Below are positions 1 through 64,000 of a stretch of DNA of 64,000 nt, one piece after another. Below the pieces are notes generated by a model. That model did no database searches. It was not told the DNA's origin and saw nothing but the letters and a program-made list of their open reading frames with translations. The stretch is from Deltaproteobacteria bacterium (GTDB taxonomy: Bacteria; Desulfobacterota; Binatia; Binatales; Binataceae), in the NCBI GenBank assembly GCA_021831785.1, contig JAKBMB010000016.1:186001-250000 (forward strand), written 5' to 3'. Numbering within the stretch: the first letter of the stretch is position 1; every line of letters starts with the position of its first letter. A program made the position numbers and the translations under genes.

Positions 1-244
1 CGAGCCGGATGACACTGCCGCCCAGCCCAATGTAAGCCTCGGAGAGAGCGAGCAGCATCTGGCCGGCAATGAGCGCGAACGATAGGAACATGATGAGGCC
101 GGCGATTACGGCGATCAGCGAGGCCATCGTAAGACGGAACCATCCGAGACTTGCGAACTCCCGGTAGATCGTCTGGAATAGCGAAAGCCCATTGTCGAAG
201 AAGCCGCTTGGACTCAACGCGGGAAGGCCGGCAGCCTGGCCGCG
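1..244 (-). pseudogene. trbL: TrbL conjugal transfer protein, 5'-truncated remnant running off the left edge
   Basis: Read on the minus strand, the first 244 bases stay open and encode a C-terminal-type piece of a P-type conjugative transfer protein TrbL, a polytopic inner-membrane part of the mating-pair type IV secretion system. Visible features are a GFFDNGLSLFQTIYREF segment followed by a long hydrophobic helix ending in LALSEAYIGLGGSVIRL, which matches the TrbL hallmark where an L/I-x-ESY-like motif precedes a glycine-rich stretch. An in-frame TAG at 245-247 cuts the frame just upstream. No credible start with a ribosome binding site exists, so the N-terminal part of the gene is missing. 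The rest lies outside the window. It sits next to another decayed gene and a tRNA, as expected of an integrated conjugative element remnant. The family call rests on motif memory. Confidence 0.55.
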
Positions 245-289
245 CTACCAGTCCACTTTTGACCTTTCCCACGAGTGACGCTGTCAAGG

Positions 290-1068
290 TCATCCGAACA
301 AGCTCTGAAACACCTTGGCGTCGTGTAATTTTAGCCGTTCGGCAAACTCATTGACGTAAAACATGGCCGGGAAGAAGCGTTGGGCGCGAACGCGTATGGA
401 AAACCTAGGATTGTTCTTGTCCACGTGGAACAACACGAAGCCGACCCCGAACAGCATGCATAATGATTCCAAGCGACTCTGGTCTTCATCCGCCAGGTTG
501 GTCGGCATCACGACAATAGGTTTTGGCGGAAAACAGCCGATATGTAACCGCTTGACCAAAAGCGACAACTGGCGCTTGGGGATCGATCTTGATCTCTGCC
601 GAAACAATTTCCAGATCGAACCTGATGAGCTGACTGGCCAAAGGCTTATATACGCCGACAACGTCTGGGGTACCCCATTTTGATTTCATACCTGCGCCCC
701 CGAGAGGTGCGACGACCGTTACTTCGCCGAGGTCATTTTTCAACCATTCAGCGAATGGTTCGTAAAAGTCGGATTCGCCAACTTTCTTGCCGCTAGGGGC
801 GATTTACTCCGTCTCTCCAACTACTATTTCTTCATCCGCTTTGTCAGGCCCCTTTGCTATCGGCTTGAACAGGCCTCAGTTCGGTTTGGTGATTTCATTA
901 GGGTACAGGGAGTCAGGTTCCAAACGGAACCCACGATCGTGTTCTTTGGCGTCTCGGGGCTGTCGTTACTAATCCGTTCTATGAGCGCGCTGTATTTGAT
1001 TCCCCGGGATTTTCAGCAACGATTGCCCGCGCCCTTTCTTTGATCTGCTGAACGGTGAGCTTGCCCAC
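290..1068 (-). pseudogene. Degenerate gene for a PD-(D/E)XK nuclease-like protein
   Basis: A minus-strand reading frame starts at a GTG at 1068 with a good ribosome binding site (GGGAGG) just upstream and can be followed to a TGA at 290-292 only by changing frame three times. It reads VGKLTVQQIKERARAI first. Frameshifts fall near 1001, 910 and 526, and in-frame stops occur at 876-878 (TGA) and 804-806 (TAA). The pieced-together protein would be about 255 residues: a winged-helix-like N-terminus (IKYSALIERISND, then KNTIVGSVWNL), then GTPDVVGVYK and EIVSAEIKID, which together look like the PD...ExK core of a restriction-type nuclease fold, and a C-terminus ending KLHDAKVFQSLFG. I do not recognise the exact family. 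The lesions show that the gene is dead. Its GC content is visibly lower than that of the later operons, in keeping with a mobile origin. Confidence 0.7.
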
Positions 1069-1415
1069 TCCGCACCTCCCGCGAACTTTCGGAAAGCGTT
1101 TAACCGAGACCAATACGAGACTGGCCGTGCCCGCGATCGACCTCTCAAACTGCCGGCTCGCCGTCCCTTTTTGGCGTGCCGCGTGTGGAAGGTAAGTTTC
1201 GCGGCAGCCGGAAGCGCCGCTGGGGATCAGGGATACTGTGGTTCAACTACCTCCGAAGGGGTGGCAGCGACGCCGCGGATGATCCGGGCATGTCCAGAGG
1301 CCATTCGAGTGGCTTGGACGCTTGACAAATGCGGACATAATGGGGGCGATTGGAACAGTTGGTGCTGTGATCTCCGCATTGGCCTCGGGAATGCTCTCTG
1401 TCCCTGCGCGATTTT
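1069..1415. other. Intergenic stretch between decayed element and tRNA-Lys
   Basis: About 350 bases separate the nuclease-like pseudogene from the 3' end of tRNA-Lys. An integrase gene would be expected here if an element had entered at the tRNA, but neither strand shows a convincing tyrosine recombinase. Short open frames cross the region without recognisable motifs or ribosome binding sites. Confidence 0.4.
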
Positions 1416-1491
<76 letters not shown>

Positions 1492-1745
1492 AAAAACCCT
1501 CCCGCCGGACTGTGCCGGCAAGACAGAGACCCGAACGATCTCGTGGCGCCAACGCTCGCGTGATCGCGTTGCGCGCAGATTCGGCGAACGACGCCGTAGC
1601 TTGCGCCGCGCGCTCGAGCGCGACCCAAGCGGCCCATCTTACTTATTACTTATGCGAGCGCCGGCGGCCAGGCGGCTCGACCCCGCTGCCGGCAGTCCGA
1701 CGACCGCTCACGCCGCCAGCAGCCCAAAGGCCGCGCGCAGGCGTT

Positions 1746-1822
1746 TGGGGTGAGTGAAGGGACTTGAACCCTCGACCACCGAGGCCACAACCCGGTGCTC
1801 TGCCAACTGAGCTACACTCACC
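1746..1822 (-). tRNA. tRNA-His (anticodon GTG)
   Basis: The minus strand folds into a tRNA with acceptor GTGAGTG pairing with CACTCAC, anticodon loop TTGTGGC giving anticodon GTG, and T arm CGAGGGTTCAAGTCCCTTC. The extra 5' G (position -1, at 1822) opposite a C discriminator base is the identity mark of tRNA-His. CCA is encoded at 1746-1748. It lies about 250 bases from tRNA-Lys on the same strand, and the two may be cotranscribed. Confidence 0.95.
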
Positions 1823-2217
1823 GCCTCTGCAACCGGCCAAAGGGGCGCGTGATTCTAGCGGCGCACCGCCCCCGCATCCGGGATCCGTAGGCCCCTGTCG
1901 CTCGTCCGGCCCGCTCGCGGCAACCGGCGGGATGCGAAGTTCTCGTTGTCCCGCTCGCAACGGGCGTCTCCCTGCGCCCTACCGAGTCTATAAGCTAGCC
2001 GTCTTTCGTCGCATTTCAAATAACCGCACCGCGGCTCTTTGAGCCGCACCCCGCTCGCGCGGCTGCTCAGACTTCGGACGGCTGTCTCGACCGAGCCTGG
2101 AGGTCGGCGGTTCACTAGCTGCGGTCCTGAGGGCCGCGCGATATGTGCTCGCGCGACATGGCGCTCAGCAACAATCTGAGCCGAGGCCGCCTTTTGTGGC
2201 GTCGCTTTGTCGCGCGG
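1823..2217. other. Intergenic region with no recognised gene
   Basis: Nearly 400 bases between tRNA-His and the AhpD-like gene. I see no convincing coding frame, structured RNA or repeat. The promoter of the two minus-strand tRNAs should lie just right of 1822, but no clear -35/-10 pair stands out. Confidence 0.4.
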
Positions 2218-2550
2218 TCAGGCTTTAGCCTGCTCCAGCGCCGCCATCGCGACCGTCCCATGAGTGAAGGCGGCGCCGGCCCGCATCTCCATCGCTACGA
2301 ATATCGCCTCGGCGATCTCTTCGTCGGTAGCCCCAAGCTCATGGGCCCGTTTGACGTGCCCTTCGATGCACCAGGGGCATTGGGTGGTGTGCGCCACACT
2401 GATGGCGATGAGATTCTTGACTTTGCTCGAGAGCGCGCCGTCCTTGAAGACGACCGCGCTGAAGTCGGCGAAGGCTTTCGCCAGCTCGGGTTTCAATTGG
2501 CGCAATCGGGCGCGGTGTTTCACGTTGTCTTTGACATGATAATCAGCCAT
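2218..2550 (-). CDS. Carboxymuconolactone decarboxylase family (AhpD-like) protein
   Basis: A 110-residue single-domain protein of the CMD/AhpD family. It carries the redox-active CPWC motif (residues about 58-61) followed by EGHVKRAHELGA, matching the family CxxC-x3-H pattern for thiol-dependent peroxidase or reductase partners. The helix KVKNLIAISVAHTTQC before the motif is also typical, and the length is normal for the small CMD proteins. The start at 2550 gives MADYHVKDNVK, with an AAGGAG about ten bases upstream. It lies downstream of the hemerythrin gene on the same strand but 313 bases away, so it probably has its own promoter. Likely role: peroxide or thiol stress defence. The substrate is unknown. 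Confidence 0.85.
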   Translation of the reverse strand: MADYHVKDNVKHRARLRQLKPELAKAFADFSAVVFKDGALSSKVKNLIAISVAHTTQCPWCIEGHVKRAHELGATDEEIAEAIFVAMEMRAGAAFTHGTVAMAALEQAKA

Positions 2551-2863
2551 GGCTTAAGTCGCTCCTTATGTTACGAAGTTTGCGTTGCAATAAGTTCTCG
2601 CGAGAATATCGATTGCCGCTGGGGCTACACACAGCGGCCTGACGCGCTTTGCTCCGCGGTTTAGACGCACGGGACAGGACCGCTGGAGCGATTCCAACGG
2701 CCCGTTGAGCACCGCCGTCTGACTATCCGCCTGGTTCTTCGCGGTAAGTATCAGGATAAGCGTGCGTTTCGCGGCAAGGCGACGCGACTCGGCGAGAAGT
2801 TGCGGCGCTTGGGTCTGTCCTTCACTCATCTCAGGCAACAGATACGCGCTTAAGCCGGCCATA
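2551..2863. other. Intergenic region between hemerythrin and AhpD-like genes
   Basis: About 310 bases without a supported gene. A 98-codon minus-strand frame (2566-2862) begins next to the hemerythrin stop codon, but its sequence is unlike any family I know and it lacks a ribosome binding site. I leave it unannotated. Confidence 0.4.
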
Positions 2864-3337
2864 TCAGCCGGACTCCGCCGTCAAGAGTTCGCGCGCCTGC
2901 TCCAGCAGCTTTGACCTTTCGTCGTCGGCGAAGGCGCCGTCCATCATCGGATAAACGACGTCTTCCTCCTTGGCCTCGTGGCTTTGGAAAAGCACCGTCG
3001 GACAGCATGGCTGGCCCTCGAGGGTCACGGCGATCGTCGAATGGTCGCGGGCGGTCATCAGGGGAGTCAAGCGCTCGAGCATTGCCTCGATCTCGCGATG
3101 CTCGGCGCGCATCACCCAAGCCGCTCTCGCCGCGCCCGTCGGCGCACGCGCTTCATAGGCCGGAAAGAGAATTTCCTCCTCGACCCGGATATGGCGGCGC
3201 CAACCCTGCGCGAACCTATTGAATCGGTCCCGTATCCGCCTCAGGTCAAAGGTTCTGGCTCCGTCCAGACATTCCTCCCATAATTTCTCAAGCCGCCGAT
3301 AGTCGGCGCCCATAAGCTCTGTGATGCTTAGCTCCAT
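2864..3337 (-). CDS. Hemerythrin-domain protein, probable NO/O2-responsive iron protein
   Basis: A 157-residue protein with the four-helix hemerythrin/HHE fold. Putative di-iron ligands sit in RRHIRVEEEILFP (residues about 47-60), RAEHREIEAML (about 77-87) and FQSHEAKEEDVVYP (about 117-130), giving the expected H...E, H...E and H...D/E pattern. The product is soluble, with no signal peptide. Hemerythrin proteins of this sort bind oxygen or nitric oxide, or repair iron-sulfur clusters (compare YtfE/RIC), but this one lacks the N-terminal ScdA-type domain of YtfE. Its ATG at 3337 lies 44 bases from a palindrome resembling an NsrR site that covers a perfect -10 box, so control by nitric oxide is plausible. 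The divergent ferredoxin gene would suit such a response. Confidence 0.85.
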   Translation of the reverse strand: MELSITELMGADYRRLEKLWEECLDGARTFDLRRIRDRFNRFAQGWRRHIRVEEEILFPAYEARAPTGAARAAWVMRAEHREIEAMLERLTPLMTARDHSTIAVTLEGQPCCPTVLFQSHEAKEEDVVYPMMDGAFADDERSKLLEQARELLTAESG

Positions 3338-3380
3338 GTCCGCTTTGCCCGGCGCGCTCGGCGCAATTGATAAGAAGTCA

Positions 3381-3403
3381 AAGATGTATTATAGCTACAT
3401 CTA
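3381..3403 (-). promoter_or_regulatory. NsrR-like palindrome overlapping the hemerythrin -10 box
   Basis: The 23-base site has half-sites AAGATGTA and TACATCT around a central ATTATAGC. It agrees at most positions with the NsrR consensus as I recall it (AAGATGYATTT then AAATRCATCTT). Read on the minus strand, TATAAT at 3388-3393 is a perfect -10 hexamer lying inside the palindrome, so a bound repressor would block transcription of the hemerythrin gene. A matching -35 hexamer is not evident. Confidence 0.55.
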
Positions 3404-3713
3404 TACGGGCCGACGATCAATCTGGCGTGCCCGTTGAGCCTTTTGCCGCGCCGTTACGCGCGAGTCGTTTCTCTATTTGGAGCGCGGCGACGGAGCGGCG
3501 AGCCGGCTTGAGCCCAGTCCCGCGGGTTCGGTCGTCGCGTTTGTCGGAAGCTGGCGTTTGGCCGGCATATGAAGTTTGCTATTCTTGGCGTGGAACCAGC
3601 TTTCAAGCCGCCGCCTGGCGCACCGTTGCCTCTGTCGCCTCCCGTGCATGCGAACCGGACGATGGAGGGCGGCCTTGAGCGACGAGTCTAACGCTGACAA
3701 TTATTATCGTCTA

Positions 3714-4088
3714 ATGAGTCGTATTCGAGTGATTTTCGAGAACGGAGAGCCTGAGCGCGTTATCGAGTTCGATCCGGCCCAAGCGCCCTTTCAGCATGAC
3801 GGGCAACCCGGCTCCATCCTGGACGTGCTACTTGGCAACGGGATTTGGCTGGAACACGCCTGCGGCGGTAATTGCGCATGCACGACCTGCCACGTGATCG
3901 TCAAGCGCGGGTTCGACACGCTGGGCGAGGCCTCGGAGCAGGAAGAAGATCTGCTCGACAAGGCACCTGGCCTCACCCCGTCTTCACGGCTTGGATGTCA
4001 GGCGGTGATCGACGATCCGGCGGCTGAGTTGGTCGTTGTGATTCCGCGTTACACGATAAACCAGGCTGCCGAAAGGCCGGAGCGTTAG
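3714..4088 (+). CDS. 2Fe-2S ferredoxin, Isc/Fdx type
   Basis: A 124-residue adrenodoxin-type ferredoxin. The cluster ligands follow the pattern C-x5-C-x2-C, visible in EHACGGNCACTTCHVIV (residues about 40-56), plus the distant SSRLGCQ cysteine. LLDKAPGLTPSSRLGCQ and IPRYTIN are diagnostic of the Isc ferredoxin group that feeds electrons to iron-sulfur cluster assembly. I chose the ATG at 3714 because it matches the usual N-terminus. A TTG at 3675 has a better ribosome binding site (GGAGGG) and would add 13 residues. The gene diverges from the hemerythrin gene and stands alone. No other isc genes are nearby. Confidence 0.9.
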   Translation: MSRIRVIFENGEPERVIEFDPAQAPFQHDGQPGSILDVLLGNGIWLEHACGGNCACTTCHVIVKRGFDTLGEASEQEEDLLDKAPGLTPSSRLGCQAVIDDPAAELVVVIPRYTINQAAERPER

Positions 4089-4197
4089 GCTGGCCCGGCG
4101 CAGCGCCCCGCCAATTTAACTTTAGCGCTGCAACTCGCTGCGGACGGCGGCGAGGCGCCATGGCGAGAAGCTTAGGTTAGGCCTGGCGCGAGCTGGC

Positions 4198-5031
4198 TTA
4201 ATGCGCGGGCCGCAGGCGGCTGACGAGCGCGCCGCCGCCGTCCGCGCCGTAAGTTTGGTCGGAGACTACCGGCCGATCGCGGTCATCGCGCATCGCCCAG
4301 CGATAAAAGATCAAGGTGAAAACTGCCGTCATGTAGAACCCGGCTCCAACCCACATGAACAGCCCTCCCAGTATCTGGTCAGACAGCGGGCTTAGGTCAA
4401 ACGGATGTAACTGAGGGATCGCGTAATACGGGTAAATGACGGTCTGGGCAAGCGTTATTGGCGCTGCAACGGCGGCCATCGGGATGAGCTGCAAAAACAG
4501 ATAGAGCATCTGGCCGGGGTACGATAACCGCGGCAATTCGGGCAGCGGGCTGAGCAAGGGCCACCACGTGATGACCCCGGTGGCGATCAGCAGCAGGTGC
4601 ATCGCGATATGAAAGTGCTCATCCCGGCACATGAGCTCGAAGACCGGTGGGTTGTGAAGCCCGATAAGCAGGGTGTTGTAAAGCCCAAAAGCAACGATGG
4701 GATTGGTAAGAATGCGCGCCAGGCGTGCCACCGGTGCTGGCCTGATAAACCGGCGCAGCATCCATCCGGGCGTACCGAGCAAAAGCAGAGGCGGGACCAC
4801 TAAAGTCAGCACCAGATGCTGCGTCATATGCGCGGTGAACAGCCGCGCGTCTTCCAGTTCATCGAGGGGCCCGGTTAGCGTCAGCAACAGCGCCGCTAAA
4901 CCGGCGGCGAAGGCGGCGACCTGTCCGGTGGTGACCCGCCTGCCGCTAACGCGCACCGCCACGATGTACGCCGCGGCCAGTGCGGCCACGCCAATCGGTA
5001 CGCTGGGATGTGCGAAAGGACCCGACATCAC
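4198..5031 (-). CDS. ctaG: CtaG, cytochrome c oxidase assembly factor (caa3_CtaG family)
   Basis: A 277-residue polytopic membrane protein with about seven hydrophobic helices. It belongs to the caa3_CtaG family rather than the Cox11 type. Family landmarks are FTAHMTQHLVLTLVVPPLLLLG (residues about 65-86), the His-rich loop DEHFHIAMH (about 137-145) and the helix ending in GGLFMWVGAGFY. CtaG proteins help insert copper into the oxidase. It is the last gene of the ACIII-caa3 operon, ten bases after ctaF. The C-terminal tail is polar and cytoplasmic. Confidence 0.9.
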   Translation of the reverse strand: MMSGPFAHPSVPIGVAALAAAYIVAVRVSGRRVTTGQVAAFAAGLAALLLTLTGPLDELEDARLFTAHMTQHLVLTLVVPPLLLLGTPGWMLRRFIRPAPVARLARILTNPIVAFGLYNTLLIGLHNPPVFELMCRDEHFHIAMHLLLIATGVITWWPLLSPLPELPRLSYPGQMLYLFLQLIPMAAVAAPITLAQTVIYPYYAIPQLHPFDLSPLSDQILGGLFMWVGAGFYMTAVFTLIFYRWAMRDDRDRPVVSDQTYGADGGGALVSRLRPAH

Positions 5032-5040
5032 CCGCCGCCC

Positions 5041-5379
5041 CTACGCAGTGGGAGGCGCGCCCAAAAAGTAAGCGAGAATGATCATCAAGGCGATGACGAT
5101 GAACGCACCCAAGGTCAAGAGTGGTCCGAAAATCGCGGTGTAAGCCCGATGGTCGAACTTGAGGTGCATATAGAACATCACGACGAGCGCGAATTTGGCC
5201 CCGGACAGAACCATAAGAAGCGGGATCAAAATCGGCTGTACCGCGGGCACGTAAAACGCCCATATTTCAAGCACCGTAAGGACCGTGAGTACGACGGCAA
5301 TCTCAACGTACACGCGCGTGCTCGCCCGCGGTGCCTCCTCGTGCTCGTGCGCCAGTTCGGATGCCTGGGCGGTGCTCAT
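5041..5379 (-). CDS. ctaF: Cytochrome c oxidase subunit IV
   Basis: A 112-residue protein with a charged N-terminal tail (ASELAHEHEEAPRAS) and three membrane helices, the layout of prokaryotic oxidase subunit IV (COX4_pro). The third helical region has the typical AKFALVVMFYMHLKFDHR. The ATG at 5379 overlaps the stop codon of the subunit I/III gene by four bases (ATGA), so translation is coupled. The subunit packs against subunits I and III and has no redox centre. Confidence 0.9.
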   Translation of the reverse strand: MSTAQASELAHEHEEAPRASTRVYVEIAVVLTVLTVLEIWAFYVPAVQPILIPLLMVLSGAKFALVVMFYMHLKFDHRAYTAIFGPLLTLGAFIVIALMIILAYFLGAPPTA

Positions 5380-7823
5380 GCTCCGGTCACCTTGTCCATC
5401 AGGTAGATAAGGCTGAAGATTACGATCCACACGATATCGACGAAGTGCCAATAAAGCCCGCCAAACTCTACTGCCAGCGCGCGTTTCTTCGGCACCATGC
5501 CTTTGAACGAGGCGAAAGCCAGGGTCAAAAGCCAGATTACGCCGAGCAGCACGTGCAAGCCGTGAAAGCCGACCAAGGTGTAGAAGGTCTGACCGAACAA
5601 GTTATGCTGTAGGGTCACCCCTTCGCGGAAAAACTTCGTGAATTCGTAGGCTTGGCCACCCAGAAACACGCATCCTAGCCCGGCGGTCCCGAACAGCCAG
5701 TTGCGCCCGGCCCGGATATTGCCGCGCTCGAAAGCCGCCAGCGCGAGCACCATCAACAAGCTGCTCATCAAAAGCACGAAGGTGCTGAACGAGGTCAGCG
5801 GAATCTCGAGGATTTCCTTAGCTGTCGGCCCCACCAAATCGCGTCCCTTGTAGACCATGTAGGTGCCGATCAGCGAGGCGAAGAACAGCGACTCGGAGCC
5901 GATAAAGGTCCACATGCCGACTTTGCGGCTGTCCAGCGGAAAGGCGTCGTCGCCCCGTTCCTTACTCGGATGCTCGCCGTAGGTGCCGTATTCGAAGCCC
6001 ATGCCAATGATTGCCAGGTAGACGATCAGAACGCCGACGAAGGTGATTCGAAGCCACGCTATGGCGCCGATTCCGACCAAGGCGAGGCCGGCCGCGAGCA
6101 GAATCGGGAACAGCGACGGGGCGGGCATATGTATGCCATGTCCGCCGGCGCCGTGCTCCGGCTGCGCCGCCGGTTGGCGGGACTCCTGCGCCCGGCCATG
6201 CTTCATCTCCCAGAATGCATCCTTGCTGTGAACATGGGGAATTTCGGCGAAGTTGTAGATCGGCGGCGGCGACGGTATTGACCATTCCAGCGTGCGCCCA
6301 TCCCAGGGGTCGGCCACGGCCGTTTCGGCCGACATCAGCGACTGGATTATCGCGATGACGAAAACCAGGATGCCGACGCCCATCACAAACGCGCCTACGG
6401 TCTCGAACATGTTCCAGAAGGCCCAGTGGAAGCCGGCGCCGTAAGTGTAGACCCGCCGCGGCATGCCCCCGAGCCCTAGGATGTGCATCGGGAAGAAGGT
6501 CATGTTAAACCCGATGCAGATGAGCCAGAAATTGAGCTTGCCTAGCCGCTCGTCCATCATCTTGCCGGTCATCTTGGGCCACCAATAATAGATGCCCGAC
6601 AGGAAGGCGAACAGCGATCCGCCGCCGATCACGTAATGAAAATGGGCGACGATGAAGTAAGAGCCGTTCTGCTGTAAGTCCATCGCCGGCTGAGCATGCA
6701 TGACGCCGGTAAGCCCGCCGATAGTGAACTGGATCACGAAGGCCAGCGCGTAGTAGAAGGACGTGTTCTTAACGAAGTCGCCGCCCCACGTGGTCGCTAC
6801 CCAGCTATAGACTTTGATGCCGGTCGGGATGGCGATAATCATCGTGCTCAGCGAGAAGGCCGCGTCGGCGATCGGCCCCATGCCCGAGGCGAACATATGA
6901 TGGCCCCAGACGCCGTAGGAGATAAAGCCGATCAGGGCCGTCGCGTATGCCATCGCCGCGTAGCCGAACAGCGGTTTGCGCGAAAAGCAGGGAATGGTTT
7001 CCGAGATGATGCCGAACGCCGGCAGCGCCAGGATGTAAACCTCGGGATGACCGAAGATCCAGAACAAGTGCTGCCACAGAATCGGCGTTGCGCCCGCGAC
7101 CGTGGAATAGAAGTGCGTGCCGATAAAGCGATCCATGACGAGGAATATCAGCCCCACGGTGAGCGGCGGGAAAGCCACCAACACCAGGATCGAGGCGACC
7201 AGGATGTTCCACACGAAAATCGGCATGCGCATAAAGGTCATCCCCGGCGCGCGCATGTTCACGATCGTTACGAAAAAGTTGAGCGAGCCCAGGATCGACG
7301 AGAAGCCCAGGATGATTAGGCCTATGGCCCAGAAGTCCACTCGTGTCCCCGGCGTAAAAAACCGCTCCGTCAGGTTGGCATAGCCAAACCAGCCGGCGTC
7401 GGGCCCGCCGCCGAACAGAAAGCTCGAGTACATGAACAGCGCCCCGAACAGGAAGATCCAGTAGCTCAGGGCGTTCAAGCGAGGGAACGCCACGTCGCGC
7501 GCGCCGATCTGCAGCGGCATCGCGACATTGCCGAAAAAGCCCAAGCCCAGCGGCATGATGACCAGGAAGATCATCGTCGTGCCGTGCATGGTGAAGAACT
7601 GGTTGTAAACGTCGGCGCTCAGGAAGTGGTTGTCGGGCTGCGCGAGCTGAATGCGCATCAGCAGCGCCTCGATTCCGGCCAGACCCATGAAACCCAGCGA
7701 GGTCAACCCGTAAAGCACGCCTATGCGCTTGTGGTCGATGGTGATCAGCCAACTTAAAAGCCCGCCCTCGCGAAGGTAGTTCTCGCGGCCTCTGACAGCT
7801 TCTTGTGGAATTGCGACTGCCAC
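5376..7823 (-). CDS. ctaDE: Fused cytochrome c oxidase subunits I and III (caa3 type)
   Basis: A single 815-residue chain. Residues 1 to about 560 are subunit I: His80 (FFTMHG) as a heme a ligand, HPEVY at 259-263 carrying the CuB histidine, the proton-gating Glu and the cross-linking Tyr, HH at 308-309, and HFH at 394-396 for heme a3 and heme a. Asp110 and Asn117 (ARDVAFPRLN) plus Lys337 (PTGIKVYS) mark intact D and K proton channels, so this is an A1-type heme-copper oxidase. After a His/Pro-rich linker and two extra helices, residues from about 610 are subunit III (RKVGMWTFIGSESLFFASL through VGFHGLHVLLGV and WHFVDIVWIVIF). Such I/III fusions are known from Thermus-type caa3 enzymes. It follows ctaC and overlaps ctaF. 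Confidence 0.95.
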   Translation of the reverse strand: MAVAIPQEAVRGRENYLREGGLLSWLITIDHKRIGVLYGLTSLGFMGLAGIEALLMRIQLAQPDNHFLSADVYNQFFTMHGTTMIFLVIMPLGLGFFGNVAMPLQIGARDVAFPRLNALSYWIFLFGALFMYSSFLFGGGPDAGWFGYANLTERFFTPGTRVDFWAIGLIILGFSSILGSLNFFVTIVNMRAPGMTFMRMPIFVWNILVASILVLVAFPPLTVGLIFLVMDRFIGTHFYSTVAGATPILWQHLFWIFGHPEVYILALPAFGIISETIPCFSRKPLFGYAAMAYATALIGFISYGVWGHHMFASGMGPIADAAFSLSTMIIAIPTGIKVYSWVATTWGGDFVKNTSFYYALAFVIQFTIGGLTGVMHAQPAMDLQQNGSYFIVAHFHYVIGGGSLFAFLSGIYYWWPKMTGKMMDERLGKLNFWLICIGFNMTFFPMHILGLGGMPRRVYTYGAGFHWAFWNMFETVGAFVMGVGILVFVIAIIQSLMSAETAVADPWDGRTLEWSIPSPPPIYNFAEIPHVHSKDAFWEMKHGRAQESRQPAAQPEHGAGGHGIHMPAPSLFPILLAAGLALVGIGAIAWLRITFVGVLIVYLAIIGMGFEYGTYGEHPSKERGDDAFPLDSRKVGMWTFIGSESLFFASLIGTYMVYKGRDLVGPTAKEILEIPLTSFSTFVLLMSSLLMVLALAAFERGNIRAGRNWLFGTAGLGCVFLGGQAYEFTKFFREGVTLQHNLFGQTFYTLVGFHGLHVLLGVIWLLTLAFASFKGMVPKKRALAVEFGGLYWHFVDIVWIVIFSLIYLMDKVTGA

Positions 7824-7834
7824 GGCGTTATCTC

Positions 7835-8869
7835 CTACTTAAGGCTTTCCAGGTAGGCTACCAGGTCCGAGGTCTCTACCGGATCGAGCCCCAAGGCCGG
7901 CATCTGCGCCCCGGGCTTGAGCGCGTCCGGGTTGTGAATCCATTTAGTCATATTTTCCGGCGTGTTGGGAAGTATTGAGCCGGCCAGCGTCTGGTGAGAC
8001 CCGATATGGCTCAGGTTCGGCCCGATATAGCCCTTGGACACGCCTTCAATAGTGTGGCAGGCGACGCAAGGCGCGGCGGCAAACACCGCGGCACCCGCCT
8101 CAATTTTAGGATTCGGGCCCTGACCGGTAGCGGGCGAGGCCTGCTGCTGTTTGACCCAGGCCGCGAATTTCTCCGGCGTGTCGACGAAAATCCGGAAACG
8201 CATGTTGGCGTGCGACAGCCCGCAAAATTGCGTGCACTCGCCGAAATACTCGCCGGGTTTGTCGGGCGTGTACGTGAGATGATTTACGTGGCCCGGAATC
8301 GTATCGCGCTTTCCGCCGAGTTCCGGCGCCCAGAAGCCGTGCAACACGTCCACCGACTCGAGGTCAAAGTACACGGCCCGACCGGCCGGAATGTGAAGTT
8401 CGTCCGCAACGGTAAGGTGGAACTCGGGATACTGAAACTCCCACCACCATTGGTGCCCGATCGCCCTAACGCGCAGCGCTCCGGCGGGCGGAGCCTTGGG
8501 CTGATACTGGAAGGTCAGACGAATCGACGGCACCGCCATCGAAATCAGGATCAACGCGGGAGTAATCGTCCACGCCGCTTCCAGCCACCGCGTACTCCCC
8601 GCATGTCCCTCCGCCTCGTGCCCAGCGCCGCCCGACTTCTTCGGCGTGAGCACGAACAGCGCGAGAACCAGCGGCACCAGGACCGTCAGCATAATTATGA
8701 CGTCCCAGATGAAGGTGTACCTGAAAAGGTGATAGGCGTCGCGCGCGGAGTCGGAATCGAGGATAAAGGTGGACAGCGGACCTTGCAGCGGCGCGCAGCC
8801 TGCCAGCATCAAGCACGCCAGGGGCGGAATTAATCGCGACCTACGGGCTTTCAGCACCATCGGCCTCAT
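7835..8869 (-). CDS. ctaC: Cytochrome c oxidase subunit II with C-terminal cytochrome c domain
   Basis: A 344-residue caa3 subunit II. The N-terminus has a lipoprotein signal (CLMLAGCAPL, lipid anchor at Cys25), then two membrane helices. The periplasmic cupredoxin domain has GHQWWWEFQYPEF and the dinuclear CuA site (FWAPELGGK, then FGECTQFCGLSHANM near residues 211-225). The C-terminal third is a monoheme cytochrome c with CVACH at about residue 269 and a distal Met in GAQMPALG. It takes electrons from ACIII (or a mobile cytochrome) and passes them through CuA to subunit I. The ATG at 8869 overlaps the actF stop by four bases. It ends 11 bases before ctaDE. Confidence 0.95.
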   Translation of the reverse strand: MRPMVLKARRSRLIPPLACLMLAGCAPLQGPLSTFILDSDSARDAYHLFRYTFIWDVIIMLTVLVPLVLALFVLTPKKSGGAGHEAEGHAGSTRWLEAAWTITPALILISMAVPSIRLTFQYQPKAPPAGALRVRAIGHQWWWEFQYPEFHLTVADELHIPAGRAVYFDLESVDVLHGFWAPELGGKRDTIPGHVNHLTYTPDKPGEYFGECTQFCGLSHANMRFRIFVDTPEKFAAWVKQQQASPATGQGPNPKIEAGAAVFAAAPCVACHTIEGVSKGYIGPNLSHIGSHQTLAGSILPNTPENMTKWIHNPDALKPGAQMPALGLDPVETSDLVAYLESLK

Positions 8870-10035
8870 CTTGCCATCTCCCCAGCAGGGGCGTCGGCGA
8901 CGGCCAGCAGACGCTCAAAGCCGCTCCGAGTGCAAAGGCGAAAAGCGGCGAAAAAGCCGAGTGTGATCAGCGCTTCGATCCATCCGAAGGGAATGTGCCG
9001 CGGTGAAAGTGACGGCGTGACCAGAACGTAAAGCTCGATCCAGACGCCTATCAGGCCAAGCAGGCATACCGTACCCAGGATGGCCGGCGTCTGCTTCGGC
9101 CGCTTTCCCATCAGGACGAAAAACGGCACCGCCCAGACTAAAACCAGCGTGCTCCAGCCCAGCACCGCCCAGGGCAGATGAGCGAAGCGCGGCGCGACAA
9201 AGAAGGTCTCTCGCGGCATATCCCCGTACCAGATCGGCAGGTACTGATCGTAGCCGAGGTAGACCCAGAAAACCGAGAACGCGAACACCAGCTTGCCCAG
9301 GTCATGCAGCACCTGCGGACTGGCAAACCGGCTGTCCGGCCTCACCCGCGAGCGCAGCCTCACCGCGGCAAAGCCCATCGCCGCCAGCCCCGCCCAGAAC
9401 ACGCTCGCAAGGTAGTAAACACCAAACAGTGTGCTGGACCAGCGCGGGGAAAGCGACATTATAAGGTCGAACGCAAGAATCGAGTAGACCACGAAGTAGG
9501 AAATCGCCAGGGTCGGCGCAAGCCGCCGGACGGCCTTCGGCGGCAACTCGATTTCGCCGGGCGACTCGACCCACTTGAGCGTCTCGTCCCGGCGCGAGGC
9601 GCGGAGAAACCACAGGCTTAAAAATGTCATCCACGCCAGCCCCACGCCGTCGCGGGCGAACATGAAAGGCGCGTTGAGCCACGGCTGAAGGCGCGGGACC
9701 GGGTGGCTGATCCATGGGAAAATCGTCTCGCGCCCAAAGTACAGCGCCCAGAATAGGATAAACCCGGGGAGCAAAAAGCCCCCGAACGCCTCGGCCAACC
9801 GATACGCCGGCGCCCCGCCCCATCGCCCTTGCGCCAAGTAGCAGGCGGCCGAGACGACGATCGCGCCCTGCGCCAAGCCCATCCAAAACAGCAGATTGAC
9901 CAGAAACGCCTCCCACGCCCGCGTCGATTCGCCAATGGTAATCGCCGCCAAGAACCCCAGGGCGCCGGCGGCAATTCCCGCGACCAACGCCGGAGAGATA
10001 GAAGAACGCGACTCAGAACCTTGCGCGGCGCTCAT
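8866..10035 (-). CDS. actF: Alternative complex III subunit ActF (NrfD-like quinol-binding membrane subunit)
   Basis: A 389-residue polytopic protein of about ten membrane helices, related to NrfD/PsrC and to ActC. Start at the ATG at 10035 (MSAAQGSESR), which overlaps the actE stop codon as ATGA. The open frame extends further upstream, but that part is out-of-frame reading of actE. Typical family segments are LLFWMGLAQGAIVVSAACYL, then GRETIFPWISHP and SLSPRHIPFGWIEALITLGF. Alternative complex III oxidises quinol and reduces the partner oxidase. ActC and ActF form the two membrane bundles. Order and overlaps place it between actE and ctaC. Confidence 0.9.
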   Translation of the reverse strand: MSAAQGSESRSSISPALVAGIAAGALGFLAAITIGESTRAWEAFLVNLLFWMGLAQGAIVVSAACYLAQGRWGGAPAYRLAEAFGGFLLPGFILFWALYFGRETIFPWISHPVPRLQPWLNAPFMFARDGVGLAWMTFLSLWFLRASRRDETLKWVESPGEIELPPKAVRRLAPTLAISYFVVYSILAFDLIMSLSPRWSSTLFGVYYLASVFWAGLAAMGFAAVRLRSRVRPDSRFASPQVLHDLGKLVFAFSVFWVYLGYDQYLPIWYGDMPRETFFVAPRFAHLPWAVLGWSTLVLVWAVPFFVLMGKRPKQTPAILGTVCLLGLIGVWIELYVLVTPSLSPRHIPFGWIEALITLGFFAAFRLCTRSGFERLLAVADAPAGEMAR

Positions 10036-10601
10036 TTTCCACTCACCTGACCCGCCGTCTTGCCGCCTGCCAAGTATCGAAGGAAAACCACTACCTGCCA
10101 CCTCTCTTTGGGCACCATCGCGTCCGCGTAAGACGGCATCACGATGCCGCCGTCGCGGATCGTTCCGTACATGTAACCGTCGGTCTGAAAACCTGCCGAA
10201 GTTATCAGGTTGGCGGGCGGAATCGTGAGCCAATAGGCCACCGGTCCATCGCCCTTGCCGGTCATGCCGTGGCACACCGCGCAGTACGTCGCGTAGAGGT
10301 CTTTGCCGTGAGCGATGTTGTCCTCGGTCGGCCCGAGGGGGTTGTGCAGGGACCTGGCGGCCACCACTCGGCTCATCGGCAGTTCGCCGTTCTTGGTCGG
10401 CAACGCATCAGGCGGCATCACGCGCGGCGCCTCCTGCAAGGGCTTGACCGATTCGGTGCGAAACATGTCGATGCTCCAGGGAAAGGCCATCGCGCGGCGC
10501 GAACCGCAAATCGCCAGAGCGCTGATCAGCGCCAAGGTTGTGCTGAAGACTTTCGTGCGCCGCGACGTGCGCGCGCCCCGGCCGAGGTCAGACGCTCTCA
10601 C
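10032..10601 (-). CDS. actE: Alternative complex III monoheme cytochrome c subunit ActE
   Basis: A 189-residue exported cytochrome c. The N-terminus holds a signal or anchor helix (STTLALISALAICGS). One heme-binding motif, CAVCHG, lies near residue 108 inside YATYCAVCHGMTGKGDGP, and a candidate axial Met sits in DGGIVMPSY. The GTG start at 10601 has a strong ribosome binding site (GAGGAGG). It overlaps actD by 14 bases upstream and actF by 4 bases downstream. ActE accepts electrons from the ActA/ActB side and passes them towards the oxidase. Confidence 0.9.
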   Translation of the reverse strand: MRASDLGRGARTSRRTKVFSTTLALISALAICGSRRAMAFPWSIDMFRTESVKPLQEAPRVMPPDALPTKNGELPMSRVVAARSLHNPLGPTEDNIAHGKDLYATYCAVCHGMTGKGDGPVAYWLTIPPANLITSAGFQTDGYMYGTIRDGGIVMPSYADAMVPKERWQVVVFLRYLAGGKTAGQVSGK

Positions 10602-11100
10602 GATGCACCTCCTCGGCGCCGCCTTCTTTGAGCATGGCCTCGGCGCGCTCCGCCTGCGCCGGCTCGCAGCTAACCACGATCCCGAAACGATCGCTAGCGA
10701 AACGCGGCGAGTAACTGGCGATCGGCTCGAATCGGGGAAACCGGTTATTGATGAGAAACCCGAGCACGCCCGATAAAGCGCCGAACAGAATCATCAGCTC
10801 GAAGGCAATGATCACGTACGGCGGGATCGAGGACAACGACTTGCCGCCGACGTGATGGGGATAGGTGTAGGAAGTGCCGACCGTGAGGGCGAACCCGGAG
10901 ATTACGCCGGTGATGCCGCCGCCCAACACCCACCAGCGCACCGGGCTTCGCTTGAGCTCCATTGCTTCGTTGATGCGCTCGCTCGGAAACGGCACGAACG
11001 CCTCGACCTTGCCCAGCTTCAGATGGCGCAGGCGCTCGATAACTTCGGCGCACTGCGCCTCGTCGGCAAAGCTGCCGACAATCCTGACCTGTTCGCTCAT
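10588..11100 (-). CDS. actD: Alternative complex III subunit ActD (DUF3341)
   Basis: A 170-residue protein of the DUF3341 family. It has a short soluble N-terminal domain (SFADEAQCAEVIERLR), then two membrane helices (WWVLGGGITGVISGFAL and PPYVIIAFELMILFGALSG) with the family motif region RFPRFEPI between them and the C-terminal soluble tail. It is a structural subunit of ACIII without redox centres. It overlaps actC by four bases and actE by fourteen, consistent with tight translational coupling. Confidence 0.9.
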   Translation of the reverse strand: MSEQVRIVGSFADEAQCAEVIERLRHLKLGKVEAFVPFPSERINEAMELKRSPVRWWVLGGGITGVISGFALTVGTSYTYPHHVGGKSLSSIPPYVIIAFELMILFGALSGVLGFLINNRFPRFEPIASYSPRFASDRFGIVVSCEPAQAERAEAMLKEGGAEEVHRESV

Positions 11101-12485
11101 GCGGCCTTTGCATCCTCCCGTTGAAGGGCCTTTTTATGCCAAGCGATGCCTTCCTTGATCTCCGTCATCGAAATGACCGGCAGATGGCGCGAGAACAACG
11201 TAAACCACATCAAGAACCATCCGAAACTGCCGAGGGTAATCAGGATCTCGGTTATGCTTGGCCTATAGAAGCCCCATTGCGACGGCATGAAGTTGGTCGT
11301 CAACGAACCGGCGATAATCACGAAGCGCTCAAGCCACATGCCGATGTTGACCCCGATCGAGATGATGAAAAGCGCGACCATGTTGGTCCGGATGCGCGGC
11401 GAAAACAAAAACAGCGGTCCGACGCAGTTGCAGGCCACCATGATCCAGGCCAGCGGGCCGTACGGACCGAAATAGCGCATGTAAAAGGTCGTCCGCTCGA
11501 AAACGTCGCCGCTGTACCAGGCCAAAAACGCTTCGACGATGTAGGCGTACGTGATAATCAGCGAGGTCAGCAGAATTACCTTGGCCAGATTGTCGAAATG
11601 CCACGGCGTCAGCAGCCGCTCGAGCTTAAGCCAGCGGCGCATCGGAATCAGCAGCGTGATGACCATCGCGACGCCCGAAAAAATCGCGCCCGCAACAAAA
11701 TACGGTGGAAAGATCGTCGAATGCCAGCCCGGGACTTGCGCCATCGCGAAGTCGAACGACACGACGCTGTGAACCGAGAGCACCAGCGGCGTGGCGAGCC
11801 CGGCCAACAACAAATACACCATAGAAAAGTGCCGCCACTGCTCCTCACTCCCCTGCCACCCGAGCGAGAAAACGGCGTAAAGCTTGCGCCGCCATCCGCT
11901 GCTGGCCTCGCGCGCCGCCGCGACGTCCGGCACCATGCCCATCAGCAGGAAGGTCGTGCTTACCGTCAAGTAAGTGCCCACCGCGAAGGTGTCCCAGACC
12001 AGCGGCGAGCGGAAGTCGGGCTGAAGCCAACGCTCGTTGGGATAGGGCAAAAGCCAGTAAAAGAACCACACGCGGCCCAGATGGATCAGCGGGAACAGGC
12101 CGGCCGTGATCACCGCGAACACCGTCATCGCCTCGGCGGCGCGATAAACCGCGGTTCTCCAGCGGGTTCGGAACAGATAGAGAATCGCCGAGATCAACGT
12201 GCCCGAGTGAGCGATACCGACCCAGAACACGAAGTCAGCGATGTAGATCGCCCACATCGACGGCATCGTCAAGCCGGTCACGCCTAGGCCGATATAGATT
12301 TGGCGAAGCCAGGTCGTTCCTCCGACCACCACCAGTGCGACAAGAAAAGCGAACCCATACCAATACTTGCGTCCGGGCGGCTGCAGCAGGCGCAGAACTT
12401 CGTGGTCGATGTCCCCGTAGGTTACGTCGGCAAATGCCTGCGCGCCGTCGGCCTTTGAATAAGCTGCTTCAGGGGCTTGCGCCAT
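11097..12485 (-). CDS. actC: Alternative complex III subunit ActC (NrfD/PsrC family quinol-binding subunit)
   Basis: A 462-residue polytopic protein with about ten membrane helices of the NrfD/PsrC family. It starts MAQAPEAAYSKADGAQ, with the early GDIDHEVLRLL segment typical of ActC. The body includes SGTLISAILYLFRTRWRT, MAQVPGWHSTIFPPYFVAGA and a C-terminal FSRHLPVISMTEIKE. ActC is thought to hold the main quinol site next to the Fe-S clusters of ActB. The start codon follows directly after the actB stop codon. Confidence 0.92.
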   Translation of the reverse strand: MAQAPEAAYSKADGAQAFADVTYGDIDHEVLRLLQPPGRKYWYGFAFLVALVVVGGTTWLRQIYIGLGVTGLTMPSMWAIYIADFVFWVGIAHSGTLISAILYLFRTRWRTAVYRAAEAMTVFAVITAGLFPLIHLGRVWFFYWLLPYPNERWLQPDFRSPLVWDTFAVGTYLTVSTTFLLMGMVPDVAAAREASSGWRRKLYAVFSLGWQGSEEQWRHFSMVYLLLAGLATPLVLSVHSVVSFDFAMAQVPGWHSTIFPPYFVAGAIFSGVAMVITLLIPMRRWLKLERLLTPWHFDNLAKVILLTSLIITYAYIVEAFLAWYSGDVFERTTFYMRYFGPYGPLAWIMVACNCVGPLFLFSPRIRTNMVALFIISIGVNIGMWLERFVIIAGSLTTNFMPSQWGFYRPSITEILITLGSFGWFLMWFTLFSRHLPVISMTEIKEGIAWHKKALQREDAKAA

Positions 12486-15404
12486 CTAAACCTCTCCATG
12501 TTCCCGATAAATGCCGCGCAAGTAAACGATTCCCGGCTGCGTGTTGAGATCCTCATCTAGCGCCCGGTAGTTGCGCAGCGCGTGGAGCTTGCGCCGGCTC
12601 ATCATCGCGCTCGTCGCTTGCTTCATGTCGCCGAAGGTTATCGCCCGGGCCGGACAGGCTTGCGCACACGCCGGCACGATCGTGCCGTCAACCAGCGGCT
12701 GTTGCCCGGTGAGAGCCTGCATCTCGGCGAAACGGATGCGCTGGATGCAAAAGGTGCACTTCTCCATTACACCCGCGCCTCTGACGCTGACGTCGGGATT
12801 GAGCTGTAGTTGCAAGGGGTGCGGCCATTCGGGCTTGTACCAGTTGAAGCGGCGGACCTTGTAGGGGCAGTTGTTCGAGCAGTAGCGCGTGCCCACGCAG
12901 CGATTATATACCTGGCCGTTGAGGCCCTCGTCCGTGCGATAGGCGGCGAAGACCGGACAGACCGGCTCGCATGGCGCATGCCCGCACTGCTGGCAAAGCA
13001 TCGGCATTTTCATCATCAACGGCGCCTCTGGCGTCTCGGGCCAGTAGCGCTCGATCCTAATCCACGACATGATCCGGCCCTCGGCCACCAGCTCCTTGCC
13101 GACCACCGGCACGTTATTTTCCGCGTAACAGGCGGCCACGCAGGCGCTGCATCCGGTGCACGCGTTGAGGTCGATCGTCATTCCCCATTCATGCTTCGGG
13201 TAGGTGTAGGGGTCATACATCTCGTAGGGCTCGGGATACGGTTCTGTTTCCTGGGGGACAACGCCGCGGCGCAGTTCGTCGAGGCTGAGCGCCTTCACAA
13301 CCGGCTGCTCGAGCATGCTCGGCGGGGCCAGCGGGCTGACCAACTTCACGCGCCTTTCGGTCGGACGCACCTCGACGGCGGCGACCAACCGGCCCGCCGG
13401 CAGCACTTGCCAAGGATTCGCGCCGCGGCCCGAGGCATAGCGGCCGTACGCCAGATGGCCCTGGCCGATGGGAATTGCAATGGCTTGCGGATGAAGCCGG
13501 GGCGAGAGGTGCGCAGCGACCGCCAGGCGTCCGTGCCGCGAGGCAATCTCGACCACCTGCCCTTGTTCGACGTTAAGCCGCCTGGCGGTATCGGGGTGAA
13601 TTTCAGCCCAGTTGTCCCATACGATTTGTGCCACGGGCTCGGGCACTTCCTGCAGCCAGGGTTTGTCGGCCCCGCGCCCGTCGTAGAGAAAGATGTGCGG
13701 GAAGCTCGCCAGGGCGAGCGATTCCTCTGCCGGCGCGTCGAGCTTGGGCGCCTCTCCAAGCGCATTGGGGCTGATCGTCACCGAGGCTGTTTTGGGTTCG
13801 GCAAAGATCCCGCCTTCGCTCAACGCCTTGGTCCAGAACTCGTCAAAGCTGGTGCTCGGCGCGACCCGGGTTTGAATTTCACGCCAGGCCGCCTTGAGTG
13901 CCTCCTGGGTGTCTTTCCAGGCCACGGGCGGCGGGCTCGCGCCGGCCAGAGCGACGGACTCGAGCAGTAAGTCGCCCAGCGCTAGGCTGTCGAAAACTCG
14001 CCGTGTGACCGGCTGTCTGAGCCGCGCCACGCCGGGCCGCGGCGCTACGTCATCCCAGCTCTCCAGCGGATGGTCAATCGGGAGCATCAGATGCGCGAAC
14101 TCGGCTGTCTCGTCGGGCACCCAGCCGGCCCATACCACGAGCTTCACCCGCCTCATCGCTTGCACGGTTGCCAGCTCCGGAGGCAGCGCGAAGACCGGGT
14201 TGACTCCGGCCACGACCAGCACGTCTACCGCGCCGTCGTGCATCGCCTTGATCGCAGCGGCGACCTCGCCGCGGCTGCTGGCCCGGGTCAAATCCGGCGC
14301 GTCGATGAACTTCATCGTGCCGCCAAGGTTGCCGGTGACCGCGTTGAGCAGCATCGCGGCGACCTGGCCTGTAAGGTCGTCCGCGGCCGCCAGCGCGACC
14401 GCGCCGCGCGCCTGGCCGAGCCGCTGGGCAATGCGCCGTATGGCAGCGGCCGGCACTCCGCTGTGCTTAGCTATCGCCTCGGGTTCGTAGCCGGTCGTGA
14501 ACTGGCGCAGTGCGGTCGCGTCAAGTCCGCTTGACGAACCCAAGGCGCCCGCGTCGACCACGGCGCGCAGCACCGCCATCGCGACCGCGCCCTCGGTGCC
14601 CGGACGCGCGGCGATCCACTCATCGGAGTTGGCGGCGGTCAGATTCATCCGCGGACCAACGTACAGCGCAAGGCCCATCGCAGTTTGAGCGCCGGTTGCG
14701 CGCGGCGCCCGGAAGGCGGCGAACTGGCGGGTGTATTCAACCGGAGAGAGGTAGGTTTCAAGGAAATCGGCGCCGAACGAGACGATCACCTCGGCCGCGT
14801 CAAGTTGGTATACCGGCCGATCCTGGCGGTTGAAGCAGCGCTGCGCAGCGTCGGTGAGGGCTTGATAGTTGATCGCCTCGAACGCGATGAGGCGCTGCGA
14901 ATTGTAGGCCCTAAGCCACGCCTCGGTGATTTTGCGCAACGTCGGCCCCTGCGGCTGACCGATATACAGTACCCGGTCTTTGCCCGCCGCGGCGGCGGCC
15001 TTCATCTGCGCATTGAATTCCCCGAGCGCAGTCTGCCAGCTCAACGGCGTGCTGCGCCCGTCGGCTTCGCGCCGGCGCGGCGCGGCCAGCCGATCGGGGT
15101 TGTAAAGCTCCTGCAACGCAGCCTGTCCGCGAGCGCAGAGCGCGCCGGCGCCGATCGGGTCGATCGGATTTCCTTCAAGCTTGGTCACCCGGCCTTCTCG
15201 CACGCGCGCCACGACGGCGCAGCCGGCCGGACACTCGGCGCAAGTGGTGGCGTAAAAACTCGGCAGCCCCGGGGTGACGTTCTCGTCGGGCACCACGTAG
15301 GGAACTAGATGGCGCGCGGCAGGATGACAGCCGGGGACCGTCGCTGCCGCTCCGGCGGCGGCGGCAAGTTTCAGAAACGAGCGGCGGGAAACTTCCTGAG
15401 CCAT
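12486..15404 (-). CDS. actB: Alternative complex III subunit ActB (molybdopterin-oxidoreductase-like plus Fe-S domain)
   Basis: A 972-residue periplasmic protein. It opens with a Tat signal (SRRSFLKLAAAAGAAATVPG). The first two thirds resemble a molybdopterin oxidoreductase (CAECPAGCAV near residue 55 and a long catalytic-like body), although ActB of known ACIII lacks the cofactor. The last third is a four-cluster ferredoxin domain: CTGCSACVAAC, CQQCGHAPCEPVCP, CVGTRYCSNNCPYKVRRFNW and CTFCIQR...CAQACPARA. I chose the ATG at 15404, which has GAGGA before it, over a TTG 24 bases upstream that has none. The gene sits between actA and actC. Electrons from quinol run along the clusters to the cytochromes. 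Confidence 0.94.
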   Translation of the reverse strand: MAQEVSRRSFLKLAAAAGAAATVPGCHPAARHLVPYVVPDENVTPGLPSFYATTCAECPAGCAVVARVREGRVTKLEGNPIDPIGAGALCARGQAALQELYNPDRLAAPRRREADGRSTPLSWQTALGEFNAQMKAAAAAGKDRVLYIGQPQGPTLRKITEAWLRAYNSQRLIAFEAINYQALTDAAQRCFNRQDRPVYQLDAAEVIVSFGADFLETYLSPVEYTRQFAAFRAPRATGAQTAMGLALYVGPRMNLTAANSDEWIAARPGTEGAVAMAVLRAVVDAGALGSSSGLDATALRQFTTGYEPEAIAKHSGVPAAAIRRIAQRLGQARGAVALAAADDLTGQVAAMLLNAVTGNLGGTMKFIDAPDLTRASSRGEVAAAIKAMHDGAVDVLVVAGVNPVFALPPELATVQAMRRVKLVVWAGWVPDETAEFAHLMLPIDHPLESWDDVAPRPGVARLRQPVTRRVFDSLALGDLLLESVALAGASPPPVAWKDTQEALKAAWREIQTRVAPSTSFDEFWTKALSEGGIFAEPKTASVTISPNALGEAPKLDAPAEESLALASFPHIFLYDGRGADKPWLQEVPEPVAQIVWDNWAEIHPDTARRLNVEQGQVVEIASRHGRLAVAAHLSPRLHPQAIAIPIGQGHLAYGRYASGRGANPWQVLPAGRLVAAVEVRPTERRVKLVSPLAPPSMLEQPVVKALSLDELRRGVVPQETEPYPEPYEMYDPYTYPKHEWGMTIDLNACTGCSACVAACYAENNVPVVGKELVAEGRIMSWIRIERYWPETPEAPLMMKMPMLCQQCGHAPCEPVCPVFAAYRTDEGLNGQVYNRCVGTRYCSNNCPYKVRRFNWYKPEWPHPLQLQLNPDVSVRGAGVMEKCTFCIQRIRFAEMQALTGQQPLVDGTIVPACAQACPARAITFGDMKQATSAMMSRRKLHALRNYRALDEDLNTQPGIVYLRGIYREHGEV

Positions 15405-15432
15405 GCGGTCCTCACGCCTGCGCTTCAATCGT

Positions 15433-15957
15433 CTAATAGTGACAGGTTACGCAGTCTATGCTCGCTCCCTTTTGGGAGTGGCAGTTCAAGCAAAACCCCA
15501 TGTCGATCGCGTACACGGGCACGACGCGGTCCATGGTCTCGACCGGTCCGTGGCAAGACTGGCACGCAATGCCCGCATGGATATGAGGGAAGTGAGCAAA
15601 GCGCACGAAGTCGGGCAGGGTGTAGACCCGGTTCCAACGGATCTCTAGCGCCGAGCGCTTGTGGTCGGTCCAAGGCCGCGTTATCGGCGCCAGCGCGCCC
15701 TTCTGCGCCAGCAACCCGTGGCATCCCACGCAGCGCTCAACCGGCGGCACGCCCGAGGTCAGCGAACGGCGCGCGTATTCGTGACAATACTGGCAGGGAA
15801 TTTGATGCAGCCCGGCATGAATGCGATGGCTGAAGGGAATCGGCTGGACTACATCGGAGCGCGCCAGCCACGGCTTTTGCGAGAGCGCCACGGTGGCCAG
15901 CGCGCCGAGAACCAAGACCACTGCTGCCGACAGTATGGCCCGCCGCATAGCTACCAC
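15433..15957 (-). CDS. actA: Alternative complex III pentaheme cytochrome c subunit ActA
   Basis: A 174-residue multiheme cytochrome with an N-terminal membrane anchor (ILSAAVVLVLGALATVAL). Five CxxCH motifs are visible: CQYCH, CVGCH, CQSCH, CLNCH and CVTCH, the last at the very C-terminus. Extra histidines (PFSHRIHAG, HFPHIHAG) suit bis-His heme ligation. This is the usual ActA heme count. The start is either the GTG at 15957 or the ATG at 15948; neither has a strong ribosome binding site. It is the first gene of the 12-kb respiratory operon, so the promoter should lie in the gap to its right. Confidence 0.93.
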   Translation of the reverse strand: MVAMRRAILSAAVVLVLGALATVALSQKPWLARSDVVQPIPFSHRIHAGLHQIPCQYCHEYARRSLTSGVPPVERCVGCHGLLAQKGALAPITRPWTDHKRSALEIRWNRVYTLPDFVRFAHFPHIHAGIACQSCHGPVETMDRVVPVYAIDMGFCLNCHSQKGASIDCVTCHY

Positions 15958-16877
15958 ACACCGCAGCGACGCTCAAAGCCCTGGGCCACAACATCGTCAG
16001 GTATAAAATCGTACACTGCGTCCCCCTTGATCCGCCGCGCCGGTCGCAAGACCTGCCTATGCGTCGTTAAATTGCAATCCGCCGACTTCTAAATATACCG
16101 ACTTGACGTGCCAGCCATGAATTCGATGTTTCTGGCTGCGATCCGTCCGCAAGGCTTGGTTGTTCGCCCGCCGCCCTACTGCTCTACGCTCGCGCTCTCC
16201 CTAACTCTAGTCGAAGGCGGAACGCCTCAAACCGAACGTCAGAAGCGCCCGCTTTCTGCACAGCCTCCGCGCGGCAAGCTTCGGCACCGACACTAGCTGA
16301 AAGAGATACCGACTCGCTGCCGAGCCCGAAGCGTACGCCCGAGCGCTAAATATAGATCGTCAGATTTTCATAGCCAATGTGACGAGGCAACAGCCCAAAA
16401 CACATTTTTACGTCGTTACAGAGAACGCGGCGCTGCTTGCACTGGCCCGCCTTTGCTGGTTGACGGCGGCGTGAAGCCGAATCCGGAAGTTGTCGCGCAT
16501 CGTTGCAAGTTCGACTAACTAACGTAAGACGGCCCGCTGACACGTATTTTTGCCAGGCTCGCAGGGCCCTACGTCCGCCGCGTTCGATGAACCGCGCGGA
16601 GTTGTCCCTGAGCTACAGCCCGCCATAATGTAAACTTTGCTTTAATGAACCTTAAATGAACCTTAAGAATTATTCGCGCCAAGCCCGGTCATCCACGGCT
16701 AACACGGCCGTCTCCGTTGCCCCTCGCAGCGGCGTTGGCCGCCGGTTCTCGGCGACAAGCCACATTCATCAGAGAAAAGAGCCCATAATTCTCGCGAAGT
16801 TTTCATCGCACGCGAAAGTATGTTATTAAAGCGAGCTAGTTACAATCGTGGATCGCCCTACCGGGCCTACTTAGCAC
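15958..16877. other. Long divergent intergenic region between actA and dapL
   Basis: About 920 bases with no supported gene. It must hold the promoter of the leftward ACIII-caa3 operon and of the rightward dapL operon. AT-rich patches occur near 16002-16010, 16360-16410 and 16625-16680, the last with a tandem repeat listed separately. Short frames on both strands lack ribosome binding sites and family motifs. Confidence 0.5.
16644..16665. promoter_or_regulatory. Two exact 11-base tandem repeats, possible response-regulator site
   Basis: AATGAACCTTA occurs twice head to tail (16644-16654 and 16655-16665) in an AT-rich patch. An 11-base period is one helical turn, the geometry of OmpR/PhoB-type direct-repeat operators. 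It lies about 210 bases upstream of dapL and far from actA. The binding protein is unknown. Confidence 0.3.
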
Positions 16878-18044
16878 GTGCAAATCTTACCTGCCTCGCG
16901 AATTCGGAACCTTGCGCCATATCTTTTCGCCGACATTGACCGCATCAAGCGCGAAGTTGAGGCAAAGGGCGTCGATGTCATCAGCATGGGCATCGGCGAC
17001 CCTGACCTGCCCACACCCGGCTTTATCGTGGAGAGCCTTAAGCAAGCGGCTGATAATCCTAAAAACTATCGCTATCCCGACTACCAAGGCCTGGCCCGTT
17101 TCAGGGCGGCGGTCGCGGGATGGTATCGGCGCCGGTTTGGTGTCAGTTTGGATTCCGAAACGGAGGTTTGCGCACTGATCGGCTCCAAGGAGGGAATCGC
17201 CAACTTCGCGCTGGCCGTGGTGGACCCCGACGATATCGTGCTGGTGCCCGATCCGGGCTACCCGGTATATCGGACCGGCTGTCTGTTTGCCGGCGGCCGG
17301 CCCTACGCCGTTCCGCTGACCAAGGCCACCGGGTTTCGTCCTGAGCTCGAGGCGATCCCCCAAAAAGTCGCTCGTCGCGCCAAGCTGCTGTGGCTCAACT
17401 ACCCGAACAACCCCACGGGGGCAACCGTCGAACCCGCGTTTTTCGTGCAAGCGGTGCGGTTCTGCCTTAAAAACGAGATCATACTCGCCCACGACGCGGC
17501 CTACTCGGAAATCAGCTACGACGGCTACCGCGCGCCGAGCGCGCTCGAAGTGGAAGGGGCGCGCGACTGTGCGGTCGAGTTTCACTCGCTGTCAAAAACC
17601 TTCTCGATGACCGGCTGGCGGCTTGGCTTCGCGGTCGGCAATGCGCAGCTCATCGGCGCGCTGGGAAAGACCAAGACCAACGTGGATTCGGGGGTTTTCC
17701 AGGCGATCCAGGAAGCGGGCATAACGGCGTTGGAAAGCAACGAGAGCGGGCTATACGAAAGCTGCGCGGTTTATCAGGAGCGGCGCGATTTGCTGGTCGG
17801 AGCGCTGCGTGGCCTCGGCCTGGATTGCGAGACGCCGCGGGCAACTTTCTATGTCTGGGCCGAGGTTCCCAAAGGCTACACCTCGGTCTCGTTGGCGGTG
17901 AAGTTTCTTAATGAGGCGGGTGTGGTGATCACGCCCGGCTCCGGGTACGGCAAATTCGGAGAGGGCTTCGTGCGCTTCTCATTCACGCTGGCCACCCCCC
18001 GTTTGCGGGAGGCGCTGCGCCGCGTGCAGGCGCTCAGGCTTTAA
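16878..18044 (+). CDS. dapL: LL-diaminopimelate aminotransferase-like PLP enzyme
   Basis: A 388-residue class I/II aminotransferase. Markers are IGDPDLPTP (residues about 38-46), NPKNYRYPDYQG, GSKEGIANFALAVVDP, the substrate-site LNYPNNPTGA (about 172-181), and the PLP lysine in SLSKTFSMTGWRLGF near residue 238. The pattern YPDYQG...GSKEGI...SKTFSMTGWR is typical of DapL, which converts tetrahydrodipicolinate directly to LL-diaminopimelate for lysine and peptidoglycan synthesis. A related alanine/aspartate aminotransferase cannot be excluded. The start is a GTG at 16878. It is followed after 9 bases by folK. Confidence 0.85.
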   Translation: MQILPASRIRNLAPYLFADIDRIKREVEAKGVDVISMGIGDPDLPTPGFIVESLKQAADNPKNYRYPDYQGLARFRAAVAGWYRRRFGVSLDSETEVCALIGSKEGIANFALAVVDPDDIVLVPDPGYPVYRTGCLFAGGRPYAVPLTKATGFRPELEAIPQKVARRAKLLWLNYPNNPTGATVEPAFFVQAVRFCLKNEIILAHDAAYSEISYDGYRAPSALEVEGARDCAVEFHSLSKTFSMTGWRLGFAVGNAQLIGALGKTKTNVDSGVFQAIQEAGITALESNESGLYESCAVYQERRDLLVGALRGLGLDCETPRATFYVWAEVPKGYTSVSLAVKFLNEAGVVITPGSGYGKFGEGFVRFSFTLATPRLREALRRVQALRL

Positions 18045-18053
18045 TCGGCAGGG

Positions 18054-18608
18054 ATGCCCCAGCGGGCTTTTATCGGCATCGGGACTAATCTGGGTGACAG
18101 GCTGGCCAACTATCGACAAGCGCTGGAGCGAATAGCAGCCCTTCCCCGCACGCGCATTGTCCGTCAGTCGTCAATCTATGAAACTGAACCGGTCGGCGAC
18201 TTCGACCGCGCGTTTCTTAACGGGGCAATCGAAATCGAAACCGAATTCGACGCGCCGACGCTGCTCAGACGCCTGATGGCTATCGAGCGTGCCCTGGGGC
18301 GCAGGCGTTCGCAAGAGCGTTTGCGCGCGCGCCGCGGCCGCGACCGGTCGCGAGTCATTGATCTCGACCTGCTATTATTGAACCGTGAGATTATAAACAC
18401 GCCCGCGCTGAAAATACCCCATCCGCGGCTGCACGAACGGCGCTTTGTGCTGATGCCACTGAGCGAGTTGGCTCCGGCCTTTGTTCACCCGGTGCTGGGC
18501 ATATCCGTCTCGGAGCTTTTGGCGGGTCTCAAGTCGCGGCACCGGGTAACGCTGCGGCGGATTGACTCGTTGAGGCCTCAGACGCGGCGACGAGAGATGG
18601 CCTGCTGA
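18054..18608 (+). CDS. folK: 2-amino-4-hydroxy-6-hydroxymethyldihydropteridine pyrophosphokinase
   Basis: A 184-residue HPPK. It shows IGIGTNLGDR at the N-terminus, SSIYETEPVGD (residues about 40-50), FLNGAIEIET, and the signature RDRSRVIDLDLLL followed by PHPRLHERRFVLMPLSELAP. It transfers pyrophosphate from ATP to the pterin in folate synthesis. The ATG at 18054 follows the dapL stop after 9 bases, with GCAGGG as a ribosome binding site, so the two are likely cotranscribed. The basic C-terminal tail past residue 160 is longer than in E. coli FolK. Confidence 0.93.
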   Translation: MPQRAFIGIGTNLGDRLANYRQALERIAALPRTRIVRQSSIYETEPVGDFDRAFLNGAIEIETEFDAPTLLRRLMAIERALGRRRSQERLRARRGRDRSRVIDLDLLLLNREIINTPALKIPHPRLHERRFVLMPLSELAPAFVHPVLGISVSELLAGLKSRHRVTLRRIDSLRPQTRRREMAC

Positions 18609-18642
18609 ATCTTGGCACGGCCCCTCGGGAGGTCGTTTACTG

Positions 18643-19293
18643 ATGAAGTTCTTCCTCGACAGCGCTGACATCAGCGAAGTCAAACAAGCCGCGGACTGGG
18701 GGCTTGTCGACGGCGTCACGACCAATCCCAGCCTCATGGCCAAGACCGGCCGGCCGTACCAGGAGGTGCTACGTGAAATCTGCGCTATCGTGGACGGCCC
18801 GGTGAGCTGCGAGGTCGTGGCTAGCGACGCCGCGGCGATGCTCGAAGAGGGCGAAAAGCTGGCCCGGCTGCATCCCAACGTGGTGGTCAAATGCCCGCTG
18901 TTGGTCGAAGGGCTTAAGGCTACACGCGCGCTTTCGCGGCGAGGGATCAAAGTCAACGTGACTTTGGCTTTCACTCCGTTGCAGGCCTTGGCTGCCGCCA
19001 AGTGCGGTGCCACGTATGTTTCGCCCTTCATCGGGCGCCTGGACGACATCGGCCAGGACGGCCTGGGCATGGTCGCGCAAACCTTGCGGATCTTCGCCAA
19101 TTACGGTTACCCGACCCAGGTGCTGGTGGCCTCGGTGCGCAACGTCAGCCATCTGGTCCGTGCCGCGGAGATCGGCGCCCATGTAGCCACCATCCCCTTC
19201 GGTGTCCTCAGCCAAGTGCTGCATCACCCCCTGACGGAGAGCGGCCTTGAGCGCTTTCTTGCCGATTGGCGCGCCACCAAGCAAAAGATCTGA
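18643..19293 (+). CDS. Small transaldolase / fructose-6-phosphate aldolase family protein
   Basis: A 216-residue TalC/Fsa-type transaldolase, about two thirds the size of classical transaldolases. It has MKFFLDSADISEV, GVTTNPSLMAKTG (residues about 25-37), the Schiff-base lysine in NVVVKCPL near residue 86, GIKVNVTLAFTPLQALAA, and SPFIGRLDD. It interconverts sugar phosphates in the non-oxidative pentose phosphate pathway, or cleaves fructose 6-phosphate. Sequence alone does not decide between these. The ATG at 18643 lies 34 bases after folK. An inverted repeat follows at 19354-19386. Confidence 0.9.
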   Translation: MKFFLDSADISEVKQAADWGLVDGVTTNPSLMAKTGRPYQEVLREICAIVDGPVSCEVVASDAAAMLEEGEKLARLHPNVVVKCPLLVEGLKATRALSRRGIKVNVTLAFTPLQALAAAKCGATYVSPFIGRLDDIGQDGLGMVAQTLRIFANYGYPTQVLVASVRNVSHLVRAAEIGAHVATIPFGVLSQVLHHPLTESGLERFLADWRATKQKI

Positions 19294-19353
19294 GACTGTC
19301 GATTATCCCGTTCGGCAGTGCGCTCTGCGCTGAACGGAAAGTTAACCCGCTCT

Positions 19354-19386
19354 CTCGTTAGGATACCTTGCATGACACCTAACGAG
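19354..19386 (+). terminator. Inverted repeat downstream of the transaldolase gene
   Basis: CTCGTTAGG at 19354-19362 pairs perfectly with CCTAACGAG at 19378-19386 across a 15-base loop. It lies about 60 bases past the transaldolase stop codon. There is no following T-run, so it may be a Rho-assisted stop or a boundary of the acquired patch to its right. Confidence 0.35.
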
Positions 19387-19553
19387 CATCGCTGGGATTC
19401 CTCGCTGCGCTCTGCCTGAGCGAAGTCTCGGTTTACCTAGTCGATATCGCCGGTATCGCAGGTGCTTCTATCACCCGGTACGAGCCGCGATGGTTTGACC
19501 GGTTCGCACTCGATCTTCTGAAGAAGTTCCCGTCCCATCAAAGGAAAGAAAAA

Positions 19554-20246
19554 ATGCCGGCGATCAAAAATGGCCTCATCTGGGCCGACTATGTTCGTAA
19601 TGTCTTCATTCCCAGTTTGGAGCTTTACCGGCGGGTCGTTGTGGAGAAAGTTTTGCCTTGTCTCAGCAACGACGTGATCACAGAAGAGACCCATCAAGTG
19701 GAGAGGGAGGCATTTGAGCGCATGGGGAATGCCGTTTCACCGGAGGACTACGATCCGGGCGACTTCGCTCAGCCTGCGTTCGACAAGGGGCTCGAATTTT
19801 ACCAATTGATGCACGATACGCGGCAAGGCTTGGTCAACGGGCTTGCTGCGGCCCTCTATCATCTCTTTGAGCAGCAACTCTGCGCATTCTACCGATTAAT
19901 GGCTTGGGACAAAAAAGCGATCCTAACCGGAAGAGATGCTGAGGAGAAACTTCGGGCACTCGGTCTCGACGTAGCGGAATTTCCTGAGTGGGCGTCCCTG
20001 GATGAGCTGCGCCTGCTCGCGAATTGCGTCAAGCACGCCGAGGGGAGTTCGTCAAAGCAGCTCGCCGACCTCAGACCCGATCTATTTGGACGCACGAGCA
20101 TCGGCCCAGCGCTGACGGGTTCCCGGCCATTTGTCGAACGTCCGTTATCCGGTGAGGGTCTTTATTTTTCGGCCACGGAATTCGACACAATGGTGGGCCG
20201 GCTCAAACGGTTTTGGGTTTACGTCGCCGAAGAGATCGGCGAGTAA
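19554..20246 (+). CDS. Hypothetical protein, possibly HEPN-like helical
   Basis: A 230-residue soluble protein starting at an ATG at 19554 with a strong purine-rich ribosome binding site (AAAGGAAAG). I do not recognise a family. It is predicted to be mostly helical, with LAAALYHLFEQQLCAFYRL near residues 97-115 and ELRLLANCVKHAEGSSSKQL near 151-170. The arrangement of an Arg, Asn and Lys-His in the second helix recalls HEPN-type proteins, but the spacing does not match the RNase motif cleanly. Base composition is visibly poorer in GC than the surrounding housekeeping genes, and a ParD/ParE pair follows. This suggests acquired defence or maintenance DNA. Confidence 0.55.
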   Translation: MPAIKNGLIWADYVRNVFIPSLELYRRVVVEKVLPCLSNDVITEETHQVEREAFERMGNAVSPEDYDPGDFAQPAFDKGLEFYQLMHDTRQGLVNGLAAALYHLFEQQLCAFYRLMAWDKKAILTGRDAEEKLRALGLDVAEFPEWASLDELRLLANCVKHAEGSSSKQLADLRPDLFGRTSIGPALTGSRPFVERPLSGEGLYFSATEFDTMVGRLKRFWVYVAEEIGE

Positions 20247-20475
20247 AAACGAAGTCGGGATGCCCAGTCGGCACTGTCACTTTCAGAAGTATCTGGCGCA
20301 CAGTTTTCGCCGCTATTCGGCATACTCTGAATTATTCGCCACCTTGCTGTTCGAGGCCGGCGCCGGCATCCGCAAGGCCCGGGGGCGCCTCGGCCACCAC
20401 CACGTAACCACCGGACCAGGTTGGCAAACTTTGCCATAGCTGATATGCTGGTTGCGATTCGAGGAGAATGCGGCC

Positions 20476-20757
20476 ATGCCAACCCGCAACATCAGCCTTA
20501 CCGCTGAGCAGGACGCGTTCGTCGAACGCGTGGTCAAAGCAGGTGAGTACCAGAATGCGAGCGAAGCGATCCGTGACGCGCTGCGCGTCCTTCAGCAAAA
20601 GCGGCGAGAAGATGCGCTTAAGCTCAGGGCTTTGCGCGCGCAGATCAAGGCGGGTCTCGACGCGCTCGAACGGGGCGATTTCACCGAGGTCGCCGACGCG
20701 GACCTCGATGACTATCTTGAAGCATTAGCCGCAACGCCTAGCAAGGGTGCGCCCTGA
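20476..20757 (+). CDS. parD: ParD-type antitoxin
   Basis: A 93-residue ribbon-helix-helix antitoxin. The N-terminal MPTRNISLTAEQDAFVERVV and GEYQNASEAIRDALRVLQQK are classical ParD (CopG/RHH) features for DNA binding and autoregulation. The C-terminal half (residues 50-93) is the extended toxin-neutralising arm. The ATG at 20476 is preceded by GAGGAG. An in-frame TTG at 20452 is upstream but would place that site inside the gene. The next gene, four bases away, is the ParE toxin. Confidence 0.88.
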   Translation: MPTRNISLTAEQDAFVERVVKAGEYQNASEAIRDALRVLQQKRREDALKLRALRAQIKAGLDALERGDFTEVADADLDDYLEALAATPSKGAP

Positions 20758-20761
20758 CTCG

Positions 20762-21127
20762 ATGGCGCGCTTTCGGCCCTCTCGGCTGGTGCAGGCGGAT
20801 CTCGCGCAGATCCTCGCCATCAATGCAGAACGGTGGGGGATCGAGAGCCGTCGGCGTTATGCGGCGATCCTCGCGGCGGCTATGCGAAAAGTGGCCGCCA
20901 ATCCAAAAGGTCCCACCACCCGAGCACGCGCCGAACTTGCGCCCGGCATCCGTAGCTTTCATATCCAACACGCGCGCGCCGCGGACCCTAACGCGAAGGT
21001 AAGGAGACCGGTGCACATTCTCTACTACCGTGCGATCGCGCCGGAACTGATCGAAATCGCCCGTGTGCTCCACGAACGCATGGACCCCAGCCGCCACCTA
21101 CACGAGGTCTCTGAAGACAACGACTGA
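20762..21127 (+). CDS. parE: ParE/RelE-superfamily toxin
   Basis: A 121-residue toxin starting MARFRPSRLVQADLAQI, with YAAILAAAMRKVAANP and the terminal strand ELIEIARVLHERMDPSRHL typical of ParE. ParE toxins poison DNA gyrase and are neutralised by ParD. The ATG at 20762 follows the antitoxin stop by four bases. A GTG at 20747 would make the two genes overlap by eleven. The middle loop (ARAADPNAKVRRPVHIL) is somewhat longer than in short ParE proteins. Partner and operon order support the assignment. Confidence 0.85.
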   Translation: MARFRPSRLVQADLAQILAINAERWGIESRRRYAAILAAAMRKVAANPKGPTTRARAELAPGIRSFHIQHARAADPNAKVRRPVHILYYRAIAPELIEIARVLHERMDPSRHLHEVSEDND

Positions 21128-21313
21128 ACCCGGCGAGGTCTCAAGTGCGCCAAATGGCAGCAAAGGTTCTACGCCAAATAATCCCCAAAGTGACATCTGC
21201 GCGCAGCACCCTTCCCAGGCTTTTTATCTCTCATAACGTGCTTTATGATGGATGACGGAATAGGGCTGAGGAGGAAGCGGAGTCTCCATTTTGCCGCAAG
21301 CTGCTAGAGCGTC

Positions 21314-21715
21314 GTGCTGAGCCGAATCCACCACGTGGGTATCGTCGTCCCGAGCCTCGAGCAGGCGTATCGGTTCTGGCGGGACGCGCTGGGACTTAAG
21401 CTTGGAAAAACGGCGACCATCGAGGACCAGGGCGTCAAAGCGGCGCTGCTGCATACCGCAAACAGCGAGATTGAGCTGCTGGAGCCGCTCAGCGCGGATA
21501 ATTCCATCGGCCGCTTTTTAAGCCGGCGCGGCGGCGGGTTGCACCATCTTTGCTTCGAGACCGACGACCTCGCGCGCGAGCTCGACGCGGCGCGCCGATT
21601 AGGCTTGCCGCTGATCGACCAGAGCCCGCGCCGCGGCCTGGCCGGAGCTATCTGCTTTCTGCACCCCAAGGCATGTTGCGGCGTGTTAGTCGAGTACGCG
21701 CAGGTGATAGAATGA
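21314..21715 (+). CDS. mce: Methylmalonyl-CoA epimerase
   Basis: A 133-residue glyoxalase/VOC-fold protein: SRIHHVGIVVPSLEQAYRFW at the start, SEIELLEPL near residue 57, GGGLHHLCFETDD near 72-84 and GVLVEYAQ at the end. These metal-binding His and Glu positions are those of methylmalonyl-CoA epimerase, which interconverts the (2R) and (2S) forms in propionate and odd-chain or branched carbon metabolism. The start is a GTG at 21314 without a clear ribosome binding site. No mutase gene is in the window. A zinc-ribbon gene follows after 18 bases. Confidence 0.88.
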   Translation: MLSRIHHVGIVVPSLEQAYRFWRDALGLKLGKTATIEDQGVKAALLHTANSEIELLEPLSADNSIGRFLSRRGGGLHHLCFETDDLARELDAARRLGLPLIDQSPRRGLAGAICFLHPKACCGVLVEYAQVIE

Positions 21716-21733
21716 GGGCCAAGTGAGGCGACG

Positions 21734-21958
21734 ATGCCGATTTACGAATATCGATGTGCCGATTGTGACGATATGTTCGAGGTCCTGCTGAAGGCGGGCG
21801 AAAGCCCGACCGGATGCCCCCGATGTCGCGGCAAGCATTTAAACCGCCAGCTCTCGCGCTTTGCTGCCGCACGGGCGGCTGGTTCCGAATCGCAGACCGG
21901 CAGCGCCACCAACGGCGCGATGGGTGGATGCTGCGGCGGCGCCTGCGGTTGCGGTTAG
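21734..21958 (+). CDS. FmdB-type zinc-ribbon protein
   Basis: A 74-residue protein with MPIYEYRCADCDDMFEVL and CPRCRGKHLNRQLSRFA, the CxxC...CxxC zinc ribbon of the FmdB/regulatory-protein family. The C-terminus is rich in Gly and Cys (GGCCGGACGCG). Function is unknown for most members. It often sits next to unrelated metabolic genes. Likely cotranscribed with the epimerase. Confidence 0.85.
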   Translation: MPIYEYRCADCDDMFEVLLKAGESPTGCPRCRGKHLNRQLSRFAAARAAGSESQTGSATNGAMGGCCGGACGCG

Positions 21959-22052
21959 CAGCGGCGCAGCCTCGCGCTGGCGCCGTTGCGCGGCCTTTGG
22001 ACGTATATTTCCGCCATCCGCCGGCGAAGACACAGGGCGTGGTCGGGTGCCG

Positions 22053-22871
22053 CTAAGGCCGGCGTGGCGACTCAGGCGCAGCGGCGGGCGCGTCAAGCGC
22101 AACGCCGAACAGCGCAGATGCATTGCGCACAATCGCAGCAGCTAAGTCTTCGACCGCATCCCCACGTATTTCCGCCAGCTTCTCAAGCGTATAGCGCACA
22201 TAAGCCGGCTCATTGCGCCGGCTGCGTACCGGCTCTGGCGCCAGGTACGGGGCGTCGGTCTCGACCAGCACGCGTTTGGCGGGCACGACTCGCGCGGCTG
22301 CGCGCAGCTCGTCGGCTTTCTTAAAGGTGAGAATGCCGGAAAAAGAAAGGTAGAAGCCCAGCTCCAAAAATTCCTCCGCGGCCTTTAGATCAGCGCTAAA
22401 GCAGTGAATCACGCCTCCTTTCGGAGGCATCCCCACCTCACGCACGATCTCGACTATCCTGCTTTCAGCTTTGCGGCAATGAATCACCACCGGCAAGCCA
22501 CATTGCCGCGCGAGCTCTAGCTGCGCGCGCAGCGCGCGTTCCTGCGCCTGCGGCGCGCTATGCATGTAATGAAAATCGAGCCCGGTCTCGCCGATTGCAA
22601 CGACACGGCTTGATTCGGCGAGCTTGCGCAGTTGGTCGAGCCGCGCCGTGTCGCAATCCTTGGCGTCATGCGGATGGACGCCGACGACCGCGAAAATGTC
22701 CCGATGGCGCTCGGCGATCTCGACTGTGAGCCCGTCGGTCTCCACAGAGCCGATCGCCCCTATAGCTATGAGAGAGATCACTCCGCTGTCTCGGGCGCGT
22801 TCTATTACCGCGTCGAGGTCGCCGCTGAGCCTCGGGTCTGCGAGATGACAGTGCGTGTCGATAAGCGGCAT
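22053..22871 (-). CDS. tatD: TatD family metal-dependent DNase
   Basis: A 272-residue amidohydrolase-fold protein starting MPLIDTHCHLADPRL. The metal ligands are the HCH pair at the start, the Glu in AIGETGLDFHY (residues about 93-103), His in PVVIHCRKAE and GVIHCFSAD, and the Asp in VETDAPYLAPEPVR. These are TatD DNase family signatures for a cytoplasmic exonuclease or quality-control hydrolase. I chose the ATG at 22871; an adjacent ATG at 22874 is equally possible. It follows metG by 37 bases on the same strand. Confidence 0.9.
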   Translation of the reverse strand: MPLIDTHCHLADPRLSGDLDAVIERARDSGVISLIAIGAIGSVETDGLTVEIAERHRDIFAVVGVHPHDAKDCDTARLDQLRKLAESSRVVAIGETGLDFHYMHSAPQAQERALRAQLELARQCGLPVVIHCRKAESRIVEIVREVGMPPKGGVIHCFSADLKAAEEFLELGFYLSFSGILTFKKADELRAAARVVPAKRVLVETDAPYLAPEPVRSRRNEPAYVRYTLEKLAEIRGDAVEDLAAAIVRNASALFGVALDAPAAAPESPRRP

Positions 22872-22908
22872 CATTGCGAGAGCGATCGGTTTGGAGCTTG
22901 CTGCGAAA

Positions 22909-24495
22909 TCAGGCGGATCTCGGCTTTTCAATCCGCGGGAAAAGCGCAACCGGAGGGTTCACTTTGTGGCCCCCCGGCTGGATTCCCCCGCCGAACGATT
23001 TGCCCGCGGTTTGCGCGTCCACGTTCAACATAGTGAGAATTTTTGCCGAGGTGGCTGGCATGAACGGCTCGAGCAAACTCGCCGTTACTCGAAGCATTTC
23101 GAGCAGGTCGGCCAAAATGGCTTCCACCAGCTTGGAGTTCTTGGAATCCTTGACTAGGTTGAACGGCTCGGTGGCGACGATATAAGCATTCGCCTTGCCC
23201 AGCGCCTGCCAAATCGCGAGCAGCGCCCCGGAAAAGTCAAGGCCATCCACGAGTGCGTCTACGTGCTTGGGCAGACCGATGATCGCATCATAGAATTCTT
23301 TCGCCTTCTCGGCAGCCGCCGCTGGCAGCCCGTAACCGAGATCTATCCGGGTAGCTACTCCGGGTGACGCGCGCACTTCGCCTGCGCAGTAGCGTGTCAC
23401 CATCGAAAGCACGCGGCTGACGAGATTCCCCAGGTCGTTGGCCAAGTCGGCATTGTAGCGCTGGATAAGGCGCTCGTCGGAAAAATCGCCGTCAAGCCCG
23501 AAGACCACCTCGCGCATCAGGAAGTAGCGCAGCACGTCGGGACCGAACACCTTTTCGTAGCTCACTGGATCAGCGACGTTGCCGGAGCTTTTCGACATGC
23601 GGGCGCCGCCGAAGTTGAGATAGCCGTGAACGTTTATATGGCCCGGCAGCGTCATCCCGGCCGCGAGCAAAATCGCCGGCCAGTATACGGCGTGCGTCTT
23701 GAGAATATCCTTGCCGATAAAATGCTCGGTGCGCGGCAGCATCCGCGCCGCAAAACCCGGGTCATCGATCGAGGGCGCGCTAAAGTACGCCCAGAAAGCG
23801 TCATACCAGACGTAAGCAACATAGTTGGCGTCGAAAGGCAGCTCCACTCCCCAGTCAAGGCGCGATTTGGGGCGCGAGATGCACAGATCGCCGACCGGCT
23901 CGGCGAGCATCTTGAGCGCTTCGTTGCGATAGCGCTCGGGACGGATAAACTGCGGGTTGCGCGCGACGTGCGCGCGCACTTGCTCGCGATACTTCTCCAG
24001 GCGCAAAAAGTAGTTGCCCTCGGTGATCAGCTCGACCGGGCGGTTATGCTCGGGGCAGAGATTGCCTTGAAGCAATTCCTTCTCTGTGTAAAAGCGCTCG
24101 CAGCCGACGCAGTAGAGTCCCTGATAGTCGGCAAAATAGATATCGCCGCGCTGGTGAGTGCGGGTCAGCATCTCTTGGACGAATTTCTCATGCGCCGGGT
24201 CGGTGGTGCGCACGAAGTAATCAAAGCTGACGTTGAGCCCCTCCCAGGCTTTACGGAACACTGCGCTCATCCTGTCGGTGAACGCCTTCGGCTCGATCCC
24301 TTGCGCCAGCGCGACGCGCTTAAGCTTCTCGCCGTGCTCGTCGGTGCCGGTCAAGAAGGTCACATTCGATTTGCCGCGCTTGCGGCGCTGATAGCGCGCG
24401 AAGACATCGGCGGCCAGCGCCTCGTAGGCGCTGCCGACGTGGGGCGGCGCGTTGCAGTAAAAGATCGCCGTGGTAACGTGAATCGGCTCCGTCAT
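22909..24495 (-). CDS. metG: Methionyl-tRNA synthetase
   Basis: A 528-residue class I tRNA synthetase. The HIGH-like site appears as FYCNAPPHVGSAYEALAAD near residue 10, and the KMSKS loop as ARMSKSSGNV near residue 297. The zinc-knuckle region reads CVGCERFY followed by LCPEH, a single-knuckle arrangement. The C-terminal anticodon-binding helical domain is present, but there is no Trbp111-like extension, so this is the short form. The ATG at 24495 (MTEPIHVTTAIFY) matches the family N-terminus; an ATG at 24522 lies upstream in frame. Operon: holB, metG, tatD on the minus strand. Confidence 0.93.
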   Translation of the reverse strand: MTEPIHVTTAIFYCNAPPHVGSAYEALAADVFARYQRRKRGKSNVTFLTGTDEHGEKLKRVALAQGIEPKAFTDRMSAVFRKAWEGLNVSFDYFVRTTDPAHEKFVQEMLTRTHQRGDIYFADYQGLYCVGCERFYTEKELLQGNLCPEHNRPVELITEGNYFLRLEKYREQVRAHVARNPQFIRPERYRNEALKMLAEPVGDLCISRPKSRLDWGVELPFDANYVAYVWYDAFWAYFSAPSIDDPGFAARMLPRTEHFIGKDILKTHAVYWPAILLAAGMTLPGHINVHGYLNFGGARMSKSSGNVADPVSYEKVFGPDVLRYFLMREVVFGLDGDFSDERLIQRYNADLANDLGNLVSRVLSMVTRYCAGEVRASPGVATRIDLGYGLPAAAAEKAKEFYDAIIGLPKHVDALVDGLDFSGALLAIWQALGKANAYIVATEPFNLVKDSKNSKLVEAILADLLEMLRVTASLLEPFMPATSAKILTMLNVDAQTAGKSFGGGIQPGGHKVNPPVALFPRIEKPRSA

Positions 24496-24703
24496 AACCG
24501 TTATCCCGCGAAAATTCGCCATGACCGTGGGCCGGCCCGGTCGGCGCCGCAAGGCTGTCGCGGCATCTTCAACGCGCGCCGCCGATCCGCTGGCGCGGCC
24601 GCGCGCCGGCGGCGCAACCCGGCCCTCGCCGAAGCGGCCTGCGCACCGGCGCGTCCGGCAGCGCGCCGGAGGCGATTCGCAACCGGGCCCGCCAAACGCC
24701 GGT

Positions 24704-25750
24704 CTACTCTTGCCTGCGCGCGCCCCTGGTCCGGTCGCGCGCCGCTTCGCCCAGCATGAGCCACCAGTTCTCCGCCTGCAGCGCCGGATTGGCCATCGCG
24801 CGCACCGCGCTCAACGCGCGCAGGGCGCAATCGAGCCCGGTCAACACCGTCTCGAGGTCGGTCGCATTGGCGATCTTCTTCATCGCGGCCCCGGTTTTGC
24901 CTTCGAGCCCGGCGAAGTCGTCGCCCAGGAGCTTGAATCTAAGAATTTCCTCGAGCCGCAGCGCAAGCCATTCGAAGTTCGACGCCGCCTGCTCGCGGTC
25001 GCGGAAAAAATCCTCGGCGATTTGCCGCGCCACGGCCGCATCAATCGCGCGCGGCGCCGCGAGCGCCTGGAAAAACCGTTCGGCGGGCGCAAAACCGCGC
25101 TCAGCCCCGGGCGCCGCCGTGGCGTCGAGCGTGTCGGCAAGGCCGGGGCGGACTGCAGCGAGCTCCTCCGGCGCGAGCGGGTTAAAGCGCGCCAGACGCA
25201 GGCGTGAGCGCACGGTGGCGAGCAGCGCCCGCTCGTTGTGCGCGATGACGAAGATCACCGCGCCGGGAGGGGGCTCTTCCAAGGTCTTGAGCAGCGCGTG
25301 CTGCGCCGGCGGGCTCAACGTGTCGGCGTCGCCGATAATCGCGGTCGGCGCGCGCGCGCGGACCGCCTTCACGCCCAAGCGCGAGATGAGCGCGCGAACC
25401 TGTTCGATCGAGACCTCGGAGCGGCCCGGCTGGCGAGCGATAACTTGGCAGTCCGGATGGACGCCGAGCGTCGCCTGAACGCAGGCGGCGCAGCACGCGC
25501 AGCGCTCGCGCCGGAAACCGCGCCCAAGCGCTGTCCCGACCGCGCGCGTCGGACAGTCCGCGAGCGTGCAGCAGAAGTCCGCGCCGCCCGATCTCTCGCA
25601 CAAAAGACCCAGCGCGAGCGCTTGCGCGCCCAGCGTTTTGCCGGAGCCGCGCGGCCCGCAGAGCAAGTAGCCGTGGGAGGGCCGCGCGCGCAATTCCTGG
25701 GCGAGCTCGGCCAGCAATAGGCGATTTCCCTTGAGCGAACTAAGCGGCAT
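24704..25750 (-). CDS. holB: DNA polymerase III delta-prime subunit
   Basis: A 348-residue AAA+ clamp-loader subunit. Walker A is GPRGSGKT (residues about 33-40). A zinc-module cysteine set (CACCAACVQATLGVHPDC) follows near residues 83-100. Sensor and Walker B regions read AIIGDADTLSPPAQHALLKTLEEPP. The usual SRC motif is RSRLRL. HolB stimulates loading of the beta clamp. Its ATG overlaps the tmk stop by one base (TGATG), a common tmk-holB arrangement. A stretch of about 20 residues (ADCPTRAVGTALGRGFRRER) expands the zinc module. Confidence 0.9.
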   Translation of the reverse strand: MPLSSLKGNRLLLAELAQELRARPSHGYLLCGPRGSGKTLGAQALALGLLCERSGGADFCCTLADCPTRAVGTALGRGFRRERCACCAACVQATLGVHPDCQVIARQPGRSEVSIEQVRALISRLGVKAVRARAPTAIIGDADTLSPPAQHALLKTLEEPPPGAVIFVIAHNERALLATVRSRLRLARFNPLAPEELAAVRPGLADTLDATAAPGAERGFAPAERFFQALAAPRAIDAAVARQIAEDFFRDREQAASNFEWLALRLEEILRFKLLGDDFAGLEGKTGAAMKKIANATDLETVLTGLDCALRALSAVRAMANPALQAENWWLMLGEAARDRTRGARRQE

Positions 25751-26391
25751 CAGCCCTCAAGCCATTGCTCGACCGTCCGCGCGATGGCGTCGTCGACCGC
25801 CTCCACCGGCGCCGCGGAATCGATCACGCGAACGCGATGCGAATCGCGCGCGGCCAAAGCCAGAAAGCCGCGCCGTACGCGCTCGTGAAATTCTACCGTC
25901 TCGCGCTCGAACCGGTCGAGCGCGCGCCCCTTCTCGCCCGAGCGCTTGCGGGCGCGCTCAAGTCCGACTTCAACCGGGCAGTCGAGCACGATCGTGAGGT
26001 CGGGACAAAGGCTGTCCGCGGCGAAGCGGTTCAATTGGCCCAGAAAATCGAGGTCGAAGCCGCGGCCGTAGCCCTGGTAGGCGAGCGTCGAATCCGAGTA
26101 TCGGTCGCAGACCACAATCTCTCCGCGCGAAAGCGCGGGCTTAAGTTTCTCGCGCACGTGCTGCGAGCGGTCGGCCAGCACCAAAAATAGCTCGGCCCCC
26201 GCGCAAAGCTTGAGCGCGGGGTCGAGAAATATGCCGCGAATCATCGCGCCCGCCGCCGTCGCCCCAGGCTCATGGCTTAGACACGCGCGCCGTCCACGCG
26301 CCTCGAGATACGCCGCAAGGTTCGCCGCGTGCTTGGTTTTGCCGGAGCCCTCGATTCCTTCGATCGTGATCAAGCGTCCCACGTCCATCAT
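25750..26391 (-). CDS. tmk: Thymidylate kinase
   Basis: A 213-residue dTMP kinase. It has the P-loop IEGIEGSGKTKHA (residues about 9-21), LSHEPGATAAG with the DR/EPG-type substrate loop, VVCDRYSDSTLAYQGYGRG and TIVLDCPVEVGLERARKR. It makes dTDP for DNA synthesis. The start ATG at 26391 overlaps the prepilin peptidase stop codon as ATGA. Its stop overlaps the holB start. The lid has basic residues around RARKRSGEKGRALDRFE. Confidence 0.93.
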   Translation of the reverse strand: MMDVGRLITIEGIEGSGKTKHAANLAAYLEARGRRACLSHEPGATAAGAMIRGIFLDPALKLCAGAELFLVLADRSQHVREKLKPALSRGEIVVCDRYSDSTLAYQGYGRGFDLDFLGQLNRFAADSLCPDLTIVLDCPVEVGLERARKRSGEKGRALDRFERETVEFHERVRRGFLALAARDSHRVRVIDSAAPVEAVDDAIARTVEQWLEG

Positions 26392-27332
26392 CCGCCACCG
26401 AGATACCAGCCTACCAGTTCAGGTTGAAAAACCGCGTAAGCAGCGGCCGCCAAGGAAAGAAAAGGAGCAAACGGGATCTGGGTATGCATCAAGGCGGCGA
26501 AACTCCGACCGGCGTCTTGGTGCACCGCGGCGGGCGACTCCTCCTCGCCGGCTTCGAACCGAGACCCGCAAACGGTTGCCGACGAATACCGCGCTTGCTC
26601 GGCCGCATCACCGCCGCCCGCCAAAGGGCACGCGTCTAATTGACTCCCATCAAGCCACCGCGGCGCAGCTATGGCGACAATAAGTCCACTCAGCGAGCCG
26701 AATAGCGCGCCGAAAAAAATCGTGAACAGCGCGCCCGGCCATCCCAGATAAGCGCCGACCATGCCCAGAAGCTTCACGTCGCCAAGCCCCAGGCCTTCCC
26801 GCCCGCGCGTCCAGCGATATGTCTCGCCCAGTATCCAGAGCAAGCCCGCCCCGGCGAATATTCCCAGAAGCGAGCTCGTCAGACCGACCCCGGACATGAA
26901 AAAGGTCGCGCATAGGATGCCCGCGCCGATTCCCGGCAGCGAGATAGCATCCGGAATAATCCGCCACTCCAGGTCGATCAGACTCACCGCCAACAGCGCG
27001 GCGCAAAGTGAAAAGCGCGCCAGCGCGTCCCCTAGCTCAAAGCGCAAGCTCAGGCTCAAGGCGGCCGCGCCCAGCGCGAGCTCGGACAGCGGATAGCGCA
27101 GCGCAATCGCCCCGCGGCACATCGCGCACCGGCCGCGTAGAAAAACGTACGCCAGAAGCGGCACGTTGACCCAGGCCGCAAGCGCGTGCGCACAGAGCGG
27201 ACAAAACGATCGCGGCTTAATGATGGAAAGCCCGCGCGGCAGCCGGAACGATACCACGCCGACGAAGCTTCCCACGCACGCGCCGAAGACAAAGGCCAGG
27301 CCGGCCAGGACCACTTTCGGCATATCGATCAT
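26388..27332 (-). CDS. pilD: Prepilin peptidase / N-methyltransferase (PilD/GspO family)
   Basis: A 314-residue inner-membrane aspartic protease. The N-terminal domain has GSFVGVVSFRLPRG and two CxxC pairs (CPLC, CAMC) that bind zinc in the methylase domain. The catalytic aspartates are in SLIDLEWRIIPDAIS near residue 122 and GLGLGDVKLLGMVG near residue 187. About eight helices are predicted. Before the last helix there is an unusual loop of about 50 polar residues (from about 228 to 282), where relatives have a short basic turn. It processes type IV pilin or type II secretion pseudopilins. No pilin gene is in the window. Confidence 0.9.
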   Translation of the reverse strand: MIDMPKVVLAGLAFVFGACVGSFVGVVSFRLPRGLSIIKPRSFCPLCAHALAAWVNVPLLAYVFLRGRCAMCRGAIALRYPLSELALGAAALSLSLRFELGDALARFSLCAALLAVSLIDLEWRIIPDAISLPGIGAGILCATFFMSGVGLTSSLLGIFAGAGLLWILGETYRWTRGREGLGLGDVKLLGMVGAYLGWPGALFTIFFGALFGSLSGLIVAIAAPRWLDGSQLDACPLAGGGDAAEQARYSSATVCGSRFEAGEEESPAAVHQDAGRSFAALMHTQIPFAPFLSLAAAAYAVFQPELVGWYLGGG

Positions 27333-27562
27333 GAGCGAACGCTGCGCTAGGGCGCAATGCTTTTCTTAGCAGCTATCCGGCAGGCTGTCGAATGCGTTAG
27401 GCGAAGGCTGCCGGCGTGAAATCGGCGGCACAATGGTTCTCGCACCTCAGGCGCGCAGCGAGTCGGGCGGCCGCAGGCGCCGGGGACCGCGGCGACTGCG
27501 GCACGCTAAAACACGCCTTGGCACGCCGCGGCGTATGGCGCGAGTTTCGTGCGCCCGCGACG

Positions 27563-28435
27563 CTAGCGCTGACAGCGCGGACAATAACAGCTTGAACGCT
27601 GCCCCAGGACGCGGCTTCGGATGAGCGTTGAACAAACGTAGCAACGCTCGCCGGCTCGCGCGTAAACCATCAGCCGCGGGGCAAAGCGGCCCGGTCGGCC
27701 GCGCGCGTCCAGATAATTGCGAAAGCTGGTGCCACCGGCGCCGATCGCCTCGCGCAGCAGGGCGCCGGTCGCGTCGACGATGCGGTTGATCTCGGCGGGT
27801 GTGAGCGCCGCCGCGCGCCGGCCCGGGCGCACGCCCGCGCGAAATAAAGCTTCGGCGGCGTAGATATTGCCAAGGCCGGCGACAACCCGCTGGTCCATCA
27901 GCAGGTTCTTTATCGCCGTGCGTCGATGGCGCGCTTTGGCGGCCAGATAGGCGGCGTTGAAGGCGTCGCTGAGCGCGTCCGGTCCCAGCGCCTTGAGTTC
28001 CTCGGCGGCGCCGAGGTCGGCGCGCGGCAAAAGCTTAATCAGGCCAAAGCGGCGCGGGTCGTTGTAGACCAGCGCGCTTGAGTCGTCGAGCATCAACTTG
28101 ACGTGATCATGGCGTGGGTCAAGCCGCACCGCGCTGTCGAGACGGCCGGCGCTGCGCGGCTCAACACCGTCCCCGCCTTGCGGCTCGCGGCGGTGGGTCA
28201 AGCTGCCGCTCATCCCCAGATGAATCAGCAGCACGTCAGCTCCCAGGTCGAGCAGCAGGTACTTGGCGCGCCGGCGTATCGCGCGGATCGTTCGATCGCG
28301 CAGCGCGGCCGCTAACTGCGGGCGGACCGGGCGGCGCAAACGCGGCTCGCGCACCTCGACCTTGGTGATCACTCGCCCGACCACGCTGCGGGCGAGCAAC
28401 GCGCGCAGCGATTCGACCTCGGGAAGCTCAGGCAT
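27563..28435 (-). CDS. mutM: Formamidopyrimidine-DNA glycosylase
   Basis: A 290-residue Fpg. The N-terminal PELPEVESLRALL carries the catalytic Pro and Glu. Other signatures are LLIHLGMSGSL, HDHVKLMLDDSSALVYNDPRRFG, DQRVVAGLGNIYAAEALFRAG and the C-terminal zinc finger CYVCSTLIRSRVLGQRSSC ending in CPRCQR. It removes oxidised purines such as 8-oxoguanine. The ATG at 28435 lies within the last codons of rsmA (8-base overlap). A Gly/Asp/Arg-rich insert sits between the first two motifs (residues about 80-108). Confidence 0.95.
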   Translation of the reverse strand: MPELPEVESLRALLARSVVGRVITKVEVREPRLRRPVRPQLAAALRDRTIRAIRRRAKYLLLDLGADVLLIHLGMSGSLTHRREPQGGDGVEPRSAGRLDSAVRLDPRHDHVKLMLDDSSALVYNDPRRFGLIKLLPRADLGAAEELKALGPDALSDAFNAAYLAAKARHRRTAIKNLLMDQRVVAGLGNIYAAEALFRAGVRPGRRAAALTPAEINRIVDATGALLREAIGAGGTSFRNYLDARGRPGRFAPRLMVYARAGERCYVCSTLIRSRVLGQRSSCYCPRCQR

Positions 28436-29373
28436 CGGCGCGCAAGCCTTCCGACGGCATCAGGCCGCGCAGCGCGCGCGCCAGCCGCGCAAAATCCTCC
28501 AGCGCGAGCCGCGCCGGCCGCGCCGCGGCGTCGAGCGAGGCCCGCTCGAGCCGCTCCTCGGCCTGGCGTGGGGGAATCTTAAGCGCGCCGCTCAGCGCGT
28601 TGCGAAGCGTCTTGCGCGGGCTTGAAAAACAGGCTCGGATTACCTCGGCCACCGCTTGTGCCTCTAGCTCGTCCATCGGGCGAAGGACGGGCGTCAGCAC
28701 CAACACCTCGGCATCCACCTTCGGTTGGGGATAAAAATTGCCCGCGGGCACTCGAAAATGTTCTCGCACGTCCCAGTCGATCGCGCTGAGCGCGCTCAAC
28801 GCGCCGTATGCGGGCTTTCCCGGCTGGGCGCGGATCCGCTCGGCGACCTCGCGCTGGAACATCAGCACCATGCGCGCGATCAACCCGCGCCAGCGGCCTA
28901 AGCGATGGAGAATCGCGGTGGCGCAATTGAAGGGCAGGTTGCCGACAACTTTAACCGGCGGGCGCTCGATAAGGCTTTCGCGCTCGAGCGCGAGGAAATC
29001 GGCGTGGATCACCGCCACGTCGGCGGCGCCGGCAAAGCGCGATTGCAAAGCGGCGGCCAGGCGCTGGTCGACTTCCACCAAGACCAGCCGGCGCGGCCGG
29101 CCGCGCGCCAGATGCTCGCTCAGGGCGCCACGGCCAGGGCCGATTTCGATCACCTCGTCGTCGGGCCCAAGCGCGGCGCAGGCGACGATCCGAGCGGCGG
29201 TCTGCGGCTGAACCAGGAAATGCTGGCCTCGCGCCCGGCTTGGCCTCGGACCGCCCGGCGCGCGATGAAGCGGAGGGCTCACCGCGTCCGGCGGCGCGGC
29301 ACGAGGCGCAACAGCAGCCCGTCTTGCGCCCGCGCCATGCGGTCTGGGCCGCTTAACCAAGGCGCGTTGGTCA

Positions 29374-29384
<11 letters not shown>
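28428..29384 (-). CDS. rsmA: 16S rRNA dimethyladenosine transferase
   Basis: A 318-residue RsmA/KsgA methyltransferase that dimethylates two adenines near the 3' end of 16S rRNA. The order of motifs is SRARGQHFLVQP (residues about 48-59), the SAM-binding EIGPGRGALSEHLA, HADFLALE, VVGNLPFNCATAIL (NLPFN replaces the common NLPYN) and FYPQPKVDAEVL. The N-terminal 45 residues before GQHFL are an extra Arg/Ala/Pro-rich tail, so the true start may be later. It overlaps tsaD upstream by 11 bases and mutM downstream by 8. Confidence 0.92.
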
Positions 29385-30381
<997 letters not shown>

Positions 30382-30385
30382 CGGC

Positions 30386-31600
30386 TTAGTTCGCCGAAGG
30401 GGCTGAATCCGGCGCCTGCGTCGGATCATCTCTGTCCGTCGCGGGCTCGGGCGGAGCGCCAGCCGGGGCCGGCTGCGCGTTCGTGCCGCCGGCCCCCGCT
30501 CCCTCCTCTTCGGGCGGCGCGGCGGGATCGTCCGGGGCCGCGGAGCCGCTCGGCAGCGCGCCGTTATCCTCAGCCTGCGTAGTGGGTTGGTCGGGGGTTG
30601 CAGTCTCGTTGGACGTCGCGGGCTCGTCGGGCGCTGCGGCGGGATTGCCTGACGGACCGCTCTCCGGCGCCGCCTGGTTCGCGCCGCCGGTCGGCGCGCT
30701 TGGCGCCGCGCGCAGATCGGCGGCGGCCACCCGCGCGTAGCCGACTTGCGCTAGGTAATTGCCCGAAGCGGCGCTAAGCGCGCGCCGGTACGCCTCCTGC
30801 GCTTTGTCGGTATTGCCCGTGAGCTCGTAGGCACAGCCTTCGAAAGCCTGGGTTTCGGCCAGCCATTGCGGATCGTCACTGAAGCCCAGCTCTGCGCGGC
30901 GCAGAAACGTGAGCGCCTGCGTGGCATTGCGCTTTGCCAGGTAAACCCTTCCCAGGTAGAAGTAGGCGTACGGATCGCTGGGATCGATCGAGATAGCTTG
31001 GGAAAGAAGTTGCAGCGCCGAAACCGAGTCGTTGGCATGGATTTGCTCGCGCGCCTGTTCCACGGTGCGCATCGAAGCCGCGCGCGCCGCGGGCAGCGAA
31101 TCGTCGATAAGCGAGTTGAGCGAATGATTGCTCAGGTCAGTGACGTTGTTGAAGTCCGAGATGTCGGAAATCAGCGCGGCGTCGTGGCGCTCCGCCGGTG
31201 CTCGCAAAGCCCCGCTTGCCGGCAGCGCGCCCGAGGCCGGCGCGCCGGCAGCCGCGATTTCGCCCGCGGGCGCCGCTCCTGAAGCGGCGGCGGAAGCTGA
31301 GGGCGCGGTTTCGGCGCCCGGTTGGGTGGCGGCTTGAGCAGTCGCATTGGCTGCGCCGGGCGCGCCGGAGGCGGACGGCGGCGGCGCGACTACGTTTTGC
31401 TCCTCGAATCCCGACGTTGCGGCTTGTTCGGGTCCGCCGGTCTCGGCCGGACCGGCGCTCTCTTCCGCTTGCGCGGGTCCAGCTTGTCCCAGCGGAGCCA
31501 GAGGCGGCAAGGGCTTTACAACCGGCTGCGAGAAGCAGCCGCTTAGCGCCATCAGGACCGGCAACGGCAGGACTTGCGTCACGAATCTGAACGACCGCAT
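30386..31600 (-). CDS. TPR-containing lipoprotein with Ala/Pro-rich tails
   Basis: A 404-residue secreted protein. The N-terminus VLPLPVLMALSGCFSQPVV is a lipoprotein signal with the lipid cysteine at residue 22. A low-complexity Ala/Pro/Gly/Glu region spans about residues 30-150. The middle (about 185-300) holds tetratricopeptide-like repeats, such as PSDPYAYFYLGRVYLAKRN and NTDKAQEAYRRALSAA. The C-terminal 100 residues are again disordered and rich in Ala, Pro, Glu and Thr. TPR lipoproteins usually scaffold outer-membrane or envelope assembly. The specific role here is unknown. It is followed after a four-base gap by the GTG of tsaD. Confidence 0.8.
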   Translation of the reverse strand: MRSFRFVTQVLPLPVLMALSGCFSQPVVKPLPPLAPLGQAGPAQAEESAGPAETGGPEQAATSGFEEQNVVAPPPSASGAPGAANATAQAATQPGAETAPSASAAASGAAPAGEIAAAGAPASGALPASGALRAPAERHDAALISDISDFNNVTDLSNHSLNSLIDDSLPAARAASMRTVEQAREQIHANDSVSALQLLSQAISIDPSDPYAYFYLGRVYLAKRNATQALTFLRRAELGFSDDPQWLAETQAFEGCAYELTGNTDKAQEAYRRALSAASGNYLAQVGYARVAAADLRAAPSAPTGGANQAAPESGPSGNPAAAPDEPATSNETATPDQPTTQAEDNGALPSGSAAPDDPAAPPEEEGAGAGGTNAQPAPAGAPPEPATDRDDPTQAPDSAPSAN

Positions 31601-31939
31601 GGCAGCGTCGAGGACCGGCTTAGCTCGTTTTCCTTATGCTTTAATGTTAGCCCAACCGGCGCGCAGGATTAAAGTTGCGCTCGCCGTAAAGCCTACTCCC
31701 GGTTCGTGGCTCATCCAACCTTCGCCAAAGTCGCCATGAACCCTTGGCTTGCTCGGAGATGATGAAAAATCGAGAGAATTTTCGACTTAGAGCCAGCAGC
31801 CCCGCTATCACGACCTTCTCGCGCCGATAAACCGGAGGAGGGGGATTGGATCCGTCGCGCGCGCCGCTACCCGCGATTGGCGGCATCGGGCGGCCCTTGC
31901 GCGGTGGTTGAGTTCTTAAAGCCGTTGCTTCGCAGAGGA
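31601..31939. other. Intergenic region between PBP1B-like gene and TPR lipoprotein gene
   Basis: About 340 bases with no supported gene. It should carry the terminator of the penicillin-binding protein gene and the promoter for the minus-strand lipoprotein-tsaD-rsmA-mutM run. I do not see a strong hairpin with a T-run. Confidence 0.35.
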
Positions 31940-34330
31940 CTAGAGTCGGCCCCCTGCTGCCGCTGGCCCCAAAGCCGCGCGTGGGTTGGGTGAGGAGGAC
32001 ACCGGCCGGTTGTAATTTAGCAGCGGTCCGGCCGTAGCCGGTGGGCAGGTTTGCGGCGGCTCCATCCCTTTGAGAAATACGCCGGCGATGGCGTAAGCGC
32101 ATCCGGGCCCGGCAAGCCCGCCGGCTACGGGGTCAACCCTGGCGAGTACGATGTCGGGCGGCGGGAGGAAGTCCAACGGCGGCTGAGCGGCGGTCGCGCC
32201 GGACATGAAGGCCGTCCAGATCGGCAGCGCGGCCTGCGCTCCAGTTAAGCCAAGGTCTTCCTTTTTGTCGAAGCCGGCCCACACCACTGCCAGCAGGTTG
32301 GGGGTAAAGCCGGCGAACCAAGCGTCCTTTGAATCGTTCGTGGTGCCGGTCTTTCCCCCGGCCGGACGCCGGAAGCCGGCCTTGCGCGCGCCGGCGCCGG
32401 TGCCGTGGTCGAGCACCTGCTCCAGCATGAATGTCATTTCGTAGGCGAGCGCCGGCGAGAGCACTTGTTCGGCCTTAAGCTCGTGGCCTTCGATCACTTT
32501 GTTGCTTGGGTCGACGACCGCCGTGACAGCGAAAGGCCGCACCTTAAGACCGCCGTTGGCGATAATCGAGTAGGCGCTTGCCACCTGCATCGGCGAGGCC
32601 TCGATTCCGCCGAGAACTACGGAGGGATAAGCCGGAAGGTCGCTAAAGCCCAGTTTGCGCGCCATCGCCAGGACGCGATCGAGGCCCACAGCGTAGGCCA
32701 GGCGTGAGGTCGCCGCGTTGAGCGACTCGGCCAGCGCGAACTCCAGCGTGACCTGTCCGAAGTAGCGGTCCTTGTAGTTATTAGGCGTCCAGCTTTGATC
32801 GTCGAAGCTCCAGGTAAACGGCGCGTCCTCGATGCGCGTGGTAGGAAAGAATCGCTGCGGCCCGCCGGACAAGGTCTCGTTCAAGGCCGCCAGGTAGGTC
32901 ACGGGCTTGAAGACCGAGCCGGGCTGGCGCTTAGACTGGGTGATGCGGTTGAACTGGCTCTCGCGGTAACTGCGGCCGCCAACCATCGCCCGTATCTTGC
33001 CGCTTTGCGGTTCCAGCGCGACAAGGCAGCCCTCAAGCCGGTCGTCGGCCTCTTTGCGGACCAGGCGCGGGTGCTGCTTTTCGAGCTGCTCGAGCCCCAG
33101 CGCGAGGGCTTGTTCGGCGAGCTTTTGCGCGTGAACCTCCAAAGTGGTGAAGATGCGCAGCCCTTCGCCGGTCAGCACCTCGGGCGGGTAGCGCTCGGCC
33201 AGTTCGCGCTTGACGAACTCGATGAAATAGGGCGCGTCACTACCCCCGGCGTAAGCTTCTCTGGGCCGCAGCTTCTCCGCCGCGGCCACGGCGTAAGCGG
33301 CCTCGCCGATATAGCCGTCGTTGAGCATCAGCCTGAGCACCTCGTTGCGCCGCGCGACAGCGGCGTCGGGATGGCGCAGCGGGCTTAGGCGATTGGGCGA
33401 GCTTATCATGCCGGCGAGCGTCGCCATTTCGGCGATTGTAAGGTCGCGCGGCTCCTTGGAAAAGTAAAACTGTGAAGCCTCCCAGAGGCCGTAGATGCCT
33501 TCCTGTCCGCGCTGGCCGAGGTAGATGTCGTTGACGTAGTTCTCCAGAATCTCGTCCTTGCTGAAGCGGCGCTCGGCGATATACGCCATCAGGGCTTCCT
33601 TGACCTTGCGCCGCCAGTCACGCTTGGGGCTCAGGAAAAAGTTCTTCATAAGCTGCTGGGTCAGCGTCGATCCGCCCTGACGCAAACGGTGGGAGGTGAG
33701 GTCAACCCATGCCGCCTTGAGAGTTCGCGCCAAGTCGACGCCGCGGTGGGCGTAAAAGCGATGGTCCTCGGCGGCGAGAATCGCGTCGGTCAACAGCGGC
33801 GGCAGCTCGGACAGCCGCACCAGCCGGCGCTGCTCCCAGGCGCCGCGGTAGATGCCGCCCATCAGCTCGGGCTCCAGTTGAACCGAGTAAACCGCTCGGC
33901 CCAGCCCTAGGTCGCGCATCGATTCGATGGCTCCGTCCGCCCGAAGCCGCAGCTCGACTAGCGCGCCGTCGAAATTATTGAAGGGATAGCTAAAACCGTG
34001 CAGAAAAATGACCAGATCACCGCGCGCGGGGTCATAGCGATATTCGCCGCGCATCCGGGGCGCCCGCGGTCCGACCGGATGATAATTGAGGCGCGCCAGG
34101 CGCTCGAAAAAGCCTAAGTCGCCGAGCCTTTGCCCCGTATAGGCGGTCAAAGTGTCGGAATAGATGCGCGAGGGGATGTTCCAGCGCTTGCCTGAAAAGC
34201 GCTCGACCAGTTGATTCTCGAGCACCCGGTAGTAGCTGAAAAAGAAGTAAAGCGGCACGGGCAGGGCGACCAGCAGCAGCGATATGGCGCTCAGCAGCGC
34301 CAGGCTAAACCAACGTCTGACCGACAACAC
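31940..34330 (-). CDS. Bifunctional penicillin-binding protein, PBP1B type
   Basis: A 796-residue class A PBP. One N-terminal membrane helix (LALLSAISLLLVALPVPLYF) is followed by a UB2H-like segment, then the GT51 glycosyltransferase: AAEDHRFYAHRGVD (catalytic Glu near residue 186), RQGGSTLTQQLMKN and RRKVKEALMAY. The transpeptidase has SVFK in KRQPGSVFKPVTYLAAL (active Ser near 465), SLN in ALAESLNAATS and KTGTTND near residue 655. It polymerises and cross-links peptidoglycan in the periplasm. The UB2H-like region argues for PBP1B rather than PBP1A. The C-terminal 60 residues are Pro/Ala-rich. Confidence 0.92.
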   Translation of the reverse strand: MLSVRRWFSLALLSAISLLLVALPVPLYFFFSYYRVLENQLVERFSGKRWNIPSRIYSDTLTAYTGQRLGDLGFFERLARLNYHPVGPRAPRMRGEYRYDPARGDLVIFLHGFSYPFNNFDGALVELRLRADGAIESMRDLGLGRAVYSVQLEPELMGGIYRGAWEQRRLVRLSELPPLLTDAILAAEDHRFYAHRGVDLARTLKAAWVDLTSHRLRQGGSTLTQQLMKNFFLSPKRDWRRKVKEALMAYIAERRFSKDEILENYVNDIYLGQRGQEGIYGLWEASQFYFSKEPRDLTIAEMATLAGMISSPNRLSPLRHPDAAVARRNEVLRLMLNDGYIGEAAYAVAAAEKLRPREAYAGGSDAPYFIEFVKRELAERYPPEVLTGEGLRIFTTLEVHAQKLAEQALALGLEQLEKQHPRLVRKEADDRLEGCLVALEPQSGKIRAMVGGRSYRESQFNRITQSKRQPGSVFKPVTYLAALNETLSGGPQRFFPTTRIEDAPFTWSFDDQSWTPNNYKDRYFGQVTLEFALAESLNAATSRLAYAVGLDRVLAMARKLGFSDLPAYPSVVLGGIEASPMQVASAYSIIANGGLKVRPFAVTAVVDPSNKVIEGHELKAEQVLSPALAYEMTFMLEQVLDHGTGAGARKAGFRRPAGGKTGTTNDSKDAWFAGFTPNLLAVVWAGFDKKEDLGLTGAQAALPIWTAFMSGATAAQPPLDFLPPPDIVLARVDPVAGGLAGPGCAYAIAGVFLKGMEPPQTCPPATAGPLLNYNRPVSSSPNPRAALGPAAAGGRL

Positions 34331-34380
34331 CGAAAGCAGTCCAGGACGCCCTTACGCTATCGCGCGGTAGAAGTCCGCAC

Positions 34381-34409
34381 CGGCAAAACCTGATGCCTAG
34401 GTTTTGCCG
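34381..34409. terminator. Strong hairpin between PBP1B-like and DUF1844 genes
   Basis: CGGCAAAACCT at 34381-34391 pairs perfectly with AGGTTTTGCCG at 34399-34409 around a seven-base loop. It lies downstream of the minus-strand DUF1844 gene and about 50 bases upstream of the PBP gene start. There is no T-tract, so a Rho-dependent or bidirectional stop, or an mRNA 5' stem, are all possible. Confidence 0.45.
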
Positions 34410-34612
34410 TGGCGAAGATTCTCCGGCGTTCACGTCGAGGCTGACAATTAGCTAGGCGATCTGCTGCAATAGCCCTGGCCCCGCCGGCGCAAAAGGAAGA
34501 TGCCGTACGGCAGTCGATCACCAAGCTTTCTCGACAGTAAGCGTTTTCGCGCCCCTCGCATCACCGTCTGCGCAGCAAGCCGCGGCCGCGAAATAATCCG
34601 TTGGCACGCGGC

Positions 34613-35038
34613 CTACTTGGTTAGCGCGACGTAGCGCATGCGCAGGTCGTACAGAATTGATTCTAGCAGCCGCTCTTCTTCGGGGTTCAAATTGCCAAGG
34701 CTTTTCTGCTGCAACATGCCCATGATGTCGATTAGCTGGGAGGCACCGGCCAAATCGCGGTTTTGCTGGTTGGTCATCGGATCGGGGATTTCCCCCAGAT
34801 GCACCAGGGCCTGGGTCGAGAGGCCGACGATAAACGCGGAAAAACTTACCTCCGAGGGTTCATTCAGAGTCTTGGGTTCGGGCCTAAGCTGCGGCTTGCT
34901 TTGCTCGGCCGCCGACGCTGCGGCGCTTTCCGCTTCTTCCGGTCGATCGCGAAACTCGGGCTTAACCTCGCCCTCGGGAGAAAAACGCCGGCGGTCTTCG
35001 ACCTTAAAGCCCCGGGTCTTATCCTGCTCTTCGCCCAT
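34613..35038 (-). CDS. DUF1844 protein
   Basis: A 141-residue protein. The N-terminal 60 residues are charged and probably disordered (GFKVEDRRRFSPEGEVK). The C-terminal DUF1844 domain reads SFSAFIVGLSTQALVHLGEI, NRDLAGASQLIDIMGMLQQK and NLNPEEERLLESILYDLRMR. This small helical domain is common in deltaproteobacterial and acidobacterial genomes and has no known function. It is 22 bases downstream of htpX on the same strand, so the two are probably cotranscribed. Confidence 0.88.
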   Translation of the reverse strand: MGEEQDKTRGFKVEDRRRFSPEGEVKPEFRDRPEEAESAAASAAEQSKPQLRPEPKTLNEPSEVSFSAFIVGLSTQALVHLGEIPDPMTNQQNRDLAGASQLIDIMGMLQQKSLGNLNPEEERLLESILYDLRMRYVALTK

Positions 35039-35060
35039 ACGATGCCGAGCTTGCCGGCGT

Positions 35061-35915
35061 CTACCGCGCCGCCATGTGTTCCAGACGCCGGATGCGGTCT
35101 TCCAGTGGCGGATGGGTCGAAAACAGCCTCATCAGGCCCTGTCCGCTGAGCGGGTTTACGATAAACAAGTGGGCGGTGGCAGGACCCGCCTCCAGCGGTA
35201 GCCGCTCGTTGGCGACTTCCAGTTTGCGTAGCGCGCTGGCCAGGTAAAGCGGACGTTGCGTAAGACGCGCGCCGGTAGCGTCGGCCTGGTATTCGCGCGT
35301 GCGCGAAATCGCGAGCTGAATCAGCGTTGCCGCCAACGGCGCCAGCAGCGACATTACCAGCAAACCCAGCATGCCGCCGCCCTCGTCGTCTTCGCCACGC
35401 CCTTCAAAACCGCCAAAGATCGCCGCCCATCGCACCCAACTCCCCAGCATCATCACCGCGCCCGCCAGCGTGGCGGCTATGGAGCTCGTCAGAATGTCGC
35501 GATTGAGCACGTGCGAAAGCTCATGTGCCAAGACCCCCTTGAGCTCGTTGCGGTCGCAGATGCTCATGATGCCGCGGGTGACCGCCACCGCGGCGTGATT
35601 GGGATTGCGCCCGGTAGCGAAGGCGTTGGGCGTGTCGTTGTCAATTAGGTAAAGTCGCGGCGTCGGAATTCGGGCCGCACGCGCCAATTCATCGACAATC
35701 TGATGGAGCTCGGGAGCCTGCTCCGGGCTCAACGCTTGCGCCCCATAGGCGCTCAGCACCAGACGATCGGAAAACCAATAGCTGAAAAAGTTCATCCCGG
35801 CGGCCAAGACGAAGGCGAAAAGCACTCCGCGTTCACCGCCCAGGGCGCCGCCGATCAGCATTATCAAGCCCGTCAGCAAACCCAAAAGAAAAGTTGTCCT
35901 GACAAAATTAGTCAT
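35061..35915 (-). CDS. htpX: HtpX-like M48 membrane zinc protease
   Basis: A 284-residue integral membrane protease. Two N-terminal helices ([38 protein letters not shown]) precede the catalytic zinc motif [13 protein letters not shown] near residue 133. The third ligand lies in [17 protein letters not shown]. The end has [16 protein letters not shown], typical of HtpX. It degrades damaged inner-membrane proteins. The length matches the family. Confidence 0.92.
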
Positions 35916-36079
35916 AATAAGCGTGTCTGCGTACGGTTGTCTTCAAGAGCCAATGAGGCCTCCGAAAACAAGCATCACAACACCAATTTAATCACAAGCC
36001 GCTGCTCGCCAAGCCCTGCCGCTTCCAAAAACGAGCAACATCTGTCCTCTTCAAACGCTACGTCAGGGCGCCTGTGCAG

Positions 36080-37075
36080 TCAACGCGAAAGCCCGCTCGA
36101 AGGCCTGCGCGCGCCGATGGGCTCGCCGATGATCGCGTTGAGCGCCCCCGCAACCTCCGAGCAATCGAGCTCGGCCAGCGCCGGCTGAACGATGACCGTC
36201 ACCCTCCCGAGCGGAGCCCATCGCGCGGGTTCGGTCGGGCCGAACAGCACCACGCCCGGTACGTCTAAGGCAGCCGCCATATGGGACACGCCCGAGTCGT
36301 TGCCGACAAAGGCCAGCGCGGACGCGAGCAGCGCCGCTGCAACCGGTAGTTCAAGACCTGCGAGCACGACACAGCCGCACGCCTCGAAGACAGCCTTGAG
36401 CGGGTGCTCGGCCGGTCCGAGCAAGATCGCGCATGGAAGGCGCTCGAAAATCGCGCCTGCGAGCGCGGCAAAATTTTCCGCCGCCCAGTTTTTGCTGCGA
36501 CTGCCGCTCCCGGGCATCAGGATGACGAAGCGCCCGCGCTCAAAGCCGACAGCGCCTAGGACCTCGTCGCTCCGCGCAAAGTCCGCGCCTGTGGGCAAGA
36601 TGCGAGCCTGGGTTATAATTGCCCCGGGAGCGGCCGCCAATGGGCTCCCGACTTCGGCGGTTATACCAAGTTCCGCCAGATAGCCGGCGGCGACATGGCC
36701 CGCGTAGGCGGGACGAAAACGATGGAAGCTTGCTGAACCGCCGCAGGCCAGAGCAAGGTGTCGCCGATAGGACGCATTACCGGAGGCGAAAAACGAATAG
36801 ATACGGCTGAACCGGCCAAAGAAGCGGCGCGGCTGCGTCAACTCCTCGTCGGAGTCGGCAAACAGCGAGGTCACTTCGGCGCGGTCGATCGAATGCCCCG
36901 CGGCGAAAACCGAGCGCCCGGCGAAAAAGCGGGCCAGGGTCTGCGCGGCCATCAGATCGAACCGCGTCGCGCGGTCGCGTCGGGCGAGCGCCTCGATCGC
37001 CGGAAGCAGGCAAACTAGGTCTCCCAGCGCGCCGGGAAAAATCACCAGCGCTCGCCGGTCGCCGTTTGTACGCAT
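36080..37075 (-). CDS. Glycosyltransferase family 9 (heptosyltransferase-like)
   Basis: A 331-residue GT-B fold protein. ALVIFPGALGDLVCLLPAIEALARR matches the start of GT9 enzymes, where the PGALGD loop binds acceptor. The C-terminal sugar-nucleotide domain shows FVILMPGSGSRSKNWAAENFA near residue 185 and FVGNDSGVSHMAAALDVPGVVLFG near 255, the donor-binding (S/T)GxxHxA signature. GT9 members add heptose or similar sugars to the LPS core. No other LPS genes adjoin it. The ATG at 37075 is standard. Confidence 0.85.
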   Translation of the reverse strand: MRTNGDRRALVIFPGALGDLVCLLPAIEALARRDRATRFDLMAAQTLARFFAGRSVFAAGHSIDRAEVTSLFADSDEELTQPRRFFGRFSRIYSFFASGNASYRRHLALACGGSASFHRFRPAYAGHVAAGYLAELGITAEVGSPLAAAPGAIITQARILPTGADFARSDEVLGAVGFERGRFVILMPGSGSRSKNWAAENFAALAGAIFERLPCAILLGPAEHPLKAVFEACGCVVLAGLELPVAAALLASALAFVGNDSGVSHMAAALDVPGVVLFGPTEPARWAPLGRVTVIVQPALAELDCSEVAGALNAIIGEPIGARRPSSGLSR

Positions 37076-37116
37076 GAGTGCTCGCCCCGTGCGCGACCAG
37101 CGGCCGCCTCAGCGCA

Positions 37117-37226
37117 GGTGAATTTCTTGGCAAGCTGCCGCATGTCGCCGCAGGCTGCGCCCGATATGTCTCTAGTGGGGCGGGCCGCCGTGCCCGCCCC
37201 ACTACTCAAAAATTCACAAACCCTCG
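37117..37226. repeat. MITE-like palindromic element, copy 1
   Basis: The element begins GGTGAATTTCTTGGCAAGC and ends near CAAAAATTCACAAACC, so its ends are short inverted repeats (GTGAATTT against AAATTCAC). Inside is a perfect 13-base palindrome, TAGTGGGGCGGGC at 37173-37185 against GCCCGCCCCACTA at 37192-37204. Related sequence recurs at 47953-48378. It lies between the GT9 and HAD genes, both leftward. Confidence 0.7.
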
Positions 37227-37277
37227 GCGCAGGCTTCGCGCGCGCGGCGCAAATCGCCGCGGCAAACCAACTTCGGG

Positions 37278-38009
37278 CTAAGCGCGGAGCTCCTGATTCA
37301 TCTCATCGACGACCTTGAGCACCTCGGCGAGCGACCTTACGCAGCCCAAGGCGCCGCGGGGTTGCCCTTGATGCCTGCCCTTGCGATCGATCAAAAGCCC
37401 CGGTATACCCGCGCCGGCCGCGCCGCCTACGTCGAGGGCGAGCGAGTCGCCGACGTGCAGCGCCTCCACCGGCGCCAGCGCATGTTTATCCAGCGCTGCG
37501 CGGAATATTTCAGGCGCGGGTTTGGCATAGCCTACCTCGGAGGAAATCGTCACCGAGTCAACGCAACTTAGCATCCCCGAGGCTTCAAGCACGCCATAGA
37601 GCCGCCAGTCGAAGTTCGAGATCACGCCGAGGCCAAGCCGGCGCTGCTTGAGCGCGTTGAGCACGCTCATCGCCTCGGGGTCAGCGCGCCAGGTCTCGGG
37701 GTCGGCGAAGTGCGCGAACAGTGCTGCGAAAAAGCGGTCGAAGTCGTCGAAGCGTCCAAGCTGCTCGAAGGTCGTCCACACCAGGCTGCGCCACCATTGC
37801 TTTTCCAATCGTCGCAACTCGTCAGGCGTGCGGCCGGGGCCGAAAGCCAGACCCGGCGCCGCGCGAAAGGCATGGCGAAAAGCGGCGTCGATCTCGCTGT
37901 CGGGCGCGTCGAGGCCGAAGCGGCGGGCAAGCCGCGCATAGATTGAGCCGACGGGCTCGCGCGTGTCAAACAACGTCCCCGCGGCATCGAAAAAGACTAC
38001 TTTCACCAT
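37278..38009 (-). CDS. HAD-superfamily hydrolase
   Basis: A 243-residue haloacid dehalogenase-like phosphatase. Motif I is VVFFDAAGTLFDTRE: the second Asp of the usual DxD is replaced by Ala (DAAGT), as in many dehalogenase or REG-2-like HADs. Motif II is LGVISNFDWR, motif III is the Lys in EVGYAKPAPEIF, and motif IV is LHVGDSLALDVGGAAGAG. The cap (residues 15-90) is helical. The ATG at 38009 gives MVKVVFF; a TTG seven codons upstream is less likely. Substrate unknown. Confidence 0.85.
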   Translation of the reverse strand: MVKVVFFDAAGTLFDTREPVGSIYARLARRFGLDAPDSEIDAAFRHAFRAAPGLAFGPGRTPDELRRLEKQWWRSLVWTTFEQLGRFDDFDRFFAALFAHFADPETWRADPEAMSVLNALKQRRLGLGVISNFDWRLYGVLEASGMLSCVDSVTISSEVGYAKPAPEIFRAALDKHALAPVEALHVGDSLALDVGGAAGAGIPGLLIDRKGRHQGQPRGALGCVRSLAEVLKVVDEMNQELRA

Positions 38010-38378
38010 CGCGGCTGTCTCACAAGTCAATAAATCATTCGGTTTACGCCAACGAAATCATCCTGCCATAACTGCTCGCCAGCCTTAAGCCGGGCGTCGC
38101 ATTTGTCCGGCCCCCCGCGCCGGTCAAGACGCACCGAAGCGGCGTGCGGCTTGCCGGCCTGCCGTTAGTAGGCGCGGCGGAGGTTGGTCTCCTTGACGCC
38201 GACGGCAAGCACGAGCGAGCTTAGGACCGCGGTCTAAAGCGGATCTCGCCGGCGCGGCGCAAAAGGACTCATGCGCTTTAGCAATGCGGGCAAGCCGCGC
38301 AAGATAAGCGGCCATCCGCGCCGGATTTTCTGGGCGTAAATCTTGAGCGACTGACGCAAGCGGGAGCAAAACGGGATT
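38010..38378. other. Intergenic region with no recognised gene
   Basis: About 370 bases between the metallophosphoesterase and HAD genes. Open frames on the minus strand here read as Arg/Ala-rich shadow sequence without ribosome binding sites. No repeat or RNA structure stands out. Confidence 0.4.
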
Positions 38379-39035
38379 TCAAAGGAACTCCAGGTTCGCC
38401 TTAACCCCGTTGCCTTGCGCCTGCACCACAACGTAGCCGCCGGCCTTGAACGGGCCGGCGTTGAAAACCACGGTCGCGCTCATCCGGTCCTGGCCGGGCG
38501 ATTCATGAATATGGCCGGAGATGCACACGTCGGGCTGTACTTCTTCGATAAAGCGGCGCGCCGCCGTACTCCCGACCGGCGTTCCGTTGCGCAACCGGTC
38601 GCACTTGGTAGCGTAAGGCGGCGTGTGGCAGATCATGATCAGCGGCCGTTGGCCTTGAACTTCGCGATAGCCCCGCATCAAGGTCTCGTAAATCTCCTCC
38701 TCGGAAAGCTCGAACGGCGTGTTGAAGGGCGTAATGTTCGAGCCGCCGCAGCCGAACACGGCGAGCCCGTCAAGCATCACGCCGCGGCCGTGAAGGGCGA
38801 CCTCTTCACGTTCGAGAAACGCAATCACTTCGCGGCGGTCAAGATTGCCGGGCACGGCGAGCACCCGCCGGCAGGCGCGGTGCACCGCAGCCAGCACCTG
38901 GGCCGCATCGCTCTCGCCGCCGAAATTGGTCAGGTCGCCCGAGACGATAACGACGTCGTCGGGGCCGATTACCCCGCTCATCCGCTCCAGATTCTCGATC
39001 GCCATGTGCACGTCGCCGAAGCTGATTATCTTCAT
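38379..39035 (-). CDS. Calcineurin-like metallophosphoesterase
   Basis: A 218-residue phosphoesterase. The metal-binding motifs are in order: ISFGDVHMAIENL (D-x-H), VIVSGDLTNFGG (GDxxN), VLAVPGNLDRRE (GN-x-D), ICHTPPYATKCD (H) and CISGHIHESPG (GHxH). The start ATG at 39035 fits the family. These proteins hydrolyse phosphodiesters or cyclic nucleotides. I cannot assign a substrate. It stands alone on the minus strand. Confidence 0.88.
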   Translation of the reverse strand: MKIISFGDVHMAIENLERMSGVIGPDDVVIVSGDLTNFGGESDAAQVLAAVHRACRRVLAVPGNLDRREVIAFLEREEVALHGRGVMLDGLAVFGCGGSNITPFNTPFELSEEEIYETLMRGYREVQGQRPLIMICHTPPYATKCDRLRNGTPVGSTAARRFIEEVQPDVCISGHIHESPGQDRMSATVVFNAGPFKAGGYVVVQAQGNGVKANLEFL

Positions 39036-39223
39036 CGCCTGCTTATCCTCTGCCGGCAGCTAAAGCTGTACCGGCGGTCGGGACTTGTAATCCCGGGTTC
39101 TTGTTTTCCAGTAAACTACCAATTCGGCAAAATTCATAGAAAGCCCTGATAGATGAGGGTTTGGATGCGAACGGCTCGCCGCCGCGCCGTGTAAACGGGC
39201 TTCGGTCAGGGCAGCATTCGCGT

Positions 39224-39754
39224 CTACGGGCGCGACCGGTCGCCGCGCAGCAGCCATATCGCCAGCAACGTCAGCAACTGGGCCATGAAGATGCTCCGAT
39301 GGGTGTTTTCAATCCGGTACGCGACCAACGCTTCATCGGCGATCATAAACGCCATCCAAAGTCCGAGGCTTACTCCGAATGCCTGCGCGACTGCCGGCAT
39401 CTCTGTGCCGGCGCCGCGCCTATGGTTCAACGCGGCGCGGCAATAGAGAATCGTCGCTGCGGCTTCCCAAAGGATAATCCCGCAAAAGAACAGCGCCGTA
39501 AGCCATGAGGGCGTTTGGTAAATCGCTGTCACCTTGACCAACAGAGCGTAATTTCCCGACGCGACCGGCCATGAATCGGGAAGAATCGCCAGAGTCTTAA
39601 GCGCGTCTGTCAAGTTGGTAATCACGACTATCCCGGTCCACGCCGCCCAAAAAAACAGCAGCCCGCCTCTGACTGCGTTAAGGCCCATAGCTTTGCCGTC
39701 ATCGGCAGCGGGAGCTTTGTCGTCAAAGCCCTCCGGCAATTTTGACAGCGACAC
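39224..39754 (-). CDS. Small polytopic membrane protein, function unknown
   Basis: A 176-residue protein with about four membrane helices: GGLLFFWAAWTGIVVITNLTD, SWLTALFFCGIILWEAAATIL, FGVSLGLWMAFMIADEALVA and SIFMAQLLTLLAIWLL. The start is probably a GTG at 39754 with an AGAAG upstream. An ATG at 39688 would shorten the tail by 22 residues. The open frame extends much further right, but that part is antisense to the deaminase. I do not recognise the family. It diverges from the deaminase gene only 42 bases away, so they share a promoter region. Confidence 0.7.
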   Translation of the reverse strand: MSLSKLPEGFDDKAPAADDGKAMGLNAVRGGLLFFWAAWTGIVVITNLTDALKTLAILPDSWPVASGNYALLVKVTAIYQTPSWLTALFFCGIILWEAAATILYCRAALNHRRGAGTEMPAVAQAFGVSLGLWMAFMIADEALVAYRIENTHRSIFMAQLLTLLAIWLLRGDRSRP

Positions 39755-39796
39755 GGTTTCTTCTATATCACAACAATGGGGATGGCCTTCAAAGGA

Positions 39797-40435
39797 ATGA
39801 ATCAACACATCATGCCGGAGCATCAGCTTGGGCGGCGAAATTTTATCGGCGCGGTTGCAGTGGTGGGGACAGCCGGCACGGTGCTCGGGGCCTCCGCGCT
39901 GATGGGCGCCGGCGCGCCGAACCCGGGCCCGTTTCCTCGACTCAACCATGCGCGCTTTATGCGCGCCGCGATCGAGCAAGCCAAAAAAGTTTCGAAAATG
40001 CCCTTCGGCGCGGTGATTGTAGATGGAACAAGCGCCCAGATAGTCGCCGCCGGCCACAATCGGTCGCAGGAGAACCCGACCTTTCACGGCGAGATGGACG
40101 CGATCAACCAATGCGCCGCAGCGCGTCCGCAAACCGACTGGCCTAAGCTCGCGCTCTATACGACCGCCGAGCCGTGTCCGATGTGTCAGTCGGCAATCGA
40201 GTGGGCCGGCGTCGCGATGACGGTTTACGGGACCTCGATTCCTTTTCTCCAACGGCTCGGATGGTGGCAGATCGATATTCGCGCCCACGAGGTTGTCCGC
40301 CGCACGCCGTTCCGTCGCACGGCGCTGCTCGGCGGCGTCCTCGAGCAGGAGTGTAACGCGCTCTTTCTGGTGGCCCTCTCGCGGGCTCAAAGAGCATTGA
40401 CCCGGAATCCGAAAAGGCGGCCGGAGACAAGTTGA
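39797..40435 (+). CDS. Tat-signal nucleoside/cytidine deaminase-like protein
   Basis: A 212-residue protein. The N-terminus has a twin-arginine signal, QLGRRNFIGAVAVVGTAG, followed by a hydrophobic run and a Pro-rich junction near residue 45. The mature domain is a zinc deaminase: THxE-like motif PTFHGEMDAINQC near residue 95 (His and catalytic Glu) and PCPMCQSAIEWAG near 123-135 (two Cys). Deaminases of this fold act on guanine, cytosine or tRNA adenosine and are normally cytoplasmic. The start is uncertain: ATG codons at 39776, 39782, 39797 and 39812 are all in frame. The gene overlaps trmJ by one base (TGATG). Confidence 0.82.
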   Translation: MNQHIMPEHQLGRRNFIGAVAVVGTAGTVLGASALMGAGAPNPGPFPRLNHARFMRAAIEQAKKVSKMPFGAVIVDGTSAQIVAAGHNRSQENPTFHGEMDAINQCAAARPQTDWPKLALYTTAEPCPMCQSAIEWAGVAMTVYGTSIPFLQRLGWWQIDIRAHEVVRRTPFRRTALLGGVLEQECNALFLVALSRAQRALTRNPKRRPETS

Positions 40436-41325
40436 TGAATCGGATACGGCGTGACCCTCGTGGCCAGGAGGACGCCGAGAATGCCCGGGCTGGGGAACAT
40501 CGAGGAGCAGGCTCTGCGGGCGCCGCGCCCGATAACCGGTTCGGGAAGTTTTCCTTCGTTTTGGTGCGGCCCAAGGCCGCGGGAAATATCGGCGCCGCTG
40601 CCCGTGCGCTCAAGAACATGGGATTCGGCGATCTGCGTCTGGTGGCGCCGCAGAGTTTCGTTCCGCCCGCCGCGGCAGCGATGGCGGTGCATGCCGAAGA
40701 CGTCCTGCACAGCACCTCGGTCTATTCGGGATTAGCCCAGGCGTTATCGGAGCATACCCTCACTGCCGGGACGACATGCCGGCGCAGAGCATACCGGGAC
40801 CACGCGGGCGAGTTGCGTCAGTGCGCCATGATGCTCGCAAAAGCCGCTGCGACTAACCGGGTAGCCGTTATTTTTGGACCCGAGGATGATGGGCTGTCCA
40901 ATCAGGAGCTCAAGCTCTGCCAGCATCTCATCGTCATACCGGCCTCAGCGAGCTACTCTTCGCTCAACCTCGCCCAGGCCGTGATGCTCGTCGCATATGA
41001 GCTGATGATGGCCCTGCGCGATATTGGCGACGGCGCTGCCGATGACGTCGAGTCGGCCGGGTCGGCGCGGATGGCGCACGCGCCGGTTGGGGAGGTCCAA
41101 GCGATGCTCGAGCGGCTTGAGCGGGCGTTAATCGAGGTCGGCTTTCTGCCGGCCGAAAGCCCCGATCGCATCATGTTTGCGATCCGGGGCATCTTAAGCC
41201 GTAGCGGACTCTCTCAACGAGAGACGGATATCCTGAGCGGGATCGCAAGCCAGATTCGCTGGTTTGCCGACGAAGGCCATCAAACGCTTGCGGCCAAGCG
41301 GCGCGCGGGGCGCAAAATCCGCTAG
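40435..41325 (+). CDS. trmJ: TrmJ/SpoU-family RNA 2'-O-methyltransferase
   Basis: A 296-residue SPOUT methyltransferase. After an N-terminal tail of about 35 residues come FSFVLVRPKAAGNIGAAARA, NMGFGDLRLVAP, AVIFGPEDDGLSNQELKLC near residue 145 and SYSSLNLAQAVMLVAYEL, the three SpoU motifs forming the trefoil knot. The C-terminal helical domain (FLPAESPDRIMFAIRGILSR) is typical of TrmJ, which methylates position 32 of tRNA. It is translationally coupled to the deaminase gene. Confidence 0.88.
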   Translation: MNRIRRDPRGQEDAENARAGEHRGAGSAGAAPDNRFGKFSFVLVRPKAAGNIGAAARALKNMGFGDLRLVAPQSFVPPAAAAMAVHAEDVLHSTSVYSGLAQALSEHTLTAGTTCRRRAYRDHAGELRQCAMMLAKAAATNRVAVIFGPEDDGLSNQELKLCQHLIVIPASASYSSLNLAQAVMLVAYELMMALRDIGDGAADDVESAGSARMAHAPVGEVQAMLERLERALIEVGFLPAESPDRIMFAIRGILSRSGLSQRETDILSGIASQIRWFADEGHQTLAAKRRAGRKIR

Positions 41326-41789
41326 GCCCAAGACGGTGAGCGCCGCTGACGGCCGGGCTCTCCGGACGGGGAGATGAGCTCCGCGTTTCAAGTCAGGCTC
41401 GGTATCGGCGAGCTAGGTCTGACAACGGCGCTCTGGTATGTTGCGTTGCGAGACGCAGGCCGGCTTACGGCGGCCGAGAGCGACGACCGCGGCCCAACGC
41501 CGCGGCCGAGATGAAAGGTGACGCGGCGCGCTTAGATTCGGCGGGCACGAGGAGCGTTGAGTCGGGGGATGTTTGCAGCGCCGACGGTTTGCGCGTCGGA
41601 CCGTTTTAAGATTTAAGTGATTCCTTAGGCAGCCGCGCATGACACGCGATCGTTCGCGCCCGAAGGGCGGAAGAAAAAGGCCTAGCCGCGCGGTGTTGTG
41701 CCGGCTCCGTGCCGGGAGGGGCGCGGCGCCTAGAGTCTAATCGCGGTTTTCGGGCTTGGTCGACTCGATGATGAAACGAAGCCAAGGCG
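41326..41789. other. Intergenic region with no recognised gene
   Basis: About 460 bases of very GC-rich sequence between trmJ and the small hypothetical gene. I looked for a structured RNA and saw none I can name. Some stems are possible around 41480-41515 (CGGCCGAG and related). Short frames on the minus strand look like shadows. Confidence 0.35.
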
Positions 41790-42083
41790 ATGGGTGAAAT
41801 AATCCAGTTGCCCGATGTTATCAACGCGCGCCGGCGCTTGGCCGAGTCCGCAGCCCGCCGAGAGAATCTCGAGCGCGCGCTCGAGATTATACGGCTGAAC
41901 GTGATTTCGGTGTTGACGATTCTAAAGGGGGCCCCGGCGCCGGAGCGCGTCGAATTGCTCCAACGCGCCGAGAGATTGATCGCGCTGCTTCAGTACGGCA
42001 CACGAATTTTCGACGACGAAACCAGCGATGCCCCGCAAGCCGCGGGGTCCAGCCGCCCTGCCGAGGAAACCGATACGCCCTGA
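41790..42083 (+). CDS. Small hypothetical helical protein
   Basis: A 97-residue protein starting MGEIIQLPDVINARRRLAES. Residues 10-75 look like two amphipathic helices (ENLERALEIIRLNVISVLTI, ERVELLQRAERLIALLQYG) and the tail is acidic and disordered. I do not recognise the family. The ATG at 41790 has AAGGCG just upstream. It ends about 80 bases before the promoter of the SAM riboswitch operon and is likely an independent unit. Confidence 0.6.
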   Translation: MGEIIQLPDVINARRRLAESAARRENLERALEIIRLNVISVLTILKGAPAPERVELLQRAERLIALLQYGTRIFDDETSDAPQAAGSSRPAEETDTP

Positions 42084-42161
42084 GCGCCGGAATTTTCGCC
42101 CGGCGTAAGCTGCCAAGCGTCAGACCGCAGACGAAAGACCGGGCCTGACCGAGCGGTTTGG

Positions 42162-42190
42162 TTGACATAGCAAGCTTGCTCGGCTAGAGA
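42162..42190 (+). promoter_or_regulatory. Sigma-70-like promoter of the SAM riboswitch operon
   Basis: A perfect -35 hexamer TTGACA at 42162-42167 is followed after exactly 17 bases by TAGAGA at 42185-42190. Transcription would start near 42197, just ahead of the riboswitch aptamer. Confidence 0.65.
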
Positions 42191-42214
42191 GATAGGCAAG
42201 GCGTCGAAATCGCC

Positions 42215-42333
42215 CCTTATCCAGAGCGGTGGAGGGCCAGGCCCGAAGAAACCGCAGCAACCGGCCCGCAACGGGTGCTGGTGCTAATTCCGACGGAACG
42301 CTTAGCGAAAAACAAGCGCTCCGGAAGATAAGG
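42215..42333 (+). ncRNA. SAM-I (S-box) riboswitch
   Basis: The leader matches the S-box aptamer. P1 is CCTTATC (42215-42221) pairing with GATAAGG (42327-42333). Next come CAGAGCGGTGGAGGG, the conserved GGCCCGAAGAAACCGCAGCAACC core with the kink-turn, GGTGCTAATTCC at the J3/4 region, and a P4 stem. It binds S-adenosylmethionine and should switch off downstream sulfur genes when SAM is plentiful. A second CCTTATC at 42354-42360 can compete for GATAAGG, which suggests how the expression platform switches. The first gene starts 110 bases further on. Confidence 0.93.
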
Positions 42334-42443
42334 TGAGAGAAGCAAAACTCCCCCCTTATCAGCGGAATGAGCCGCCAACACCGGCTGTTCGACTTGCGAC
42401 CGCAGGGCTTATTCGACGCCGCGGCGGTTGAACCGGCTTCGCG

Positions 42444-43166
42444 ATGAAGAAAAAGGCGGTTTTGGTGGTCGGCGCGGGCGGTCTCGGCGTTCCGGCGATA
42501 GTCGCGCTCGGCGCCTGCGGCGAGTTCGCGCTGGGGCTCGTTGACCCGGAGCGGGTCGAGCTTTCTAATTTAGCGCGCCAGATAATCTACGGCAGCCGCC
42601 AACTAGGGGCATTCAAGGCCGAGGCCGCCGCTCGTTACCTCAGGGAGCGCTTGGAGTATCGCGACGTAGAGCCCATGAGCATCGCCCTTGACGCCTCGAA
42701 CGCGGCCGCGTTGGTGGCGCGCTACGACTTCGTAATCGACGCCACGGACGACCCGGCGGCGAAGTTCCTGATCAATGACGTGTGCTTGGCGGCGCAGCGC
42801 CCGTTTTGTTATGGAGGCGTGCTCGGTTTTCGCGGCCAAGCGATGACCGTCCTGGGGCGCAAAACGGCCTGCCTGAGATGCCTGTTTGAATTTCCACCCG
42901 AGGCGGGCGAGACCGCGAGCTGTCGGGATGCGGGAATAATCGGTTCGGTCGCGGGATTGATCGGATTTGTGCAGGCCAAGGAGGCAATCGCTTACCTGCG
43001 CGGAGGCAAGCCGCGGCTGGCCGGAAAACTGTTCGCTTACGACGCGAGGGGCCAGGCGAGCGTCAGAATTCTTGCCGTACGGCCGCGCGAGGATTGCGCT
43101 TGCGCCGGCGCGCGCCTGGGAGTCGGGCATACGGGCGTCGGCGCGCCGGCGGGAGCAATAAGGTAG
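42444..43166 (+). CDS. E1-like sulfur-carrier-activating enzyme (ThiF/MoeB/HesA family)
   Basis: A 240-residue adenylyltransferase. The ATP-binding loop is VVGAGGLGVPA near residue 8. VELSNLARQIIYG carries the arginine finger, VIDATDDPAAKFLIND the magnesium-binding Asp, and ETASCRDAGIIGSVAGLIG the conserved crossover/catalytic Cys region. Zinc cysteines are CLRC and CACAG. It lacks the first 20-30 residues (RYSRQ helix) common in MoeB. It should adenylate the C-terminal glycine of the MoaD-like carrier two genes downstream. It is the first gene after the SAM riboswitch, and thrC begins five bases after its stop. Confidence 0.87.
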   Translation: MKKKAVLVVGAGGLGVPAIVALGACGEFALGLVDPERVELSNLARQIIYGSRQLGAFKAEAAARYLRERLEYRDVEPMSIALDASNAAALVARYDFVIDATDDPAAKFLINDVCLAAQRPFCYGGVLGFRGQAMTVLGRKTACLRCLFEFPPEAGETASCRDAGIIGSVAGLIGFVQAKEAIAYLRGGKPRLAGKLFAYDARGQASVRILAVRPREDCACAGARLGVGHTGVGAPAGAIR

Positions 43167-43171
43167 GACGC

Positions 43172-44434
43172 ATGAGTTATGTCAGCGGGCTAAAATGCCG
43201 GGAGTGCGGCCGGGGGTACCCGGTCGAACCTCTGCACGTATGTGAGAACTGTTTCGGGCCGCTTGAAGTTGTCTATGACTACGCGCGAATCAAGGCCGCC
43301 GTGTCGCGCAGTCTGATTGAATCGCGGCCGCGCAATCTCTGGCGGTACAAGGAGCTGCTGCCGATTGAAACGGAGCCGCTCGCCGGGCCCAACTCGGGCT
43401 TCACGCCGCTGTTGCGCGCCGAACGGCTGGGCGCCGAGGTCGGGCTCAAGCAGCTCTACCTTAAGGACGATTCCGTCAACCATCCGACGCTTTCGTACAA
43501 GGACCGCGTGGTAGCGGTCGCCATCACCAAGGCGCGCGAGTTCGGTTTCACGACCGTATCGTGCGCTTCGACCGGCAACCTGGCCACCGCGGTGGCGGCG
43601 CATGCGGCGCGGGCGGGCCTCGAATGCTACATCTTCATGCCCGAAGGGGTCGAGGCCGGCAAGATCGTCGGCTCCGCGATTTACGGCGCCCACGTGATCA
43701 CGGTCAAGGGCAACTACGACGACGTTAACCGGCTGTGCAGCGAGATTGCCGACAAGTATGGCTGGGCCTTCGTCAATATCAATTTGCGGCCCTATTACAC
43801 CGAAGGCGCCAAGACCTTTGGCTTCGAGGTCGCCGAGCAGCTTAACTGGCGCCTGCCCCAGCATATCGTGGTGCCCACCGCCGGCGGTACGATCCTGCCC
43901 AAAGTGGCCAAGGCGTTTCGCGAGCTCAAGCAAGTGGGTCTGGTGCGCGACGGCGACTTCAAGATTCACTCGGCGCAAGCGGCGGGCTCGGCGCCGGTGA
44001 TTCACGCGCTGCACCGGGGCACCGATCTGATCGCGCCGGTCAAACCGAACACGATCGCCAAGTCGATCGCGATCGGCAATCCCGCCGACGGCTATTACGT
44101 GTTGCGCGCGGTGCGTGAGTCGGGCGGATGGGGCGAGTCGGCGACCGACGCCGAGATCATAGAGGCGATGAAGCTGCTTGCCAGAACCGAGGGCATCTTT
44201 GCTGAACCGGCCGGCGGCACCACGCTCGCCGTCACGCTTAAGCTCGTTAACCTAGGACACATCAAAAGCGACGAAAGCGTGGTGGTCTCGATTACGGGCA
44301 ACGGCTACAAGACGCTGGAAGCGGTGATGCATCAGGTGCAGACGCCGTTCGTGATTGAAGCGCGCCTCAAAGAGTTCGATGCGCTCTTTGAACGGCTCAA
44401 AGACGGCAAAGTGGCCGCGGCCGGAGCCGCGTGA
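43172..44434 (+). CDS. thrC: Threonine synthase family PLP enzyme with zinc ribbon
   Basis: A 420-residue fold-type II PLP enzyme. The N-terminus has a zinc ribbon (CRECGRGYPVEPLHVCENC). The PLP lysine is in HPTLSYKDRVVAVA near residue 106, the phosphate-binding turn in CASTGNLATAVAAHAA, and the cofactor loop in VVPTAGGTILPKVAKAF. The ATG at 43172 has AGGTAGG ahead of it; the longer open frame would overlap the E1 gene. The family converts O-phosphohomoserine to threonine. Its position inside a SAM-riboswitch operon with a sulfur carrier raises the possibility that it, or a partner, uses phosphohomoserine for sulfur incorporation. That is inference. Confidence 0.88.
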   Translation: MSYVSGLKCRECGRGYPVEPLHVCENCFGPLEVVYDYARIKAAVSRSLIESRPRNLWRYKELLPIETEPLAGPNSGFTPLLRAERLGAEVGLKQLYLKDDSVNHPTLSYKDRVVAVAITKAREFGFTTVSCASTGNLATAVAAHAARAGLECYIFMPEGVEAGKIVGSAIYGAHVITVKGNYDDVNRLCSEIADKYGWAFVNINLRPYYTEGAKTFGFEVAEQLNWRLPQHIVVPTAGGTILPKVAKAFRELKQVGLVRDGDFKIHSAQAAGSAPVIHALHRGTDLIAPVKPNTIAKSIAIGNPADGYYVLRAVRESGGWGESATDAEIIEAMKLLARTEGIFAEPAGGTTLAVTLKLVNLGHIKSDESVVVSITGNGYKTLEAVMHQVQTPFVIEARLKEFDALFERLKDGKVAAAGAA

Positions 44435-44589
44435 GACCGGGTTTTTGTCGTTCGCGTTTTCGCGCCGTGCCGTAAGGTTTCGCCGCGCGCGCTTGACTCC
44501 GGGAACGGGGTTGCACGGCGCTGCAAGCGAACGATTGTCGGCGCCCGCGCCGGCGCAAAGAAGCAAGGGAAGTAATAAAATAAATGATG

Positions 44590-44640
44590 TATAATCGGGC
44601 GTCAGCGACGGATTGACCGTCGCCTTACGGGAGGCAGCAG
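44590..44640 (+). promoter_or_regulatory. Possible internal promoter and leader hairpin before the sulfur-carrier gene
   Basis: The 216-base gap after thrC contains a perfect TATAAT at 44590-44595 with no convincing -35, then a hairpin GCGACGG / CCGTCGC (44604-44622) and GGGAGG. It may be an internal promoter or an mRNA processing site for moaD-cysM. Confidence 0.35.
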
Positions 44641-44650
44641 GAAAAAGCAG

Positions 44651-44929
44651 ATGGCAGTGCAGATACGAGTTCCGACACCGCTTAGAAGATTTACCGGCGG
44701 CACCGACGTGGTATCGGCCAACGGCAGTTCGCTCAGAGAAGTGATCGACGACCTCGAACGCAGCCATCCCGGCCTGCGTGAGCGGCTGCTGGACGAAAAC
44801 GGCGAGCTGCGCCGCTTCGTCAATATTTTCATCAACGGCGACGACGTGCGGTTTCTCGACCAGCTCAGCTCCCAGGTAAAGGATGGCGACGACATCTCGA
44901 TCGTTCCCGCGATCGCCGGCGGCCGCTAG
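44651..44929 (+). CDS. MoaD/ThiS/CysO-like sulfur-carrier protein ending in Gly-Gly-Arg
   Basis: A 92-residue ubiquitin-fold protein: VQIRVPTPLRRFTGGTDVVS, LREVIDDLERSHPGLRERLL, GELRRFVNIFINGDDVRFLD and DGDDISIVPAIAGGR. It closely resembles mycobacterial CysO, the thiocarboxylate donor for CysM. Most such carriers end in Gly-Gly; this one has one extra Arg, so a peptidase must expose the glycine. Its 3' end overlaps the start of the CysM-like gene by 47 bases. Together with the E1-like enzyme it should form a sulfur relay. Confidence 0.9.
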   Translation: MAVQIRVPTPLRRFTGGTDVVSANGSSLREVIDDLERSHPGLRERLLDENGELRRFVNIFINGDDVRFLDQLSSQVKDGDDISIVPAIAGGR

Positions 44930-45932
44930 CCAACAGTTCCTGCCGACGGCGCGCGCAGAAAGCGTACTCGACCTGATCGGCAACACGCCGCTGCTCGAGA
45001 TCGCCAAGGTCACCCATGGCCTATTGCGCCCAAGCGTGCGCATCTTCGCCAAGCTGGAGGGCTTCAACCCGGGCGGCTCGGTCAAGGACCGCGCCGCGCG
45101 CAAGATGCTGCAAGTGGGGCTGGAAAGCGGGGCGCTTAAGCCCGGTAAGACGATTATCGATTCGACCTCGGGCAATACCGGCATCGCCCTGGCCATGCTG
45201 GGCGCCGTGCTCGGCTACCCCGTCGAGCTAGTAATGGCGGCCAACGCAAGCCGCGAGCGAAAGAAAATAGTCCGAGCCTTTGGCGCTAAAGTGACCTACT
45301 CAGACCCGCTCGAGGGCTCCGACGGCGCGATTTTGCTCTGCCGCGAGATTGTCGCCAAGGACCCGCAGCGCTATTTCAAACCCGATCAGTACAGCAACGA
45401 GGCCAACCCGCTGGCTCATTTCGAAACCACCGGCCCCGAGGTCTGGCGTCAGACCAACGGCGCCGTAACCCACCTGGTCGCCGGACTAGGCACCGGCGGC
45501 ACCGCGATGGGCGTCGGTCGTTACCTCAAGTCGCGCAACCCGAAGATACGGGTGATCGGGGTCGAGCCGGACGACCCGATGCACGGGCTGGAAGGACTCA
45601 AGCATATGGGCTCCTCGATCGTTCCGCCTATTTACCATGAAGAGGAGCTGGACGAAAAAATCTCGGTCAGCACCGAAGATGCCTATGAAATGGTCTACGC
45701 GCTCGGGCAAATCGAGGGCATCTTGGTCGGTCAATCCTCCGGAGCGGCCCTGATCGGCGCGTTAGCCGTCGCCCGCGAGCTGAAAGAAGGATGCGTAGTC
45801 GCGATCTTTCCGGATCTCGGTGAGAAGTATCTCTCGACCAACCTCTGGATCGGGTGGCAAAGCTGGAATCGCAGCCGCCTCACCCGACTGTTAGCTAAAT
45901 GCAGGAACGAGTCCGCGAACGCTACTACCTGA
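44883..45932 (+). CDS. cysM: Cysteine synthase, CysM/CBS family
   Basis: A 349-residue fold-type II PLP enzyme. ESVLDLIGNTPLLEI starts the domain, the PLP lysine is in FNPGGSVKDRAARKML near residue 63, the substrate loop STSGNTGIALAM near 95, GLGTGGTAMGVGRYLK near 200 and GQSSGAALIGAL near 280. The loop GSDGAILLC and the adjacent CysO-like carrier favour the protein-thiocarboxylate-using CysM type over sulfide-using CysK. The ATG at 44883 lies inside the carrier gene; about 25 N-terminal residues come from the overlap, and no later ATG exists before the domain. The stop overlaps the NIL gene. Confidence 0.88.
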   Translation: MATTSRSFPRSPAAASQQFLPTARAESVLDLIGNTPLLEIAKVTHGLLRPSVRIFAKLEGFNPGGSVKDRAARKMLQVGLESGALKPGKTIIDSTSGNTGIALAMLGAVLGYPVELVMAANASRERKKIVRAFGAKVTYSDPLEGSDGAILLCREIVAKDPQRYFKPDQYSNEANPLAHFETTGPEVWRQTNGAVTHLVAGLGTGGTAMGVGRYLKSRNPKIRVIGVEPDDPMHGLEGLKHMGSSIVPPIYHEEELDEKISVSTEDAYEMVYALGQIEGILVGQSSGAALIGALAVARELKEGCVVAIFPDLGEKYLSTNLWIGWQSWNRSRLTRLLAKCRNESANATT

Positions 45933-46147
45933 CCTATCCTAGCGCCCTGATAAGAGAGCCGATTCTCTATCGTTTGGTCAAAAAGTTCGACCTCGTCTTC
46001 AATATCCGAGGCGCCAGCGTCTCGGACGAGGTCGGGCTGGTAGCGGTGGAGTTCGAGGGGCCGGCGAGTCAGGTCGAGGCTGCGATCAAATGGCTGAGGC
46101 AGACCGGGGTCGCGGTCGAGCCGATCGAGAAGAACGTCATCGAATAG
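45899..46147 (+). CDS. NIL domain protein
   Basis: An 82-residue protein that is essentially one NIL domain: YYLTYPSALIREPILYRLVK, FDLVFNIRGASVSDEVGLVA and EAAIKWLRQTGVAVEPIEKN. NIL (ferredoxin-like fold) domains are found at the end of methionine ABC transporter ATPases and in homocysteine-forming proteins, where they sense or bind amino acids or sulfur intermediates. It starts at an ATG overlapping the cysM 3' end by 34 bases. Its presence supports a cysteine or methionine role for the operon. Confidence 0.88.
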   Translation: MQERVRERYYLTYPSALIREPILYRLVKKFDLVFNIRGASVSDEVGLVAVEFEGPASQVEAAIKWLRQTGVAVEPIEKNVIE

Positions 46148-46292
46148 GCGGTCGCGGCGCGGACGTACTAAGAACGCTGCGGCAGACGTCGCCTAGCTTC
46201 AACTGCGCCGGCCGGCGCGACTCGTTGCGCGCTTCGCCCGTGGCTTGAACCCCGGCGGCGCTTTCGCGGCCGCTCTTCTGCCCGCTTTTACG

Positions 46293-47192
46293 ATGCTCAG
46301 CGACGCTCAAATAGACCGCTACAGCCGTCAGATTGTGCTGCCCCAGATTGGTGGCCGCGGCCAGCAGCGCCTACTGCGCTCGCGGCTCGTTCTGATGAGC
46401 GGCTTGAGCGAACTTGAGCCGGCGCTGTCGTACCTGGTTGGCGCCGGCGTAGGCACGCTTGATATTCGTTCGACCGCGAGCGTCCAAGACCGGCGCCGGA
46501 TTGGCGTTCGGATGCGCGATCTCAATCCGGAGGCGCGGCTCATCTGGGGCGAAGAAGGGCGACGTGCGGGCCGCAAGGCGCAACGCGCGCCCGACGCACT
46601 GCTAGTCCTGGACGCAGGCGAGGCAGCGATTGGCCTTGAGAAGCCGGAGTTCAGTACGGCCGCCGAGCGCGAAGCTGCGCATCTGGAGCGCCTATTTGGC
46701 AGGATGAATCGGCAGGCCGCTCGGACCGCGCTGCAACTTGACAGCGCCGCGCGCCACCACGGCGGGATCGGCCGGCCAAGCGGCGTTATCCAGCGGCGGA
46801 TCGGCGGCGTCGAGCGGCAAAGCGTCACCGCCTTGCGGAAAAACAGCGCCCTCGGGAAGCAAAGCGACGGTATCGCGGCGCACAGCGTGCACGCACAATA
46901 CCTGCGGCTGGCGCCGGCACCGACGGTTGCGGCCCATCTGGCCGAACCGCTCGAATTAGTAGTGATTCCGTCGCGCCCGCCGTGCCTTGAATGCATCGGC
47001 GCTCGCTGCCTGGAGCCGGTTGGGCCGCGCGCCGGCGATTGGGAGCTGGTCGCGATGATGGCCGTCACCGAAGCTCTAAAGCTGCTGCTTGGAATCGGTC
47101 CTCCGTGCGCAAACGTGACGCGGATTTGCGGCTTAACCGTACAGCTTGCACGTCCGAAGCCGCGCGCAGGATGCCGCATTTGCGCTAGCTAG
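46293..47192 (+). CDS. Degenerate E1-like (ThiF/MoeB) protein without an ATP site
   Basis: A 299-residue protein. The beginning (LSDAQIDRYSRQIVLPQIGG) and end (AVTEALKLLLGIG, plus CLEC and CRIC zinc cysteines) are clearly ThiF/MoeB-like. The ATP-binding GxGGLG is replaced by LMSGLSELEP, the Asn-Leu-x-Arg-Gln finger is missing, and no catalytic Cys-x-x-x-Gly loop is seen. Residues 85-220 are rich in Arg/Ala/Gly and unlike the family. It is either a pseudoenzyme subunit or a decaying gene that still keeps its frame. The ATG at 46293 was chosen over an upstream TTG because it fits the family start. It lies 145 bases after the NIL gene. Confidence 0.65.
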   Translation: MLSDAQIDRYSRQIVLPQIGGRGQQRLLRSRLVLMSGLSELEPALSYLVGAGVGTLDIRSTASVQDRRRIGVRMRDLNPEARLIWGEEGRRAGRKAQRAPDALLVLDAGEAAIGLEKPEFSTAAEREAAHLERLFGRMNRQAARTALQLDSAARHHGGIGRPSGVIQRRIGGVERQSVTALRKNSALGKQSDGIAAHSVHAQYLRLAPAPTVAAHLAEPLELVVIPSRPPCLECIGARCLEPVGPRAGDWELVAMMAVTEALKLLLGIGPPCANVTRICGLTVQLARPKPRAGCRICAS

Positions 47193-47252
47193 CCGCGCCT
47201 CGACCGAGCGCGAGCAGCCGGGGCGCCGGTTTGCGCGCACGGCGCGCCGGAA

Positions 47253-47666
47253 CTATTGAAGCGGCGGCTCGCCGGAACCGGCGACGGCGATAGGCGAGCC
47301 GTGATGGACGACCATGTACCATCCCGAACCGCTTCGCCGGTAGACGTTGGTGGCGAGCACCTGGGTGCGCATGATGCCGTCCGCGCTTTTCTGCGTCAGG
47401 TTTTCTTGCACCACCACGACCGCCAAATCTCCGCCCACAAGCACCGCCGGCTCGACCAGCTCAAAGCGCATCTCAAAGGTGGCTTCGAAGATGCGCTCCC
47501 AACTCTCCATCACGGGACCCCATCCGACCAGCCGGCGCCATCCCGGGTGAATGCAAATAATCGTCGGCTCCTTAAGCCACACCTTTTCCATCTGCTCGAT
47601 GTCCAGGCTCTCAAAGGCGCGGTAAAAGGCGCGATTCGCGTCTAGCACCGCTTCTTGCTCAGTCAT
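47253..47666 (-). CDS. SnoaL/NTF2-like domain protein
   Basis: A 137-residue cone-fold protein. EAVLDANRAFYRAFESLDIEQM, IICIHPGWRRLVGWGPVMESW and LATNVYRRSGSGWYMVVHHGSP are typical of the SnoaL-3/DUF4440 group found widely as small isomerase-like or unknown-function proteins. It is cytoplasmic. It converges with the sulfur operon, whose last gene ends 60 bases away. Confidence 0.82.
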   Translation of the reverse strand: MTEQEAVLDANRAFYRAFESLDIEQMEKVWLKEPTIICIHPGWRRLVGWGPVMESWERIFEATFEMRFELVEPAVLVGGDLAVVVVQENLTQKSADGIMRTQVLATNVYRRSGSGWYMVVHHGSPIAVAGSGEPPLQ

Positions 47667-47952
47667 GGCGCAGGCGCAACCTCGAATCTCGGGTCATTAC
47701 GGCCGGGCCCCGGCGCCCGGCCGGCTCCGGTTAGGACCTACCTGACGATAGTGACGTATTACGGCGGTTATACGCGAAAAAGCAGTGAGACAAAAGGTTT
47801 GCCCCCCTGATGAGGGGCCGGCCGGCGACGCAGCACCGAGTTATTAGTTTTGAGACGCTGCGCATTTAGTTTCAGCGCGACGCGCCTATCTGCCGCATGC
47901 TGCCCGTCGCGGCACCGGCAGCGGAGCTTTTTCGCCCGCTGCGCTCAGAGCC

Positions 47953-48378
47953 GGTGAATTTTTGGCAAGCTGCCGCATCTCGCCGTAGGCTGCACCCTCA
48001 CCCCAACCCTCTGCCGCAAAACGATGCGGGCGAGGGAGCACAAAGAGCGCCCATCCTATCACCTCTCCTGCACTCGCGGCGGAAGTCCGCGCGCGCAAGC
48101 CGGGAGGGTTCGGAGCGCGAATTACGAAGCGTAATTCGCGCTCCGAGTGAGGGGGTGCAGCGCTAAAGGCGTTAGACATGGGCCGAAGCAGTAGTAGGGC
48201 GGGCCGCCGTGCCCGCCATAATGCGCGGGCGCCACGCCCGCGCGGCCAATGACCACCCACCGGCCGGGCTGGCACCGCGGCCACAGGGCGGGTACGGCGG
48301 CCCGCCCTACTCAAAAAATCACAAACTCTCAGAATGACCCCGAACGCTAACGATCAAAAACTCACAAACTCTCAGGGC
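47953..48378. repeat. MITE-like palindromic element, copy 2 (longer, interrupted)
   Basis: It begins GGTGAATTTTTGGCAAGC at 47953, matching the start of the 37117 copy through GCCGCATcTCGCCGtAGGCTGC with few changes. It ends in CAAAAAATCACAAACTCTC (48312-48330), repeated near 48355 as CAAAAACTCACAAAC. The two loci therefore share both ends and the internal GGGCGGGCCGCCG palindrome, with extra DNA between them here. Confidence 0.6.
48193..48311. mobile_element. 119-base element with 25-base terminal inverted repeats
   Basis: The left end (48193-48217, AGTAGGGCGGGCCGCCGTG...) and the right end (48287-48311, ...CGGCGGCCCGCCCTACT) are inverted copies with one mismatch over 25 bases. The interior has a smaller palindrome GCGCGGGC / GCCCGCGC. 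It has no coding capacity, so it is a non-autonomous, MITE-like element. Confidence 0.65.
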
Positions 48379-48396
48379 GGCCGCTTCGCCGCCGCT

Positions 48397-48975
48397 TCAG
48401 CGCATAATATGTGGCGGTTCGACGTGAACCGCCGGCGCGGGTGCCGCCCTTTCAGGCGTCGGATGAGCGAGACCTGAGCCTTTCGACGGCACACCGGCGA
48501 CATAGGGCAGCGGCAAGAACATCGGCATCCCAAACCACAGCGGGTTGAACCCGTAAAGCATCGTTCCCTGCTGTTCCATCGCCGCCTGCTCGTACTCCTG
48601 AATTTCCTGCTGTTGGAGTTTCAGAAGTTCGAACTGCTGGTAAGCTTTCTGGTCGCCCTCGTACACGCATCGGCAATCGTCCGGGTCGGAGTACCAGAAA
48701 ACCATGCCGTTTTTGGTCGGGTAGTGGCGAATCTCGTGGGATGGAAGCTGGCGCAAGATATCCAACTTTTGCGCCGTATCCGCTTGCACGGGCTTAAAGC
48801 CGGCAGCGGTCAGCAGGGCTTCGATCTGTTGCGGCGCTTGCGCGCTTTCAGCCGGCGAGCCGCGGTACGTAACGCATCCGGCGCCGAGTAGCGTCAGTGT
48901 GAACAAGGCCAGGGCACACGCTCCAAGGACGAGCGGCCCACGGCCGGAGCAACGCAAAAGCAATCTCGCTTCCAT
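48397..48975 (-). CDS. Putative lipoprotein of unknown function
   Basis: A 192-residue protein. The signal region ACALALFTLTLLGAGCVTYRG carries a lipobox with Cys at residue 34. Then come a helical segment (QQIEALLTAAGFKPVQADT), a small domain with MVFWYSDPDDCRCVYEG near residue 92, a Gln/Glu-rich helix (YQQFELLKLQQQEIQEY), and a Pro/Ala-rich tail. I do not recognise the family beyond its likeness to other hypothetical envelope lipoproteins. No operon partner. Confidence 0.75.
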   Translation of the reverse strand: MEARLLLRCSGRGPLVLGACALALFTLTLLGAGCVTYRGSPAESAQAPQQIEALLTAAGFKPVQADTAQKLDILRQLPSHEIRHYPTKNGMVFWYSDPDDCRCVYEGDQKAYQQFELLKLQQQEIQEYEQAAMEQQGTMLYGFNPLWFGMPMFLPLPYVAGVPSKGSGLAHPTPERAAPAPAVHVEPPHIMR

Positions 48976-49148
48976 CTCTTCGTAGTATTTCCAGTTGGAG
49001 GTTCGATGAGCAAATCATGCACTCCCCGCCACTAGCAAGGCATTAGCGAACGTCTTAATGTTTGGCCCAGCCGCATACGGCGGCCGCGGCGCGCGCGGAA
49101 GCCGGCAGGCGTTGCCAAGCGGCCGCGCGCGTGCCTATAAGGTAAAGA

Positions 49149-49625
49149 GTGAAACGGCGGGCGATGATAAGCCTGGCCTTTGCGCTCCTGCTTGGCGCCT
49201 GTTCGCGCGAGACGCCGGCGGGCCCGCCGCTCGGCGCGCCGAGCGTGGGCGCGCGCGGCCGCGCGGTCGTATTTCGTAACGGCGAGCACGAAATGAAAGT
49301 GGCCGTGGACGCCAACCACGACGGCCGGCTTGACCTGGTTAAGACTTACCACGACGGACGCCTGGTCAAGGTTGAGCAGGACCGCAACGCCGACGGGCGC
49401 GTCGACCTAGTGCAGGAATACCGCCAGAACGAGCTCTCGCGCGAAGTGCGCGACGACAACTTCGACGGCAAGCCCGAGACGATAAACACCTACCGCAGGG
49501 GCAAGCTCGCGATCGTCGAGCGGGACCCCGACGGCTGCGGATGGGCGGACCGCACCGATTACTACGACGATAACGGCAAACTGGTGCGCAGCGAAAAGCG
49601 CGCGCCGGACGCTGCTGCGCGCTGA
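49149..49625 (+). CDS. Putative lipoprotein with DxNxDG-type calcium-binding-like repeats
   Basis: A 158-residue exported protein. The signal region ISLAFALLLGACSRETP has a lipobox at Cys18. The mature part contains four imperfect repeats of about 20-25 residues centred on DANHDGRLDLV, DRNADGRVDLV, DDNFDGKPETI and DPDGCGWADRT, which look like dockerin/EF-hand calcium loops joined by beta-hairpin text (KTYHDGRLVKVEQ). It starts at a GTG at 49149; an in-frame ATG at 49164 is the alternative. Role unknown, probably in the envelope. Confidence 0.75.
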   Translation: MKRRAMISLAFALLLGACSRETPAGPPLGAPSVGARGRAVVFRNGEHEMKVAVDANHDGRLDLVKTYHDGRLVKVEQDRNADGRVDLVQEYRQNELSREVRDDNFDGKPETINTYRRGKLAIVERDPDGCGWADRTDYYDDNGKLVRSEKRAPDAAAR

Positions 49626-49640
49626 CTCCGGCGCGTTCTC

Positions 49641-49698
49641 GGCCGCGAGCCGTTTTCTGCCCCCTCGCCCTTTGGGAGAGGGCGCGGGTGAGGGTGCT
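49641..49698 (+). repeat. Dispersed 58-base palindromic repeat, copy 1
   Basis: The unit reads GGCCGCGAGCCGTTTTCTGC, then a stem CCCTCGCCC / GGGAGAGGGCG, and ends GGGTGAGGGTGCT. It is nearly identical (one mismatch) to the inverted copy at 53919-53976 and close to those at 55402-55458 and 58316-58365. Confidence 0.8.
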
Positions 49699-49744
49699 GT
49701 TTCGGGCCGCGTGGCACAACAGAGGTTCGGGCCTGCGGCCCGAA

Positions 49745-49845
49745 AGGCGGGCACGGCGGCCCGCCCCACTGAATAAAGAGAAGCAAGGCGGGCACGGCGG
49801 CCCGCCCCACCAGAACCAGCAGGAGGCGGGCACGGCGGGGGAAGG
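49745..49845. repeat. Three tandemly spaced copies of a GGCGGGCACGGCGG repeat
   Basis: GGCGGGCACGGCGGCCCGCC appears at about 49747 and 49787, and a shortened copy (GGCGGGCACGGCGGG) near 49825. They match the inner palindrome of the MITE-like element at 37173-37204 and 48193-48217. Confidence 0.65.
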
Positions 49846-49908
49846 AGATGGGAGCGGCCACGCGGCTGCGGGGCGCAAGTGGCGGGAGGTGGGCAAGGCG
49901 AGGCGGGG

Positions 49909-51141
49909 TCAGTGGAGCAGGGAGAGGAGCAGCGCGACGTTAAAATAGAGTATGGTCGCGGTGGCGGCGGCCGCCAGCGTGTTGCCGATAACGCCGTTGG
50001 CCTGCTCGCCCATCACCGCGCGGCGCGCGCTCAGTACCACCAGCGGCACGAGCGCGAACGGAATCAGCACGGAAAGCACGGCCTGGCTGCCGATCAGCAC
50101 CAGGTAAGGGTCGGCGCCGTAGCCGATCATCAGCAGCGCCGGCGCCAGCGTAATCGCGCGGCGCAGGAACAGGCTCATCCGCTTGCCGAAAAAACCCTCG
50201 AAGACCAGTTGGCCGGTGAGCGTGGCCGCGGTCGAAGAAGAGATACCCGCCGCCAGAAGGCCGATGGCGAAGACTTGCGCCGCGCGCGCGCCCAGCAGCG
50301 GCACCAATGTGGCGTGGGCCTGCTCGATCGACGTTACCACCTGACCGCGGCTGAAAAAGGCCGCGGCGGCGGTCACCAGAATAGCGGCGTTGATCAGCCA
50401 GGCGCTGTTGAGCGCGACGAGCAGGTCGAAGAGCGTCGGTCCCAGCGCTCGCGCGCCTTCGCGCGCGTAGCCCTCCTTGCGCACTATCGCGGAATGCAAA
50501 AACAGGCTATGAGGCATCACCGTGGCGCCGAGGATTCCCGAGGCAATCGCCGCGCTCTGCCGGCTAAGCCGCGGCACAACCGTACCGAGCAAAACGGCGC
50601 CCCAATGCGGGCGAACGATCAAAAGCTCGATTATGTAACACAGGCCGACCACACCGACCAAGCCCATTATCACGCGCTCGACCACGCGGCTGCCGTAGCG
50701 GTAAAGGGCCAGGATGCCCAGCGCGCCGGCCACGCTCAGCGCGATCGCCACGCCGCTGCCAACACCGAAAAGCAGCTTAAAGCCCAGCATCGCGCCCATG
50801 AACTCGGCAAGGTCAGTGGCCACCAACGCCAGTTCCGCGCTGACCCAGATAAGCCATCGCGCGGGCGGTCGAAAATGGCGCCGGCAGTTCTCGGCCAGCG
50901 ACCTTCCGGTCACCATCCCAAGCCGCGCGGCGAAGCTCTGCACGACCAGACCGATAAGGTTGCTGACCAGGATCACCCACAAAAGCCGGTAGCCGAAGCG
51001 GCTCCCCGCCTCGAGGTCGGTGGCCCAGTTGCCGGGGTCGATATAGCCGACGCCGACCAGGAAGGCTGGGCCTAGGTAGGAAGCGCGCCGGGCCCATCCG
51101 CGGGGCTCGTCGGCGTCCGGCAACTTAAGCTTAGCTTCCAT
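49909..51141 (-). CDS. mntH: Nramp-family divalent metal (Mn2+/Fe2+) transporter
   Basis: A 410-residue polytopic protein with about eleven helices. The family signature GYIDPGNWATDLEAG (residues about 32-46) carries the metal-binding Asp and Asn of helix 1. ILGATVMPHSLFLHSAIVRK carries the helix 6 Met-Pro-His segment. Nramp proteins import Mn2+ or Fe2+ with protons across the inner membrane. The start ATG at 51141 lies directly beside a pair of 16-base direct repeats, which may be an operator. Repeat DNA flanks the 3' end. Confidence 0.9.
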   Translation of the reverse strand: MEAKLKLPDADEPRGWARRASYLGPAFLVGVGYIDPGNWATDLEAGSRFGYRLLWVILVSNLIGLVVQSFAARLGMVTGRSLAENCRRHFRPPARWLIWVSAELALVATDLAEFMGAMLGFKLLFGVGSGVAIALSVAGALGILALYRYGSRVVERVIMGLVGVVGLCYIIELLIVRPHWGAVLLGTVVPRLSRQSAAIASGILGATVMPHSLFLHSAIVRKEGYAREGARALGPTLFDLLVALNSAWLINAAILVTAAAAFFSRGQVVTSIEQAHATLVPLLGARAAQVFAIGLLAAGISSSTAATLTGQLVFEGFFGKRMSLFLRRAITLAPALLMIGYGADPYLVLIGSQAVLSVLIPFALVPLVVLSARRAVMGEQANGVIGNTLAAAATATILYFNVALLLSLLH

Positions 51142-51146
51142 CTCGA

Positions 51147-51185
51147 CAAATCGGCCCTTGCCGACGTGGCAAATCGGCCCGTGCC
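51147..51185. promoter_or_regulatory. Pair of 16-base direct repeats before mntH
   Basis: CAAATCGGCCCTTGCC at 51147-51162 and CAAATCGGCCCGTGCC at 51170-51185 differ at one base and are 23 bases apart. They begin six bases upstream of the mntH start codon. A metal-responsive repressor could bind here. Confidence 0.3.
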
Positions 51186-51572
51186 CCGGCCCGGCGGTCT
51201 TACGCAGCGCCCGAAGAACCGCCGACGCGGGGCTTGGACGGCACCCCCTCCCCGGCCTTCCCCCGCGCTGCGGGTGAAGGAGTTAAGAGAGGCGCGCCGG
51301 CCCTAGGCCGCGCGGCCGCCCTCCACCAAATTCTTTAGCCGAGGAGCGGCCGGGTGAAAGCGGCGTCTTGCGTTTTGGGTTAGGCGATTAACCTTTTCGT
51401 CAAGCCCCGATGCGCCGGCGGGCGACAAACCGCCCACTAAAGGCCGCTTTTTCTCTGGCACATCCGTTGCTGTTTAGCTTATGAGGAATCCTCTTAGACC
51501 GACATAGGCCGTCGCCCATTCCAACCTAGGCTGTTGAACAAACCAAGATAGAGCATTTAGCCGCAAAGACCA
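51186..51572. other. Intergenic region between mntH and the ABC exporter gene
   Basis: About 390 bases, no supported gene. A degenerate member of the CCTTCCCCCGC palindrome family lies at 51253-51287. The stretch 51440-51560 is less GC-rich and probably holds the promoter of the exporter gene. Confidence 0.4.
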
Positions 51573-53804
51573 ATGACCGAACCTACAGCACAGACTATAG
51601 CCGCTTTGCAGACCCTTCGACTTCGCTCAGGGCAAGGCTTTCCTTCGCTCACTTTGGCCCTGGCCAACCCTTCGAGAATACTCGGGGCAGGTTTTGGCGG
51701 TCGGCTAAGACGGGCGCCGGTAGTGCGGTTCCTCGCCTATACCCGCCCGCACTTAGGCCGCGCGCTTGGCGCGGCTGCGATGGGTATCGCCAAGTTCACG
51801 CTGCCGCTGGCTTATCCGCTGGGCTTTAAGTACGTGGTTGACGTGCTTTTGAAGCCGGTGGCGAACCCGGACGTGGTCGACCGCGCCATGGATCGCTGGT
51901 GCGCGGCGTTAAGCCTTGCGCTGGGTTTGGGCAATTCGGCGCAGGCGCGGCTCGAAGCGCTTACGCTCGCGTTATTCGTGATTTACGTTGCGCAGGCGGT
52001 GGCCGCCTACTATCGCAACTTCTGGGGGCTCACCGCCGGCAGCGGGCTTATCTACGATTTGCGCTGCGCAGTGTTCGCCCATTTGCAGCGCCTGCCGCAT
52101 CATTTCTTCGACAAGACGCCGAGCGGGGCGATTTTCTCGCGCGTGGTGATCGATGTCGACCTGGCGCAGGAGTTCGTTTTCTCCGCGCTGACCAACGTCT
52201 GGATCGACGCCGCGCTGCTCGGCATCGTGGGCTGGCTTCTGTTCCTGCTGGACCGTCAGTTGGCCTTGATGGCGCTGGCGGTGATGCCGTTTTATGTCGC
52301 GATAATCCGTTATTACGCGCCGCGCATCAAGCACACCACCCATCGCTTGCATGAAGTACTCGAGGTTTTTTCCGGCGATCTTCAGGAGCGAATCAGCGGC
52401 TCGGCGACGGTCAAGGCGTTCAGCCGCGAAGAGCGCGAGATCGAGCGCTTCAACCAACAGACCCGCGTGATGTACGACCGCACGGTGGAGAAAATCCGCG
52501 AGGCCTCCTGGCAGCAGGGATGGACCGAGTTTTTGACCAAGCTTGCGCCTTCGCTGGTGGTTTGTGCGGCGGGGGTGATGGTGATGCGCGGATCGGTGTC
52601 GCTGGGCACGCTGGTGGCTTTCACCGGCTTTATGGCCTTCATGTATCAGCCGCTCGAGCGCTTTGCGGCGCTTTCGATCGTGATGGCGAGCGCGCTGGCG
52701 GCGATCGAGCGCATCTTCAGCTTCCTCGACCTCAAGCCGCAGATCGCCGACCATCCGCTGAGCCGCCCGCTCAAGGTGCGCGACGGCGCGCTGCGCTTCG
52801 ACAACGTCACCTTCTGCTACCCGGCGCAAAACGGCGCGCCCGGGCGCGAGGTGCTCAAGGAAATCAACCTTAAGATCGAAGGCGGGACCGTGGTCGCGCT
52901 GGTCGGCCGCTCCGGCGCCGGCAAGAGCACTCTGGCGAGCCTCATCCCGCGCTTTTACGACGCTACCGGCGGGCGCGTGCTGATCGACAACCGCGACGTG
53001 CGCCACGCTACGCTTAAGTCGCTGCGCGAAAATATCGGCATCGTGACTCAAGAGACCCACATCTTTAACGGCACCGTGCGCGAGCTCCTGACTTACGCCA
53101 AGCCTGCCCTGAGCCGAAGCCCCGAGCGTGAGTCGAATGGGGAAGCCGAAGGGACCGACGCCGGCCTGCCTGCCGCGCCTGTCTGCGTGCGGACACGCAC
53201 AGGCAGGCCAGACGCGGCGCAAGCAGGCGAGCAGGAGATGTGGTCCGCGCTCGAGCAGGCCAATCTTGCCGACTTCGTGCGCCGGCTGCCCGACGGGCTC
53301 GAGACGCGAATCGGCGAGCGCGGGGTCAAGGTCTCCGGCGGCCAGCGCCAGCGATTGGCGCTAGCTCGCGTGTTCCTCAAGAATCCGCCAATTCTGATCC
53401 TCGACGAGGCCACCTCGGCGCTCGACTCGGAGGCCGAGAACGCCGTCCATGAAGCCACGCTACGTCTGATGCGCGGGCGCACCTGCCTGCTTATCGCGCA
53501 CCGCCTGCGCAGCGCGGTTGAGGCCGACCTGATCGTCGTGCTCGACCAGGGCCAGGTGGTCGAAACCGGCACGCACGAGACGCTGTTGCACCGCGCCGGC
53601 GTGTATGCGCGGCTGTTCGAGGAACAAGCCCGGGGCCTTTCGCTGCTCGAGCCCGCCGCGCCTGGCGTTGCCGCAACCGCGGCCGCGGCATACAGGCCGC
53701 CCTCGGGCGGCGCGGGCCACACCGGCGGCGATTCGGCATCCGCGCGCGCCGGCGGCCGTCAGACGCTGAACCCTGCCCTGAGCGCAGCCGAAAGGTTCGC
53801 CTAA
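51573..53804 (+). CDS. ABC exporter (fused membrane and ATPase domains) carrying repeat-derived insertions
   Basis: A 743-residue MsbA/lipid-exporter-type half transporter. Residues 50-370 form six membrane helices with the intracellular coupling loops. The ATPase has Walker A GRSGAGKST near residue 450, Q-loop IVTQETHIFNG, signature VSGGQRQRL near 590, Walker B ILILDEATSAL and H-loop LIAHRL. Between the Q-loop and the signature, where relatives have a short turn, there are about 40 extra residues (510-550, starting ALSRSPERES), encoded by palindromic repeat DNA at 53101-53226. The first 50 residues and last 10 residues also derive from CCCTGAGCGAAG-type repeats. The frame stays intact. Substrate unknown; lipid or drug export is likely. 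Confidence 0.88.
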   Translation: MTEPTAQTIAALQTLRLRSGQGFPSLTLALANPSRILGAGFGGRLRRAPVVRFLAYTRPHLGRALGAAAMGIAKFTLPLAYPLGFKYVVDVLLKPVANPDVVDRAMDRWCAALSLALGLGNSAQARLEALTLALFVIYVAQAVAAYYRNFWGLTAGSGLIYDLRCAVFAHLQRLPHHFFDKTPSGAIFSRVVIDVDLAQEFVFSALTNVWIDAALLGIVGWLLFLLDRQLALMALAVMPFYVAIIRYYAPRIKHTTHRLHEVLEVFSGDLQERISGSATVKAFSREEREIERFNQQTRVMYDRTVEKIREASWQQGWTEFLTKLAPSLVVCAAGVMVMRGSVSLGTLVAFTGFMAFMYQPLERFAALSIVMASALAAIERIFSFLDLKPQIADHPLSRPLKVRDGALRFDNVTFCYPAQNGAPGREVLKEINLKIEGGTVVALVGRSGAGKSTLASLIPRFYDATGGRVLIDNRDVRHATLKSLRENIGIVTQETHIFNGTVRELLTYAKPALSRSPERESNGEAEGTDAGLPAAPVCVRTRTGRPDAAQAGEQEMWSALEQANLADFVRRLPDGLETRIGERGVKVSGGQRQRLALARVFLKNPPILILDEATSALDSEAENAVHEATLRLMRGRTCLLIAHRLRSAVEADLIVVLDQGQVVETGTHETLLHRAGVYARLFEEQARGLSLLEPAAPGVAATAAAAYRPPSGGAGHTGGDSASARAGGRQTLNPALSAAERFA
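51609..51690 (+). repeat. CCTTCGACTTCGCTCAGGG-type repeat inside the 5' end of the exporter gene
   Basis: CCTTCGACTTCGCTCAGGGC at the left and CCCTTCGAGAATACTCGGGG at the right are members of a dispersed repeat whose inverse (GCCCTGAGC...CGAAGGG) occurs again at 53104 and 53773 in the same gene. The reading frame passes through it. Confidence 0.65.
53104..53209 (+). repeat. Palindromic repeat inserted in frame in the ATPase domain
   Basis: GCCCTGAGCCGAAG...CCGAAGGG (53106-53153) is followed by a nested hairpin: GGCCTGCCTG (53163-53172) pairs with CAGGCAGGCC (53200-53209), and TGCGTG (53184-53189) pairs with CACGCA (53194-53199). The insertion keeps the frame and adds about 40 residues. Confidence 0.75.
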
Positions 53805-53838
53805 TCTGCCCCATTGCGGCTGGCGCCCCTCCTCCTGA

Positions 53839-53895
53839 CCTTCCCCCGCGACGCGCCTTTCTACTCCTTCCCCCGCTTGCGGGGGAAGGCTGGGA
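53839..53895. repeat. 57-base repeat, first copy
   Basis: It is identical to 53985-54041 over 57 bases and contains the CCTTCCCCCGC / GCGGGGGAAGG hairpin. It lies 35 bases after the exporter stop codon, so it may also act as a terminator-like stem. Confidence 0.85.
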
Positions 53896-53918
53896 AGGGA
53901 GTGCCTTCGCGCGCTCTC

Positions 53919-54041
53919 AGCACCCTCACCCCCGCCCTCTCCCAAAGGGCGAGGGGGCAGAAAACGGCTCGCGGCCTTCTGATTCCTTCCCCCGCGACGC
54001 GCCTTTCTACTCCTTCCCCCGCTTGCGGGGGAAGGCTGGGA
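53919..54041. repeat. Composite repeat: inverted 58-base unit plus 57-base unit
   Basis: 53919-53976 is the inverted 58-base unit. 53985-54041 is a 57-base stretch starting CCTTCCCCCGCGACGCGCC that is an exact copy of 53839-53895. Each 57-base copy contains the hairpin CCTTCCCCCGC / GCGGGGGAAGG (53866-53889 and 54012-54035). Together with 53839-53895 they fill the gap between the exporter and GH88 genes. Confidence 0.85.
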
Positions 54042-54175
54042 GGGGGGCTCGCCGAAGGCGAAAAAGAGCCTGGCGCCGCGCCCGCGAATGCTACACTTTA
54101 AGGGCGTGCGCACGGATTGGCGCGCCGGCTAAAAAGCCGCGCGCCGGCCAGCAGCGCAGGCCAAGGAGGCGCGGC

Positions 54176-55324
54176 GTGGAAGATCCGCCAAAGCTATGGG
54201 AAGACGCGGTGGCGCGGATGACGCGCCGGATCGAAGACACGGCCCGCAGCGTGAGCGCGGGCTTTCCCCATCTGGGAGACCCCGAGACCGGAGCGTGGAC
54301 GCTCAGCGCCAACGGCGACTGGACCGGCGGGCATTGGACCGGGATGCTGTGGCTGCTGGTCAAGACCACGGGCGCGCCGCGCCATCTGGAGTGGGCGCGG
54401 CGATGGTGCGAGGCGCTGAGGCCGCGCGCCGCCTCGAACACCATCTTCCGCGCCTTTCTATTCTATTACGGCGCGATGGCCGGGCACGTGCTGATGGGCG
54501 ACGCGCGGGCGCGGGAGATCGCGCTTGAAGGCGCCCGCCAACTTGCCCGCGCCTACAACCCCAACGCGCGCGCCTTCGGGCTCGGCGCGCAGGCGGAGGA
54601 GGCGTCCGACGTCGGCGCCGCCGAGGCCAGCATCGACGCCCTCGGCCCGCTGTGCGCCCTGCTGGCGCGCGCTGCCGACGAGCAGGGACAGGCGAGCTTG
54701 CGCGACGCCGCGCGCCAGCACGCGCTCTCCCATGTCGACTTTTGCCTGCGCGCGGACGGCTCGATATGCCAGTCCGCCACTTTCGACGAGAACACCGGCA
54801 AGGTCGCGCGCCGTTATACCCATAAGGGCTACGCCGAGAACAGCACTTGGGCGCGCGCTCAGGCCTGGGGGATGCTCGGCTTCGCGCTCGCCGCGCGCTA
54901 CCTGCCGGCCCAGCCGCGGCTGCTCGAGGCGGCGCATCAGACCGCCGACTGGTGGATCGCCCGGGTTCCGGCGGACAAGGTCGCCTTCTGGGACTTCGAT
55001 CATCCGGGGATTCCCCACACCTACCGCGACACGTCGGCGAGCGCGATCGCCGCGGCCGCGCTGATCAAGCTCGCCGCCCTGACCAAGCAGCGCGAGCGCG
55101 CCGGCCGCTACCGCGAATTCGCCGCGCAAACCGCCACCGCGCTGGTCGAGAATTACTTAACGCCGGTCTCGGCGCGGGACAGCCGCGCACCCGGAATTCT
55201 CACCGAAGGATGCTATAATCCGCGGCTCAATCTGGCCGTGCGCCACGAGCTGGTATGGGGCGATTACTACCTGTTCGAGTCGCTGCTCGCGCTTTGCGGC
55301 AAGCTCAACCCGCTGCTGCTATGA
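54176..55324 (+). CDS. Glycoside hydrolase family 88 (unsaturated glucuronyl hydrolase-like)
   Basis: A 382-residue (alpha/alpha)6-barrel protein. NGDWTGGHWTGMLWLLVKTT (residues about 43-62), VGAAEASIDALGPLCALLAR near 145-165 with the candidate catalytic Asp, YTHKGYAENSTWARAQAWGM near 210-230 and KVAFWDFDHPGIPHTYRDTSASA near 265-287 match GH88. These enzymes hydrate the unsaturated uronic acid left by polysaccharide lyases. There is no signal peptide, so it probably works on imported oligosaccharides in the cytoplasm. The start is a GTG at 54176 with AAGGAGGC ahead. Confidence 0.9.
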   Translation: MEDPPKLWEDAVARMTRRIEDTARSVSAGFPHLGDPETGAWTLSANGDWTGGHWTGMLWLLVKTTGAPRHLEWARRWCEALRPRAASNTIFRAFLFYYGAMAGHVLMGDARAREIALEGARQLARAYNPNARAFGLGAQAEEASDVGAAEASIDALGPLCALLARAADEQGQASLRDAARQHALSHVDFCLRADGSICQSATFDENTGKVARRYTHKGYAENSTWARAQAWGMLGFALAARYLPAQPRLLEAAHQTADWWIARVPADKVAFWDFDHPGIPHTYRDTSASAIAAAALIKLAALTKQRERAGRYREFAAQTATALVENYLTPVSARDSRAPGILTEGCYNPRLNLAVRHELVWGDYYLFESLLALCGKLNPLLL

Positions 55325-55366
55325 CGACGCGCCCTTAAGCTTTTCCCCTGCTGGGCGCCCTATCCT

Positions 55367-55458
55367 ACTCCTTCCCCCGCAAGCGGGGGAAGGAGTCAGC
55401 AGGCCGCGAGCCTTTTCTGCCCCCTCGCCCTCTGGGAGAGGGCGCGGGTGAGGGTGCT
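55367..55458. repeat. Composite repeat between convergent GH88 and aldehyde dehydrogenase genes
   Basis: The 14-base perfect stem ACTCCTTCCCCCGC / GCGGGGGAAGGAGT (55367-55396) is followed at 55402-55458 by the 58-base unit (one base shorter). It lies between two convergent genes, so it could terminate both. Confidence 0.85.
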
Positions 55459-55465
55459 GAGCGCG

Positions 55466-56899
55466 CTACGGCAGGGCGAACGAGACGTACTTAGTCTCCA
55501 GGTACTCCTCGATACCCCAGTGGCCGCCCTCGCGCCCGATACCCGAGTTCTTGACGCCGCCGAAGGGCGCCTGGGGCGTTGACGGCACGCCGTCGTTGAC
55601 GCCGATGATGCCGTATTCGAGTTGCTCGGCGACGGTGAAGGCGCGGGTCAAGTCGCGGGTCCAGAAGTAAGCAGCCAGGCCATAGGGCGTGGCGTTGGCC
55701 AGACGCACGGCCTCGGCGTCGCTCTCGCAGGGCACGATCGGCGCCACCGGGCCGAAGGTCTCCTCGCGCAGCATCCGCGATTGCTCGTCCACGCCGAGCA
55801 GCACGGTGGGCTGGTACACCAGGCCCTCGGAGCTGCCGCCGGTCACCAAGCGGGCGCCGCGCGCAAGCGCGTCCTTGACGTGGGCGGTGACCTTGTCCAG
55901 CGCTTGGCGGTCGACCAGCGGTCCGACCTGGGTCTCGTCGTTGAGCGGATCGCCCACCTTAAGCTTGCGCGCCGCTTCGGTATACGCTTCGGTGAAGTCC
56001 TTCCTGACCCGGGGAAAGACGTAAAAGCGGTTGGCGGAGACGCAGGTCTGGCCGCCGTTGCGAAACTTCGCGCCCATCGCCGCGGCCACCGCCTGCTCGA
56101 CGTCGGCGTCGTCGAAGATGATGAACGGGGCGTGGCCGCCGAGCTCCAGCGAGACGCGCTTGAGCGTGTCGGCGGCGCGCCGGTAGAGCAGGCGGCCGAC
56201 CTCGGTCGAGCCGGTGAAGGTGATCTTGCGGATGCGCTCGTCGCCCATCAGGACCTCGCTTACCGGCACCGGGTCGAGCGCGGGCAGCACCTGGAGCGTC
56301 CCCGCCGGGCCGCCGGCCTCCTCCCATAGCCGCCCCAGCAGCAGCGCGGTGAGCGGCGACTGTTCGGCCGGCTTATGGATGAAGGTGCATCCCGCGGCCA
56401 GTGCCGGCGCGGCCTTGCGCGTCACCATCGCGGCCGGAAAATTCCACGGCGTGACGCCGTAAACCGGCCCCACGGGCTGGGGCAGCGCGAGCAGGCGCTT
56501 GTTGGGGAACTGGCTGGGGATGGTCTGGCCGTAAAGGCGCTTGACCTCCTCGGCGTACCATTCGACGAAGCCCGCGGCGTAGCGCACCTCGCCCCGCGCC
56601 TCGTTGATCGGCTTGCCCATCTCGAGCGTGATGGTGCGCGCGATAGCCTCGCTCTCGCGCATCATCAGGTCATGCCAGCGGCGCATTGTCGCCGCGCGCT
56701 CGTAAGCCGTCGTGTGCCGCCATTTGGCGAACGCCTCCACCGCGGCGTCGGCCGCGGCGCGGGCCTCGGCCGCGCCGCAATCGGCGATCTCGGCCAGCAC
56801 TCGCCCGTCAATCGGGCTCTTGACGGCAAAGGTGCGCGGCCCGCTGCGCCAACTGCCGGCGACGAAAAAACGCGTCTCGAACCGTTCCTGTATGTCCAT
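55466..56899 (-). CDS. NAD(P)-dependent aldehyde dehydrogenase, succinate-semialdehyde dehydrogenase-like
   Basis: A 477-residue ALDH. It contains YGVTPWNFPAAMVTRKAAPAL near residue 145, the cofactor-binding TFTGSTEVGRLLYRRAA near 228, the general-base Glu in SLELGGHAPFIIFDDAD near 250, and the catalytic Cys in FRNGGQTCVSANRFYVF near 285. PFGGVKNSGIGREGG closes the protein. The GabD-type FRNGGQTCV pattern favours succinate-semialdehyde or a related semialdehyde. It lies 21 bases downstream of the alcohol dehydrogenase gene, which suggests an alcohol to aldehyde to acid pathway. Confidence 0.9.
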   Translation of the reverse strand: MDIQERFETRFFVAGSWRSGPRTFAVKSPIDGRVLAEIADCGAAEARAAADAAVEAFAKWRHTTAYERAATMRRWHDLMMRESEAIARTITLEMGKPINEARGEVRYAAGFVEWYAEEVKRLYGQTIPSQFPNKRLLALPQPVGPVYGVTPWNFPAAMVTRKAAPALAAGCTFIHKPAEQSPLTALLLGRLWEEAGGPAGTLQVLPALDPVPVSEVLMGDERIRKITFTGSTEVGRLLYRRAADTLKRVSLELGGHAPFIIFDDADVEQAVAAAMGAKFRNGGQTCVSANRFYVFPRVRKDFTEAYTEAARKLKVGDPLNDETQVGPLVDRQALDKVTAHVKDALARGARLVTGGSSEGLVYQPTVLLGVDEQSRMLREETFGPVAPIVPCESDAEAVRLANATPYGLAAYFWTRDLTRAFTVAEQLEYGIIGVNDGVPSTPQAPFGGVKNSGIGREGGHWGIEEYLETKYVSFALP

Positions 56900-56920
56900 C
56901 GATGAACACCTCGCTAAAGC

Positions 56921-58060
56921 TTATGCCGCCCGCTCATTGGGGCGCAGGATTTGCCGCACCGCCTCGCCGCGGTCGAGGCGGTCGAAGCCCTCGTTGAGCT
57001 CCTCCAGGGCGACCGTGCCGGTGATCATCGCGTCCATCGGCAGCGCGCCCGCGCGGTAGAGCTCGATGAAGCGCGGCACGTCGCGCCAGGGAATCGCCGA
57101 CCCCATGTAGCAGCCCTTGAGCACGCGCTCCTCGGCCACCATCGCCAGCGGGCTTAGGCTTGCGCGATGGTCGGGATGGGGCAGGCCGATGATCACCGTG
57201 GTGCCGCCGCGCGTGGTGGCGGCGAACGCCTGCTCGAGCACTTTGGCGACGCCGGTGGCGTCGAAGACGTAGGCCGCGCCGCCGCCCGTCAGCTCGCGCA
57301 CCTGCGCGACGGGGTCGCCCTTGGCGGCGTCCACGGTATGCGTTGCGCCGAGCGTTCGCGCCAGCTCGAATTTGTTCGCCAGCACGTCCACGGCCACGAT
57401 CGGATAAGCGCCGGCGACCTTCGCCCCCATCACCGCCGCCAGCCCCACGCCGCCCAGCCCGAACACCGCGGCCGAGCTCGCGGGCTCGACGCGCGCGGTG
57501 TTGACTACGGCGCCGACGCCGGTTGCGATCGCGCAGCCGAAAAGCGCCGCCTTGTCCAGTGGAAACGCCGGGTCGATCTTTACCAGCGAGTCCTGCGAGC
57601 ATACGGAAAGCTCGGAGAAGCCCGAAACGCCCAAATGATGGTATACGAGCTGGCCCTTGCGCCGGAAGCGGCGCGCGCCGCTCAAAAGCGTGCCCGCGCC
57701 GTTGGCGGCGGCGCCCACGCGGCACATCGCCGGCCGTCCGCTGACGCACTCCGGACATCGCCGGCACGCCGGCACGAACGAGAAGACCACGTGATCGCCA
57801 GGTTTAAAGCCGTCCACGCCCGCGCCCATCTCGCGCACCACCCCGGCGGCCTCGTGCCCGAGCACCATCGGCATCGGCCGCGGCCGCGAGCCATTCATCA
57901 CCGAGAGGTCCGAATGGCACAGGCCGGCGGCACCCATCTCGACCAGCACCTCGCCCGGGCCTGGCCCGTCAAGGTCGAGTTCCTCGATCGCGATCGGCGC
58001 CGACTTGGCGTAGGGCCTGGGCCGTCCCATCTCAAGCAGCAGCGCGGCCTTGGTCTTCAT
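56921..58060 (-). CDS. Zinc-dependent alcohol dehydrogenase (MDR family, class III-like)
   Basis: A 379-residue MDR alcohol dehydrogenase. Catalytic zinc ligands are in GLCHSDLSVMNG and VLGHEAAGVVREMG near residues 45-75. Structural zinc cysteines appear in CRRCPECVSGRPAMC near 97-111. The Rossmann motif is VFGLGGVGLAAVMGAK near 195. The start is the ATG at 58060 (MKTKAALLLEMG), with GGGGGAAGACGGG upstream. The frame opens further upstream, but no ribosome binding site supports that. It precedes the aldehyde dehydrogenase and follows a 2-hydroxyacid dehydrogenase, all leftward. Confidence 0.9.
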   Translation of the reverse strand: MKTKAALLLEMGRPRPYAKSAPIAIEELDLDGPGPGEVLVEMGAAGLCHSDLSVMNGSRPRPMPMVLGHEAAGVVREMGAGVDGFKPGDHVVFSFVPACRRCPECVSGRPAMCRVGAAANGAGTLLSGARRFRRKGQLVYHHLGVSGFSELSVCSQDSLVKIDPAFPLDKAALFGCAIATGVGAVVNTARVEPASSAAVFGLGGVGLAAVMGAKVAGAYPIVAVDVLANKFELARTLGATHTVDAAKGDPVAQVRELTGGGAAYVFDATGVAKVLEQAFAATTRGGTTVIIGLPHPDHRASLSPLAMVAEERVLKGCYMGSAIPWRDVPRFIELYRAGALPMDAMITGTVALEELNEGFDRLDRGEAVRQILRPNERAA

Positions 58061-58315
58061 CCCGTCTTCCCCCGAGTTACGAACCTGCGCCGTGAGGACC
58101 CATGTGGCCCCTGCGCGCCTGTTTCGTTTGCTTTTAAGGATACACTCATTCTTGTCGCGCGCGACCGGCGGCGCAAGCGGCCTGCCGCCGGCGGTCTCAA
58201 CGCTTCCGATCACCTCGCCCTATCGAGAGAGGCCGCCAGCCGACGGGTGCAGCACGCGGCCGGCGGCGCGCGGCCAATGAAAAACAACAATCGCTGCACT
58301 GCGGACCACGCTTTC

Positions 58316-58405
58316 AGCACCCTCACCCCAGCCCTCTCCCAAAGGGCGAGGGGACAGAAAGGGCCGCCGCTCTCCGACTCCTTCCCCCGCAGGGCGGGGG
58401 GAAGG
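58316..58405. repeat. Composite repeat between ADH and hydroxyacid dehydrogenase genes
   Basis: 58316-58365 matches the inverted 58-base unit (AGCACCCTCACCCC...CCCTCTCCCAAAGGGCGAG). 58380-58405 is the CCTTCCCCCGC hairpin with a larger loop. The order and orientation are the same as at 53919-54041. Confidence 0.8.
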
Positions 58406-58426
58406 TCGAGATGGGGGGCGCGCGCG

Positions 58427-59407
58427 CTAGCGGCGGGCGAGCGCGTCCCGGTTGACGCAGTTGTCGAGCGCTTCGCCCGCCAACAGCCGGCGGACGTTGG
58501 CCGCCACGCGCTGCGCGATGCCGCGGTACGATACATCCGTGACCCCGGCGATATGGGCGGTGGCCACGACGTCGGGACGCCCGAGCAGCGGCGAGCCGGG
58601 GTCGAGCGGCTCCTGCTCGAAGACGTCGAGGCCGGCGCCGCAAAGCCGCCCCTGCTCAAGGGCGCGCAGCAACGCGGCCTGGCTTATCAGGCCGCCGCGC
58701 GCGGCGTTGACGATGCAGGCTTGCGGCGCCAGCATCGCGAGCGCGGCCTCGTCGAGGATCGCGCGCGTCTGCTCGCTCAGCGGCAAGCACAGGAAAAGAT
58801 AATCGCTTTGCCGCCAAAGCTCCGCCAGCCGTTCGCGGCCGCCGATCCATTCCATACCCAGGCGCTGCGCCAGCTCCGGGTCGGCGCGGCGCTTGATCCC
58901 CACCATGCGCATCCCGAACGGGCGCAGGCGCGCCGCCAGCGCCTGGCCGATTCCGCCCACCCCCAGGATGCCGGCGGTGCGGCCGAGCAGCGCGCGGCCG
59001 ATCGGCCCGCCCCAGGTCTTGCCGGCGCGAATCGCCTGCTCGGCCAGCGGCAGGCGCCGGCTGACCGCGATCGCCGCCATCACGCACCATTCGGCGACCG
59101 ACTCGGCGTTGCCGGTGCCGGCCGTGGGCACGTTGGCGACGGCGATACGGCGCGCGCTCGCCGCCGCGAGGTCAACGCCTTCGAGTCCGGCGCCCCATTG
59201 CTGGATCAGGCGCAGGCCGCCGATGCGGTCCATGAGCGCGCCGTCGATGCGCGACATTGCCGGGATGAGCACCTCGGCGGCAAAGCCGTCCGCGCGCAGC
59301 GCCGCCGCGTCGATCATCTCAAGGCCAGCCTCGGGCATCTCTTCGCTCATGAACCGGCGCAGAGCGGTGAACCCGGTTCCGGCCACGACAACTGTAAGCG
59401 AAACCAT
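58427..59407 (-). CDS. D-isomer-specific 2-hydroxyacid dehydrogenase
   Basis: A 326-residue NAD-dependent dehydrogenase. The nucleotide-binding loop is AGILGVGGIGQALAARL near residues 144-160. Catalytic residues follow the R-E-H pattern: Arg in CIVNAARGGLISQAALL near 233, Glu in DVFEQEPLDPGSP near 262 and His in VVATAHIAGVTD near 283. It would reduce a 2-keto acid to a D-2-hydroxy acid (glyoxylate/hydroxypyruvate or phosphoglycerate-like). With the ALDH, ADH and the GH88 hydrolase it suggests uronate or sugar-acid catabolism. That is inference. Confidence 0.88.
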   Translation of the reverse strand: MVSLTVVVAGTGFTALRRFMSEEMPEAGLEMIDAAALRADGFAAEVLIPAMSRIDGALMDRIGGLRLIQQWGAGLEGVDLAAASARRIAVANVPTAGTGNAESVAEWCVMAAIAVSRRLPLAEQAIRAGKTWGGPIGRALLGRTAGILGVGGIGQALAARLRPFGMRMVGIKRRADPELAQRLGMEWIGGRERLAELWRQSDYLFLCLPLSEQTRAILDEAALAMLAPQACIVNAARGGLISQAALLRALEQGRLCGAGLDVFEQEPLDPGSPLLGRPDVVATAHIAGVTDVSYRGIAQRVAANVRRLLAGEALDNCVNRDALARR

Positions 59408-59821
59408 AAGCGATTTCCCGACTCGGCGATTTAGCCTGTATCATTTGAGCAACAGACTCCCGCCGCGCGCAACCGCGCGGCGGGAGTCGCACCGCGGGCA
59501 ACACGCGCGCGGCCGGCAAACACGATGGACCGCCACGCTGCACGCCGGCAACGGCGCTTGAAGCGATACCAAGGCCGGTACTGAGGCCACTCAAATTACG
59601 TATGCTTCCGGGGGGGAGGAAAAGTCAATAAAGGTCGTTAAAGTGACATTTGGAGCAAATCCGCAACGCCGGCTTCTTCGCAGACATTTAAATAGGTATA
59701 CTGTTGTCATGTGTGGACAGTTTGAAGCAGCGGTTTCAGCACGGTGGAGGGCGGGGGATGGACGATAAGCGCAAGAGCGGATTAACTTGACGGACGGGCA
59801 GTCCAAAAGGTAACGGTCCCA
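59408..59821. other. Intergenic region upstream of an unknown two-gene module
   Basis: About 410 bases with base composition poorer in GC than the neighbours. TATACT at 59697-59702 is a possible -10 box, but there is no good -35. Frames of 10 to 20 codons (59709, 59758) look accidental. Confidence 0.4.
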
Positions 59822-60214
59822 ATGATGGCTATCACGACGCACAAGCGCGATGAGATGAGCGCGGCGGGGAGCGAGGGGCCTTTTGGGGTTACGACCAACG
59901 CTGTTGATTTCAGTGGCATTAGCGCCGCTCAAAGCTACGGCAACGCTTTGGTTCTCTTTTCGAACACGATACCGATCACAAGCCCGACCCGGGGTGCCGA
60001 TGCCCTCAAGGCTGCTCTACGGGAGTTCCAGAACGCCTGTCCCAACGAATTGTTTGTGGTTCAAAACGCTTCTGGGGATTCCGATGACTTTGTAATTTCG
60101 TGGGTTCCGCCGTGGCTGCTTGGACACTTCATCTGGCAGCTCATGTCATCAAGTTATTCCGCAACGGGCCAAGAGACGTGGCCTATCGGGCCTAGCAGCT
60201 ACCTCTCTTGGTAG
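59822..60214 (+). CDS. Hypothetical protein, first gene of an unknown pair
   Basis: A 130-residue soluble protein. It begins MMAITTHKRDEMSAAG, and its middle has GADALKAALREFQNACPNEL and LFVVQNASGDSDDFVISWVP. No family is recognised. Its frame and codon use look genuine, and the base composition is less GC-rich than the flanking metabolic genes. Its stop codon overlaps the start of the next gene by seven bases, so the two proteins are probably made together. A second ATG directly follows the first. Confidence 0.5.
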   Translation: MMAITTHKRDEMSAAGSEGPFGVTTNAVDFSGISAAQSYGNALVLFSNTIPITSPTRGADALKAALREFQNACPNELFVVQNASGDSDDFVISWVPPWLLGHFIWQLMSSSYSATGQETWPIGPSSYLSW

Positions 60215-60714
60215 AAGAACAAAAGCCGCCGGATTCACTTGGATCACCCGGTGCCTCTCCTACGCCGGGTCAGCCTGACAAGCCGGCCGGTAGCCAGTCT
60301 CAAGCTTTTCCCCCAGGTGCCCCGCCAGGAGGGATGTCCGGGGGAGGTCAGATACCGGCGGGCGTTCTTCCACAACAGTTAATCGCCAGTATCATTCAAG
60401 CGGGGATCAGTCTGCCCCAGCCAGCCGCCAACCCGGAAGCCTTGCGACACCTCACGGCCTTCTTGTCTCACGACAGCGACAACAGACTTACCGCGTCAGA
60501 CCGCGAAGGGAAGCGCCGACTGATCTTCAAGTTCTGGTCCTTAGCGGCCGGGACCTCGATTGTTCTGGCTCTGATTTCGCTCCCGATCATTGCACTGGCG
60601 CGCGAGGATGATTCATTTACGGTTATATTCCTTGACAGACATATGCCGTATATCGTCGCGATCCTCACCGCGCTACTTGGTGGCGCCGGTATAGGTCGCA
60701 TGCTCATGAGGTAA
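60208..60714 (+). CDS. Hypothetical protein with two C-terminal membrane helices
   Basis: A 168-residue protein starting at a TTG at 60208 that overlaps the upstream gene. Residues 1-50 are Pro/Gly/Gln-rich and disordered (SPGASPTPGQPDKPAGSQSQ). The middle has a helical stretch (LPQQLIASIIQAGISLPQP). Two hydrophobic segments near the end, SLAAGTSIVLALISLPIIAL and YIVAILTALLGGAGIGRMLM, should anchor it in the inner membrane. No family is recognised. Coupling to the soluble upstream protein suggests a membrane-sensor or effector pair. Confidence 0.5.
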   Translation: MVEEQKPPDSLGSPGASPTPGQPDKPAGSQSQAFPPGAPPGGMSGGGQIPAGVLPQQLIASIIQAGISLPQPAANPEALRHLTAFLSHDSDNRLTASDREGKRRLIFKFWSLAAGTSIVLALISLPIIALAREDDSFTVIFLDRHMPYIVAILTALLGGAGIGRMLMR

Positions 60715-60836
60715 GCGCGCCGGACAGCCCGGGCTTGCGCCATAGATCGCGAGTTATATCGGGAACTGAGCGGGCGCGAGCGCCAGCCGCAGAGCGTTGG
60801 AGTTTTTGCGCGGGACGGGGGACGGGCGGCGCGGCG

Positions 60837-62042
60837 TTATTCCTCGACGGCGCCCATCTTGGCGCCGTGCGGCTCCGGGCCTAGAAACACCAGGACGATG
60901 ATCACCACCACGACGATCGCGGCCGTCCACGCCAAGGGGATCGCATAGTCATGATGATAACGCGCGGCGACCCAGGCTTGGATGGTGGCGTTGGCCGAGG
61001 CGAGAAAATTGCCCAGTTGATAGACGAAGCCGGGAAATGTGGCGCGAATCTCCGCCGGTGAAAGCTCATTGAGATAAGCCGGAATTACCCCCCACACCCC
61101 TTGCACCGAGACCTGCATCAAAAACGCGCCGGCAGCCAGTTTTGCCGCGCCGGTCGAGAACGCCCACAGCGGGATGACCGGCAGCGCGAGCAGCGCCGCC
61201 AGAATAATCGCCGGCCGGCGCCCGACCCTCTGCGACAGGCGGCCAAAGACCAGGCTGCCCAAGATTCCGCCGACGTTATAAATGATGGCGATCCAGGTGA
61301 TCGCGGCGTGGCTGAACCTATGCTGCACGCCGAGAAATGCCGACGGGTAGAGGTCCTGCGTGCCGTGGGCGAAAAAATTCAATGCCATCATCACGATCGC
61401 GCCATACGCGATGAGCTTGAGATGCCCCGCCGCGATTTGCGCCAGCGCGCGCCGTGGCGCTGTGCGCCGCGCCTGCCATTCCGCCGATTCAGGCACGCTC
61501 GAGCGAATGTAGAGCACCAGCAGCGCGGGCAGCGCGCCGAGCATGAACATGCCGCGCCAGCCGACCAGCGGAAAGAACAGGCCGAAGAAGATCGTCGCCA
61601 AAAGATAGCCCGACGGATAGCCCGACTGGAGCAGCCCCGACACCCAGCCGCGCCAACGCTCGGGTATGGTCTCCATCGTCAGGGCCGCGCCGATTCCCCA
61701 TTCGCCGCCCATCGCAACCCCGAACAGCGCGCGCATCGCAAGAAAAGTCGCCAGAGTCGGCATCAACCCGGAGAGAAACTCCAAGGCGGCGAACAGCAAA
61801 ATGTCGATCATCAGAATCGGCTTGCGGCCGTAACGGTCGGCCAGACGGCCGAAGATGAACGCCCCCAGCGGACGCATCGCCAGTGTCAGCGTGACGGCGA
61901 CCGTGACCGGTGTGATTCCCACGCCGTAGGCCCCGGCGACCTCGGCCAGCACGAAAATCAAAATGAAAAAATCGAAGGCATCCAGCATCCACCCCAGATA
62001 CGCCGCGATCACCACACGGCGAGCCCGGCTTTCATCGGTCAT
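60837..62042 (-). CDS. MFS transporter, sialate/lactate-type proton symporter family
   Basis: A 401-residue, 12-helix carrier. Motif A is GRLADRYGRKPILMID near residue 75, repeated in part as GRLSQRVGRRPAIIL near 280. MGGEWGIGAALTMETIPERWRGW in helix 4 is a mark of the sialic-acid/JEN1 and aromatic-acid groups of sugar-porter-like carriers. The ATG at 62042 has a strong ribosome binding site (GGGAGGGG). The frame extends upstream without support. It probably imports an organic acid. No neighbour fixes the substrate. Confidence 0.85.
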   Translation of the reverse strand: MTDESRARRVVIAAYLGWMLDAFDFFILIFVLAEVAGAYGVGITPVTVAVTLTLAMRPLGAFIFGRLADRYGRKPILMIDILLFAALEFLSGLMPTLATFLAMRALFGVAMGGEWGIGAALTMETIPERWRGWVSGLLQSGYPSGYLLATIFFGLFFPLVGWRGMFMLGALPALLVLYIRSSVPESAEWQARRTAPRRALAQIAAGHLKLIAYGAIVMMALNFFAHGTQDLYPSAFLGVQHRFSHAAITWIAIIYNVGGILGSLVFGRLSQRVGRRPAIILAALLALPVIPLWAFSTGAAKLAAGAFLMQVSVQGVWGVIPAYLNELSPAEIRATFPGFVYQLGNFLASANATIQAWVAARYHHDYAIPLAWTAAIVVVVIIVLVFLGPEPHGAKMGAVEE

Positions 62043-62661
62043 TGGCCCCTCCCGGTCGCGAAGCGAAACCCCACGAGCTGCCAGCGGACGGCGCGGCCCC
62101 TTTTTTTTACCCCCGGGGTCGCGCCGGCTTGGTCGATTATGACGCCGTCGATTATAGCGCGAGCTTTGGCCGCTTGGACAAAAGCCGCGACCCGCGCGAC
62201 GCTCTCGGCGGACGCGGTCGAAAAGCTTATGCCGAGACTGAGCGAAGGGGCACGCGCCTGCTCCGTCATTCCGCTCGCAGCGCATCATGACAAAGCAGGC
62301 GAGCGTGAGAGGAGACCGGCCCTGCGGCGAAAAATAAGGCGTTTATATGGTAGATTTTAGGCTCATTCTCACAGATTCGCTTAGATTACCGCGTACCTTT
62401 GCCCGGGCTTGCAGCTTTGCAAGAGCTTAAGGAAGCCGTCCCCATCAGAAAATTCTAGTCTTGTCTGCTCTAAATTGTTGCAGTTCGCCTACGTTTCCCA
62501 TTACTCTTGGGGCATTTGTGCTTTTGAGCCGATGTCGTGCTAGCGGACTGCATGGGGCGGGCCGCTGCGCAGCTAATTGAGGGCTTTGAACCGAACGCCC
62601 AACAGGTCAAGTTTTGAGGCCGGCTAACTTACGGCGTCAGTTAACTTGGAGGGAGTTGAGT
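62043..62661. other. Divergent intergenic region between MFS and OmpA-like genes
   Basis: About 620 bases with no supported gene. The part from 62330 to 62500 is AT-richer and contains CTTGCAGCTTTGCAAG (62408-62423), a short inverted repeat. The OmpA ribosome binding site GGAGGG lies at 62648-62653. Confidence 0.45.
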
Positions 62662-63363
62662 ATGTGGGGCTTTAGACGAGGAACAGGTTTCTGGGTCTTT
62701 TGGGGAGCGACGGTGCTTTCGCTATGCGGCTGCGCCATGAGCAACGTCAACGACCCGGCCAAGCGCAGACAGTGGTGCTTGATTAACACGGCACTGCTGG
62801 GCGCCGCCGCCGGCGGTGCTACCGGCGGCCTTATCGCGGGGCGCAACGACTTCAACAAGAATGCCAAAATTGCGCTTCCCGCCGGCATCGTCGGCGGCGC
62901 CCTCGTCGGCGGCCTGGTCGGCTACTTTACTTGCCCGTCGGCGGAGGCACACGCGGCGCCGCCACCGCCGCCGCCGCCACCACCGCCGCCACCGCCACCT
63001 CCTCCTCCGCCGCCGGTGGCACCGACCAAGATTATTTTGCGCGGCGTGCACTTCGACTTCGACAAGTCGGCCATCCGGCCAGCTGACGAGCCGGTGCTCG
63101 ACGAAGCGGCTGAGGTGCTCAAGCAGAACCCGAACCTCCGCGTGGAGGTCAACGGCTACACCGACACGGTCGGAAGCGAGGCTTACAACCTCAAGCTGTC
63201 CGATCGTCGCGCTGACGCGGTCGCAGCTTATCTCGAGGACCACGGTATCGCCGCCGACCGGCTGACAACCCACGGCTACGGGAAAACGCGCTTCGTGGCG
63301 TCTAACGACACCGCGGAGGGCCGCGCCCAGAACCGACGGGTCGAGCTGGTCCCGATTCAATAG
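62662..63363 (+). CDS. OmpA-family peptidoglycan-associated lipoprotein with polyproline linker
   Basis: A 233-residue envelope protein. A lipoprotein signal (VFWGATVLSLCGCAMSN) places the lipid on Cys25 or Cys23. Next come glycine-rich segments (GAAAGGATGGLIAGRN, GIVGGALVGGLVGYF) like a glycine-zipper domain, then 19 consecutive prolines (residues 100-118, DNA 62959-63015) and an OmpA C-terminal domain: GVHFDFDKSAIRPADEPVLD, VEVNGYTDTVGSEAYNLKLS and GYGKTRFVASNDTAEGRAQN RRVEL. The domain binds diaminopimelate in peptidoglycan. The ATG at 62662 has GGAGGG upstream. A hairpin follows the stop. Confidence 0.92.
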   Translation: MWGFRRGTGFWVFWGATVLSLCGCAMSNVNDPAKRRQWCLINTALLGAAAGGATGGLIAGRNDFNKNAKIALPAGIVGGALVGGLVGYFTCPSAEAHAAPPPPPPPPPPPPPPPPPPPVAPTKIILRGVHFDFDKSAIRPADEPVLDEAAEVLKQNPNLRVEVNGYTDTVGSEAYNLKLSDRRADAVAAYLEDHGIAADRLTTHGYGKTRFVASNDTAEGRAQNRRVELVPIQ

Positions 63364-63393
63364 CCGCGCCGCGAGCGCGCAATCCGAACGCAA

Positions 63394-63425
63394 GGCTGCG
63401 GACTCTTGACGGAGAGTCCGCAGCC
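63394..63425 (+). terminator. Terminator-like hairpin after the OmpA gene
   Basis: GGCTGCGGACTCT (63394-63406) pairs perfectly with AGAGTCCGCAGCC (63413-63425) around a six-base loop, 30 bases past the stop codon. The T-run is weak. Confidence 0.7.
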
Positions 63426-63462
63426 AAGCTAATTCTTCGTCTCATCGGACGGAAAGAGTGCG

Positions 63463-64000
63463 ATGGGCCGCACCGCTGGGGTAAAGCTTTGTTTGGCGGG
63501 GATAGCATGCCTGGCGCTGGTCGGCGCAGCCGCATCAACCTTGGCTGCCGGCGCTCCGGAGCAGGAGCCGCAGGCGACGCTGCGCGCCGGGCCGCAAAAC
63601 GCGCCAATCGCGTACCGGCTCGCGGGCGCGCCGCACTACTTCGACTCCTCGCGGCTGGCGGAACGCCGGCGCGCCCCCTGCGCGCCGGCGGCGGGCCGCG
63701 CCCCGCTAAAGACCCCCCGAGAGCTTAAGCTCGCGCAGGCTAAGGACGTCGCGCCGGCCGCCCGCGCCGAAACGAAGGCGCCCGCGAAAGAAGACAGCGA
63801 CTTTCGCGATGCCGAGACCGCCTTTCCCGCGTTTTGCCAGGAATGGGCGGCAAAGCTTCACCGGCGCGAAGCGGACAACCTCGCTCACGTCCATTGGCGC
63901 GAACAAAACGGCTACGAAACCGGCACTTACGTCGCCTATAGCCGGATTGAGACTTGCGCGTGCAAGCATTCCTCCAAGGGCATGCCTGTCGGCAAGCTTT
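63463..64000 (+). CDS. Exported protein of unknown function, partial at right edge
   Basis: The frame starts at an ATG at 63463 with GGAAAG upstream and stays open to the end (179 codons). The N-terminus has a signal peptide, LCLAGIACLALVGAAASTLAA. An Arg/Ala/Pro-rich, probably disordered region follows. From about residue 125 there is a folded-looking part: AFPAFCQEWAAKLHRREADN, VHWREQNGYETGTYVAYSRI and ETCACKHSSKGMPVGKL. The three cysteines and conserved aromatics suggest a small secreted domain. I do not recognise the family. The end of the gene lies outside the window. Confidence 0.75.
   Translation, partial: MGRTAGVKLCLAGIACLALVGAAASTLAAGAPEQEPQATLRAGPQNAPIAYRLAGAPHYFDSSRLAERRRAPCAPAAGRAPLKTPRELKLAQAKDVAPAARAETKAPAKEDSDFRDAETAFPAFCQEWAAKLHRREADNLAHVHWREQNGYETGTYVAYSRIETCACKHSSKGMPVGKL

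Follow-up and report, generated by a model that had tools for sequence, protein, structure and literature searches.

A SAM-riboswitch operon of Binatota with a split E1 and a threonine-synthase paralogue, predicted to make sulfur amino acids from protein-borne sulfur

The window, the whole 64-kb stretch of DNA analysed here, from a host that we read as Candidatus Binatota, carries on its + strand an operon composed, in order, of a SAM-I riboswitch, an E1-like protein (E1a), a ThrC-family enzyme, a CysO/MoaD-like sulfur carrier, a CysM, a NIL-domain protein and a second E1 homologue (E1b). We propose that this is probably a SAM-repressed operon for protein-borne sulfur amino-acid synthesis, in which a split E1 would serve a CysM that makes cysteine and a ThrC paralogue that makes homocysteine. 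A broader reading appears to us evenly balanced between right and wrong. It holds that an obligately asymmetric Binatota E1, arisen independently of eukaryotes by complementary decay and with E1b acting more or less as an arm donor, drives a third carrier-protein route to sulfur amino acids, with a ThrC-family enzyme converting O-phosphohomoserine and a ubiquitin-like thiocarboxylate to homocysteine, and that the same route with complete E1s fills the gap in homocysteine synthesis left in Nitrospira and further bacteria without MetB, MetC, MetY, MetZ and HcyB. The operon would thus offer a concrete candidate homocysteine route where no other known route was found, for example in Nitrospira. 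The anatomy, conservation and complementary loss of the E1 chains, the clade structure of ThrC and its co-occurrence pattern, from which we argue, are read directly from sequence.

E1a (42444..43166, 240 amino acids) matches the ThiF family (PF00899) at 190.6 bits and is followed after 5 nt by the ThrC-family PLP enzyme (43172..44434), the proposed homocysteine synthase, which matches PF00291 and TIGR00260 (284.7 bits, cut-off 167.1). The CysO/SAMP/MoaD-like carrier (44651..44929; PF02597; SAMP1 model NF041918 67 bits, cut-off 60) lies 216 nt further on and overlaps by 47 nt with the CysM-like cysteine synthase (44883..45932, start codon uncertain; TIGR01138 365.4 bits, below the cut-off of 394.2). 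The latter overlaps by 34 nt with a stand-alone NIL-domain protein of 82 amino acids (45899..46147; PF09383 55.2 bits, cut-off 24). After a gap of 145 nt, the operon ends with E1b (46293..47192, 299 amino acids), whose ThiF match covers the N-terminal part only and scores 27.4 bits, slightly below 28.1; an in-frame TTG upstream, at 46245, is a possible alternative start. ThiF is the only Pfam family matched by the two E1 chains. The gene set recurs in identical order within the class (Binatia) and in other arrangements in other phyla, and therefore is not a product of chance. A scan of the genome contigs with E1a returned at least 80 loci, mostly ordinary MoeB-like proteins, with the cassette in only some of them, as judged from the loci that passed a filter. 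The earlier note had described a SAM-riboswitch operon uniting carrier, E1, ThrC-family enzyme, CysM and NIL and had called for a search of its gene order in other genomes; the riboswitch match, the family-model matches and this recurrence establish the operon as real and conserved.

The SAM-I (S-box) aptamer spans 42214..42334 on the + strand, as do all features described here, and matches RF00162 at 80.5 bits (gathering score 44.4; E 2.3e-17 over the window). The match extends over the full-length aptamer, model positions 1-108 of 108, and is the sole one in the window's genome under the stricter filters applied across many genomes. Downstream, an alternative hairpin (42327..42360) can form between GATAAG (42327), the 3' strand of P1, and the second copy of CTTATC (42355), the first copy being located at 42216. 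A T-run occurs within 130 nt past the aptamer in 28 of 32 related loci, and most relatives have an intrinsic terminator with such a run at this place; in the window no terminator T-run follows the aptamer, with the competing hairpin still there. High SAM would be expected to close the riboswitch and switch the operon off. The promoter noticed earlier, TTGACA-17 nt-TAGAGA at 42162..42190, is present as a sequence, though with a weak second hexamer, and is missing from the output of the promoter scan, which demands a T as the sixth base there; we have dropped it as strong promoter evidence. TATAAT at 44590..44595, in the 216-nt gap upstream of the carrier gene, is a candidate second promoter and is likewise not in the list of the scan.

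The operon ThrCs form a separate paralogue clade common to the class, Nitrospirota and Elusimicrobiota, while the canonical ThrC of class genomes belongs to a different clade (quick tree, in which long-row warnings leave the positions of L227, L085 and L135 unsure). This placement agrees with the earlier designation of the enzyme as a threonine-synthase paralogue. The operon clade is marked by 27 diagnostic positions, and where all 25 canonical-type rows have the Arg of the VNSxNPxRIEGQKT motif, all 48 operon rows have Tyr (the diagnostic-site count leaves out L135 and the more distant rows L225-L228). The second thrC that the earlier note had suggested looking for did not turn up in a TIGR00260 search of the window's genome, where the operon ThrC is the sole match and therefore may make threonine, alone or in addition. 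That the operon ThrC serves its host as the canonical enzyme was set aside because of the separate clade, although for the window's own genome this may hold.

Across class genomes, the operon ThrC goes with NIL, with the riboswitch and with the absence of MetX. NIL is present in 33 of 37 ThrC-bearing and 0 of 11 ThrC-less genomes (omitting L074, L076 and L232, which are cut by contig or region ends), the riboswitch in 35/40 versus 1/11 and MetX in 2/40 versus 7/11, and 18/40 versus 0/11 are without a full-length PF01053 enzyme (relatives of MetB/C/Y/Z); the Fisher tests on this co-occurrence treat genomes as independent, ignoring relatedness, and the MAGs may be incomplete. Among the 35 class genomes without full-length PF01053, none has MetX and 32 have the riboswitch. 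HcyB (PF01837, DUF39) was found in none of the 118 class genomes, the window's genome included, and was discarded as the homocysteine enzyme on that ground; both full-length PF01053 and HcyB are absent from all eight ThrC-bearing named Nitrospirota genomes. In the genomes searched, ThrC presence tracks the loss of classical homocysteine enzymes. The exceptions comprise two genomes with both MetX and the operon ThrC (G049, G051), four ThrC-less genomes also without MetX, two genomes with the riboswitch and no ThrC (G076, G032), and four ThrC-bearing loci without NIL. In G072 no NIL lies within 4.6 kb of CysM; extended regions reveal NIL in G103 and G084. The window's genome itself encodes one full-length PF01053 enzyme, nearest to the methionine gamma-lyase and cystathionine gamma-synthase models, which is below every cut-off among the best 25 of 42 models (319 versus 495 for the MetY model), and its best MetX match reaches just 26.5 bits over 50 positions.

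These patterns make a CysO-CysM system for cysteine alone an unlikely account of the operon, with ThrC an ordinary threonine synthase on a shared transcript and homocysteine made by other enzymes or methionine imported. Such a system would accommodate the TIGR00260 score above the threonine synthase cut-off, the lone ThrC of the window's genome, and seven ThrC-less loci that retain the grouping of E1a, carrier, CysM and E1b (L060, L065, L067, L071, L072, L077, L078). It would, however, entail SAM repression of threonine synthase, which seems backward, as threonine synthase and methionine compete for phosphohomoserine; a SAM OFF-switch would suit the methionine branch and not the threonine branch. 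Against it also stand the separate clade of the canonical ThrC, the presence of at least two TIGR00260 matches in 38 of 40 ThrC-bearing genomes, the association of ThrC with NIL and riboswitch and its avoidance of MetX, and the many genomes whose searches yielded no further known enzyme for homocysteine.

The E1 of the proposed sulfur amino-acid operon appears distributed over two chains. In the window, E1a has a complete ATP site and its zinc cysteines and lacks the N-terminal arm, with an in-frame stop at 42429-42431, while E1b keeps the arm (DRYSRQIVLP) and the zinc cysteines and has lost the ATP site. The union of arm Arg and ATP site in one chain, as in the homodimeric E1s MoeB and ThiF, is therefore found in neither. 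This complementarity, an ATP-site chain beside an inactive arm chain as in an asymmetric E1, holds at the sequence level in 44 of the 46 pairs, among them that of the window; in one exception both sides are complete, in the other the contig stops within E1a. All eight ATP-site residues are kept in 45/46 E1a, the arm is missing in 45/46 E1a (one of the 45 being a fragment truncated where its contig stops), and the arm Tyr/Phe and Arg are present in 47/47 E1b. A set of 40 loci was chosen mostly from the better E1b matches and so is biased toward genomes with E1b; L041 (E1b alone, close to a contig end) is excluded from the 51 loci. The last gene had been taken for a degenerate E1; what had been missed is that it complements the first E1. 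Identity among 45 E1b is 0.64 in the arm versus 0.25 in the rest, compared with 0.61 versus 0.58 among 26 complete E1s; it is thus the arm of E1b that is under constraint. A reading of E1b as a pseudogene was set aside in view of the invariant arm and of dN/dS below 1. Against solved structures, both profiles match ThiF and MoeB best; the best 60 of 78 matches of E1a include the catalytic subunits UBA3 and SAE2, and the 33 of 33 matches of E1b include the regulatory SAE1 and APPBP1 and neither UBA3 nor SAE2.

We predict that E1a and E1b form one asymmetric bacterial E1 heterodimer, convergent with SAE1-SAE2. E1a would hold ATP and the carrier C-terminus, and the inactive E1b would extend its arm, with the conserved Arg, into the E1a active site; since the losses in the two chains are complementary, the heterodimer is expected to be obligate. 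MoeB and ThiF are homodimers as presented in two 2025 reviews (PMC12355090, PMC12687455), one of which contrasts them with eukaryotic E1s, generally built from one active and one inactive half. The likeness to SAE1-SAE2 and APPBP1-UBA3 extends to the subunits, E1a resembling the catalytic and E1b the regulatory ones. The bacterial pair is, however, small (E1a about 240 amino acids, E1b mostly 200-300), and, unlike in the canonical eukaryotic E1, no catalytic-cysteine or ubiquitin-fold domain was found in either chain with Pfam. As complete and intermediate E1 forms are present in relatives, we infer an origin independent of eukaryotes; in the quick E1 tree (55 rows, just 7 of them E1b), long-row warnings make the placement of the fastest E1 rows unsure. 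If true, the same E1 step was made independently in bacteria and would be testable in small proteins, as relatives still display the complete, the doubled and the split state.

It is distinctly unlikely that E1b is instead a regulator, a carrier-binding protein or a decaying copy, and that E1a works as an arm-less homodimer or with the complete rhodanese-MoeB that the window's genome also encodes. The fast evolution of E1b outside the arm and the extra, partly poorly modelled stretch of the window's copy, in which a repeat search found nothing, would be compatible with this. It is opposed by the retention of the arm throughout E1b and its loss from nearly all E1a, by a dN/dS of 0.13-0.59, below 1 in 9/9 close pairs, by four families whose E1b has shrunk to short frames and still keeps the arm, and by four genomes in which E1a and E1b adjoin without ThrC.

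Among solved structures, the carrier is closest to 4n6e_B and to 3dwg_C from a mycobacterium, the latter being CysO. The carrier C-terminus in the window (...AIAGGR) is Gly-Gly plus one residue, Arg; in 6 of 35 relatives the carrier ends exactly at GG. A JAMM-type protease (Prok-JAB) is encoded by 108 of the 118 genomes; that of the window's genome lies on another contig and would probably trim the carrier to Gly-Gly. The trimmed carrier would be adenylated and converted to a C-terminal thiocarboxylate, from which CysM would take the sulfur for cysteine as in the CysO-CysM route; the operon CysM lies closer to O-acetylserine sulfhydrylases than to the CysM of mycobacteria. Threonine synthases use phosphohomoserine as their substrate. 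The ThrC paralogue would likewise strip the phosphate from O-phosphohomoserine and accept carrier sulfur in place of water, yielding homocysteine. NIL, which adjoins ThrC in relatives and is fused to MoaD in L116, may be a helper or a methionine sensor. That ThrC and carrier make homocysteine via acetyl- or succinyl-homoserine, or that CysM is the homocysteine enzyme, is the least probable account: the Arg-to-Tyr exchange in all 48 operon ThrCs means that phosphate recognition may differ, but MetX was not found in 38/40 ThrC-bearing genomes, and CysM also occurs in ThrC-less loci of three MetX-bearing genomes (G018, G026, G076).

Among known systems, the HcyS-HcyF-HcyD-MetY system of Wolinella is a protein-thiocarboxylate methionine pathway. 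It shares with our proposal the carrier-based synthesis of homocysteine, here the proposed output; however, neither a MetY-type nor a MetX-type enzyme turned up here, and a threonine-synthase-family enzyme stands in that place. The operons of ThiS/MoaD, E1, JAB and cysteine synthase in row 4c of PMC1779556 likewise combine carrier, E1 and cysteine synthase, whereas ThrC, NIL, a riboswitch and paired E1s are not part of the description of that row. The HcyB (DUF39) pathway with NIL and ferredoxin, as outlined by Price et al. 2018 (PMC5764234), similarly ties a NIL protein to homocysteine synthesis; in contrast, the operon NIL stands alone without ferredoxin, in a class in which HcyB was not found. 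Mycobacterial CysO-CysM-Mec+, as outlined in PMC3227635, resembles the operon in its carrier, CysM-family enzyme, E1-like activation and JAB/JAMM-type protease in the genome. Compared with that outline, the operon has an E1 that is split in two and without a rhodanese domain, and ThrC and NIL are additional members behind a SAM riboswitch.

The riboswitch and six genes that the earlier note had placed at 42162-47192 (+ strand) are all found there by RF00162 and Pfam/NCBI profile matches, in the order aptamer, E1a, ThrC, MoaD/CysO-like carrier, CysM, NIL and E1b. The overlaps it described among the last parts are likewise present (MoaD-CysM and CysM-NIL), and gaps of 216 nt and 145 nt lie upstream of MoaD and E1b, respectively. 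The aptamer scores 80.5 bits and is, under the stricter filters used for many genomes, the sole RF00162 match in its genome (34 contigs, 3.68 Mb).

The two E1-like genes differ in complementary ways. E1a (42444-43166) starts near the nucleotide-binding strand, and its frame is closed upstream by a stop at 42429, too close for the N-terminal arm of MoeB-type enzymes to fit. E1b (46293-47192) begins with a MoeB-type arm (DRYSRQIVLPQIGG) and retains all four zinc-type cysteines; aligned with the MoeB active site, it lacks GxGGxG, SNLxRQ, the catalytic Lys and the TD motif. It is more than a degenerate E1, being the complement of E1a. The predicted E1b fold (mean pLDDT 78.8) is nearest to ThiF, Uba4 and MoeB. 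Upstream of CxxC, at 46600-46910, the window's E1b carries ~80 residues more than its relatives; pLDDT falls below 50 in places, and a repeat search of this stretch found none.

We fetched 40 operon loci, 20 from family f1 and 20 from other families, chosen among the 116 of 118 class genomes with a match, and further loci later. E1s were aligned to the complete rhodanese-MoeB of the window's genome and scored for MoeB active-site residues. A pair was called complementary if E1a has 8/8 ATP-site residues without the arm, and E1b keeps the arm with no more than 4/8 of those residues. This holds for 44 of 46 pairs, counting the window and L099 (Candidatus Binatota bacterium CO36406bin_18). The L099 E1a is placed close to class member G018 in the E1 tree, and the best PF01053 match of its genome agrees with that of G086, also of the class, in contig number, coordinates and score; on these two grounds we read the class as part of Candidatus Binatota. 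The pairs that depart from the pattern are L073 (G007), with two complete genes, and L064, where a contig end cuts E1a. In families f2 and f12, six loci carry a single complete E1, with no second one found within the stretch read, which in G103 and G016 stops at NIL; the E1s taken from other named phyla are all complete (20/20). E1a and E1b adjoin in four genomes (G015, G023, G031, G089), where ThrC, carrier and CysM were not found in the stretch read; the G089 contig ends just above E1a.

Within E1b, it is the arm that is constrained. Its Tyr/Phe and Arg are retained in 47/47 E1b, and it is still present where E1b has shrunk to frames of ~120-200 residues, stop to stop (f4, f10, f14, f16). 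Mean pairwise identity is 0.64 in the arm vs 0.25 in the rest of E1b (n=45), compared with 0.61 vs 0.58 in complete E1s (n=26). In E. coli the arm Arg is Arg14, which reaches the neighbouring subunit. The review PMC12355090 names Gly41, Arg73, Lys86 and Asp130 of MoeB, and places human UBA1 Arg57 and Arg515 at the leaving phosphate, an interaction said to occur in MoeB too. Judging by its residue number, UBA1 Arg57 would belong to the inactive half.

A search of solved structures gave ThiF, MoeB and Uba4 as top matches for both profiles. Beyond these, the 60 best of 78 E1a matches include UBA3 and SAE2, as well as UBA1 and UBA7 with the best stretch in their C-terminal halves. The 33 E1b matches include UBA5, MccB, SAE1 and APPBP1, plus UBA7 in its N-terminal half, and neither UBA3 nor SAE2. 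Rather than with E1b, E1a might pair with the genome's complete rhodanese-MoeB, its second E1, which bears both arm and ATP site (L001, G000:C20:3818-7534; neighbours, a peroxiredoxin-like and a ThiC-like frame). For E1b itself, dN/dS of 0.13-0.59 across nine close pairs, one near saturation, indicates constraint, looser than that of neighbouring genes. The simplest reading of these sequences would be an obligate E1a-E1b heterodimer, from complementary decay of two E1 genes.

In a quick tree built from 78 ThrC rows, 47 operon ThrCs, the window's included, form one group (98, starred) spanning Binatota, Nitrospirota, Elusimicrobiota and one unnamed bacterium, separate from the canonical ThrCs of class genomes. 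Three Nitrospirota loci (L095, L109, L124) read E1-ThrC-MoaD-NIL followed by a second, canonical-type ThrC, also outside the group, as though a threonine and a homocysteine branch had been retained next to each other. A comparison of 48 operon rows with 25 of canonical type (22 class, 3 Nitrospirota) gives 27 positions that reach at least 90% fixation in both sets yet differ between them. Among these, the Arg of VNSxNPxRIEGQKT in canonical-type rows is Tyr in operon rows, and KDRGM stands against KDRVV and TGHGLKD against TGNGxKT. NCBI models name the operon proteins threonine synthase; we propose that they would instead make homocysteine. In L232 (G084), ~2.9 kb of other sequence separates ThrC from the carrier gene within the operon.

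The 51 class genomes with the operon read divide into 40 with operon ThrC and 11 without. MetX (E 1e-90 or better) occurs in 2/40 vs 7/11, NIL in 33/37 (3 cut loci omitted) vs 0/11, and a riboswitch anywhere in the genome in 35/40 vs 1/11, while full-length PF01053 (MetB, MetC, MetY, MetZ family) is absent from 18/40 vs 0/11 (Fisher p 0.005 to 6e-8 for the ThrC co-occurrences, relatedness ignored). The two MetX genomes with operon ThrC are counterexamples to MetX avoidance, and NIL was found in neither locus. The four ThrC-less genomes without MetX (G006, G013, G034, G082) all have strong PF01053 matches, and G032, also ThrC-less, keeps the riboswitch and an E1-carrier-CysM core, with no NIL found in its locus. 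Across the class, PF01053 better than 1e-40 is absent from 35/118 genomes (G085, which has a fragment, set aside), 23 of which have completeness of at least 90% and contamination of at most 5%, G072 being a single contig. MetX was found in none of these 35, and the riboswitch in 32 (exceptions G016, G052, G110); HcyB was found in 0/118. Outside the class, 11 named loci have ThrC and carrier; full-length PF01053 is absent from 9/11 of their genomes, including 8/8 Nitrospirota, though these MAGs could be incomplete, two of them measuring just 1.0 and 1.2 Mb. HcyB is absent from 10/11, the Helarchaeota genome having it. ThrC was not seen in Nitrospirota loci L120 and L156; full-length PF01053 is absent from the former's genome and present in the latter's.

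A more distant ThrC type adjoins a full-length PF01053 gene in L225 (G012) and L226 (G032) and, judged by match coordinates, in G013 and G006, perhaps forming a cystathionine gamma-synthase pair that uses phosphohomoserine; in none of these four genomes was an operon ThrC found.

The earlier note had proposed checking the genome for a second thrC and for a lack of metY/metZ or cysK. At least two TIGR00260 matches (E 1e-20 or better) occur in 38/40 ThrC+ class genomes; in the other two, the window's genome and G111, one was found, as also in G071. The operon ThrC of the window's genome may therefore make threonine, either in addition or exclusively. This genome also has one full-length PF01053 enzyme, which could be a cystathionine gamma-synthase or lyase. 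Elsewhere in this genome, L007 (G000:C29:159607-163509) is one open frame of >800 aa, by eye an adenylosuccinate-lyase-type protein fused to a PLP domain of D-cysteine desulfhydrase/ACC-deaminase type.

In the HcyB pathway, homocysteine synthesis needs a NIL/ferredoxin protein, as reported by Price et al. (PMC5764234). NIL adjoins ThrC and carrier in Nitrospirota; in G072, which lacks PF01053, none was found downstream of CysM, so that NIL is not an absolute requirement. Gly-Gly is the exact C-terminus of the carrier in 6/35 relatives, and the others extend 1 to 12 residues beyond it; a Prok-JAB protein occurs in 108/118 class genomes, the window's among them. In L116 (6324-6848), carrier and NIL form one reading frame with Gly-Gly between, a fusion that would need cutting, like a ubiquitin fusion.

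In 28/32 loci, the 130 nt downstream of the aptamer contain a run of at least five Ts, mostly preceded, by eye, by a GC-rich hairpin; its loop side often carries TTATC, able to pair with aptamer GATAAG. This arrangement resembles a classic OFF switch. In the window the T-run is missing and the competing hairpin GATAAG/CTTATC retained, so the platform may work otherwise or be weakened. SAM repression fits an enzyme that makes homocysteine. In a threonine synthase the control would run the wrong way, since phosphohomoserine would feed both branches.

The Wolinella HcyS-MetY system is a protein-thiocarboxylate route. Cysteine synthesis from a protein thiocarboxylate is known from CysO-CysM-Mec, as described in PMC3227635. 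We found neither this gene set nor an asymmetric bacterial E1 described in the open-access literature searched, including portions of PMC1779556, PMC1949818, PMC12355090 and PMC12687455. Within that literature, we regard the gene set and the proposed asymmetric E1 as new. The parts of the operon are of known kinds, drawn from CysO-CysM-Mec cysteine synthesis, Wolinella HcyS-MetY and the E1-like enzymes.
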